64,000 nucleotides of DNA, taken from assembly GCF_029962835.1 (NCBI RefSeq), contig NC_080582.1, forward strand, positions 75,946,177 to 76,010,176, written 5' to 3'. The first letter of the stretch is position 1; the number at the start of each line of letters is the position of its first letter. The notes below the pieces were generated by a model. That model was not told where the DNA came from. It made no database searches and saw nothing but the letters and a program-made list of their open reading frames with translations. This DNA is from Magnolia sinica. Lineage: Eukaryota > Streptophyta > Magnoliopsida > Magnoliales > Magnoliaceae. The position numbers were made by a program, and so were the translations under genes. Below, one piece after another: positions 1 to 64,000 of this stretch.

Positions 1-310
1 CCACTTGGAATATTAGATGGGTAATCCCATATTAGGCCTATGGCCAAAAGCTCAAGTAATATCTTATTTAGGTGGGTCACACCAAAGGAAAAAGTTTGGA
101 GAGAGCCTGCCATGATGATTATATGAAATGCTCTCGTACCATTATATGTTAAATCAAATTAGGCCTAGGCCAAAACATCATGCTCATTCATGATTCAGGT
201 GGGCCATACTAAGGGATAGATTTAGAGGATAAGGGTTGCTTCGTAAGCTGCTTCCAATCATCCAGTCCATCTAAATAATAGATGGGCTGATTTTTTTTGC
301 CATTGCCTGA
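1..310. repeat. Dispersed repeat, copy 1 (pair with 2556-2880)
   Basis: This stretch matches 2556-2880 in the same orientation over about 300 bp. Shared blocks include a run around TCACACCAAAGGAAAAAG, the phrase AGAGAGCCTGCCATGATGAT and GATTCAGGTGGGCCATACTA. No coding potential is seen. It is probably a MITE or transposon end cut by the window edge; the family was not identified. Confidence 0.6.
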
Positions 311-436
311 CATGGGGTACTGATGCACATGATTATTAGGGTTGGTTTCACTTGATGGACGGAGTGGATTTCACGTATATATTCAGTGGGCCCAACACAA
401 TTTGGGTGCTTAAAATAGAGCCTCATCATAGGAAAT

Positions 437-437
437 T

Positions 438-473
<36 letters not shown>

Positions 474-484
474 GGGGGGGGGGG
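437..484. repeat. (GT)n microsatellite followed by a G run
   Basis: About 16 uninterrupted GT units run into a block of roughly a dozen G residues, directly left of the MITE at 485. Confidence 0.9.
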
Positions 485-988
485 AAGGTTCTAGAGGGTC
501 GAGCTCATGGGAACTCCCCATGAGGTGAACATCTACCCCATTAGTCAGATGCACCATTCCATGGTGGGCCTAGGGCTTAAAAATCAAGTCAATCCATGAC
601 TTGTGTGGGCCACACCACATACAAACGTTGAGAGGGGTTACCCTCCATTAAAACATTCATAATCATTTTTTGGGCCCACCAAGATGTGGTTCAGAAATTC
701 AGCCCATCTATTATGTGTGTCCCACTTGGATGAGGGGTCAGATCAAGTTTCAGATGCATCCAAGTTTCAGGTGGGCCCCACCAAGTGCTTTTATATGTTT
801 TAGACATGTCTTCACATGATTTTAGATGGTATGGCCCACCAGAGTTCCGTATACAGCTGATTTTTGGGATATCCCATAATTTAATGGGACCCATCAAATG
901 CACGATGTTGATGTTCGACATACATCATAATGGGGCTCACAACTCGACCTCATGGGGAGTTCCCAAGAGCTCGACCATATAGAACCTT
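485..988. mobile_element. MITE with ~42-bp terminal inverted repeats
   Basis: The left end starts AAGGTTCTAGAGGGTCGAGC and the right end is its reverse complement with about three mismatches over 42 bp. Both ends carry GGGAACTCCCCATGAGGT. The interior of about 420 bp is non-coding and rich in GTGGGCC/GGCCCAC words. The left flank is a G run, so no target duplication can be read. Small ORFs inside are chance. Confidence 0.8.
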
Positions 989-994
989 TTCCTC

Positions 995-1330
995 ATAATG
1001 GGACCATATAGGCATGCTCACTTGCGCACCTTTGCACACATGTCATGGGATTCTAATCTGAATGCTTCATGTGATGCGGAATCCCATGAAACCCTAAGGA
1101 CAAATTTTCACCATGATTTAAAATTTTGGTGGGCTATAGCAAAGAGAAATCCAAATCAACGGAGGAAGATGTTTTCATTTTTCATGGTCCACTAAAGTTT
1201 TGGATCAAAGTAAAAATTGGGCTCTAGGGATTTTAGGAGTTGTTACTTCGTGGACCATTCAGATTTTAGAATCATATCATTAATAATGAATTCTCAAAAA
1301 AGCTCGCACGGGAGTTCCATTCCATGCGAA
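995..1330. repeat. Diverged relative of the 37274-37599 MITE
   Basis: It shares the block GCTCACTTGCGCACCTTTGC and following words (CACATGTCAT, GATGCGGAA, GAAACCC, GGGCTATAGCAAAGAG) with the 37.3-kb inverted-repeat element or its complement. The right end was not delimited. Confidence 0.55.
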
Positions 1331-1351
1331 CCGGTCTGTAGATGAGCATTC

Positions 1352-1352
<1 letters not shown>

Positions 1353-1392
<40 letters not shown>
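1353..1392. repeat. (TA)n microsatellite
   Basis: About 19 AT/TA dinucleotide units. From 1393 to about 2045 the sequence is AT-rich and non-coding with nothing I recognise, apart from a local duplication of a CCACTCTCTA.AGTTTTA phrase at about 1869 and 1939. Confidence 0.9.
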
Positions 1393-1395
<3 letters not shown>

Positions 1396-2044
1396 ACCCT
1401 ACTATTCAAACCTTCCTAAGCCCAATGTGATGTTTACATGCCATCCAGCACTTCGGTCACGTGGTCATCCAGTCCACTTTCCACCAGTGCACCCATCCAT
1501 GTCATTAGCTGTCCAGTGAATTAACATTGTCCGACCAGATTATTTAATTGCATGACTTTAGAAAGTCATCCAGGTGTGATCCACCTTTTGTACCGTTGGC
1601 ATATTCGACATATACAACACGCCGGGGGGGAGAATTGGTTGTACGTGAAACATGCAGCCACTGCACGTAATAGTCTCTTTAATGGAATTTCTATGTTTTT
1701 ATAGAAGACTCACTGTATTATACGTTTTTTTTTTTCTTTGCAAAAAATTATTAAAATAATATTTTTAATTTTTTTAATTTAAAACTATTAAAAGAGAATG
1801 ATAGTCTAAAGACCACTGAATAAGATACACCCATTCACCTTAACAATTTATTAGAAACTTTTGTTCCCCACTCTCTAAAGTTTTACATATTTTAGTGATT
1901 TTGCAACACTTTTCTAGAGGTGTTTCAATTTGTGGATCCCCACTCTCTATAGTTTTAGATATTTTAGTGATTTTGCACTAATTTTCTAAAGGTGTTTCCA
2001 TTTGTGGCGAATAATGAAAAGGGAATTTTATAAAAAGCTACTTT

Positions 2045-2880
2045 ATACTCGTACCTTTTTCAAAAAAGCTACCATATTAATTTGCCTTTAGTTTGTCACC
2101 CCATATTAAGTTTAGGGCTCAAAAAATTAGCCCCATCCTTAATTTAGGTGGATCACATGATTGGAAGTAGTGCAAAGGACAACCCTTACCCTTTAAACTA
2201 TTTTTCTTAGTATGGCCCCCCTAAATCATACATTAATTTGCCGAAGGCCTAATTTACTGTGGCATCTAATGGTTAGAGTAGATACTCATCATTGTGGGTC
2301 TTGTAAAAATAAAGTGTGTCCACATCTCTCCCAAAATTTCCTTTAGTGTGATTCACTTGAATCAAAGCTAGCCTGATTTTATGGCCTTCGGCCATTTGAT
2401 GGTTGGAGTGGGTCTCACATACACATCATCATGGGTCCGGTCAAAAGTCGAAGATGACATCCATCTTCCAATTGTTAAAAAAAACTAATAAAGATTTAAA
2501 GGGAATTTACAGGAACACACCCTTAATTTTCGAGGGGCAAGTCGAAATGTTTATTTGAGATCTGCTTGGGCTATTAGATATGTAATCCCACATTCCATGG
2601 AAAAAAAAATCAAGCTGACCTCTAATTCAGGTGGACTACACCAAAAGAAAACGTTTGAAGAGAGCCTAGCATGATGATTATATAAAATACATTCCAACCA
2701 TTAGATGTCATACCAAATTTAATAAAGAGGGCCAAAAATTCAGCTCATCCGTGATTCAGGTGGGCCATGCTATGGGAAATAGTTGGAGGGTGAGGGTTAC
2801 TTTGTACACTGCTTCTAATCATGTGGTCCACCTGAATCACAGATAGGGCTGATTTTTGTTGTGGCGCTAACCCCTTTGCT
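2045..2880. repeat. Inverted pair of the dispersed repeat
   Basis: 2556-2880 repeats the 1-310 sequence in direct orientation. 2090-2240 contains parts of the same unit inverted, for example a GGATCACATGATTGGAAG.AG block against CTTCTAATCATGTGGTCCAC near 2811. This makes a loose palindrome, as in MITE or foldback elements. No gene is present. 2881-3500 is AT-rich non-coding sequence with no recognised feature. Confidence 0.5.
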
Positions 2881-3503
2881 CGCACGTCCAAACCCGTAGT
2901 TGGGATTAAAATTGCTAAGGTACTCCTGATAATTATTTATGGAAAACTTATTGAAAACCTTTTTGAAAAAAGTACAAAATTGTAAATTTTATATTAAACA
3001 GGTGGTTTTGTGTAAAAATTTTCTAACGAAAATCAATGCCAAAAAATCACTAGCTAGGCACCATATTGCCGGCATATGCAAGTTCATTAATTTTCTTTTT
3101 TCCTCGAAGGTGGTTTGATGGTATACTAATTGTATCTTCTTATTAGAACTCCTAAAGGCCTATACATTCTGTGATCATTTTCAATTGAATAAAACATTCA
3201 TTGGATGATCAGGATACTTTCCAAAAATTATAATTCTCGATCAATGAAAGAATAATATCACTATTTTTATCCAGTAAGATGGAAAGTATATGATTGATTC
3301 GTTCCATACAAGAAATAATGGTAGGGTGGCCAGTCTTCGGGTGAACCTTTTGGCTGTCACTACACCCCTATCTCCTTTATCACTGAGCGGTCATTTAGGG
3401 GCCTTAGTTAGTGATCCGGGCTATTTTTCTCTCGACGATGAAACTTATATACCGTGGTCTCACATTAAGATTTTTGGAAATTTTGAAACAACATAGACTT
3501 TAG

Positions 3504-3504
<1 letters not shown>

Positions 3505-3541
<37 letters not shown>

Positions 3542-3566
3542 ATTATTATTATTATTATTATTATTG
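3505..3566. repeat. (CT)n plus (TTA)n compound microsatellite
   Basis: About 15 CT units are followed directly by about nine TTA units. A short reading frame crossing it reads as low-complexity Asn and Arg-Glu runs and is not a gene. Confidence 0.95.
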
Positions 3567-4029
3567 AAGGCAGGTATAAAATCTGCAGTAAAAATGAGCA
3601 CTTCAACATGACCACACATACAAATATGAAACACATGCCTTGGATTTGGGCTTTCCATGAGGTTGGAAATGCTGCTTAGATCCTTAGTTCTAAAAATCAA
3701 ACAGGCTCTTTAGGTTGTCCACACAACGTACACATCAAATTAATGGTTACAAATCCTTTTTTAAATATCAATTATTTTAATACGTTGTGGCTCACCTCGA
3801 TTATGTAAAAGCCTGATTTTTATGACAGAACATCTGAATAGTATCATTCACCTAATGAAAAGCTCAGATCACACACACTTGTCACATTGTGACACGTGAG
3901 CTTGCATGTGATTACGTATGTTTCCCATGCACGTAGGGAATTATAAAACTCAACAGCTCCCTCCCTTTTGCATATGGGCACGGATGGGGTACTACCCCTA
4001 GGGGCGTAGTAAGATACGGACGGTCCTGG

Positions 4030-4245
4030 CAAAAGCTCCATGCGGCCCATCATGATATGTGTTTTATCTATGCCGTCCATCCACCGCCATGATATGTGTG
4101 TTTTATCCACACCATCCATCCATTTTTACAAGATCATTTTATGGCATGAGCCCAAAAATGAGGCGGATCGGATTCTCAAGTGCACCACACCACAGGAAGC
4201 ATTGGTGAGAATGACGCCCACCATTGAAACTTTCCCAGGGCCTGG
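4030..4245 (+). repeat. Half-copy of the palindromic repeat family
   Basis: It carries the family landmarks in order: CATGATATGTGTTTTATC, CCATCCA, GATCATTTTA, CACCACACCACAGGAAGC and CCCACCATTGAAACTTTCC. Only the left arm of the palindrome is present. It abuts the start of the HCT-duplicated block at about 4288. 3567-4029 holds nothing recognised. Confidence 0.7.
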
Positions 4246-4287
4246 CTGGGTTAGCCTGTCTAGCCCTCATCTAGCTGGAATTGGGCT

Positions 4288-6020
<1,733 letters not shown>

Positions 6021-6089
6021 CACGGTAATAAAAGAGGAATGTGTTGCGCACCTCCTTGCTCACACAAGTGTGTGATCTTTAACATTTAG

Positions 6090-8060
6090 CATAAAATATT
6101 TATAAAATAAGTTTTGAATTAAGACCTAACTATCAATAGCTACGATAAAGAAATCTAGTCTCCTAAACGGCAATTCATATGAACAATCCATTAATTTAGC
6201 ACAGCTAATTTTTCTTCAGCTAAATATGGTCATTGATCTTGTGATTCATCTGCCAATCCGGCCTCGTTCCCCAGTACCTGACTTGCATTTCCTAACACCT
6301 ACGATTACCTTTGAACGATTGTCATTCAATAACATAAGCTGACCAAGGCTAGTAAGTGAACCCTTCATGGTTCATACATAGCACATATAAGATAGTGCAA
6401 ATATCATTCAATTTCATGTATGCAGATATGATAATCAATGCAAAGATGTCATGAAATGTATGAAAAGTGGGTTAATCGTCCACTTGCTTAAGTTGTGGAT
6501 ATGCATCAAGCCGCATCTGTACGTGGAAGGCTTTTACCATATCAGGTAGGCATGAGCAAGGCCCATATCTACTCCTTAAGCTTCAAGTACTTATGGGCAT
6601 CTGGTAACGATTTTACCAAGAAACGATCCAGAGAGATTCCCTGGGAACCCAGGAATGAGGTGTGCATTCAGTTATATAGAGCGGGCCTCTAGGAATCAAC
6701 CTATCAGTGTTCTGTAATGCATGTAATGCATGCTCGACGCACAATACATTGACATACGCAATTGTCATATATGTCTCTCTACATGAGAGGAAACTTATGA
6801 ATTCATGATTATAATGATTTATGTCCACATATTTAATTCATGATAATACTTATTCAAAGCATAAAATCATACATTAACAATTAATTTAGTATGACTAGAT
6901 ATATAGCAATCATAATCATCTATCTTAATCATATAAATATAAGACATGTTAGGATTCACTAGCTATTTTGAAGAGATAAATCTGTCGAACAGTCAAACAA
7001 GTTTAAGTTTTAGATCTCTAATACATAATTTAAACTAATCATGAATTGAGTCAATCATTCCATCCAATGGGCCCACCTTTGTTCAACTCAAGATAACCCA
7101 TTTTCATTTATCAATTTGGTTATTAATCCAATATATTATATATTTTCATATTATAGCTTAATAATCCAATTATCACATTTCAAAATATGATAGATCAACA
7201 TATGGATCAGTCGATCGATTGAGATAAATCGAATCAATCTTTGATCAATCAAATTGAAAAATTAGAATTATTTCAGTTTGGTTGCTGAATAATTTTCACC
7301 ATCTTTGATCGATCCCTTCGATCTAATTAAGTCCTATTGAAGACCCTTTGATTGAATTGAACATAGATTGATTGGATTGAAAAAGAATTCAAATTTCGTA
7401 TATTAAGTCACTGGACATATTTTGCCCTACATCGATTGATCGAAGATCCCTTCAATCGAATAAACGGAGGTCAAATTTGCTCAATTACACTTTGATTTTC
7501 CCAAGGTTTAGGGTTTTTTCGATTATCTTAGTTTTCAAAGATCTCTCACACTCATGGTTTGAATTCAAACCATCCATTGATTTCCATAACCTCAAGTTTT
7601 GGAAAAAGCTAAAGGTTTATGCATATTTGAAGTATCTAAGATCTAAAATCATCACACAGTATGATTTATTACTAATACCATCTTTTAATCGATGCAGATA
7701 ATCCAACATTCAGATCCATCCAAAATTTTGGATAACATCCCAGATCTAACCCATAGTTAATGTGAATGATGTACATTGATATGAAACATCGAAAAATTCT
7801 TCGAATCAACAACTGATCAAAACAATAACCGAGATTTTGTTTGATTGTTGTGGCCCGTTCAGTGGTCAGATCACTCTATAATTCGGGGCCTTGACATATT
7901 TGGACCTTAAAAAATACATGATCTGAACAAATTTGAACTCATGCTGCTAGACGACCCCCGTCCAATCTCTACGACAAGAGATCTCACTGAAAGTCTTCTA
8001 CTTTTCTTCAAAACCTCATATAGATCAAGATAATGGACATAAGTTTGATCCATCTATTCA
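6090..8060. repeat. Long direct repeat, copy A (~2 kb)
   Basis: It matches 11450-12953 continued at 19347-19860 in the same orientation. Shared blocks include GACAATTCATATGAACAAT-type words, the (G)ATCGATCAAT-rich middle and the final ATAATGGACATAAG/ATAATGGATGTAGG region. Multiple ATCGATTGAT words give it a distinctive composition. No coding domain is recognised. It could be a pair of old LTRs or another large repeat. Confidence 0.75.
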
Positions 8061-8272
8061 TTGTGTAGGTCTAAGGATTTTAATAAATAAATACAAAAAA
8101 AAAAAAAATTAAAAGAAAGGAGTTAGGAAGCGTACTAGCAGAAGCTTTTGTCATAAACCTCCTCTCTCTTCCTCTCTTTGCTCTTTTCCTTAGTATTTTC
8201 ATAAGAGAATTCTCTCTATGATTCTCCTTTTATAGAAAGGAAAGCCCTATGATAATGACTAAATATTATTTA
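8061..8272 (-). promoter_or_regulatory. Promoter-like patch on the minus strand
   Basis: Read on the minus strand there is a TATAAAAGGAG box at about 8227-8237, followed by a purine-rich leader of GAGAGA type, as found in LTR promoters of plant retroelements. No gene follows it. Assignment to an old retroelement is inference. Confidence 0.3.
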
Positions 8273-10130
8273 TGTATTTCCCATTTTGCATTGTTTTCAT
8301 CGTATACATCAAGTTAATTAATCCTTATTATGTGCGTTATATATGCAAGGAGAGATTTGAAGTCCAAGACCCAATCAGAGTTAAAAGTTAGAATTTAAAG
8401 TCTAAAGATGATCAAGAGATGTGTGATTGAAGATTTGAAAGCTTAAGGAATGATGATCAAGCGTATTCAAGCATTTGAACCAAAGGAGATTCAGTGGAAG
8501 TTGAACGATGCTTAAAAATAAATTAATAAATTAATGAAAATGAGTCCTAAAATTTTAGGGATAGAAAAATAAAGTTCTGAAACTGCAGGATCAGATCAAC
8601 AAATCCTATCGATCGATTGACAACCAATGTTTAACCAATCGAAACTCTCCTGATTTATTCATATTTCTTTCTAAACAAATTTCATCAACTTCGATCAATT
8701 GACAGATCCCTTGATCGATCAACAGTTAACAGATTTTTGAATTCTAGTTACTGGAAGTTATTAGGATCCATCGATCAATCAATCAATGCATCGATCGATA
8801 ATGGCGGTGACTGTGTAAGTTCACGATTTTTCAAGGGTAGTGCAAAAGTGCAAAAATATAATCTATTTAAAGGGTTGTTTAAGATATTATTAAGCATCTT
8901 ATAGGATTTGAAGAGAGAGAAGGCTCGGGTGGAGTGCCAACAACAGCCTTCCACTTTGATTTCTTCTCGGTTCTAGTATATAAATTGTTTTTTCTTTCAT
9001 TAAATTTAGCTAAGGCTAAGGATTGAAACTTCTATTTAATTATGATATTTTAGTTTATTGATTTATATATTAGATTTGAATGGTTATTATTTAATTGATT
9101 TTGATTTAAATTTTACTTTAAAGCCTTTGAATTATTTATTTCTAGATCCGTTATGAACTTTGGTTATAATGGATGCTTCGATAATACCTACATATTGAAT
9201 ATTTATCCCCTATTGTACATTACTTTTATTATATCCATCAAGTAAATTAGTTATAAGTATGTGCGTTTTATGTGCAATGAGAGATTTGAAGTCCAAGACC
9301 AAATTAGAGTTAAAGGTGAGGATTTAAAGTCTAAAGATAATTGAGACTAGGGTATTTGAAGATTTAAGAGCTCAAGTGATGAAGATTAATCATATTTAAT
9401 CACGTGGACCAAAGGAGATCTAGAGGAAGTCAAATGATGCTTAAAAATAAATTAAGAAACCAAGGAAAATGAGTCCTGAAAATTTAGGGTCAGGAAATCG
9501 AATTTTAAAATTTCAGGACCAGAAAAACAAAATACTGAAAACTGTAAAAATGACCATTTGATGCCATTGAGAACTATTTCGATGCCATCGAAGACAACTT
9601 CGATCCTATCGAGAAATTTATAAATTTTCCAATCTAGTTGTTTGATTCATTACTCGATGCCATCGAAGGTGTGGGTGACTACATAAATTCAAAGCCAGTT
9701 TGTAATTTTTCGGAGGTGGTGCGAGAGCTGAATCTCCAAAACTATAAATTTGGGTCCCTAAGACGTCCTAAATCATCTTCTAGGGTTTAGAGAGGGAGAG
9801 AATGATTAGGTGTAGCACCGGTAACATTCTTCTACTTCGATTGCTTCACGGGTTCTTATAAATCTTTTTCTTTTTCTTTTATTTTTGAGTTAATTATGTC
9901 TAGTTAATATCTTAGCTAAGTCTAAGGGGTGAAGCTTTTAGTTTATTGCTATGTTTTAGTTTATGTATTCATAATTTTGGATTTGAATGATGATTAGTTA
10001 ATTGAAGTTGGTTTGAATTTTACTTTGAAGTTTTGTGTTGTTTTATCTTTAGTCCATTGTCGACTCTAAGCACATTGGATGCTTGGAAGTATAATTATAA
10101 TGCTTGTTTAGATAAAGAATTAATTTATAA
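8273..10130 (+). repeat. Two ~0.9-kb units in tandem
   Basis: Unit one (about 8273-9204) and unit two (about 9205-10130) match in direct orientation. Examples are GAGAGATTTGAAGTCCAAGA near 8350 and 9272, and ATTTAAAGTCTAAAGAT shortly after each. The divergence is large, so the duplication is old. A third partial match to the unit end occurs at about 10590-10700. No protein-coding content is recognised. Confidence 0.65.
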
Positions 10131-10429
10131 AACTACCTAATCTATTGTAGACTCCGGGCACAATAGTCGCTTTGAATTCCCTACGATTGGTGTTTAAGTG
10201 TTCCATGAGAGAATCATTCAATTGATATCATATATTATTAGATGTTGAGATTGGTTTAAATGTTTAATCTTCCTATTAGAACGAATTGAAATTTAGTTTT
10301 AGTTGAGTTATAAACGATGAATCGATAAATTAAACATTATAATTGGTAGAAGTGAATACATTGATTCTTAGTTCTTTATTTATATTATTTTTGCCCTTAG
10401 CCTATTCGCTGGATTAAAAACATAGACAA

Positions 10430-10560
10430 CCTGTTTAAACATTTAGACTAATTCTAGTTGTGTTTCACACTCCCTACGGATCGACCTCAGTCTCACCAAG
10501 TTATCACTACATCGCAACCCTGCATTTGAGGCTGTCATATCTTAGGTTTAACCATGCTTT
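10430..10560 (+). mobile_element. LTR-terminus-like fossil (Ty3/gypsy, Tat/Athila style)
   Basis: The run around CACTCCCTACGGATCGACC, TCAGTCTCACCAAGTTATCA, GCAACCCTGCATTTGAGG resembles the U5 end of the LTR element at 12954-19346 read on the minus strand, where the matching words sit just before its TG...CA terminus. It appears to be a remnant of a related, older element on the plus strand. No partner LTR was delimited. 10561-11449 has no gene I recognise. Confidence 0.45.
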
Positions 10561-11449
10561 GATTTAGCAATTGCTTAGCTTAATTAGAAAAGGAATCAAT
10601 CTGTAAAGTTTATTGATCTATTGTAGACTTTAAGCATAATAGATGAGTGAATTCCATGCGATTGATGTCTAATTGCATCATGAGAAAATCGTTCAATTAA
10701 AATCATTCATTTTTAAATCGGCTTGCACTTTCGCCATGATGTCTTAAGAGGGCGAGAGTGGATGATATTGCTTTTATTTAAATTTTATACATGTATATAT
10801 TGGAGTCCTTAACTGGGAGTGCTCTATGTGTTAATTTTCTTGTATTAGCTTTGTGGCTTGTATAACTCCTATTTTGGACAATTACCACTATTGAAATTGT
10901 ACTTTAATTGTTAGCATTATATTATGAATTTTTGTTATCTTTACCTTGTTTTAGATCTACTGAGTTGAATTGTATTACTCTGATTATTCGTGTGTAAAAT
11001 AAATGTGAATCTAAACGAGGTCACATGTGTGTTTTCATTTGTTTCACAAAGGGGAATTCGGGACCGAGGTCTCTTTACTCGAGTGTCAATTTTTAAGGCA
11101 TAACAGTATTGGAACATAACCTACAGGTCACTCTAGGTATAATGAAAGCCTCACTCTGATTTCTTTTACACCTCGCCATTCAGATACAGAGTGTACACCC
11201 TCAAACCCCAATTACGATTCATGACTCGTGCACCAAATGTACATAAATCAACAATTCATATAGTTGCTTAGAGGTGTAGTTTAAATGTATTATAAGTTTA
11301 CACTAGAGTTTAACATTCATATATCCACACATACTATACAATATCTCACTTTTTCGTTACTTCCACTATCATATTTTCAAAACACTTCTCTAATCTAAAA
11401 ATTAACTAAGTCAATTCATTTGGGACTTTATTTAATCATAAATTCAAAT

Positions 11450-12953
11450 ATCATTCAACATAAAACATTTATAAAACAAGTATCGAATTAAGGCCCAACG
11501 GTCAATAACTATAGTGAAGAAATCTAATCTCCTAAATGACAATTCATATGAACAATTCATTAATTCAACACAACTAATTAATCTTCTTCTAAATACAACC
11601 ATTGATCATGTGATTCATTTGTCAATCTAGACTCATTCCCTTGTGCCAGACTTATGTTTCCTATCTCGATTACCTCTATACGATTCTCATTCAACAATGT
11701 AAGTTGGTCAGGCTAGTGAGTGAACACATCATGGTTCATACACAACACATAAAATAGTACAAATGTCATTCAATTTCTTCTATGCAAATATGAATATGAA
11801 TGCAAAGATGTAATGAAATGCATGCCAAGTGGGATAATTGACCACTTGCTTTGGTTGGATATCTGTCAACCCACATTTGCACCTGATAAGCTTCTATCAT
11901 ATAAAGTAGGCATGGGCAAGGCTTGCATATACTCCTTTGAGTAGGCTTCCACTAATCGTGGGCATTCGATAACGATTCTACAAGAAAACCATCTAGGGAG
12001 ATTCCCTAGGAACCAAGGCATGAGGTGTGCATGTAGTAATATAAAGCGGGACTATATAAATTAGCACATAAGCGTTATGTAATGCATTGCTCATTACACA
12101 ATGCATCAACATATGCAATTGTCATATACATCCATCCATACGAGAGAAAACTTATGAATTCATGATTGTAATGATTTACATGTCAATGTATTCAATTCAC
12201 AATAATACTTGTTTAAAGCATAAAATCATATATCAATAATTAACTTAGCATGGTAACATGACAAACATATTAATCATAGCAATCATAACCGTCTATCTTA
12301 ATCGTGCATATATAAGATATGTTGAGATTCACTCACGTGTTCTTGGTAGAGATAAATCTGTCGAACAGTTGTACATGTTTGAATCTATGATCCCTAATAT
12401 ATAATTTAAACCAATCATGAATTGATCCCATCTTTCCATTTAATGGGCACACCTTTGACCAACTCAAGATTGCCTATTTTCCTTTGTCAATTTGGTTATT
12501 AATCCAAGATATTATATACATATTATATCTTAATGATCTAATTATCACGTTTCAGAATCGGATAGATCAACAAGGGGGTTCGTCGATCGAACATATCAAT
12601 CAATCGAGCCAGATTAAAGTCATTAATAAAAAAAAAAAATCAGAATTAATTTGGTTTGGTTGCTGGACAATTTTTAGCATCTTTGATCAAATCAAATCTC
12701 ATTGAAGACCCTTCAATTAAATCGAGTCCCATTGAAGACACTTCGATCGAATCGAACATAGATCAATCAAATAAATAAATAAATGAAAATCCAAATTTCA
12801 TATTTTAAGTCGTTAGACATATTTTAGCCTGATTCGATTGATTGAAGATCTTTTTCATTGAATCGACAGAGCTTGAACATGCTAGTTATAATCTGATTTT
12901 CACAATGTTTAGAGTTTTTTCTCAATTTTCTTAGTTTTCATAGATCTCTCACA
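11450..12953. repeat. Long direct repeat, copy B left part
   Basis: This is the partner of 6090-8060, interrupted at 12953 by an LTR retrotransposon and resumed at 19347-19860. Order and orientation match copy A throughout. The insertion therefore postdates the duplication that made copies A and B. Confidence 0.75.
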
Positions 12954-14310
12954 TGTTCACAACCCCAAGTGTAAGGCCGCAATCCACAGGGACTAATCTC
13001 GTGTGCTTTCTGAAAACAAAGGAAGAGAATAATGGTAAAATATTAAACTAAAACTTGTAAAATTCAAAGGTGAGAAACTAGGGTGCCAAGGATCCACTTG
13101 TAGCAATCGGGAAGTTACCTTACATGATTTAATGACACAACTGGAATCAGAGTCCCATCTTATCCAGTTGGTATGAGGAGATTTGTTAGATCTCTGAACT
13201 TCTCATGGATCTAATCATCAATAAATAAGAGTGGTGAAAATTTGGAAGTGATTCCGTCACCTAACCATGCTTAGGAGATAAGGCAAACAACAACAATTTA
13301 CCAAACCCACAACCAATCCTAGGAGAATTGTGAAAGTTAGGAAAGATTCCATCACCCAACCATACCTAGGAGACGATGGTGAACAACAGGGCTTCCTAAA
13401 TTCACAATAAAAAGAACATACTTAAAGCTATTGCAGATCTACTGTAATCTGAGTCACAATAAACCATTAAAAACGTAAAGTATATCTTATAATTAAACTA
13501 GTATCAATGAGAGTTCATCACATGAATCAACGCTGTAGAAAGCAACCCATCTCACTACAAGCTTCACCTCTTAGCCCTAGCTAAGAGGTTTAGCCGATCA
13601 TAGAAATGGTCAGGCTATCTCTTAGAAAACATAAAAGAAACAGAAAAAAAGAAAAGAAAAGAAAGGGATGGAAGAAAAACTCTTGAAGAACCATCGTCTC
13701 CACACTTGCTCTCTCTCCCTCTTGTCCCACGTCCCAGGAATGCCTCCACGGCTCCTCGTGCTAATGATGGCTCTCACGTCTCTGCCTCTCTCTATTTTAC
13801 AGTCAAAAGGAGACTAGGTCGGCTAAGTCAGTGGGAATATAGGTTACGCAGCAACTGCATGCGCGGTGACAACAAAACGCAAACAAGTTGTGTTTGGATG
13901 AACGTTTTGGGATGCTGACCGTTGTGCCATTTTCACAAAGATCTAATGGTTGAAATTTTACGTGTACAGTTAATTTAGGGTCTTCAGGCCAAATATAAAG
14001 TTTCAAGCCAAACGGATGGTGGGAATTCTGTGATCTTGCATTCAGGACAACTTTCAGGCCTCTTTATCGTCAATCACTTGAATTTCTTAGATCTTTGGCG
14101 TGTGAATTCTTCAATCTCGACCCCCTAAGCTCCGTCCATTGCCTTAGTGATTCTTAAGCATCAAATTTAGGCTTTTAGCACTCTTTTAAGTCCAAGCTCC
14201 TAAATTCACCTTGCAACCAAAAACATGATTAAAATATGACATTAAACATTATCATGTATGTAAAACTAAGTAATAACTAAGGTTTAATATGCAATATTTG
14301 ACCCTCAACA
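12954..14310 (-). repeat. 3' LTR of the 12954-19346 element
   Basis: It is 1357 bp long with TG...CA ends and contains a CT-rich stretch and an AAAAGAAAAGAAAAGAAAGG purine run. It matches 17904-19346 in direct orientation. Confidence 0.9.
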
Positions 14311-15942
14311 CAGTCCCCAACTAACATTTTGCTAGTCCCGAGAAAAGTAGGCAAAAAATATTTTAAGAATTACAGGACAATTTCTATAAACCTGAGTGAT
14401 TTTTGAAAACAATCCAGATACTAGAATTCTAAGATTCATGAATGTTGAGCATTACTTTCTCCTGAACTCAAGCGCACGGTAAACTTCATAGTTAAGTTCA
14501 AAGTATTAATCCATCAATTAGAACACTTATAAACATTGAGTTCCATAGGTGCATAGTGAAACCTAAACTTATCACAATCAAATGTTCAATTCTCTATTTC
14601 ATGATAACATTGATAATCAAAAGAACATTCAGGAAAACCATAACCTAAACCAAAACTGCTTTACAGTTCATCTTTTCATTATTCTAGCTTTTGATTTTTC
14701 CATTGATGGCTTTCACGCTATGTTCATCTTTTCAATGATCTTCAATAGGTAGCCATTTTCGACGACAACTGTTTTTTAATTGGGTATTCTTTTATTGTTA
14801 TTTTTTTCAATTATTCTTATTGAACATGATGGACAAATTCTCCAGGTTAGTTTCTTCCATGCTTACTGATTAGCATGTTGACAATTCAATATCGAACTGA
14901 AACCTTAATGTGTAAGCTAGATGTGACATGTGTAGTCATGGCTCAATCAATGTTTAAAACTTCTAATCATGGATTAATAATTCGAATTTAACTGTGAAAT
15001 CTAACAGGTAACTGAATCTAAAAGTCATAAATCACCAACATTACGTATCTTATACTTCTAGATCAAAGATGGCCTTCAAAATCACTTCGAATTCATAAGA
15101 ATTTTCAGAAAAAATTTAAAAAATTTTCACAATTTTTGCTCAAGACTCAAACTAAGAAAGTACTGATTAGGTAACCTAATCTTTTATCCACAACCTAAAA
15201 TCTATATTATCCTTAATGTAAAAGATATAAGCATGCAATGCACATGTGACAACGAAAGTAACGGAGAAGTGATAGAAAGATAGTACCTGACGAAGGAAAT
15301 TGAACGGCTTTTTCCAAAGAGATATCAGCGAGAAAGTGGGTCAGCACAAGAGTAAACTATCCTAGCACACTGGAAAGCAAACTATCCTAACGGCATAAAA
15401 CCGACTATCCTAGAACGATAAAAATTAAATGACCCCAGTCCTATGAAAGCAGGTAAAAAGCTACTCAGTCATACCGCAATATTCCTCTTCTGGCCAATAT
15501 CTTGATAAATTTCTCAGTAGGTTTTTCAACAAGATCATCTAAAAGCCCGTTTTGCAATAGGCTTAGATGCCTTGGAGCATGAAATTTCAGAGAAATATAT
15601 ACACATCATCAAAAAATTGTCGTTGCATCGCCTGAGGTATCTAAAGTATATATGATTCACCTGTGATTACATTGTTAGTATTCCATGAGACTACAGGTAG
15701 ATATAATTCACAAAAATTCTCAGCAGATGATGTAGTCTCAACACATTTCGAAGTTTCAGACTTCGATTCAATTTTCAGCTCCTCCTCCCTTAATGGTAAA
15801 CATTCAAGATATATGGAGGGAAGGATTTCAGAGTAAGGGTTCTCTCAATCCATGACAACCACTGAGGTATTGTCTTGCAAGGCATCCATTATTTCTTTTA
15901 TCATAGGATTGTTTGAATTTACAAGGTATGTCAAGTAATCAT

Positions 15943-16941
15943 CTAAGGGGTTGAGAAATTCCACATTGAAATCTGTAATGAGATACTCAAGGACTCCATC
16001 GTCTTTAAAAGTAGATGGAGGTATGCTCTCTTACTCCAGCCCTGCATAGACAGATTGAGGGTCAGTGACAAAGTATTGATGTGAGGACTTTGTTCATTGA
16101 TACTACTCAAAAGAGGCATTGAATCGTCAAAATTTGATGGTTCAGATGGTGATCTCAACTGGGTGGTTTCAAATTCTAGAAAATTATCAGGCAATTCATC
16201 CATGTCACTAACTATCTTATAAGTCAATTCAGGGGAGTTGTCTAAACATGCATCACAAAAGTTAGAAAGTTTAGGTGAAAGTGGTTCATCCTCCAAATTT
16301 AAATTAGCCATGTCAGATAGGCGGAGTAGATCACTATGGTGGACAACTTCCTTAACCTCTTGATCATTGATATGGGCCAAACTTGAGATTGAATCCCAAT
16401 ACACATCATCTTCCAATTCAGTGCAGTACACACTTGGAATGGGATCACTTTCCTCACATTCTATTCTTAGATTGGGTTGAGGTTCGAATAAACTAACATC
16501 TTCCTCATCATTAAAATCAGGTATGTCATTTGAGTGAAGTGTGTCAATATCATTACATTTGAAAACCAACAATATCTCTGGATTATTCCTTTGGACCGTC
16601 GTCGAGATCGACTCATCGAAAAATTGAGCCATATGCTCATTAATGGATTCCAACTCCTTATTCCAAATTTCAGAGTTCTTCATAAGCAAGTTCGGATCAC
16701 TCTCCTCGTATTGTGTTTTTGAATGGAGTTGTGGCTGGGACAAACTAGCCTCCACTATCTCATCATAAGTAGGGAATCTGAAGGAGTAATTAACAAAATC
16801 AATTGGCGGTTCATCTCTCCAATGTGTCGAGTTGAAATCACTTTCCTTGCACTGTATTTGTAATTTGGGTTGCGGTTTGGATGAATTAGTCTCCATTAGC
16901 CTATCAAGCCATGATTCAAGTGCTTCTAATAATTTCCTCAT
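15943..16941 (-). CDS. Internal ORF of the LTR element, unknown acidic protein
   Basis: This open frame of 332 codons lies between the LTRs in the element's sense orientation. The product is strongly acidic and hydrophilic, with recurring short phrases such as ESDP preceded by QCKE, QYEE or ECEE and Q(P)xL before them, suggesting internal degenerate repeats. I see no zinc knuckle, protease or polymerase motif. It is most likely a non-canonical internal ORF of a non-autonomous family; a host function is not indicated. Confidence 0.45.
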   Translation of the reverse strand: MRKLLEALESWLDRLMETNSSKPQPKLQIQCKESDFNSTHWRDEPPIDFVNYSFRFPTYDEIVEASLSQPQLHSKTQYEESDPNLLMKNSEIWNKELESINEHMAQFFDESISTTVQRNNPEILLVFKCNDIDTLHSNDIPDFNDEEDVSLFEPQPNLRIECEESDPIPSVYCTELEDDVYWDSISSLAHINDQEVKEVVHHSDLLRLSDMANLNLEDEPLSPKLSNFCDACLDNSPELTYKIVSDMDELPDNFLEFETTQLRSPSEPSNFDDSMPLLSSINEQSPHINTLSLTLNLSMQGWSKRAYLHLLLKTMESLSISLQISMWNFSTP

Positions 16942-17880
16942 GTCAGTAACATAGTCTGTGTAACTTTAAGATGACTCCTCTTGGATCGTTTCTGGTAGAT
17001 ATTCAAAAGTAGCTGATCCAAGAAGGTTTTCACTATGATGTTTTACTGACTTAACTTTGAAATATTTCTGTTTCCACTGATCATAATCATATGGGTCATA
17101 GGTCGGGAGTTGATACGCGTCATCATTCTAATAATCATGTACTGTTTTCTTAACTCGTGGAGTGCAATTATTCCCCCGTAGATAATCACTAAAGGACTTC
17201 TTAATCGTTGGAGCATCATATTTCGATTAGTTGAAGAAATTTTCAGAAAATATTTGAGACATAGGTTGTTTCCCATCATAATCATCATACATCCTTTCCT
17301 AAGATTTCTTAGTTATCTCAGCATACACACGTTCCCACTCTTGCATCGTGAAGCTTTAACTCTAAATCTAATCCTAAAAGAAAATAAAAGAAAAATCCTA
17401 TAGCAATAAGAGATCTAGATAGAGGAGAAATTAGAAAGAAGTTACCAGATTGGAGGAGATCTATATTAAAATCCTATAGAACAAAACAAAACAAGTTACT
17501 TTCTAAAACAGAAATTCTAAAATTAGAAAGTTTCTAAAAATAAAAATAGAAAAGATGGGTTAGTTTCTAAAACTAGAAAAAGGAAAATTTCTAAACCTAA
17601 AAATAGAAAACTAAGTTAGATTCTAAAGATAATAGGAATCCTAAAATTAGAAAGTTTCTAAAAATATATAACAAATCCTAATCTAGAAATAGAATGGAAG
17701 AAAAATTAGGAAGAGATTACCAAATCAGAAGTTTTTATGTTAGGATCCTACAAAACAGGAAAGTTACGTTAGTTTCTAAAATAGAAAAAAAATCCTAATC
17801 CTTAAAAAAATAGAAAATAAAAACTCTAATCTTAAACTAATTCCAAAACTAGTTAATCTCATAAAAACGCAACCGTTAGT

Positions 17881-17897
17881 CCCCAACAACGGCGCCA
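17881..17897 (-). other. Primer-binding site of the LTR element
   Basis: The minus-strand sequence TGGCGCCGTTGTTGGGG lies a few bases inside the right LTR. This TGGCGCC type is the usual primer site of plant Tat/Athila-like gypsy elements. Confidence 0.85.
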
Positions 17898-17903
17898 AAA
17901 ACT

Positions 17904-19346
17904 TGTTCACAACCCCAAGTGTAGGGTCGCGATGTAGTAATAATCTCAGTAAGACCGAGGTCAAATTCATAGGGACTAATCTCATGTGTTTTCTGAAAAC
18001 AACTAGAAATAGAACTAGGAAAAGATGAAATCTAAATCTGAAATATTTAAGAAAATAATGGTGAAATATTAAACTAAAACTAGTAAAATTCAAAGGTGGG
18101 AAACTAGGGTGCCAAGGATCTACTTGTAGCAATTGAGAAATTACCTTGCATGATTCAAGGACACAAATGGAATCAGAGTCCTATCTTATCCAGTTGGTAA
18201 GAGGAGATTTGTTAGATATCTGAACTTCTCATGGATCCAATCATCAATAGATAAGAGTGGTGAAAATTTGGAAGTGATTCCGTCACCTAACCATGTACAG
18301 GATACAAGGCAAACAACAACAATTTACCAAACTCACAACCAATTATAAGAGAATTGTAAAAGTTAGGAAGGATTCCATCACCCAACCATGTCCGGGAGAC
18401 GATGGTGAACAACAGGACCTCCTAAATTCATAATCTTATAATGAAAAGAATATACTCAAAGTTATTGCAGATCTACTATAATTTGAGTAACAATAAATCA
18501 TTAAAAACTGAAAGTATATCTTATAATCAAACTAGTATCAATGAGAGTTTATCACATGAAGCAACGTCGTAGAAAGCAACCCATCACACTACAAGCTTCA
18601 CCTCTTAGCCCTAGCTAAGAGGTTTAGCCAATCATAAAAATGGTTAGGCTATCTCTTAGAAAACATAAAAGAAACAGGAAAAAAAAAAGAAAAAAAAAGA
18701 AGGGATGGAAGAAAAACTCTTGAAGAACCGTCGTCTCCACACTCGCTCTCTCTCCCTCTTGTCCCACGTCCCAAGAATGCCTCTATGGCTCTCCATGCTT
18801 ATGATGGCTCTCACGTCTCTGCCTCTCTCTCTTTTATAGTTAAAAGGAGGCTAGTTCGGCCAAGTCAGTGGGAATACAGGTCACACAGCAACAGCGTGTG
18901 CAGCGACAACAAAATACAAACAAGTTGCGTTTGGATGAACGTTTTGGGATGTTGACCATTGGGCCACTTGTACAAAGATCCAATGGCTGAAATTTTACAT
19001 GTATGGTTAATTTAGGGTCCTCAGGCCAGATATAAAGTGTTGAGCCAAACGGATGGTGGGAACCCTGTGATCTTGCATTCAGGATAACTTTCAGGCCTCT
19101 TTATTGTCGATTACTTGATTTTCTTGGATCTTTGGAGTGTGAATTCTTTAATCTCGGTCTCCTAAGATCCGTTCCTTGCCTTGGTGATTCTTAAACATCA
19201 AATCTATGCTTTTAGTACTCTTTTAAGTCCAAGCTCCTAAATTCACCTTGTAACAAAAAACATGATCAAAGTAGGACGTTAAACCTTATAATGTACGTAA
19301 AACCAAGTAATAACTAGGATCTAATATGCAATATTTGACCTCAACA
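17904..19346 (-). repeat. 5' LTR of the 12954-19346 element
   Basis: It is 1443 bp long with TG...CA ends and is adjacent to the primer-binding site. Its minus-strand U5 end contains the GACCTCGGTCTTACTGAG-type phrase common in plant gypsy LTRs. Confidence 0.9.
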
Positions 19347-19860
19347 TCACACTCGTTATTTAAATGCAAACCATCCATTGATATCTACAACCACAAGTTT
19401 TAGGAAAAGCCAAAGGATTGTTCAAATCCGAACCATCCAAAATCTAAAATCATCACATAGCATGATTTATCACTAATACAATCTTTTGATCGATGTAGAC
19501 AATCCAAAATTCAGATTCATCCAAAATTTGGGTAACATCTCAGATCTAACCTATAGTCAATGTGAATGTAGATTGATTTGAAACATCGAAAAATCTTCGA
19601 ATCAACAATTATGCAAAACAATTATAGAGATTTATTTTAATCAGTGTAGCCTGCTTGGTGCTCAGAACACTTTAGAAGTCAGGGCCTTGGCGTATTTTGG
19701 CCTTAGAAAACATGCATATTATCTGAATAGATCTGAACTGACACCATTGAACGACCCCTTCCCGATCTCGCTAAAAGTCTTCTACTTTTATCCAAAACCT
19801 ATCATAAATCAAGACAATGGATGTAGGAGCAATCCACCCTGTTCATTGTGTATGTCTAAG
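19347..19860. repeat. Long direct repeat, copy B right part
   Basis: This continues copy B after the nested LTR element, beginning with the duplicated TCACA and running parallel to about 7550-8060 of copy A. Confidence 0.75.
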
Positions 19861-20046
19861 GAGTTTAAATCCTGCAATGATAGGGATCGATCCACTGACC
19901 TTACCCTCCACCAAAAATATCTCTACCAATGTTTTAAGTGTTTTAGTTTTATTATTAATTAAAAAATTAAAATTTTAATTTTATTAATCTGACTTTTTGC
20001 AATCCAAAAATTCAGGACCTAGCTAGAGATGAACAATCTTATTAGG

Positions 20047-20265
20047 GGCTTTGCAAGGCCCACCATGATATATGTGTTTTATCTGAGCTGTTCATCCATT
20101 TTGAAAGATCATTTTAGCACATGACCTAAAAAGTAACCAGATTGAAGGCTTGAGTGGACCACACCACAGGAAGCAGTGGTGACAATGACCCAGCCCCCAC
20201 TATCGAAACCTTCCTAGAGCCCGCTGTGATGTTTATTTGCCATCCAACCTGTTCATAAGGTCACA
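20047..20265 (+). repeat. Palindromic family, left arm
   Basis: The ordered family words are present (CACCATGATATATGTGTTTT, GATCATTTTAG, GACCACACCACAGGAAGC, GTGATGTTTATTTGCCATCC). It is interrupted on its right by a SINE-like insert. Confidence 0.75.
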
Positions 20266-20362
20266 CCCCTACACACACCAACACACTCAGACCACAATGG
20301 GTACTCAGAACCCATAACCCTATATTGAAACTCTTGTGAATCTACCACTGAGGCATGAGTAA
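20266..20362 (-). mobile_element. tRNA-derived SINE, copy 1
   Basis: Read on the minus strand it has an A-box-like CCTCAGTGGTAGATTC and a B-box-like GGGTTCTGAGTACCC, then a TGTGTG-type tail. It matches the element at 30528-30638. The target duplication is unclear. Confidence 0.6.
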
Positions 20363-20634
20363 TGAGTACTGACCCAATGCACCCAGTTATATATTAGGGT
20401 GATCTTTCTTCTCCACATGAAGAAGCCTAGAGTCGACGCTTAAAAGACAATTGGTATTTGGTATTGTATTATCTGGAATGTGCATCTCATCTAGAAATCA
20501 TTTCACAAACCACCTGAATGCTAGCATTTAAAACTTTATTTCCAATGACAAACATTATCTTAATTGTCAACTTGTCTTTTTTATCAATTTTATTATTTTA
20601 TTTCATATATTCCAAGTTACATTCTCTGCAGACA

Positions 20635-20831
20635 TGGTTATCGTTCTGGTATATATTATATCTGGCAGTTGACATTCTTACTTAAAACCAGGGACGACCT
20701 GCAACTACTCTTATCAAGGCTGAAATGTCATGGTCTGCCTGAAGAGGCAACGTTTCCAAGAAGGCACGGGTTTTCAAAACAGTTAAAGGCTACCCAATTT
20801 GGAATGTTTCCTATTTCATATCATACAACTT
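20635..20831 (+). other. Candidate orphan exon, unidentified
   Basis: An open frame of about 65 codons lies between a good acceptor (CATTCTCTGCAG) and a possible donor (ACTTG|GGTGAG). The product contains WQLTFLLKTRDDLQLLLSRL followed by KCHGLPEEATFPRRHGFSKQ. That looks like real, amphipathic protein sequence rather than repeat translation, and the surroundings lack the palindromic-family words. I do not recognise the family. It may be a captured gene fragment or simple chance. Confidence 0.3.
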
Positions 20832-20849
20832 GGGTGAGACCCTGACCAT

Positions 20850-21110
20850 AGAGGCCCATCTCAATGTATATCCACACCGTTCATCTGTTTTTTCAGCTTA
20901 TTTTAAAGTATAGTCCCAAAAGAAAAGAGCACATACAAATTTTATGTGGACCACACCGCAGGAAACAGTGGTTAATGACCATTGAAATCCTTTTGTGGGT
21001 CACAAAAGTTTTAGATCAAGCTGATATTTTTTTTTTTTACCTTCATTCAGATATGTGTGACCTTATTAACAAGTTGGATGTTCAATAAAAATTAATCATG
21101 AATGCTAGGA
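20850..21110 (+). repeat. Palindromic family, left arm
   Basis: Family words run in order from CATCTCAATGTATATCCACAC through GACCACACCGCAGGAAAC to AACAAGTTGGATG. The right arm is lost. Confidence 0.7.
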
Positions 21111-21158
21111 AGTTTTTAATGGTGAGAGTTCCGTGACCATTGTTTCCTTATGTGATGG

Positions 21159-21693
21159 GGAAACGGATCGGCAACTCCCTACTGCCAATGGCCAATGGTC
21201 GGTGCTCTGTGGGCCCTGATATGATGTATGTCTTTCATCCATGCCGTCCATCTATTTTTTTAGATCATTTTATGGTACAAAACAAAAAATGAGGTATATC
21301 CAAGAATCAAGTGGACCACATTACAGGAAAGAGTATTGATTGAACGTCAACCATTAAAAACTTTTTGGGGGCCATAAAAGTTTTGGATCAATCGGATCTT
21401 TATTTTTTTCACTTCATCTAGGTCTGTATGACATAATTAACAGACTGGATGTCAAATAAATAGTACAGTGGACCTCAGGAGGATTTTAATGCTGGATATC
21501 CAATCACTATTGTTTTCCTTCGGTGTGGTCCACCTGAGATTTATATGCCTCTCATTTTCGGGAACGAGCCCTAAAATGATCTGTAAAAATGGATGAACAG
21601 CATGGATGAAACACATACATAATGGTGGGGCCTACAGAGCACCGACCACAGCCACCGGGCTAGTAGCGGGGGAAGTAGCCAATCCGTTTTCCG
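21159..21693. mobile_element. Full palindromic element, Mutator-like MITE
   Basis: The ends are (G)GAAACGGATCGGCAACTCCC and, on the right, the complement of CGGAAAACGGATTGGCTACT. The two arms are inverted copies of each other almost throughout, with GTGGACCACATTACAGG against CTTCGGTGTGGTCCAC as one pair. It is flanked by TGTGATGG at 21151-21158 and again at 21694-21701. A target duplication of 8-9 bp with long inverted arms fits a Mutator-like non-autonomous element. The interior is non-coding. Confidence 0.8.
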
Positions 21694-21959
21694 TGTGATG
21701 GCGTGGATATACGATGAATACATCGAGGTGGGCCCTATAGTCAGGGTCCCACCTACATCGTTGGTTCCGGGTCCCACCCAAGTTGGGTTCAATCATTTAT
21801 GGTTGGAAATGCAAGTTAATATGCTTCATTGACTGACTTTGGGACTTAATTCTGCATTTAAATAAGAAAATTCTAAAGAATGAGGTTTGGTCCGCTGAAT
21901 AAGGCGTATCTTCTGCATATCCATACATGTACGAGTATAGGAGACGTGCAATCTCGTGA

Positions 21960-22780
21960 GAGGATTAGGTGACGTGGTGGGTGGGACCCCTGATTGTGGG
22001 GCCTACTGTGATGTATGTGACTATATCCGCACCGTCCTTCCTTATTGAAAGCTCATTTTGGGGCATGAATCCAAAAATGAATGTGACCCAAATATTAGGT
22101 GGACCACACCACAGGAAACTGTTTAGTCGGTATTACCCTTACTTAGGGCGTAATATTTTGTACATCCACTCCATCCATTTGGTTTTTTTAATCCATTTTA
22201 GGACTTGGTCCCAAAAATTAAGCACAACCAAAAGTCAAGTGGATCAAACCATAACAGCCGTGATTGAATGCTCACCATTAAAAACATTCTAAGTTCCACC
22301 TTAAGAAGATCTCTAATGTCTATTTGTCATCCAACCCATTGATAAAGGCAAAATTAACTAGACGAAGTGAAAATAGAAAAATTAATTTTATGTAAAACTT
22401 TAGTAGCCTAAAAAAGCTTTTAATTATCATTTATCACTTTTTTTAATAGTGTGTTCCACCTAAGATTTGTATATGTTTAAATGTTTGAATGATGTTATTA
22501 AATGAGTTGAAACATTCCTAATGCTCACCTTGATGTTGATTTGCCATCCAAACTAATAAACTATCTTTAAATAGTTATAAGACTTAGATTTTAGAAAAAT
22601 AAAATAAAAAAATATCAAAATGATCCAAAACTTCAAATATCATATTGATCCGAAACTTCTTTGACCCTAAGAAATTTTCAACGGTAGACGTTTAATCGCT
22701 ATGGTTTCCGTAATGTGGTCCACCTGAGCTTTGGATCTCTCTCTTTTTTTAGCTCAAGCATTAAAACCTTCTTGCCCAGT
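21960..22780. repeat. Two overlapping, diverged palindromic-family copies
   Basis: 21960-22130 and 22160-22360 both read as left arms, and 22680-22760 as a right-arm end (TTTCCGTAATGTGGTCCACC). The middle, 22380-22680, is AT-rich and repeats a short local phrase about loss of the lower arms. No gene is present. Confidence 0.6.
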
Positions 22781-22929
22781 GGATAGAGGGTTTTGATATA
22801 ACATATACTTCTTAGTGAGGCCCACAGAACTTGGTGATGTAAACACAGCATGGAGGGGGATGGTGTGTGGCACACCAAGCAATCCGTTTATAAAAGAACG
22901 ACGTCGTAGCTGCCAGAAAGGAGGAGGTT

Positions 22930-23470
22930 GGATGGAATGGACGCGGATTGCGTCCTACCCGTGGGACCCACAGTGACATAAGTATTTTATCCAAGCCGTT
23001 AATCACTTTTCTCAGATCATTTTAAGATATCAGATTAAAAATAAAGCATAACCACAGCTCCAAGCAAACACATCGAAGGAAGCTGTACTAATAATGACAA
23101 CCACCGTTGAAACCTTTCTAAGGGCCACCATGATGTTTTTTTTACCATCTAACCTATTCATAAGGTTATGTAGACATGGATGAAGTGAAAACACAAATAT
23201 CAGATTAATCCGAAACTTCTGCAGCTCCCAAGAAGTTTTTAATGGTGGAAGTTCAATCCCCACTTTGTGGTCTACTTAAACTATGGACCTAGCTAAGTTT
23301 TTGGATCATATCTTAAAATAATTTGAGAAAAACAATGAACAACGTGGATAAAACACTTACATCATTGTGGGCAGCACATCCAACCGTCCGCGTCCGGATG
23401 GAATACATTGACAGGAGGGATGCGGATTGCGGATTGCGTCCTACCTTCCGTATTCCTGCTGGGAGCGGGC
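22930..23470. mobile_element. Palindromic element with GCGGATTGCGTCCTACC ends
   Basis: The left end GACGCGGATTGCGTCCTACC and the right end, with its inverted cognate and a GCGGATTGCGGATTGCGTCC duplication, enclose two inverted arms. It belongs to the same superfamily as 21159-21693 but is a different subfamily by terminal sequence. Confidence 0.65.
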
Positions 23471-23479
23471 AAAAGATTT

Positions 23480-23900
23480 GAGTAGCCACAGTGATGTATG
23501 GGTCTTATCTACACCGCACATTCATTTATTATTATTATTATTATTTCATCATTTTACTGGATAAACTCCAAAATAAGGCAGATCCAAGGCTCAAGTGGGC
23601 CACACCATATGAAGCAGCGGTGATGATGATTCTCACCGTTAAAACTTTTCTAGGGCCCACTGTGATGTTTATTTTCAAACCTATTCATAAATTTATATAG
23701 ACGAGGAGAAAACACAAATACGAGCTCCATCCAAAACTCATGTAGCTGTCAAGATGTTTTCAATGGTAAGTGTTTAATCTCCATTGTGAAGTCTACTTGA
23801 GCCTTAGATCTGTCTTATTTTTGGATTTATACCTTAAATTGATAGGAAAAAAAATGGATGGACGGTGTGGATAATACCCATACATCAAGGGAAGCTGCTG
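23480..23900. mobile_element. Palindromic family copy
   Basis: The left arm starts at CCACAGTGATGTATGGGTCT and the right arm ends at GACGGTGTGGATAATACCCA. It contains an (ATT)n patch at 23527-23548. Confidence 0.7.
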
Positions 23901-23973
23901 CCCGTTCCCAATGTTCCCAGCTGGGGAAGGGCGGGGTAGGGGTAGGACGCAATCCGCGTCCGCCCAGAGGACG

Positions 23974-24503
23974 CGGAAACGGATTGGCTACTCCCCTAGC
24001 CCGGTGGCCGGTGGTCTGTGCTCTGTGGGCCCCACAATGATGTATGTGTTTCATCTATACTGTTCATCCATTTTTACAGATCATTTTAGGTCTTGATCTC
24101 AAAGATGAGAGGGATGTAAATCTCAGGTGGACCACACCACAGGAAAACAATATTGATTGGATATCCACTGTTAAAATCCTCCTAAGGCCCATTGTACCGT
24201 TTATTTGACATCTAATCTGTTGATTAGGTCATACAAACATAGATGAAAGGAATAAAACAAAGATCAGCTTGATCCAAAACTTTTATTGGCCTCAAAAAGT
24301 TTTAATGGTGTACACTCATTCAACATTGTTTCCTATAAATTGGTCCACTTGGAATTGGGATATACCTCATTTTTGGTCTTATATTTAAAATGATCTAGAA
24401 AAATAGATGAATGGCATGAATGAAACATATACATCATGGTGGGGCCATAGCACTGACCATCGGCCATTGGCTGGTGGCTGGGAAGTAGCCAATCCGTTTT
24501 CGG
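23974..24503. mobile_element. Full palindromic element, same subfamily as 21159-21693
   Basis: The left end is CGGAAACGGATTGGCTACTC and the right end is AGTAGCCAATCCGTTTTCGG. The inverted arms meet around 24240. The flanks share a GAGGA core that may be a worn target duplication. Confidence 0.8.
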
Positions 24504-24559
24504 AGGATCCATGTTTTCTGCCAAAGGCTTTCACATGAAGTTACTGTGATGGGAACCTT

Positions 24560-24935
24560 GGTGGGCCACCCTGGTGTTTTTGAAAACTCTACTCCATTCA
24601 TCTATTTTAAGAACTCATTTCGACAGATATAAGATTAATTATGTGGGCCACTCAGAGAAAACGGGGAAAATGTTGTTATTTGAAAACTTCGAAACCCCAA
24701 CTTGATGTTTATATGCCATCCAGGACGTTTATAAGGTCATTCCCATTGGGCTTGATACAAAACTCTTATGGTCATACCAATGCTTCAACAGTGTTTGTTC
24801 AATCCCCACTATTTTTACCATGTGGCCCACTTGAGTCTTAGAGCCGGCTCATTTTGGGTCGCATTTTCTAAAATAAGCTAGCATAATAGATGGATGAAGA
24901 GGATTTCTCACAAACATAACGGTGGGCCCTAGGAA
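24560..24935. mobile_element. Palindromic family copy
   Basis: It starts GGTGGGCCACCCTGGTGTTT and ends with CATAACGGTGGGCCC, with recognisable but diverged arms. Confidence 0.65.
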
Positions 24936-25029
24936 ATCCATGTCCTGCGACTGTAGCCTTTGGTCGGTGAGCCGAATGGTTCATCTGATGGAGGCGGATT
25001 ACTTTCTGACCGTGCTGGTTGGTGCTATG

Positions 25030-25664
25030 TAGGGGTGTACATGAATCAAGCTATCTCGGTTAGCTCGCTCGATTCGACTTGGTTTGAAGCTGAGTTCGAG
25101 CCGAGTCGAGCTGATTTTTTGAGCTCGAAAATAAGTTCGACCCGAGTTCGAGCAGGCCCCAACTCGACTCAACTTGGATCGAATCTAGCTCAAATCAAAC
25201 TAGTTCAGTGACTCGATTACTTTGCCATTGATGTTGCTCACCAACTATGTGATAAAATGACTCAACGAAATGTGGCTAGTGGCAAGGAAGGTTTGGCTGG
25301 TGGCAAGGTAGCAAGGAAGGTCTGTACATGAAACAAATACCCTTTTAAAATAATAATAATAATAATTTAATGTTATTTAGAAGGTGTTTGAGAAAATACC
25401 TATAAAACCATTGCCTCTGTTTGTAAAATAGTGAGATTTTGAAGTTGCAGTTAAGGTGTTTGTGGAAATGCCTCAATGGCGAACTTAGCTCGTTCTTGGC
25501 TCAAACTCCGCCTCAGCTAGCTCGAGCTGCTGACCGAACTAAGCCGAGCTTGCCAATCAGGCTTGAGGACCGAGCCAGGCTGAGTTCGAGCTGAGGTCGG
25601 CTATTGTTCGGGCCAAGTCGAGCTGAGGCCAGCTCGACTCGCTTCAAATCGATGTACACCCCTA
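25030..25664. mobile_element. hAT-type MITE with perfect 13-bp TIRs
   Basis: The left end TAGGGGTGTACAT (25030-25042) is exactly inverted at 25652-25664. The flanking 8-mers GTGCTATG and GTATTATG agree at six of eight positions, as expected for a worn hAT target duplication. The arms are packed with GAGCTCG/CGAGCTC and TTCGAGC words; the centre holds an (AAT)n tract. The arms translate as low-complexity protein, but no transposase is present. It sits inside an older palindromic-family copy. Confidence 0.85.
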
Positions 25665-25730
25665 GTATTATGTGGGCTCTACCATGATGTGTGTGTTTTA
25701 TCACGCTGCCAACTCATTTTGTTAACTCAC

Positions 25731-25854
25731 GCTTCTTTTATTTTTTTTGGTTAGTACACACCCATGTCAGTACACGCACTCCATGTTAGCCACCCCCGCT
25801 ACGGATCGATGCCAGGACCGCAGGTGTTGAAATGAGGTATCTCCACTTAGTCTG
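25731..25854 (-). mobile_element. SINE-like insert with 15-bp target duplication
   Basis: ATTTTGTTAACTCAC occurs perfectly at 25716-25730 and 25855-25869. The insert begins, on the plus strand, with a T-rich run, so it is reverse-oriented. Read on the minus strand it has a GGCATCGATCCG B-box-like word. A long exact duplication plus an A-tail indicates LINE-machinery retrotransposition. Confidence 0.8.
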
Positions 25855-26243
25855 ATTTTGTTAACTCACATCTAAATCTTAGGTGGACCATCAGAGGGAA
25901 ACAATAGGTGATTGAACGCTCACCATTAAAATGTTGCTAGGGCCCGCTGCAACGTTTATTTGCCATCCAACCAATTGCTTAGCTCACACGGACATGGATG
26001 AGGGGAAAACACAAGCATTTGATCCAAAAGTTCCGTATTCAAATGAAAGGGGTCCAGTGATCGAACGGTTAAGATAATCCCGTATAAAAATTTGTCAGAA
26101 ACTGTGATCCACCATATAAACGGTTTAGATCATTGCAAGATTACCCTGGTCGAACGGATAAAGTCTAGGCGCATTGTACTAGAATACGTAGGAATGTATT
26201 CTAACCCTACAGTCCAGCGGTCTTAACTGAGCCTTCATTCCAC

Positions 26244-26750
26244 GGGGAGCGGATTAGGTGAGACCCAGGACTGACCCAAGATCGTGCGGCACTTACCGTG
26301 GGGCCCACTTTTATGTATGTATTCTGTATCCATACCGTCCATCCGTTTTTACATATCATTTTAGGGCATTATTCCAAAAGTAAAGGACATCCAATAATCA
26401 TGTGGACCATACCATAGGAAACAGTGGTGATTGACTAATAAAAGTTTTAGTCAATCTGATATTTGTTTTCTTCCCTACATCCAGGCTTACGTGATCTTAT
26501 CAATAGATTGGATGGAAAATAAACACGGCCAAAACATTAAGGTGTGCCCTAAAAAGATTTTAATGGTTGGACGTTCAATCACTACCGTTTCTTATGGTAT
26601 TGTCCACCTGATAATTGGATCTGATTCATTTTGCCCTGAAACTATCTAGAAAGAAAAACGGATGGATTGCATGATTACACATATCAAGGTGGGCTCAGGT
26701 ATGGGTCGCACCGTCTTGGGTGAGGCCGGGGTATCATCTAATACGCTCCC
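26244..26750. mobile_element. Full palindromic element with GGGAGCGGATTAGGTGAGACCC-like ends
   Basis: The left end GGGAGCGGATTAGGTGAG and the right end ATCATCTAATACGCTCCC are inverted. The arms carry the family core (CATGTGGACCATACCATAGG against TATGGTATTGTCCACC). The short frame inside is an arm translation. 25870-26243 is mostly worn family sequence and unremarkable non-coding DNA. Confidence 0.75.
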
Positions 26751-27039
26751 ACATTCTACATGCCTTTATTATATACGTGCAGACCACGACTCTACGTATC
26801 GATTCTTTCATGGATGCATCTGACCGTTTATTCATCCTAATCGACAGTTTTCTCTTGAACTAATGGCAATAATCAAGCCATTCAACGGTTTAAATCAACC
26901 ACAATGATTGAAATAAAAAAAAAAAGAAAAAAGAAAAAAAAATGATATACAGATGTGAGACGTTCTCGAGAAAGTAGACCAAATCACGGGAAATAAGTGA
27001 TAATCACGCCCGAAGTTGAAATATATTTGTAAAATATCT

Positions 27040-27316
27040 TAGTGTTAGGAGGTGTTTGGCACATGGTACTAGGTGGGATTAGGCGGGATAGAATTATATT
27101 TGGTCGATACAATTTCATTTTGAACGGGAGAGAATGAGAAAGGATAGGATTAGGTGGGATGCAATTACATTTAGTCCTTGAAATTTCATTTGGTCGCACG
27201 CACGATTTATGTGGATTTTAAAATCTATACACAAATGCACTTATTAATATGAATCATTTTGTTAACTTAAACTATTAAATTATAATTGTATTATTTTAGT
27301 GTGTGTGTATATATAG

Positions 27317-27350
<34 letters not shown>

Positions 27351-27568
27351 TTGTGTGTGTATCAGCGAATGATTTCATTTGTGAATTTGATCCATTGATT
27401 ACAATTTAATAGTGCATCAAACGTAATTTTGCTTAATAATATAAAATAGCAAATTATTTATTCCAATCATGAAATTAGATGGCTACGATACGATGGTATT
27501 TTCATAGATGCAATTAATGTCACCTAACCACATTCAATATCAATCAATTCCGGACCAAACGCGGCCAG
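27040..27568. mobile_element. AT-rich MITE with GTTTGG/CCAAAC ends
   Basis: It starts GGAGGTGTTTGGCACATGG and ends CGGACCAAACGCGGCC, with inverted GGTGTTTGG-type termini. It contains a TATATA and (TG)n tract at 27300-27360. The GTTTGG terminus resembles common plant hAT/PIF-type MITEs, and the class is not certain. 26751-27039 holds nothing recognised. Confidence 0.6.
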
Positions 27569-27569
27569 T

Positions 27570-27830
27570 GTTTATTTGTCATCCAACCTGTTCACAAGTT
27601 CTGACAAACATTTAGGAATGGAAAATACAAATGTCATCTTCATCCTAGACTTCCGTAGTCCTCATAAAGTTTTTAACGGTAGGCATTTAATCTCCAGTTT
27701 TTGGTCCACTTGAACCTTGGATCGGCCTAATTTTTGGGGTGATGCCCTAAAATGATCTGAAAAAATGGATGAACGGGTTGGATAAAATACATACATCAAA
27801 GTGGGCCACAATCCCCTGAGTGGACCGATT
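27570..27830 (-). repeat. Palindromic family, right arm
   Basis: It carries GTTTATTTGTCATCCAACC, then GGTCCACTTGAACCTTGGAT and GATAAAATACATACATCAAA. Only one arm is present; it was cut on the left by the MITE at 27040-27568. Confidence 0.65.
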
Positions 27831-27929
27831 TCCGTCCAGCGGCAGCAGGACGTAATCAGCTCCCCTTTTTGAAACCGTGCCCCATCCAAGCTTCAACGCA
27901 TTAATAAATCACTATCCCCTATCCCCTAT

Positions 27930-28147
27930 TAGACACTGCCACGTGTACGGTTGGAGATTGGTCGCACGTTATCTTAGTGGAGACGATTCCATGGAATTCA
28001 TTCGGAGCCCATAAATAGAGGCTGCGTTTCAGCGTTCGAGCCTCGACCTTCTCCTTTCCCATTTCCCCTCGTAGGTTCTCCTACCTCTCGGGTATTGGTT
28101 CGGGTCTCCTCGCGACTATCGGGTTCGAGCTTTGATAAGTTTCCAAG
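27930..28147 (+). promoter_or_regulatory. Orphan promoter and CT-rich 5' leader exon
   Basis: A G-box CACGTG at 27940-27945 is followed by a TATA element (CCATAAATAGAGG, 28009-28021). After it comes a pyrimidine-rich leader of about 100 nt (CTTCTCCTTTCCC, TCTCCTACCTC) ending in TTTCCAAG|GTAAATG, a good donor at 28147/28148. This is the typical build of a plant gene with a 5'UTR intron. No coding exon that I can recognise follows up to 29.1 kb, so it may be a captured or abandoned promoter. 28148-29105 otherwise holds no gene. Confidence 0.4.
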
Positions 28148-29105
28148 GTAAATGTTCTGATCTTCTGCAGCTTATTATTTTATTACATGTTTGAAGATCA
28201 GTAACAGTACTCAGCTTTTTGCACACATAAGGGCCCCACATGTCCCCAGGATTAGATAGACCGGATGATCCTGATCGCTTGCTTGATTTGAGGAAATCGA
28301 ATCCGCACTATCCATTTTTTGACCGGTCGTTTTAAGATGGAAGTAGATGATGGTTTTCGGGCCACGGTACGTTTGTGGTGGGGCACACATGATGAACGGT
28401 CCAGATGTTGTACCCTTTGGAGGCCTTTCATTTTTAAATCCTTATTAACTATAATGTACACGGATTATTGCATTCTGCATATACTCACGTTATAGGGGTT
28501 CTTATGGCATTGCTAAGTCCCCACCGTTCGATGTGGACCCACCATGGATTGCAGCGTGATCTGGAAAGTGGGCTAGCCTAATAAAACTAACCACTGCATA
28601 CGGACGGTTGAGAAATAAGTGGTGATAATTTTCATACCTCCCTTATTAAAGTCATAATATAAAACTCTCACAATGCGAGAGACGTTTTCTGATTAATACC
28701 ATTCAAAAGATATAGGAAAATAACAGTTATTTATTAATCTTGTGAACTGTCCATCTTAAGCTTTTGCAGAGGCCTCTAAATCTTATAAGCCATGGAATCC
28801 TGCAGGCCCACCTATCCAATTAGCTTTTATTAATTGTTGAAATTGAAGGGTGGTCTCATCTTAGATATTACATTTAATGGACGGTTAAAATGAAAAATAT
28901 CTCAATGGCCTTAGCTTGCTAATGCCATTCTTTTAACTCTCTTGTTTTTTTAAGTCCTTTTTTCTTCCATCGGTTTTAAGGACATCCAACGGTCTACATT
29001 TATAGTTCCATCCACCGTTTGACTGCCACGTGTATGGATGAATTTGATTGCTCTGTATAGGCGGTCTTTGACAGAGCTCGTGACCCAATAACGTCCGAGA
29101 GGTAC

Positions 29106-30686
29106 TTGAATGGGGACGCGGATTTCCTGCGAAAGCCTTTCGCAGGGAGTTCGTGCGCTGTGAACCTAGGTGGGGCCCACCATGATGTTTACGAGAGATC
29201 CACTATGGTCATCCGTTTTTTGAGACCATTTTAGGACAGAAGGTCAATAATGAGCCGGATCCAATACTTAAGTGGGCTGTAGTGAAGGAAAAGGTGGCAG
29301 AGAAATTCCTACCGTTTAAATCTCTTTGGGTAGACAGTGATGCTTCCGTGTCATCCACACCGTTCATAGCGTCATTACTACTTGGATAAACTGAAAACAC
29401 AAATATTAGACTAATTCAAAACTTTTTTTACCCCACAAATATTTTAACTGTGGATGTTAAATCCTCACTTTTGCAGCCCACTTGAGTGTTGGACCCAGCT
29501 CATTTTTGGCCTTATGTCCTTAAATGATCTCAAAAATCATAAGACCGTGGTGGATCTCTCATAAACATCACGGTGGGCCCCACCTAGGTTCCCACTGCCT
29601 TTCGTGGGAACTTCCTGCATTGGGAAGCTAGGTGGGGCCCACTGTGATGTTTATGAGAGATCCACTATGTTCATTTTTTTTTTTTATATATCATTTTAGG
29701 ACATAAGGCCAAAAATGAGTCAGTTCCAAAACTTAAGTGGGTCGTACCAAAGGAAAAGGTGGTAGAGAAATTCCTACCGTTGAAATCTCCCTGGGTCGAC
29801 AGTGATGTTTGTATGCCATCCATACCATTCACAACGTCATTACTACTTGGATAAACTGAAAAAATAAATATTAAACTAATTCAAAACTTTTTTTACCCCA
29901 CAAATAATTTTAATTGTGGACTTTAAATCCTCACTTTTGTGGCCCACTTGAGTATTGGACTCGGCTCATTTTCGGCCTTAGTCCTTACATGATCTCAAAA
30001 AACGGAAGGACGTGGTGGATCTCTCATAAACATCACGGTAGGCCCCACCTAGGTTCCAATTGCCTTTCGTAGGAAGTTCCTATGTTGGGAACCTAGGTGG
30101 GGCCCACCGTGATGTTTATGAGAGATCCACTACGTTTATCCGGTTTTTGAGATCATTTAAGGACAAAAGGCCAAAAATGAGTCGAATCCAATACTTAAGT
30201 GGGCCGTACTAAAGGAAAAGGTGATAGGGAAATTCCTATTGTTGAAATCTCAGTCGACAATGATGTTTGCATGCCATCCAATTGTTCATAACGTCATTAC
30301 TGCTTAGATAAACTAAAAACACAAATATTAAACTAATTCAAAACTTTTTTGGCCCCATAAATATTTTAAATGTGGACTTTAAATCCTCACTTTTGCGGCC
30401 CACTTAACTATTGGACCTAGCTCATTTTTGGCCTTATGTCCTTAAATGATCTCAAAAATGGAAGGACGCGGTGGATCTCTCATAAACATCATGGTGGGTC
30501 CCACCTAGGTTCCCATTGCAGGAACTTTTTTTTTTTTTACACGCACACACACACCCAACACACTCACGCTGGTGGAATTTCACCACCTATGGGTACTTGA
30601 ACCCTTGACTGGGAGTTGAAACTCCTGAGAGTCTACCACAGAACTTCCTACAAAAGGCTTTGGCAGGAAATCCGCGTCCCATTCAA
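29106..30686. mobile_element. Composite palindromic element with three tandem inner units
   Basis: The outer ends are inverted: TTGAATGGGGACGCGGATTT and, on the right, AAATCCGCGTCCCATTCAA, with the match continuing through CCTGCGAAAGCCTTT for about 36 bp. Inside lie three consecutive palindromic units (about 29165-29590, 29628-30058, 30091-30512). Each opens with GGTGGGGCCCACCRTGATGT and closes with CATCACGGTGGGCCCCACC, and they are separated by GCCTTTCGTGGGAACTTCCT-type linkers. A SINE lies at 30528-30638. The three units are clearly similar copies, so the inside was amplified by tandem duplication. Confidence 0.8.
30528..30638 (-). mobile_element. tRNA-derived SINE, copy 3
   Basis: On the minus strand the A-box region is GTGGTAGACTCTCAGG, the B box is GGTTCAAGTACCC, and the tail is GTGTGTGTGTGCGTG followed by A's. 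Flanking GGAACTT and AGAACTT suggest a target duplication. It is inserted in the composite element. Confidence 0.8.
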
Positions 30687-30769
30687 GGGAAGTGAGATAA
30701 AAATGGACTAGGATTGGCTATCGAAAGGTTGGGTGGATCCAAATCTAGAGTGGACCCATCACAAAAAAC

Positions 30770-31165
30770 AGTGGGGCGAGACTCCCTACTAAAGTGACGT
30801 CACCTAGTTCCATAGGTCCCACCATGATGTATTTTTTGTATCCACACTATCCATCCATTTTGAGAGATCATTTTAGGGCATGAACCGAAGAATGAATCAG
30901 ACCCAAATCTCAAGTGGACCCCACCACAGAAAACTATGGAGAGAGTCACGCCCACCATTAAAAACTTCTAAGGACCACAAAAGTTTTTGATCAAGCTTAT
31001 ATTTGTGTTTTCCCTTTTTTAATGTTTGTTTTAACTTATTAATAGGTTGGATCTCAAATAAACATCATGGTGGACCTTAGGAAGGTTTCAACGGTGGATG
31101 TCACTCTCCCCACTGTTTTCTATGGTGGGGTCCACTCCAGATTTGGATCTGCCTCATTATTTTGA
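30770..31165. mobile_element. Palindromic family copy (GTGACGTCACCTAG subfamily)
   Basis: It starts near AGTGACGTCACCTAGTTCCA and ends within a right arm (GTCCACTCCAGATTTGGATC). The CRE-like palindrome TGACGTCA recurs in the related copy at 33589-34142. Confidence 0.7.
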
Positions 31166-31949
31166 TCATGCCTACTAACAAACGATATAGAGCTTATTCG
31201 GATAATCGAGTCATTTCTGGAATGCATTGGGTAACAAAATTTCTTGTGCGTGGTGATTAGGGTTTAGATTAACTGAGTTTATAGTGTAGCCTATCCACAA
31301 TTAGTAAAAATGGTAATTTGATCCTAATAAATTATTGATTCTTAAGATAAAAGAGTAACTAGGTCAATTTGGTTTGTTAATTAAGATTTAACCCCTAGTT
31401 ATCTCGGCTTTAGGTATGTATTTATTTAGTCACGACTGTCTTGATTAGTCAGTAATAGGTCGACTAGATTTGGGCCCTAGATGAATAAATCACGAGGCTA
31501 GACTCGAAGTTTAAATAATCGGGTGGATTCGATAGCTTTCTATGGTTAATTTACTAGATTTGTACCGTTCTTTACTGGAAATAACCGCGTATAGGTTGAC
31601 ATCGAGTGTTAAGGGTCAGTAAATGACAACATAAGCTATTATAGCGAAAAAAAATTGATGAATTTTAAAATCCAAAATGCGAAAATCTGAAACGTTACAC
31701 GCAACCTCCCATGTATTCTAAGTCCTCCATCTATACCAATTTACCATTCAGGCTTCTTATCTATTTTTACCATTTGCACTTATAACCAAGGGTTTGATCA
31801 CTAGGCTTCTATAATTTGGTTAGATTTTTAAATTAAATAAATGCATCCTGGTTTCCTATTCCTCAACTTAGCTTTTGAAATCCCTTAAGGTTAAACCCTT
31901 AAGGTTTCTAAAGTCTTACATCATTGTATCTGCATTTAGGCTATGACAG

Positions 31950-32195
31950 CATGTGGTATACAACTCAATGTGTTTTGCACGACATTGGCCTTTCTAGGGT
32001 GATGCTGTAATTCAAAGTTATAGTCCTTCAAAAATTTCATCTACCATCTCTATTACATATTCAACTCCTTCTGAGAAAATAAGTACTTTAAACTCTTATA
32101 ATCTAGAAATAACTTGAATTTCTCCCCATACAAGTGGTATCTCCACACCTTTAACGTAAAGACAATCGTGGCCAGTTCAAGGTCGTGAATTTTGG
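31950..32195 (-). mobile_element. Ty3/gypsy pol fossil, RNase H fragment
   Basis: Read on the minus strand the translation resembles the gypsy RNase H region: a DLELATIVFTLKVWRYHLYG-like block, then DYKSLKYLFSQKELN, then a QHHPRKANVV-like phrase. It is a broken remnant of an LTR retrotransposon polymerase gene. The rest of the element was not recognised, though 31200-31950 may belong to it. Confidence 0.8.
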
Positions 32196-32499
32196 ATTTG
32201 TGTTATTTTTAGGCTCATGTCATAATATGATTTGACAAAACAGATGAACAGGTGAATATATCATAAACATCGTGGTGAGCCCCACCTAGCTTCCCATTGT
32301 AGGAAGCTCCTATAAAATTTCCAGCCCTTTATCATGCAGAGCCGGTGCAAACGCTCTTTATGACTTGTGGCTTGGGAGGGAAGCCAACCAGCTTGTGGAT
32401 GCATCATTCAAGTAGGCAGGTACCACCCACATGTGGCTATAAGAGGTGGGTGTGGGTGAATTGTATACAGAGGCACTCACTACCCCTTACCGTTCACAC

Positions 32500-32780
32500 T
32501 TTATCGGCCCACCATGATGCGTATTTTATCCATACCATCTATCCATTTTCCAGCTTATTTTAGTGCATGAGGTCACATAAACCTGAATAAACAGAGAACA
32601 CAAATTTCAGCTTGATCTAAAATTCATTTCCCTCATGAAGTTTTCCACCATGGGCGTTAAATTCCTATTGTTTCCTGTGTTTCTGTTACTTGAGCTTTGG
32701 AATGAGCTTAAAAACAGATGGACGGGGTAAATAAAACACACACATCATGGTGGACCCTACAAAGTTCACACAGTAAAGGG
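32500..32780. mobile_element. Short palindromic family copy
   Basis: The left arm is GGCCCACCATGATGCGTATT and the right arm ends CACACACATCATGGTGGACC; the middle is shortened. It is interrupted on the right by the 0.7-kb repeat at 32794. Confidence 0.7.
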
Positions 32781-32793
32781 TGGCCAGCCTTAC

Positions 32794-33513
32794 TATCACA
32801 GATGAAGGTGATGAAGTCGAGCACCATCTTCCTCGGGAAGATAATTATTCCGAATCAACGGTGCTTCCTTGGAGTGCTCACAGAGATATACCTTGAATCT
32901 ATAAGAAAAAGAAGAAAATATAAATAATTTCTAGAAATTCCTAAATTGATTGATAATTGAAATAAACTATTATACAACCCTTTAAATAGGGATACTATAC
33001 CTTGGAAGAAGTTTTGGAGTTAAAAATACAACTAAAACTCCTAGAAACCGTGACTTACTATAAATAGTAAACTTATTATTTATAGACGATCGTGATTCTT
33101 ATCAGGCATCTATGTTTTTGGCCAAAAATAGTGTCTTACTAGGCCCAACCATGTGATTCTTATTCTTATAATTATTCCAAGCACTCTTCATGTCGGGCGC
33201 AATTTCTAAAACTCGACACGGGTGAAGAATTATAATTAAATTAAAATTTACTATAAATAGTAAAAACAAAAATAAAATAAAAATTCAACTATCAATATAA
33301 TGAAATTCGGCGTGGGCAACCCAACGTCGCAGGGTTGGGTGGCTAAAGTCGCTCGTCTTACCCTAAAATCATAAATGGCATGTTCGATATCTCATTCCAT
33401 TTCACGAGATATGATCGTTTGAAGATTCTGACGGCTTGAATCACTTTCGTGTCTGATCGGGCCTTTTATAGTCCAACTTGGTCATGAAATCATCCGTGAC
33501 CCACTCTACATCA
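32794..33513. mobile_element. LTR-like repeat (solo-LTR candidate), copy 1
   Basis: It aligns over its full 720 bp with 40784-41511 in the same orientation. Both share GATGAAGTCGAGCACCATCT-like, ACTTATTATTTATAGACG-like and CCGTGACCCACTCTACATCA-like words. The 5' end is more worn than in the other copy, and no clear target duplication is read. It has no coding content. Confidence 0.6.
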
Positions 33514-33588
33514 AAAGGGTAGGTGGCCCACCCAAATCCTAGAATGGAGATGGAGTATTACCCCCACCCGTCCTCAGGCAGTGTAGCG

Positions 33589-34142
33589 GGGCGCGGGTTA
33601 GCTACTGACAGGTTGAGTAGGGAGAGTCTCCACTGAAGTGACGTCACCAAGTTCCATCGGCCCCACCATTATATAAATTCTGTATCCACACCTTCCATCC
33701 ATTTGAAAAGATCATTTTTAGGCAATACCCAAAGAATGAGTTAAATATAAAGCTCCAGTGGACCCCACCATAGAAAACAGTGGGACAGTGATGCCTACCG
33801 TTAAAAACTTCTAATGGCTATAAAAGTTTTAGATCAAGCTGATATTTGTGTTTTCCCTTCTTTTATATCTTTTTTAACTTTTGAACAGGTTGGATTTCAA
33901 GTAAACATGATGGTGGGCCTTAGGATAGTTTCAATGGTGGGAATCACTCTCCCCACTGTTTTCTGTGTTGGGGTCCACTACAGATTTTTATCCGCGTCCT
34001 CTTTGGCTCATGCCCAAAGATGATATTTCAAAAATAGATGGACTGTGTGGATACAACACATACATCATAGTGGGGCCCACATAACATGGTGACGTCACTC
34101 TGGGGCTCACTACTCCACCCGTCAGTATCTAATCCGCGTCCC
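33589..34142. mobile_element. Full palindromic element (TGACGTCA subfamily)
   Basis: The ends GGGCGCGGGTTAGCTACTGA and CAGTATCTAATCCGCGTCCC are inverted, and the arms hold GTGACGTCACCAAG against CATGGTGACGTCACTC. It is close to the 30770-31165 copy. Confidence 0.75.
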
Positions 34143-34149
34143 CGATAGT

Positions 34150-34500
34150 GGCTCATGAGCGCTAGCTATGCATGGGTTTCAAACACGGTCCATCAATTTT
34201 TTCACATCACTTCCAAAAACAAAGTATATCTAAGGCTCAAGTAGACCACACACCATAGCAAGCAGCGATGACAATGACACTCACCATTGAAACCTTTCTT
34301 ACGGCCCACCTTGATTATTAATTGCCATTTAATCTGTTCATAAGGTCACATGGATTTGGATGAAGAGAAAACACAAATATCTAACTTGATCCAAAACTTA
34401 TATGACTTGGGCCTTAGAGCTGCCTTAATGTTTGGGCTTATACCTTAAAATGATACTGAATAATGAATGGACGGCGTGGATAAAAACATACATCACAGAG
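34150..34500. mobile_element. Palindromic family copy, worn
   Basis: The arms are recognisable by GTAGACCACACACCATAGCA and by ATGGACGGCGTGGATAAAAA. 34501-34960 is unremarkable non-coding sequence upstream of the HCT promoter. Confidence 0.65.
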
Positions 34501-34951
34501 CACCTGTCCAGGCTCTATGGGTTCAACCTAATCATGACCCGTTTACTTGAATGGACCATTTTTTTAACCCGAGCCTGACCACCAACCCATTTAGCTGGTC
34601 CAAACTGCTTAAGAAGCCAGTGGGCCCAACCCATTACCACCCTGATCATCACTAAATATGATCTAGATCCAACGGCTATAGTCCCAGCATGATTATGTAA
34701 GCTCACGCACGGACAAGGTTGTTAATGCACACGCTGCCCTTGCCTACCATCAGTTAGATGCTCTTGTCCAAGAATCAGATCCGTCCATTCGTCAGGTGGG
34801 CCACAGTTTACGAAACCAATTTACACTCAGGAAAATACTTTGATAAAGTATTTTTAACTGTCCAAAATTTTCTGACATTGTAGCCCACCTTCTCAATGGA
34901 CCAGATTTATTTCTAGAAGAGAACATCAGCATGGCAAGAACCATCTAATGA

Positions 34952-41605
<6,654 letters not shown>

Positions 41606-42600
41606 TTGACATCTCCGTCATCTTAAGATTATAAAGTTGTTTCTTAAGATACAAACAGTTACTCATGGATTTCTTCATATACAAACTATCAAGTTTCATC
41701 CAAACCTCTGGACTTTTGATTCAAGACATTATAAAGAACATTAACAGACAAGTACAATTATATCGAGGTCATGTCTCTCTCATCTAAATTATCCCACACT
41801 TCATCAATCATAGTTGTTGGACGCTTTGCGTTACTAAGGAAAGTGTCTTCTAATCATTGTTGAACTAAAAGGTTTCTCATCTTCACATTTCATGTTTCAA
41901 AATTATTTCTACCAGTGAATTTCTCTGTTTTATACTTCACATTAGATCTTTTGTAGGTTTGGTGATGAAAAATAGATGGAACTTCATAGGTCTTGGTGTT
42001 TTATTAATTGCTATTACTCGTCTTGGGTGATTGGTTGTTAATGTTTTCTTTATACATGTTTTGGGAGTATACATAATGGTTCCCACAACGTCATAATAAT
42101 CACCCACGTGGAAGTGCGGAATCGTGCCTTATGCAATGTGTTAGCGATTGGATCCAAGCCCAAATCCAAGGGTCGACACTAAAAATTTTGAATTGATACT
42201 AATGAACTTAGTCCTCAAATTTAAGTAAAAGATCTAATTATCAGACCTAAACTATTCAAACCATTCTTTTATTTCTTTTTTTTTTCTTAGTAGTAGTTAC
42301 TTGAATTTTGAATTTGTAATAAGTCGTATGAAATGACCGAGCATGTACTATATTGTTATGGTTGATGTAATGGTGGTGAATGGAACTTAAAGTGGCTATT
42401 TCAATGGAATGAGATTTAATTTTTATGTCATTTATGACGTGATTTCCATGAAAATGTGAATTTATATGATTGTACGGAAAATCTGAAGTATTTATACTCT
42501 GACATACTCATTAATATCTTGAAATTCGACTTACCGTGTTGTCCATAAGAGTCAAAATCTCAGGGCATTACACTTGCATATGCAGCTGATATACCTCGAA
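41606..42600. other. Non-coding stretch, nothing recognised
   Basis: AT-rich sequence with no open frame over 60 codons and no repeat match I could see elsewhere in the window. It probably includes the left remains of the LTR element that follows. Confidence 0.4.
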
Positions 42601-45420
42601 GGGTATCATAGGGTTGAACTTCAAGTGATTGAATTGTTCAAATCTTTGTATGGCCGAAATTTAATTACACATACCTATTTTGGCTAGACCAGAGCAATAC
42701 GTTTCAGTTTCTTTCTTTGTTTTTCATTCTATTGGGGCTGAGATGAAGTTCCGCTAGCCAAAAGAGTGGTTTATTTCGAAGAACCGGTTCTCTTTTGAAA
42801 AAGAGGATTAGAAGACGGTTCACGCCTTAGGAGAGGAAGAATGAGGTGAAAGTCTCATGATAATATATTGGATCAGTAAAGTCCACCAATTGCTGTAATA
42901 AGCGGCCTACCAAGCTTTGACTGACGTTGTAGATGAAGGCTTATCAGGGATGACAAGTAGCTTGAATTAACGAAAGACATCACTATAGCTCGAAAGGACA
43001 AAAGCGATCTTTTTGATCAATTTAATATGACAACTTTTGAAGGGGAGTAAATTGAGAGAACATTGCAATAAAGAAAACGAAATGGTTTGGTCGAAATCAA
43101 ATTGCTGAGCACGAAGATTGGGAGAATAGAACTCTATGTTGTTTTTAGTATTCTTTCCCTTATTAATTTTAGCACCGCCAACTAGTATATATCCTGATCA
43201 ATTAGATAACTCGTTCAAATTTGACAGAGAGTTGCTACCATAAATGAGTAGTTTGCATCGAATCCCCTGTCAGTAAATCAGTCAGGATGGATATATCTCC
43301 CTGAAAGTTTGCTCGTAACGGTCGAAGGGAAGAGTATAAAAATACTCGAAGCTCTCGCTGAAAGAAAAAGGCTTAATGCGGGTTGAGTCCCGCCGCAGAC
43401 CATAAGAGGTAAATTGATCCACGGGTGAGGTGATTTCTTTCCTAAGATCTGGGAAGCATTCACATAATTACAATTAAAGAATCCAAAAGAGACCCACTTC
43501 CGAGTGAGGACCTTGGGATGAAAGCTCATGAAGACTTCGGTAAGGTGTGATAAAAGAAAAGGAGTTAAAGCTACTCTGTGGCCATAAACTAAAGCTTCAA
43601 CCAAACCAATGTATTCTTTGGTCACTTCATCAGATGGGGCATAAAGAAAGAATCGGCATATCCATATTGAGAGACAAGAACAATGTTCTTTATGAGAGAC
43701 CTCCTCTTCAGTCTTCGCCTCCAATGTCATGAAAGTACTATAGGATTTACAAATGCTAAAATGACTAAAGGTAGACTCGAGAGTATCTCTTGGGTTGTAT
43801 CTTGGAAAGATTGCAATACCGATGGGAGGAAGACCGGTTAAAGCACAAATATCCATAATTGTTGGACTCATTGGACCGCATTTAAAGTGGAAAGAGTTTG
43901 TTGAATAGCTTCGAAAACATGTAACAATGATGAGAATGGAATGATTAGGCTTAATATCACACGTAGACAGGATGAATACATTGAGATACCAAGTCTATCC
44001 CAATAGTCCTTATGCCCAACCTTAACTCATTTATACCATTCTCCCCATTTTTCGAGACATGTCGAGCATGATCTAAGAGTTTTATTAGGTTCTCAATAGG
44101 TCCAGTTAAAGGATTCATAGCTATGCAGAAAAGCTTCTTCCTTATCAGAAGGAAAATAGGGAAGAACGTTTTCAAGATTTGGAATACAAGCAAGAGGAAA
44201 TGTATGCCCTAAATAGAAAGAAAAATCGAATTCGAAAATTTTCTACAAGTAAGGCGATTCATGAAGAGGTTCCACTAGAGGTAAAAGAGAATAAGATAAT
44301 CATCACATTGGAATATCAAAAGTTTTCAACTTCTTTAGAGCCATGGCGATTAGTGTAGTGAAAGAAAAGAGGTTAGGGTTCAAAAGATTGGAATTGTGAA
44401 ACTAAAGAAGGAAATGAATGGAATTTGACATTTATAAGCAGGTTGCATGCATCACATTAATTATTGTATGATAGTTTTCACAAATTTTGAGACAAAATCT
44501 GCATGGAGATACAACGAAATCTTCCCCGTTCGATGCGTGGTGGTGTATGGTAAAAAATGATATAACAGAGACGATGTTTAAAGATTAATTAAGAAAATGA
44601 AGAGGATAAGAAATAGCCAGTCATTTATTACTCGGCAAAGTATATCACGTTTCTTGTCATTCTTTGCCGAATGATAAGAAATGTGGGGGCAGTGTTTGTA
44701 CCAAAATCTTTCAAATTGGATCAATGGTGCAAATAGTGTCTCATATCCATATTTGATATCTCCAAAATATGCACCAAATATTAGGGAAATAGACCTTGTC
44801 TTGGTGAAGCCTCAATATTAAAGAAATCTCTGAATATGGGTGAACAATTGTTAAAGCCACGTCAGCAATGGAGTACATTTAACAGCATACCATGATAAAA
44901 AAAATAAATTTAAAAATTTTAAAAAAAGAAGAAGGTATAATCGTTCTTTCTAAGCTGATTACACAAGAGGATTCGACAAGGATAATTTGTTATTCTCTCT
45001 TCGTTGTAAAGAAGGCTATATAAAGAGGATGCAGATATGAAGAAAAGCATCCTCGATCATCAACCCTGAAATCAAACCTGAAATCCTGCACATGAAGCCG
45101 AATTAATCCACTGCGATGTTGTTTATCTTAGACTAGGATTAGCCCATCCACCGCTCATCAACCGTGGACCCTTTGGATAATAGTTCTCAGTCTATCCTTG
45201 CGATCACATTGAACCAACTCATAGTTGTATCCAGTAATTGTAATACCCTTCCATCTGTGCTAGCACGCCAGATCTGAATGAAGGCCTAGTCTTGTAATTT
45301 GTCCACCTACTCTTATACGCTAGGTTGTTTGTAGTTGTAGCTCTTGGAATTGCCTTTGCCCCGCTTATCAACACACTGTTCCACGAAGCACCTTGCTGCT
45401 TTCAACCAAATTTGTGATCC
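42600..45420 (+). mobile_element. 3' part of a Ty3/gypsy-type LTR element (fossil)
   Basis: A polypurine tract, ATGTGGGGGCAG (44681-44692), is followed at 44693 by TGTTTGTACC, the expected start of a 3' LTR. Within the LTR a TATATAAAG box (45017-45025) precedes the likely R region. The right LTR border is not fixed and is placed at about 45.4 kb. An antisense plant-mobile-domain frame lies just left of the tract, an arrangement known from plant Tat-lineage elements. The left part of the element was not recognised, so this is a broken, partial copy. Confidence 0.65.
43278..44200 (-). pseudogene. Plant mobile domain (PMD) protein remnant, antisense in the LTR fossil
   Basis: The minus-strand product at 43278-43871 (197 codons) contains SPTIMDICALTGLPP, the hallmark start of the PMD (aminotransferase-like) fold. 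It continues with HCSCLSIWICRFFLYAPSDE, then KEYIGLVEALVYG and LTPFLLSHL. Sequence to about 44200 on the same strand looks like the preceding part of the domain. PMD proteins occur as the host MAIN/MAIL family and as accessory ORFs in DNA transposons and gypsy elements. The position next to a polypurine tract points to the latter. It is a fossil, not a complete gene. Confidence 0.75.
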
Positions 45421-47240
45421 CATTTTCAATGGTAAGTCACACACATTTCCACATCCATCCCTTGGATCTGTCTATATTAACCACACAATTGATGCATATT
45501 CATAAAGTCCTTGATTATCAAAGCAAGGAGCTCATAATTAGAGGAAGAGCCCTAACCTCCGAAAATCGTTTGGTTAACGAGCACATTTTGAATAAACATA
45601 TGACCTATTGGTTTTGCGACCAAAAGCATCACTCTATCTCGATGCCAGGAGTCAACAGTGATCACGGTTTGAATCAAACTCAACCGATTTTGGCAAGCCC
45701 ACGAAGCAGCACACATATCTCATGTGGCTGAAAATCGCTGCCAAAAATCACACCCAATGCCCTGCTTGGTAGCTATGATCCAGGTTGCATTCTATCAAAA
45801 TCCAATGGACAGTCCGTTCATCAGACATACAGACCCACTGTTTATTTGAGCCACACCTGATGAGAGAGAGAAGTTTAAACCTTTGATGAACGATCATCAG
45901 CTCAATGTAAATGTCTACTCATGGCCCATCACGCAATTTCAACCATCCGATTAACTCTCAAGATACGGAACTGGGATTAGATGCCTGCTAAGTTAACTCT
46001 ATTAACATACACTTTTTGTCGGCTCTTTATATTTATATATCATTGATTGACTCAAGTATTTTTTAGTCCTTTGGCCCTATTACCTTTTCAACTTACGTAT
46101 TTGTCTCCTCTTGTTGTCTCTCTGGACCACTTCATACAACCGGCCGACTTGTATTAAAATGATGGAAGGTCACTAGTCCCCCACGAGTGTAGGGGCCGGC
46201 TACATGTGTAAAACATCCAACCTGCTTGTCAGGTGGTCCTGACCTTGTACTTTCTCTGCAGGCATCAAGTTCAAGCTGGTCCACTCATTAGGCGGGCCTC
46301 AATGTAAGAAACTGAGCGCCATAGTTCCATTATATCTTATGCTCTTTCCAACTTGATGAGTGAAACTGCGTGGGGTTGTTTTGGAGCCGGCTCAAAAATC
46401 ATTTTCTGGGCATGAAAAAAGAAGGGAAAAAAATAATAATAACAACTGTTTCCTGGGAAACCATTTCCTCAAAAATGAGTTCTTAGAATTTTGAAGATAT
46501 GTTGTTTACAGTTGTTTTTTAGGTCACAGAATACTATGATTGGACCAACTTTGGCTCAGTTCACTCGAAAATCATATCTTAGGAGATGAATTTTGCTATT
46601 ATTACCATCCAAACACGATAATAAGAGCTTTTTTTTTTTTTTTTTTTGTTGTTGCTTTATGAATTTATGTTGGTGTTTAGGCTCTATATTGCAATTTACT
46701 TTTTAAGTTGTAGCTAAAAGAGACAATTTCACATTTAGGTTGCTTGCTCATAACAAATACCGGGAGAAATTTTGAAGAAAATCAATCCAACTTTCAAGAA
46801 AGTTAATCTTCATGGTGAGGACTATTTTTTAAGGCATGTGCCTTTATGTCATATTCGCATGTATTGAATAGATGGGTTAGATCAAAACCGTTTGTTTGAT
46901 GGTTTGAATAGTAAGTGGGGCATGTTCCAAAAATTCACTGTGTTTTTGGACCATTAGAACATCTATTACTTGACATAAAAAGAAAAAATAATAATAATAA
47001 TAACGAATACAAGTCTCCGCCTGTTTAATAGATGGTTAGGGTTGCTCCACCGATAATAATCTCGTTTAATAGCCAATCGATGGTGTGACCCATAGAATGA
47101 ATGGTTTAGGTCATCATACGCATGTACCACATGTTTCATTCAGAACCTATACAAAGGAAGGCAGAGAGTCTCTGCCTCTCGCAATCTCATTGGTCCACCT
47201 CACCGCTCCTGCCATGTAGGACTAGCCCATCTGTTTCCGT
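45421..47240. other. Intergenic stretch, no gene recognised
   Basis: It contains a 112-codon open frame (45393-45731) without recognisable domains, an oligo-T tract at 46629-46648, an (AAT)n patch at 46989-47003 and mildly GGTCCA-rich filler. I see nothing that supports a gene. Confidence 0.5.
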
Positions 47241-47279
47241 TTCATATTAAAAAAAAAAAAAAGAAAAGAAAAAACGAAA

Positions 47280-47572
47280 ATCTCTCTGCCGTCTTCCCTA
47301 ACGGCAATGGCACCACTAACGGCGCTTTCCATTTCCGGTTCCGGAGATTTTTCAGAGATTTCTTCTTCTCTCATTTCTAATTTCAAATTCTTTTCTTTTA
47401 TAGATGGATTTCATCAAAGCGGAAGAAAAACAGGGGTTTTTCCTTTTGACGATCGGAGGCCCTCTTTCCCCAATCTCTCACAATCCCTCTCGCCCATTTT
47501 CCACCGGGCAGCCGATAGTCGATTTCTACTATTTCGTCTATTCATCCATCGAAGATCCACCCCACCTCACAG
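47280..47572 (+). promoter_or_regulatory. Putative 5' leader exon of the FAR1-like gene
   Basis: CT-rich sequence with TCTCTCTGCCGTCTTCCC and TTTCTTCTTCTCTC ends at CCTCACAG|GTATTT (donor at 47573). The next good acceptor, TTTGCCTTTCAG at 48964, lies four bases before the FAR1-like ATG at 48969. That would make a 1.39-kb 5'UTR intron, common in FRS genes. Open frames through this exon are probably not translated. Inference from splice signals only. Confidence 0.4.
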
Positions 47573-48968
47573 GTATTTTAATTTTAAATTTTTATTTTTT
47601 ACAGATTATTTATTTTATATATTTTATCCTCCATTCAAAATCCTTTTTCTTTTCCCAAGGCTATAGAAAATGACATATTTTACTTACTGGTATAAGCGAT
47701 CATCGTATGATCTGCCTCCAATGCCTGCAGTATATCTTTTTTTTTTTTTTTTTCTAATGCAGATTATTAAATGAGGAACATTGGATGTTGTTTTTGAATT
47801 GCCTGTATGCATGTAGACTAATAGGAGATTTTCAGGATTCTTCCTATGGCGAATCCGAATTTTTAATGTTTTAAGTTGTTTCCACTTATGCATTGTTTCC
47901 ACTTAATGTGATATAAAGATAGGTAACGTGGTTGGTGATAGATTTCTTCTGTTTTTATTTTTATGGTTTTATATTGATGATGATAGATTGATTTCTATGG
48001 CACATGTACGTTCTAAGTATGTCTTGTTTGTTTACCCTTATCTGAAATGAGTTGAGCACTCCTCTCGTTTGGTAGACAGCCTGAAAATGAGTTTAGCACT
48101 CCTCTCCCTCCAATATTAGTGGACATGAATCTAAAAGATCCATATCGAAATGGGTATTTGAAATTTGTATATTGAAATCCTAAAGCCCATTTTGAGGAGC
48201 ATTAGACAAATAATCTGGATCACTAAACAAGGGGACCCACAAGTATCTAAATAAAAGCATTAGGACCACTAGTCCCATTTATTTTTTTTATACATGCAGC
48301 CCAGCAGATTCCTGAAACAGTGTTTTTGACCCATCTACACAGGAAGCTAGCTTGATGACAATACATGTTTATGGTCAAGCACAATGCCAAATCCCCATGT
48401 AATAAACATCCCTAACTACATATCTCCCTCAGCTAAAAGTACGAATCTAAAAGTTCCTGGGCGGAGCCTATGGATTTTGAATTCTTCCAGGGCCTATTCA
48501 AAAATTTGATTTTGTCTACATTAAACCCAGCCCATTGACATCCCTATGAGTAACAAACTTGCATGGTTATGTATCTATTTAGAAATTTGAAAATATTTTA
48601 GATCTTGAATTAAATCAAAGAGAAACATTAATACTTTATATGAGTGATATAAAAGTAATTAACATTAAACTGAGTTATGAGTCCTTGATGGACAAATATT
48701 TACGATTGTTTGATTATATGAATATGGGGACATTATTTAGACTGTTAGTTTTGACATTTCCACCACTGTTAGTTTTAGCTTTGGCCTTAGCTTTAGCTAC
48801 AAGATATTGACATTTCCACCACTGTTAGTTTTGATGTTATTTTGCCACTATACAATAATTTGCAATCAGAACTAAAAATTAATATGCCATGTGTATGCAT
48901 AAATTGATTAGATTATTGTTGTAAAGTAGGTCATTTATTTTCAAACACTATTTTTGCCTTTCAGGTCA

Positions 48969-51873
48969 ATGGAAAGTATAAATTTCTTCAAATCATGCAC
49001 ACCACGTGAGGTGGAGGACACGTCTCAATCATAACCTCATATAGACATTGAATTAGAAATGGATATAAATGAATTAAGAAGTTCTAATTCATCTAGAGGT
49101 GATTTAGGTAAGTATGAAAGTGTATCGAATCTGAAAATTAGTATAGAATTTGAAACAGAGAAAGATGCATACGAGTTTTACAATAGTTATGGATACAAAG
49201 TCGGTTTTAGTGTTCGGATTAATATTAAAAGTATAGACCGCAAGACGAGAGAAGTGAAAATGAGAAATTTTGTCTGCTCTAGAGAAGGTAAACGATCATT
49301 TGATAAACGTAATGTAAATGTAAAGCAACACCGTAATGAAACAAGAACATGTTGTAAGGCATACATGATCATTAGGTTGAAAGTTAATGGTAAATATTAA
49401 ATTATTAATTTTAATAGTGATCATAATCATATACTTGCTTCTCCAGAAGAATCACATTTACTAAAATCACAACAAATTAAAACTTTCTATAGCTCAAGTA
49501 ATGGTAGCTGATGACTGTGATAGATCCAGTATAAAACTAAAATCAATATTTAATTTAATGAGCAGACAAGCTAGTGGTTGATAATATATTGGACATAATA
49601 TGGTATATTACAAGAATTACTTACGGAAAAAAAGGCTGAATGCAATAAAACAATTTAATGCTGGGGGTCTACTGCAATTTTTCAAAACAAAGCAAGTTGA
49701 AGATCTAAAGTTCTTTTACTCTATTCAAATTGATTATAAAGATTGTATGACCAATATTTTTTGGATAAATGGAAGAATGATTTTAAATTACGATCGTTTT
49801 GGAGATGTGATTTATTTTGACACGACGTATAGAACAAATGAGTATGGATAGCCATTTGCACCATTTCTTAGTGTTAATCATCATAGACAAACAAATTTTT
49901 TTTTAGGCGTACTTTTATACGATGAAGCCATTGATTTTTCAGATTGTTGTTTAAAACCTTTTGTGATGTAATGTTTGGAAGAATGCCTCAAACCATTCTC
50001 ACATATCAGGATAAGGCGATGTCAAGTGCAATTAAAACGAAATTAACAATAACAGTTCACTGTATTTATGTATGACATATGTTTCAAAATGCGTGCAAAC
50101 ATCTAAGTCATTTATTTAATTCTTCTCAATTTTTTGATAACAATTTTAGTAGATGTGTCTATGATTTTGATAATGAGGGTGAATTCCACCATGCATGGGA
50201 AAAAATGATTTAGAAATATGATCTTACAAATAATACATGGTTGCAACAATTATTTAATGAAAAAGAGAAGTGGGCATTAGTGTATAGAAAAAATGTATTT
50301 TGTGCTGATATGAAAAGCACACAACGTTGCGAAAGTTTGAACAAAGAGTTGAAGAGATACTTATATCTAGGGCAAAATATTCTCAGATTTTTTGAACACT
50401 TCGAATGATTGGTGGATGATAGAAGGAACGCCGAATTAGAAGCAAATTTCAAAACGATACAAAGTTCATCAACTGTGTTGTTTCCTATTAATATCTTGGA
50501 GCATGCAGCTAGTGTCTACACAACGAGCATTTTTAAATTATTCCAGTCTGAGTATATCAACAGTCTTGGTCAAACTGTTGAAAAATTAGAAGAGTCTGGG
50601 ATGATGATTAAATACCAAGTACGTGAAAGTAAAAAGCATAGACTCCACATCATTACCGTGAACTCAACAGATGAATTTATTGAATGCAGTTACAGAAAGT
50701 TTGAATTTATGGGTATTTTATGTTCCCACACATTAAAAGCAACAAATCATACCCTCACAAGACTGCTAGCGAGATACATCTTAAAGAGGTGAACCAAAGA
50801 AGCTACTTCCATTTCCTTTCCATTGGTTAATAGAGATTGTGGCTTGGATGGAGACTCTAAGAAACTACGTTCTTATCGTTATAATAGCTTGATTTCCAAC
50901 TTTGTTAAGTTGTCATCAATGGGTTGTGAAAGTGAAGAGTCATTTCAATGTGCTACTAAATATTCTGAGTTGATGCATCAAGAAATGCAAAAAATATTTA
51001 AAGAAAAAGCAAAATTAAAAGGAATATCTTCCATTGAAGATTGTTGCAATAATAACGAGAGTTATAGAGAGGATGATTGTGTAATTGTAAATGTTGACAA
51101 TGCACAGTTGAAAGACAAAATCATTGAGATAAAAAAAGAAGCTCACGAAACAAGAATGAGGAATCTCAATGACTTTAACAAAGAAGATCGTGTAATTAAA
51201 AGAAAAGGAGCTGAAATTGATGAAGGTAAAGAAGAAGCTTATAAAATCAAGAGAAAAGAGCAATGTCGTGGTAGACGTAGATTTAAGAATTGTTTGGAAA
51301 AGGCAAAAACAAAGAAACGCCAAAAGAAATTGCAGAAAAGTGAACCAATGCTATACCCTACTAATGAAGATCTCAGAGATGCGTCAGATCCAATCCATTA
51401 TCATACATGTCTCACAAAGGTACGTTGTAACTATCTTGATTTAATGTATAAATTTAAATATTTTAAAATCAATTAAACAATTAAATGATAAATTTATATT
51501 TATTTGTGAACTTGATTTTCATGTTGTTAGTTGTATTAGGGATACAATGGTGTTTGTTTGGATCCCGTGACTATGTACTTTCAATCAGCGTTATCTCATT
51601 CCGTCATTCAACCACATCAATCCGTGCAGGACCATCTCCAACCCTCGATTCACTTTCCTAATAATTTAAGTTTCACTCAATTACTTAAGGTAAGGAATTG
51701 CATTTATGATAAATTTAAATAATGTATATTAATTCTCTTATATTTTTATGATACTAACTTCGATTCATGGAATGATTAATATGCAGAATACTACAAATTA
51801 CGCAGCATTCCAACATCCTGTGGCAGGTTGCAGTAGTAGTTCAATAATTGGAAGAGAAGGACAACAACCATAA
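48969..51873 (+). pseudogene. FAR1-related sequence (FRS) / MULE-type transposase, decayed
   Basis: FRS proteins are transcription factors descended from Mutator-like transposases. Order of parts: a FAR1 zinc domain (EFETEKDAYEFYNSYGYKVG, then NFVCSREGKR, then DHNHILA); a MULE transposase region (VIYFDTTYRTNEYG, TYQDKAM, CADMKSTQRCESLN, FEHFE, LVDDRRNAELEA); and a SWIM-like finger in which CxC has become CSY before GILCSH. The first exon runs 48969-51419 (AAAG|GTACGT). Short exons at 51540-51689 and 51787-51873 keep phase 0 and end in TAA. I count about nine in-frame stops (49032, 49398, 49579, 49582, 49849, 50073, 50211, 50406, 50790) and two offsetting frameshifts (about 49.4-49.5 kb and near 49.94 kb). 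It cannot make a full protein. Whether it was a host FRS or a transposon's own transposase is open. Confidence 0.9.
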
Positions 51874-52199
51874 AGGTTTTGTACTATTATGTAATGATGA
51901 TGGTTGTTAGAGAGGAATAAAAACCATAAAGCTTTTGTGGGTTTTGCCTCTTGTTGGGCTGGTGATGATGAGATGGGCTTCTGGTTTTTAAAGAGTTGAA
52001 TGTGATTGAGATTTCATATGTGGAAACTTATGGTGTTGCAATCAGGCTTTTGATGATGGGCCCCACTCTTCTTCAAGGAGCTGTTGCAAGAGGAGATGTT
52101 ATAGTGCATTTCGATGTTTAGATTTTATTAGCCTTGGCCTATTTTGGTGAACTCTTTTTTTTTTTTTCTTTATCCATCCCATGGATTGTTGATACTGGG

Positions 52200-52230
52200 T
52201 TTTTTGTGTGTGTGTGTGTGTGTGTGTGAT
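52200..52230. repeat. (TG)n microsatellite
   Basis: About 11 GT units after a GGTTTTTTGT run. 51874-52320 otherwise reads as 3' flank without a gene. Confidence 0.85.
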
Positions 52231-52320
52231 ATTTGCTAATGGCAATGATTTTAGATAGTCATGAAGTGATTGTTTTAATCCCTTTTTTTAGGACCATTTG
52301 ATTTAAAAATTTATCCCTTA

Positions 52321-52552
52321 TGTCTTAGTGGCCCATCTAATGAATTGACAGCTTGATTTTTCCCAACCAGGTCATCTTTGTGGCTGGAGCATCAGGTGCA
52401 CTTCCCTGATGTCTCCCATGGTGCAAAACAGCAGAATGTCTTAGTGGCCCATCTAATGAATTGACAGCCTGATTTTTCCCAACCAGGTCATCTTTGTGGC
52501 TGGAGCATCAGGTGCACTTCCCAGATGTCTCCCATGGTGCAAAACAGCAGAA
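52321..52552 (+). repeat. Tandem duplication, 116-bp unit
   Basis: The unit beginning TGTCTTAGTGGCCCATCTAA at 52321 restarts at 52437 and begins a third time at 52553 before diverging. The first two copies are nearly identical, so the duplication is young. Confidence 0.9.
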
Positions 52553-52849
52553 TGTCTTAGTAGATTCTGAAAACTGACTGTTCCCGGTCATGGCCTACTT
52601 CCAGCTTCGAAGGCATGAGCTTAATAATCTTCCCAGACACTTCCATGGAGAATCGTATGGAACATAACTGCCACATGTCTTGAGCTTTGTTTTCCTCTAA
52701 ACAAAGGAGACATCTCTTTATTTATGTTATGCTTCGGTGCAATGGGATTTGCTTATTAGAAGTAGTTCTGGAAATATCAAATTAAGCGTTTTTTTTTTTC
52801 TCCTGTTTTCTTTTGAATGCCTAAGCTTGTACTCCTTGCTTTCATATAG

Positions 52850-53045
52850 GTCTTAGCAAATGAAGTAAACATCGGGTATGAGGATATGGGCAATCAGCAG
52901 GCAAGTGATCTCTCCTGCTCCCTACTGAATTTTGATGTCTCCATCCAGGGCAGTATATGATATATCATTACTTACAATCTACAGGTTCTGAAGTTTAATG
53001 GGACTCGGATCAGAAATATATGGCACCTAGCACATCTTGTTGACT
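52850..53045 (+). pseudogene. DEG9: DEG9-like serine protease fragment (two exons)
   Basis: Exon one (52850-52900) encodes VLANEVNIGYEDMGNQQ. Exon two (52985-53045) encodes VLKFNGTRIRNIWHLAHLVD. Both match, in order, the region after the catalytic domain of plant DEG9 (nuclear Deg/HtrA protease) as I remember the family. The intron between has a GC donor (CAG|GCAAGT) and a normal acceptor (CTACAG), and exon two stops at a GTAAGC donor. The protease domain and the C terminus are absent. This is a genomic fragment with introns, not a retrocopy, and lies next to two other foreign fragments on the same strand. Confidence 0.8.
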
Positions 53046-53666
53046 GTAAGCGCTCTGCTGACTGTTATTTGTCCTGGAACTATATGGTCCTGGGCCTCAG
53101 TGATTGTACTGTTTGCTCTGGCTCACAGTTGTGAATGTGGGGCGCATGGTTTGGTGATCAGATTCCAGACCATTGATCTGATGGGCCAAAGCATGGATGA
53201 GGGATCCAAAAGGTTTTTCAGATTTGAAGATCCTGCTCTTAGATCTTTGGCCCCATTGAATGTGGACCATTGCCATAATTCTTTTCCCAACCATCTCTGT
53301 GGGCCCACTGCTTGAAAGTTTAGGACCAAATGGAGCCTAAGTCCCTTTTTAAACATATTAGATTCATTTGGTCGTCACAAGCCAAATGGAGCCTAAACCC
53401 CTTTTTAACTCTGCCAATGCAATTCCTTGCATTGCCGGTCCCAAGCCCGGGTAAAGGAGGAGGGAGAATGGGCATCAAGATGAGTTGTGTACTATTCATT
53501 CATTTGTATGATTGCAGCAGGTATTTTGAAGATATTGTTTTGATTGATTCAGTTCTGTTTTTCATTGCAGTTTGTGGTGTGTTTGCCATACATTCCATTC
53601 ATAAGTTCACCCATATCCAGAAAATCAGACCATTCCAAAACACAGGCGGTTCACACGACACCCAAT

Positions 53667-54090
53667 GATTGGGATGGGAAGCTCGCCATGCTAGAAATGC
53701 AATTGGACGAGATGCAGCTTCAATTCAAAGAAACTGAAAAGATGATAGTGAAGGAACAAGAGGCTATGAAGGAAGCAACAAACCTAATTCCTGTCATACA
53801 TGAGGTCCCAGTCATTGAAAGTGTGCTGTTGGATAAACTCATGACCTTTGAAAATGACATACTGAAGGCGGGATTGCCATCTCAAGGAGTTTTGTGATGA
53901 TTAACATAACATTTCAAATTAGTTTGCCTAAATTCCATGGGTGAACATGCATTTGCATTTCTAGCTACTTGCGATATTTAAGTCACTCACCATTAATTTA
54001 TCGTAGGCCATGCTGAGCTCACTGGAAAAGAAGTTAGATGAAAGTGAAAGAAAGTGTGAAGAAACACAGAGGCTTAGTGAAGAAAGGCTT
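53667..54090 (+). pseudogene. Myosin XI coiled-coil fragment (two exons)
   Basis: 53667-53870 encodes a heptad-rich run, KLAMLEMQLDEMQLQFKETE then KEQEAMKEATNLIPVIHEVP. This is the typical plant myosin XI coiled-coil start, where the family has an IPVIQEVPVI phrase. 54007-54090, after acceptor TTATCGTAG, continues with AMLSSLEKKLDESERKCEET and LSEERL. Motor, IQ and DIL parts are missing. The first exon is not followed by a GT donor. It is a fragment of an unlinked motor-protein gene, in the same orientation as its DEG9 and GWD neighbours. Confidence 0.8.
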
Positions 54091-54175
54091 TGTATGGGGT
54101 ACTATTAATTATTTGTATGGGGCCCCAATGAAAAGGATCCTGTTGTTATTTGATAGATGTTTTACTTTCCTTCAG

Positions 54176-55090
54176 GGACAAGGCTTCATGGTTGGGGTTC
54201 AGATAAATCCAATCTCAGGCATACCTTCTGGATATTTGGTAGATATTTTCAACTTCTCTTAGGACCCGTTTGGCTGGGTGGATTGGAATGGATTGAATGG
54301 TATTAGGGTGGATGGCATGGATTTCAAAGTAATGATGGTGTTGATAGTGGATTGTCTCAAAATCCATGGGATTGCTATATTCCGAATTGCTATATAGAGT
54401 CTGTTTGGCATGCCCAGCCAATCCTGGGATTAAACCTTCCATCCCTTCCAATCCCTCAAAGCAAACACGTCCCAGGAAAATTCGAACGGATTAGGGTGGA
54501 TTGGATAGCATTTAAAGGTAATGGTGTTATCAGTGGATTGTCTTAAGATCCATAGGATTGCTATTTCCCGGGATCAGATCACCCGGTCTGTTTGGCATGC
54601 CCGGCTAATCCCGGGATTTAACTTCTAATCCCTTCCAACACCATCCAATCCCTTCCAATCTGCCCGGCCAAATGGGCCCTTCATGTCCATCATAGTAATC
54701 ACCAATCTGCTCCAATTTAGGAATCCAGCTACATGCATGCTCTGATGAATTATTAGGACAGGAATTGCTGCAATATGTTCTAGATCATGTTGAAGATAAG
54801 AGGGTGGAATACTTGCTTGAGGTTAGTGGAATAGTGATGCAGGCTTTTTCTTTTAGTGCTCATGCTATATTCTCTTCAAATTTCTTTTAAGTAGTTGTAT
54901 TTAATTGCTGAAAATGTGATACCGCAGAGATTGCTGGAGGCTCATGCAGAACTTCGACCTTTGCTTCTTAAATCTCAGGATCACTTAAAGGATCTATTAT
55001 TTACTCATTTGGTGTCCACAATTGCCCTTGATTTTACGGCCGTTGGGAGGGGATATGAGGAACTGAATAATGGTGAACCAGAGGTGGATT
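54176..55090 (+). pseudogene. GWD1: Alpha-glucan water dikinase (GWD) fragment, three exons
   Basis: Exon at 54176-54238: GQGFMVGVQINPISGIPSGY (acceptor CCTTCAG, donor TTG|GTAGAT). Exon at 54762-54821: ELLQYVLDHVEDKRVEYLLE (acceptor GGACAG, donor GAG|GTTAGT). Exon from 54928: RLLEAHAELRPLLLKSQDHL then KDLLF and RGYEELNN. All three are in phase 0 and in the order of the central part of GWD, the plastid enzyme that phosphorylates starch. The last exon diverges from the family after KDLLF, where extra THLVST appears and the VRTAVE part is shortened. The swivelling phospho-His and nucleotide-binding parts are absent. Its second intron (54239-54761) has taken up a MITE. Confidence 0.85.
54261..54680. 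mobile_element. MITE inside the captured GWD intron
   Basis: The left end AGGACCCGTTTGGCTGGG is inverted at the right as complement of AGGGCCCATTTGGCCGGG, about 28 bp with five mismatches. The inside consists of two roughly 200-bp direct halves sharing GGATTGTCT(C/T)A, GATCCATAGGATTGC-like and CTGTTTGGCATGCCC words. No clear target duplication was read. Confidence 0.75.
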
Positions 55091-55345
55091 ATTGTTGGCA
55101 TGTCCACAATTGGTTTCCATTGCACTATTTACTCATTTGGTGTCAATGTGTAGTATCTGAATATTTTACGAAATGTTGTCCAACTACAGATCATGTGCAA
55201 GATTCCCTTACAATGGGACTGTGGGTGTGTGAAATGTCTATAGAAATTGGATATCCTTGAACTCAAAATCAATCTGTAATCATGACCTTAAGCCCTCTAA
55301 TGTCATAAGGATTAATCAGGTTGAGTGCAACCTCAAGGAGTAATC

Positions 55346-55400
55346 AGCTACGGATCTAATCTGTAGCTAAATATATATTGCTACGGATTTTATCCGTAGC
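55346..55400. repeat. Two GCTACGGAT hairpins
   Basis: AGCTACGGAT (55346-55355) pairs with ATCTGTAGCT (55359-55368), and GCTACGGAT (55380-55388) pairs exactly with ATCCGTAGC (55392-55400). They are the only copies of this pair in the window and lie 250-310 bp after the GWD fragment. Such short inverted motifs resemble subterminal repeats of CACTA transposons; that link is inference. Confidence 0.7.
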
Positions 55401-55539
55401 TTTTTATCCTCTTTCTGGCACTGTATATTTCGAATTTCTTCACATATTTATTTTATCAAATTTCAACTAAAGAGGCCTCATCTCCAAGATTGCTCCGGTT
55501 AAGACCTGAATGATTGGATTTTCTTTTCAATTTAATTGG

Positions 55540-58500
55540 CAACCCCTTCACTTTATCTAATGAACCCCGTCACTTTATCCAGTAATCCAGTCACTGTCTA
55601 GCATTATTGTGTTTATTTAACCCATATCCAAATAATAACTAGCTAGCATGCAAATACATGTCCGGCAACCCATCACTTTTTTCAACAATCTTATGACAAG
55701 AACTTAGATAGAATGTTTAGCTTTATTGAGGCATATGTGGTCTGTCCGAAGACTATCAATAAGCCCTTTCTACCCTATCGAGACAAGAATCACACTCTCA
55801 TCTTTCCAACCGAGGAATTTGTTGGAGTGTACTTTGTCTAATGAACCCCGTCACTTTGTCCGACAACTCGTCACTTTTTTCAACAATCTAATGGTTGGGT
55901 TGGATTGCAACGTCGTCACTGTTTCTAGTGAACCCCGTCACTTTGTATAAGTGAACCCCGTCACTTTGACTACTGAACCCCGTCACTTTGTCTATACCCC
56001 GTCACTTTGTGCCGCAACTTCGTCACTTTGTCTATCAACCTGTTACTTTGCGTAACTTCGCACTTTGTCTATCAACCCCATCACTTTGCTGCAACCCGTC
56101 ACTTTTTTCAACAATCTAATGGTTGGGTTGGTTGCAACATCGTCATTATTTCTAGTGAACCCGTCACTTTGCACTACAACCCCGTCACTTTGTCTATTGA
56201 ACCCGGTCACTTTGCACTGCCTCGTCACTTTGTTTATTAAACCCCGTCACTTTGGCAACTTCGTACTTTGTCTATTAAACCCGTCACTTTACCGCAACTT
56301 CTTCACTTTGTCCTATTGAACCCCATCACTTTGTATAAGTAAACCCCGTCACTTTGCACTACAACCCCATCACTTTGTCTATTGAACCCCATCACTTTGA
56401 GCAACTTCGTCACTTTGTCTATTAAACCCCGTCACTTTGTACAACCTTGTCACTTTGTCTATTAAACCCCGTCACTTTTTGCACTGCAACTTCTTCACTT
56501 TGTCTATAACCCCATCACTTTGTATAAGTGAACCCCGTCACTTTGCACTTCAACTCCGTCACTTTTTCTATTGAACCCTGTCACTTTGCACTGCAACTTC
56601 GTCATTTAGTCTATTGAACGTTGTCACTTTGCACTGCAACTTCGTCACTTTGTCTATTGAACCCCGTTACTTTGTTCAGCAACCCGTCACTTTTTTCAAC
56701 AAATTAATGGTTGGGTTGGATTGCAATATCGTCACTGTTTCTAGTGAACCCCGTCACTTTGCACTACAACCCCGCTACTTTGTTCATTGAACCCCGTCAC
56801 TTTGCACTGCAATTTCGTCACTTTGTCTATTGAACCCCGTCACTTTGTGCCGCAACTTCGTCACTTTGTCTATTGAACCCCGTCACTTTGCATTGCAACT
56901 TTGTATCTTTGTCTATCAACCCGTCACTTTGCTCAAAACCCCGTCACTTTTTCAACAATCTAATGGTTGGGTTGGATTAATATCGTCATTATTTCTAGTG
57001 AACCCCGTCACTTTGTCTATAGAACCCCGTCACTTGATACAATTTCGTCACTTTGTCTATTAAACCCCGTCACTTTGTCGCCGCAACTTCGTCACTTTGT
57101 CTATCAACCCCGTCACTTTGAGCAACTTCTTCACTTTGCCTATTGAACCCCATCACTTTGTATAAGTAAACCCCGTCACTTTGCACTACAACCCCATCAC
57201 TTTGTCTATTCAACCCCGTCACTTTGTCTACACTTCGTCACTTTGTCTATTAAACCCCGTCACTTTGTATTGCAACTTCGCCACTTTGTCTAGTGAACCC
57301 CGACTTTGCACTGCAACTTCTTCACTTTGTCTATCAACCCCGTCACTTTGTATAAGTGAACCCCGTCACTTTGCACTACAACCCCGTTACTTTGTCTATT
57401 GAACCCCATCACTTTGCACTGCAACTTTGTCACTTTGTCTATTGAACCCCGTCACTTTGCACTGCAACTTCGTCACTTTGTCTATTGAACCCCATCACTT
57501 TGTTCGGCAACCTGTCACTTTTTTCAACAATCTAATGGTTGGGTTGGATTGCAACATCGTCACTATTTCTAGTGAACCCCGTCACTTTGCACTACAACCC
57601 CGTCACTTTGTCTATTGAACCCTGTCACTTTGCACTGCAACTTCGTCACTGAGTCTTCTGAACCCCGTCACTTTGTACTGTAAACTCATTACTTAGTCTA
57701 GTGAACCCTGTCACTTTGTACTGCAACCTCGTCAGTTTGTCTAGTGGAACCATGTCACTGTCTGTCAACCTGTCATTTTTTTCAACAATCTAATGGTTGG
57801 GTTGGATTGCAGCCTCGTCATTGTGTCTAGTAAACCCTGTCACTCTGCACTGCAACCTCGTCTCTACGTCTACTGAACCCCGTCACTTTGTATTGCAACC
57901 TCGTCACTTAGTCTAGTGAACCCCGTCACTTTGTACTGCAATCTCGTCAGTTTGTCTATTGAACCCCGTCAATTTGCACTGTAACTTCATCACTTTGTCT
58001 ATTGAACCCCGTCACTTTGTATAAGTGAACCCCGTCACTTTGCACTACAACCCCGTCACTTTGTCTATTGAACCCCGTCACTTTGCACTGCAACTTCGTC
58101 ACTTTGTCTATTGAACCCCGTCACTTTGCACTGCAACTTCGTCACTTTGTCTATTGAACCCCGTCACTTTGCACTGCAACTTCTTCACTTTGTCTATTGA
58201 ACCCCATCACTTTGTATAAGTGAACCCCGTCACTTTGCACTATAACCCCGTCACTTTGTCTATTGAACCCCGTCACTTTGCACTGCAACTTCATCACTTT
58301 GTCTATTGAACCCCGTCACTTTGCACTGCAACTTCTTCACTTTGTCTATTGAACCCCATCACTTTGTTCGGCAACCCGTCACTTTTTTCAACAATCTAAT
58401 GATTGGGTTGGATTGCAACTTCTTCACTTTGTCTATTGAACCCTGTCACTTTGTCTATTGAACCCCGTCACTTTGCACTGCAACTTCGTCACTTTGTCTA

Positions 58501-58858
58501 TTGAACCCCGTCACTTTGTTCGGCAACCCGTCACTTTTTTCAACAATCTAATGGTTGGGTTGGATTGCAACATCGTCACTATTTCTAGTGAACACCGTCA
58601 CTTTGTATAAGTGAACCCCGTCACTTTGCACTACAACCCCATCACTTTGTCTATTGAACCCCGTCACTTTGCATTGCAACCCCGTCACTTTGCACTGCAA
58701 CCTCGTCCTTTGCACTGCAACCTCGTCACTTTGTCTAGTGAACCCCGTCACTTTGTCTAGTGAATCTCATCACTTTGTAATATAACCTCGTCAATTCATT
58801 AAGTGGAACCAGGTCACTTTGTCCGGCAACCTGTCACTTTTTTCAACAATCTAATGGG
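55540..58858 (+). repeat. 3.3-kb minisatellite of (A)ACCCCGTCACTTTG units
   Basis: The core is a 22-bp unit, CACTTTGTCTATTGAACCCC plus GT, alternating with a 21-bp variant, CACTTTGCACTGCAACTTCG plus T. A longer spacer, GGCAACCCGTCACTTTTTTC followed by AACAATCTAATGGTTGGG, returns about nine times, giving a higher-order structure. Copy quality is better from 57.4 to 58.6 kb. Translation in any frame gives periodic Leu/Ser/His-rich peptides; none is a gene. The right edge is cut by a palindromic-family copy at 58859; the left edge (55540-55835) is looser, with a gap of unrelated sequence at 55610-55650. Confidence 0.95.
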
Positions 58859-59215
58859 TAAAAATGATGCAGGTCCGAAGATCCAGTGGACCACACCGAA
58901 GGAAGCTGTAGTGATAATGACACCCACCGTTGAAACCGTTGAAACCTTTCTAAGGGCTATCGTCACTTTTTTTTTTTTACCATCCAACCTATTCATAAGG
59001 TCATGTAGACGTGGATGAAGTGGAAAAAAAAAATGTGATATTTGATCTGAAACTTATCCAGCTCCCAAGAAGTTTGTAATGGTGAACGTTAAATCCCCAC
59101 TTTGTGGTCCGCTTAAGCCCTTTACCCGTCTCATTTTTTTGGTTCATACTTTAAAATGATATAAGATAAGTGATGGACGGCGTGGATAAAACACTTACAT
59201 CACCCCGCCGTCGAG
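58859..59215. mobile_element. Palindromic family copy truncating the minisatellite
   Basis: Left-arm words begin at once after the array (GTGGACCACACCGAAGGAAG, CACCCACCGTTGAAACC). The right arm ends near GACGGCGTGGATAAAACACT. It resembles the 22930-23470 copy. Confidence 0.7.
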
Positions 59216-60980
59216 TCCCCGTACCCTTCTTATGCCCTGAAGATTTCTATAAATAACGAAATGGCCTTGACATTCATATTTTATACTCTGGCAGAGTTGG
59301 AAGCTTGATACATGGGCACTCAGGAAATTTACTCAGGTCATATGTTCAAAGTCAAAACATTTTAATGGTGAAAGTCATGTTTCTCAGTCACGATCTCAAA
59401 GATCAGATTTGTTGAGAAATCCTAACCGCGGATTGATGGAAGCTTAATTTTTGTTTCCTGATGCATCTAAACTGGGTCCCGACAGTTTAATTTGAATTCA
59501 TTTTAAGCCATGTGTGCATTTTTTAATAATTTCTAAGCGCATGCATATCACCCATCACACACGGTCGGAGTATCTATTCTCTTCTATTTACAACTTTATA
59601 TGTTTGCTACAATACATGCGGATGCACTGAAATTTTTGCCTAGCATTAGTTGCGTAACTAGGATAATCACTGCTATCGCTGATGTATGAATCCTGTGCAC
59701 AGTTCTGCAGTTATAATATGGGCCTGAAGTATCCAAAGTTGACATTTCAAGCCTGCCTGGTAGATAACTAATTAATATAAGTGGGTCTGACCCTACAAAC
59801 CAAATTTGTTGATTTTAATCCCACAAGGCTTCCTACTTTAAAGCAAGAATGAAACTTGATAGTTCAATTCATACAATTCAAATCAAAACTTGTAGACTCC
59901 AATTGAACAATTTGAATTGTCCATTAAATCCAAAACACATTTAACAGGCCACCACAAAAAAGAAAAAAGAAAAAAGAAAAAAACAGAAGCCTTTATCAAT
60001 CCTTGATTTGGCCCTATTGCACCTGTTGCCTGATTTGGTTTTATTGTATTGATAGGATGATCCAATCCATAACTTGGATACTCTAATTGAACAATCTAAA
60101 CTGTTAACAGGCTACCATGCAACAATTGCATTCATTGGACCTTTAAAAAAAAAAAAAAAACTCCTGAGAAGATCATCCCCAGCCACATTTGAGCAGAAAG
60201 AGCTCCATATAGCTGTTATACTCCTTGCGAATTGTTATCAACCGACAAGCCTGTCAAAAGAAAAAAAAAATGAAAGAAATGAAAGAACTTAGAAACCTGC
60301 TTATGAAATGATTTATTTTGCACATGATTTTCTTCTTGCTTATGAAATGATTTATATTGCACATGATTTTCTTCCTGCTTAAAAATGATCATCAACCATA
60401 ATTCAAGATACAAAATTCATGATTAAGATGATCTAATCCTAATGCACCCAATCAATGAAAGCAATAGTTTTCAAACATCCACCTAGCAGGACCTACCATG
60501 GTAAAAACTAATTAATCTTAAAAATGTTCTATGCACTACAATCTAGCCTTCGTGAATGATTCACTAACAACCTTCAATATCAGCTTGGAGCCATGAACAT
60601 AGATTCTCCCTCTTACAGTACATGTAAGATAGCAATCATATGACAGTTAGCCCCAATGCTTTCACTGATAAAGGAGAATTTTGGCCTGAATTCCATCCAC
60701 AACAAGACCCATCATGAATACAAGCAAAGCATATTTGCATCCCGCAACAACTATGATAATAATAAAAAATAAAATCAAAGCACATACCTTCCATTAAAAA
60801 GAGCAACATGATTGTAAGTATGTTTCATACTACATGTCACATTACTGTGGTGTAATCATTTTGCCCAGCATCAGTTGTGCAACCAACTTTTTTCGTTCAA
60901 AATTCATTGGCCCCGATGATGAAAGTGGATCGTAAGTATGTTTCATAAATTTTGTATAAGAAAAAGGAAAAAGAAAAAAG
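59216..60980. other. AT-rich stretch; 44-bp tandem duplication at about 60297-60384
   Basis: No gene is recognised. A unit of about 44 bp (CTGCTTATGAAATGATTTAT onward, to ATTTTCTTC) is repeated twice at 60297-60384. Several oligo-A tracts occur. Confidence 0.6.
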
Positions 60981-60989
60981 AAAATTTAC

Positions 60990-62005
60990 CGAGTTGAAAT
61001 CAAATACATCTCCACGGGAAAGACATTCCATAAATTTCATTAAGTAGACACCACAATCAACCCTGCTAATACCATACAAAGATAGATAAATATCATTAAA
61101 TAAGAGTAAATTCATATTTTAAATGGAAAATGACTTACGAATTTGGTTGCTGGGGGCATTCTTGGTCTATAGAGACAGTAAATCCATCACATTCTATTTC
61201 ACAATTTTTTAATAAATGGATCTTCAAACGTGAAACCTACATTTATAATGAAGAAGTATTAAGTACTTTCACAATCACAATTTTTTAAGTTGAATGTTCT
61301 TCCATTGAACAAAGTAATATACATACCATCGTATTGATGTAGGTTGATGTTTGGTGACCTTTGAGAGAGCTGTAAATTGAAAATATTTTTCTCTTTAAGT
61401 CAATGACAAGCAAGTACCAATGGGACATTTCATTCAATGGGATCATAATTTTTTCTTTACTCTTTAGATCGTAAGGAATCTTCCTTATAATACATTCAAT
61501 TTTTACATCATTACGATCATAATATATATCTTCAATTTTCTTGTCTCCTTTCGCTATAATTCTCGTTGTACACACATATTTCTGCAATGGTAAAATTTAA
61601 GTAAAATTAACATCATTTAAACATAAATTACTTATATATGATAATTTTGTTACACATATAAATGAGGAAGCTTACATGAAACCATGCGTTGAAGAAGTGA
61701 CATTTTAACAAATTATGCCCACCACTATTTTCTCGAATAGCCATCAATTCAGTATACTTGGATATAACCTGCATCGAATTTAACATTTTAATAAATTAAG
61801 TCATATACATGAATGATGGATCATACCTCCTTGTAATATAACATTTAAATTATACCTCAGATGGCGGCCAAGGCTCCAATTGGTTGTGGGAAGACGTTTC
61901 ATTTCTAGAATCACTCCTTTTCAATGGCCATTTACCCCCACCTCCAAGAAATCCCCCATTCTCATTGGCCCGGATAACATCAAAAAATTGAGCATTTATC
62001 ATCAT
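60990..62005 (-). CDS. Ulp1-like cysteine protease domain gene (five exons, transposon-associated)
   Basis: Ulp1 (C48) proteases cleave SUMO-like modifiers. Minus-strand exons 61856-62005, 61676-61768, 61327-61581, 61139-61236 and 60990-61062 join with consensus splice sites and no stop, giving about 224 codons. Exon three has the His motif, MSHWYLLVIDLKRKIFSIYSS. Exons four and five meet as QQPNS|VDCGVYLMKFMEC, supplying the oxyanion Gln and the catalytic Cys. The residue 17 after the His, Asp in active Ulp1 (YDSL/YVDSL), is Ser here (YSSL), so activity is doubtful. The first ATG is preceded by an in-frame stop, and no ending exon was found after the GTAAAT donor at 60989, so one or both ends are missing. 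Ulp1 genes of this type commonly ride in Mutator-like and CACTA elements. The FAR1-like gene lies on the opposite strand 9 kb away. Confidence 0.75.
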
Positions 62006-62878
62006 TCACCTCCAAGGACTCCATGTGCAAACAATCAAAATTCACTCCAACCATGTTGAGCTTCCATATTTAAGATTCTCCTTCATTTTCTTCGGAATAA
62101 ATCATGATCCTTGTTAGCAATACTCAAGTTTAAAATCCTTATTTTAATTTAATTTTATTTTTTTAAGCGTAAATTGACTAAATGTTTAAAACTCTGTATT
62201 TTTAGCAAGATAGGCATTAATAAATAAATATTTGGACAAACCAAAATAAAACTCCATATTTTAAAGAAGATGGGCAGATAGTGAAGATTTCAGAAGAAAC
62301 AGATCAATTTGTATGGGGAATACTTCCAAAGGAAGGATTTAACAGAGGCAAAAGATAATATTAACCCACTATTCGATTACCTTTATAATAGTTGCTTATA
62401 CATTTAGAAATTTTAATCGTTTTAATTGAAATATTCACCCTCAACCTTATTTTAAATATAACAAACCCATATGCATATATAGCTGGCTTTTTGTTTTTTT
62501 GTTTTTTTAAAATTTTTTTTTTTTTGTTTGTTTTTTTTCCATTTTATTGAATTGGAACCATGTTAAACCCAAACTTTTCATTCTCCGTATTTCTGGGTTT
62601 TTGCTTTCTTTCTTCTACCAAACTTTGACTAAAATTTTAATGATAGAGACTTATTTAAACAAGAACGTTTCCCCCTACTATTCTTTTGACGTCTTGTGTT
62701 TGCTAAATATGGTCTTGAGTAACTAAGCATAGCCCATGTTAGATGGAGCCACCTCATAGAATTCATGTATAATGAGGTCTTGTTTTATCATATAAATATT
62801 GTTAGCGCCTCTCAAAACTCTTGTCGGGGAGAAAAATCAATGTTCTAATGTTATCTGCCTATCCTACTCATTCTTCAG
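62006..62878. other. AT-rich stretch, no gene recognised
   Basis: It holds a T-rich block at about 62488-62540 and AT-rich filler. No open frame over 60 codons and no recognised element. The last bases form the acceptor of the next feature. Confidence 0.5.
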
Positions 62879-63187
62879 ATTGATTTGCAAGCGATTCTAT
62901 CAGTTCTTCCTCTTCCTCTGAGTCAAGGAGTCCTGTTATCCCTTCTCCAACAGCTAGAATGCGATATTGGAAACAATACCTCCCAGAAGCTAGATTGGAT
63001 GGTAGACGTTGTTGTTGCTATAGATCCAGTGGACCCAACAATTGCGGCGCACGGGCGACCAATATTTGAACAGGTTCATCAGATATTGGACCACCAGCGG
63101 GTGCTCCCGACCACCACCACAGCTGAAAGAAGCAGCATCCGCCTCATAATGTGTGCAATCAATTCAGTATTGAAGACCTGCAAATGA
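62879..63187 (+). pseudogene. VCS: VARICOSE/EDC4 last exon, orphan fragment
   Basis: 102 codons plus TGA after acceptor ATTCTTCAG. They match the extreme C terminus of plant VARICOSE, the EDC4-type scaffold of the cytoplasmic mRNA-decapping complex. Landmarks are [20 protein letters not shown], then [31 protein letters not shown] and a final CK. The frame is fully open and ends where the family ends. No other VCS exon (WD40, proline-rich or coiled part) is seen upstream; the preceding kilobases hold an opposite-strand protease gene. It is therefore best read as a displaced exon, the fourth host-gene piece on the plus strand in this region. Confidence 0.85.
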
Positions 63188-64000
63188 CATTTCTCTTTCT
63201 CATTTGTACACAAACTGTTCAGGCCTTTTGGCTGTTGCAGAAGGACGTACAGAAAACAAGGAAGAGGGTGTGTGTGTGTGTAAAGAATAGGAGAGTTTGA
63301 GAAAAGTTGGGGCTCGTTTGGCACCTTTTTAATTGGAATGCATTGTGATCCAATTCACGATTACAATGGAATCCATGTGAATCAGAATCCTTAGTTGAAT
63401 TTGGCAGCTTGTAATTGGAATGCGCTTTAATCCCAAAAAAAAATTGTATTTAGATGTCCGTCATGAATGTGTTGGAACTCTTTAGTATATTCATAGGAAC
63501 CTTAATTTGATTAGTTAAATCTGCTTTAATATCGCAAATTAGTGTATATATATGATGTTTGACAGAATGATCGTAGTAAGCCTATTGAAATATATATTTT
63601 CACCTAAGATGAGGAAATTCCGAGCCTCTAGTAGGCCGAAAACCTAGGGATCACAAACGAGTGACTTGTCAATGTTTTTTAACTGTGCATTTAAATTACC
63701 TATGTCTGGACAGTTTCGATCATTCAATTGGTGTGATTTAAGTGATGCAATTGCTGAATGAATTGTTTCGGGGTATCATTAGCATGCCAAGTGTATGGTA
63801 TATTAGTAGCCTAATAACACCTTTGTTACTCGTGCAACTCTCTTACTTTTAAAAGAGGGGCAAGATAGCCATTTCACACCAATTAGCTTGAATTCATGAC
63901 AAAATAAAATGATCTCAAAACACTCCAAAATATGTGTTTTCATTTACCTTTGAATCCAAGGCAGTAAAAACACCATTTTGGTGCATTTACCTCCAATTGC
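63188..64000. other. Right edge, non-coding; MITE-like start at 63310
   Basis: A GGGGCTCGTTTGGCACC word at 63309 resembles GTTTGG-type MITE ends and is followed by AATTGGAATGC repeats (63343, 63416). It also contains a (GT)n patch at 63267-63280. No gene is seen to the window end. Confidence 0.5.

Follow-up and report, generated by a model that had tools for sequence, protein, structure and literature searches.

In rice, tomato, and other plants, Pack-MULEs carry host gene fragments between the terminal inverted repeats (TIRs) of a MULE, show 9–10 bp duplications, and have spread to multiple copies; they are described as nonautonomous (PMC3310237). In grapevine, MuDR-like and Jittery-like families contain ULP sequences, and one Mutator family includes cellulose synthase sequence from introns as well as exons (PMC2528002). 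KI-MULE, or Kaonashi, elements are non-TIR MULEs with a Ulp1 domain gene (PMC13317346). The soybean CACTA element Tgm-Express1 carries five unrelated host gene fragments that are spliced into chimeric transcripts (PMC1947982). Gap-filling and fork-switching models have been discussed for the capture of such fragments (PMC8277862). A literature search for Pack-MULE together with magnolia found no paper.

The window analyzed here is a 64,000-nucleotide stretch of Magnolia sinica DNA, and its right part is occupied by one ~18-kb MULE that extends from ~47,156 to ~1.2 kb past the window end and has ~0.9-kb TIRs. The element shares with Pack-MULEs the host gene fragments between MULE TIRs, the 9–10 bp duplications, and the multicopy spread; source loci were found for its DEG2, GWD, and VARICOSE fragments, and a repeat family only for its myosin fragment. 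In contrast to Pack-MULEs as described (PMC3310237), the copies in the window, C1, and C18 bear a transposase gene (broken, broken, and open, respectively) and are far larger. Copies without transposase appear to be of the Pack-MULE kind. Like the grapevine families (PMC2528002), the element combines a ULP1-like region with transduplicated gene pieces; unlike them, it unites four host fragments and a Ulp1 remnant, with relative ages, in one element. It resembles KI-MULE in bearing a Ulp1 domain gene, broken in the window copy, but differs from those elements (PMC13317346) in having long TIRs. Several unrelated host fragments in one element are also seen in Tgm-Express1 (PMC1947982), which is a CACTA element, whereas the element in the window is a MULE. 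The event is thus ordinary MULE transduplication, probably assembled stepwise. Events of this kind are well documented in plants; the stages are unusually clear here. The locus records, with relative dates, how a MULE took on several unrelated gene pieces. Because one genome holds the source loci together with a sister element and a derivative shortened by deletion, both the order and the mechanism of capture can be tested.

Structure of the host element

The first-pass annotation had left the carrier of the fragments open between a Helitron, a Pack-MULE, and a CACTA element. Long TIRs, target-site duplications of 9–10 bp (9–11 bp are expected for MULEs), and a FAR1-type transposase, with a MULE transposase in related copies, settle the carrier as a MULE. 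The left TIR (47,156–48,041, + strand), which lacks the outermost ~21 bp of other copies, recurs in inverted orientation at 64,412–65,184, in the window extended rightward, with identities of 91.5 and 92.3%. The right terminus of the element lies at 65,207 (window coordinates extended past the window end). Inverted matches to the left TIR (~0.45 kb plus ~0.34 kb, 91–96%) are located at the right ends of the window copy, C10b, C14, C6, and C8. The common terminus reads GAGTC(C/G)GGATCC, and at least one such terminus was found in 10 of 11 DEG2-bearing copies (C69 was not read). Four of the five copies whose two ends were read are flanked by target-site duplications, with 9 of 9 positions identical in C6, C8, and C14 and 9 of 10 in C18, i.e., a 10-bp duplication with one mismatch; the C14 duplication sits in an AT repeat and is hence weak. 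No target-site duplication was seen at the ends of the fifth copy, C10b, and this counts against the explanation favored below. Since the window copy is devoid of its left terminus, its own target-site duplication is not readable. Outside the shared terminus, the window element at its right end has ~20 bp in common with the C1 copy at its left end, as if this lineage had moved with extended ends.

The decayed transposase gene (49,035–51,870, + strand) has broken frames with pieces of FAR1, RNaseH-like, MULE, and, weakly, SWIM domains, several of the Pfam pieces being below the cut-off. The gene is interrupted in C1, too. In C18, it is an open 746-aa ORF with FAR1 (PF03101, 3e-24), MULE (PF10551, 3e-27), and SWIM (PF04434, 1e-5) domains. 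Because of its broken transposase and damaged left end, the window copy is probably dead and immobile. Between the transposase gene and the first captured fragment lies an exon-like dispersed repeat (51,909–52,319, + strand) with 84–90% matches over most of its length elsewhere, among the matches listed (40 of 96 candidates were scored); one 47-aa frame in it gave no Pfam match and no significant PDB match. A 22/43-bp minisatellite (CCCCGTCACTTTG) occupies 55,849–58,793; its length differs among copies, and it is also present in a diverged element on C9. At 60,900–61,596, on the − strand and thus antisense to the cargo, there is a remnant of a Ulp1 (peptidase C48) gene, in which each of two frames gave a PF02902 match, one at 1.5e-9 and the other at 1e-4.

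Captured fragments and their sources

Three unrelated exon-intron fragments, from a DEG protease, a myosin, and alpha-glucan water dikinase (GWD), follow one another on the + strand with their internal exon order intact, just where the first-pass annotation had placed them. The 2.3-kb interval given for them holds as to the fragments themselves, while its borders are shifted to ~52,320 at the DEG2 start and 55,151 at the GWD end. Nor is the cargo limited to three pieces, as a fourth fragment, of VARICOSE/EDC4, is located within the same element. The first-pass annotation had mentioned neither this fragment nor the element itself, nor the repeat nested in GWD. When 50 random 2,241-bp slices were drawn from window positions 1–46,241, none had a match of at least 60 bp to any of the four source loci, and the resemblance of the array to these loci is not due to chance. 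The common orientation of all four host fragments is expected in 1 of 8 cases by simple counting and is not significant alone.

The first fragment (about 52,320–53,324, + strand) comprises an intron, an exon at 52,853–52,902, an intron, an exon at 52,987–53,046, and an intron. It had been assigned to DEG9, which was not borne out: the two-exon peptide scored 59.3 bits with Protease Do-like 2 compared to 28.3–28.7 bits with two entries naming Do-like 9, and a DEG2 parent locus was found. The piece also matches Pfam PDZ_3 at 9e-12. At C14:26.814–26.816 Mb, it aligns at 97.9% over 884 bp, introns included, with abrupt ends, and additional PDZ_3 exons flank the matching piece on both sides. Homology thus runs through the introns of the C14 parent and stops sharply at the fragment border. 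Together with the VARICOSE homology, which covers ~2.5 kb and is largely noncoding, this agrees with the proposed capture at the DNA level; retroposition is ruled out, as introns are present at parent-level identity. The DEG2 piece contains a 116-bp tandem duplication (52,320–52,551), of which copy C42 apparently has one unit. A 180-bp filler (53,325–53,504, + strand) separates DEG2 from the next fragment and is present in all three element copies checked (C18, C1, and C10b).

The second fragment is a two-exon coiled-coil piece (53,505–54,090, + strand) that we take to be myosin XI; a PDB search gave no match at E ≤ 1, and Pfam gave nothing significant. It is closest to a dispersed repeat family, with identities of 93.5 and 91.5% to C7:19.409–19.411 Mb, and at least 10 loci outside the element match it over some 290 bp or longer. 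That the C7-type loci are intact myosin genes is not supported: they are dispersed, and several carry stops. The match to a dispersed repeat family suggests that the myosin piece is probably second-hand, i.e., copied from an already dispersed repeat. No intact myosin gene could be pinned as its source, which speaks against the favored explanation; candidates are a locus at C5:20.716 Mb and, at C3:110.008–110.011 Mb, an array of exons. The latter (C3:110,008,035–110,010,936) contains several head-to-tail pairs of myosin XI–like exons and is possibly tied to the origin of the dispersed repeat.

Splice sites had been reported as mostly kept. Read by eye, this is correct for most of them. In the myosin piece, exon 1 has a GC donor and exon 2 is truncated ahead of a donor. 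The GC donor is found in the window and in eight of eight other element copies tested, compared to GT in the single C7 repeat locus examined. The donor of DEG2 exon 1 is GC as well, likewise in the DEG2 parent locus.

The third fragment, with three GWD exons, spans 54,098–55,151 on the + strand (54,098–54,259 and 54,683–55,151). Its identity as alpha-glucan water dikinase is confirmed by a PDB match of the peptide to this enzyme at 3.6e-26. The fragment matches the GWD locus at C19:2.36 Mb at 94.5 and 88%, and exons next to that match, recognized by eye, are presumably the following GWD exons. Further GWD fragments exist elsewhere in the genome, some of them nearer over short stretches (up to 97%). 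A GWD intron is interrupted by a nested ~423-bp MITE-like insert (54,260–54,682) that has no counterpart in the C19 locus. The insert is of high copy number, with many matches at 84–91% (a query with the whole array gave 4,659 first-look candidates, of which 40 were scored).

The fourth fragment is the 3′ region of a VARICOSE/EDC4 gene (61,858–64,000 and on to 64,341 past the window, + strand), with an EDC4_C match at 1.2e-13 in the frame 62,849–63,184. It is 96.2% identical to C10:6.33 Mb over 2,493 bp, mostly noncoding. The 22 matches to this piece fall into 13 element-like places (14 rows, as C18 is represented by two), seven in a cluster at C10:6.23–6.51 Mb, and one short match. The cluster (C10:6,230,587–6,509,416) is a tandem array of seven VARICOSE/EDC4-like copies on one strand over 280 kb, 78–96% identical to the captured piece. 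Since a second cluster copy also reaches 96% (over 601 bp), the source is narrowed to the cluster and not to one of its members. Two of the 13 element-like places, both on C3, are absent from the DEG2 matches and are probably derivatives of the element. In C18, about 33.6 kb of unrelated position intervenes between two parts of the VARICOSE piece. At 61,858, about 6.1 kb present in C1 is missing from the window copy, and because the VARICOSE match extends on in C1 and C18, we attribute the difference to loss from the window copy by deletion. Upstream in C1 and C18, there are presumably extra VARICOSE exons, for which no Pfam or PDB match was obtained.

Copies, a deletion derivative, and a sister element

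A genome search for further copies of the whole array, as the first-pass annotation had proposed, found it in C18 at 97%. The full array is present in the window and in C18, where both element termini are retained. The C1 copy is without 53,653–54,652. Eight copies, with DEG2 and myosin, match up to 54,161 only. In the six of these eight that were read across, position 47,624 (47,622 or 47,625 in two) is joined to 52,267, and there is no transposase gene, as in nonautonomous elements. In the same six copies, 54,161 is joined to 55,093, i.e., 54,162–55,092 is deleted; this join falls within GWD and shows 4 bp of microhomology. C42 was read in part (a terminus near DEG2), and C69 is represented by match coordinates only. 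A late gain of GWD in the window lineage is ruled out, since the shared deletion begins and ends within the GWD segment.

The DEG2 piece is found in 12 places, namely, 11 element copies and the parent gene; there is no other DEG2 DNA match. In 10 copies (C69 left out), it differs from the parent by 1.0–2.4%, with 0–2 differences per 110 exon bases and 8–17 per 657–660 intron bases, and five substitutions and one 3-bp indel are fixed on the stem of these copies. Plant substitution rates are 1.5–7e-9 per site per year; with these rates, DEG2 capture would date, as a rough estimate, to about 1–6 million years ago. In a small DEG2 tree, C6 clusters with the parent (support of 0.91). This grouping is not predicted by a single capture without later exchange and so tells against the explanation we favor.

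A sister element on C9 has TIRs about 70% alike and bears the minisatellite and a GWD piece, and its transposase end matches over 111 bp at 95.5%; no DEG2 match and no myosin match was found in 12.6 kb. The extents of the GWD pieces are unlike between the window element family and the C9 element, so there may have been two independent GWD captures, again a point against the favored explanation. A 1-kb piece of a related locus at C11:20.201 Mb contains none of the array and none of the other sources compared.

Alternative carriers and probable order of capture

In principle, a CACTA element could have built the array, or GWD and the minisatellite could have arrived with a piece of CACTA that became nested in the MULE. 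This was suspected because ~55,345–55,410 carries CTACGGAT/ATCCGTAG motifs, which are common in CACTA subterminal regions, and because the flank is repetitive; moreover, the C9 element has this stretch along with the minisatellite and a GWD piece. However, C9 is itself bounded by inverted repeats resembling those of this MULE. CACTA elements have CACTA ends and a 3-bp duplication, whereas copies of the array end at the MULE termini and have duplications of 9–10 bp, a test that covers element ends. We therefore disfavor a CACTA origin and consider it improbable. Even less probable is assembly by a Helitron that was then swallowed by the MULE. The myosin piece does belong to a dispersed repeat family; however, a MULE terminus was found in all DEG2-bearing copies but C69, which was not read, and outside these copies only the gene itself matches the DEG2 DNA. 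Helitrons have no TIRs and produce no target-site duplication; here, the window element has TIRs, and element copies have target-site duplications. A normal gene cluster or segmental duplication would retain introns and order, as observed, but is next to impossible, since the copies are TIR-bounded and the parents of DEG2 (C14:26.8 Mb), GWD (C19:2.36 Mb), and VARICOSE (C10:6.3 Mb) are not neighbors.

The array is thus very probably the cargo of a transposase-bearing MULE that took up host DNA stepwise and then spread. Host DNA with its introns would have been acquired between the transposase gene and the right half of the element and beside the right inverted repeat, possibly when repair switched templates or filled gaps. 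Divergence and the one sister element suggest an order. GWD was probably captured first, because it is 88–95% identical to its gene and the diverged sister MULE also bears a GWD piece; DEG2 would have come late, and myosin and VARICOSE at some stage prior to diversification of the copies. Once loaded, the element would have moved by ordinary TIR-directed transposition. Through deletion, one derivative was stripped of the transposase and of most of GWD, and it multiplied into a family of the Pack-MULE type. The ~423-bp high-copy insert that split GWD belongs to the later damage.

It is doubtful, though conceivable, that the element is a self-mobilizing, recently active MULE in which one host fragment after another is added at a cargo site following the transposase gene, all of them in the sense orientation. 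Exons of the transposase, DEG2, myosin, GWD, and VARICOSE could then be united in one transcript, or small RNAs could arise that target several parent genes simultaneously.

Elsewhere in the window, two closely similar ORFs located 35 kb apart (4,429–5,292 and 39,182–40,033) look acyltransferase-like by eye, and an ORF at 34,952–35,515 is perhaps related to them.
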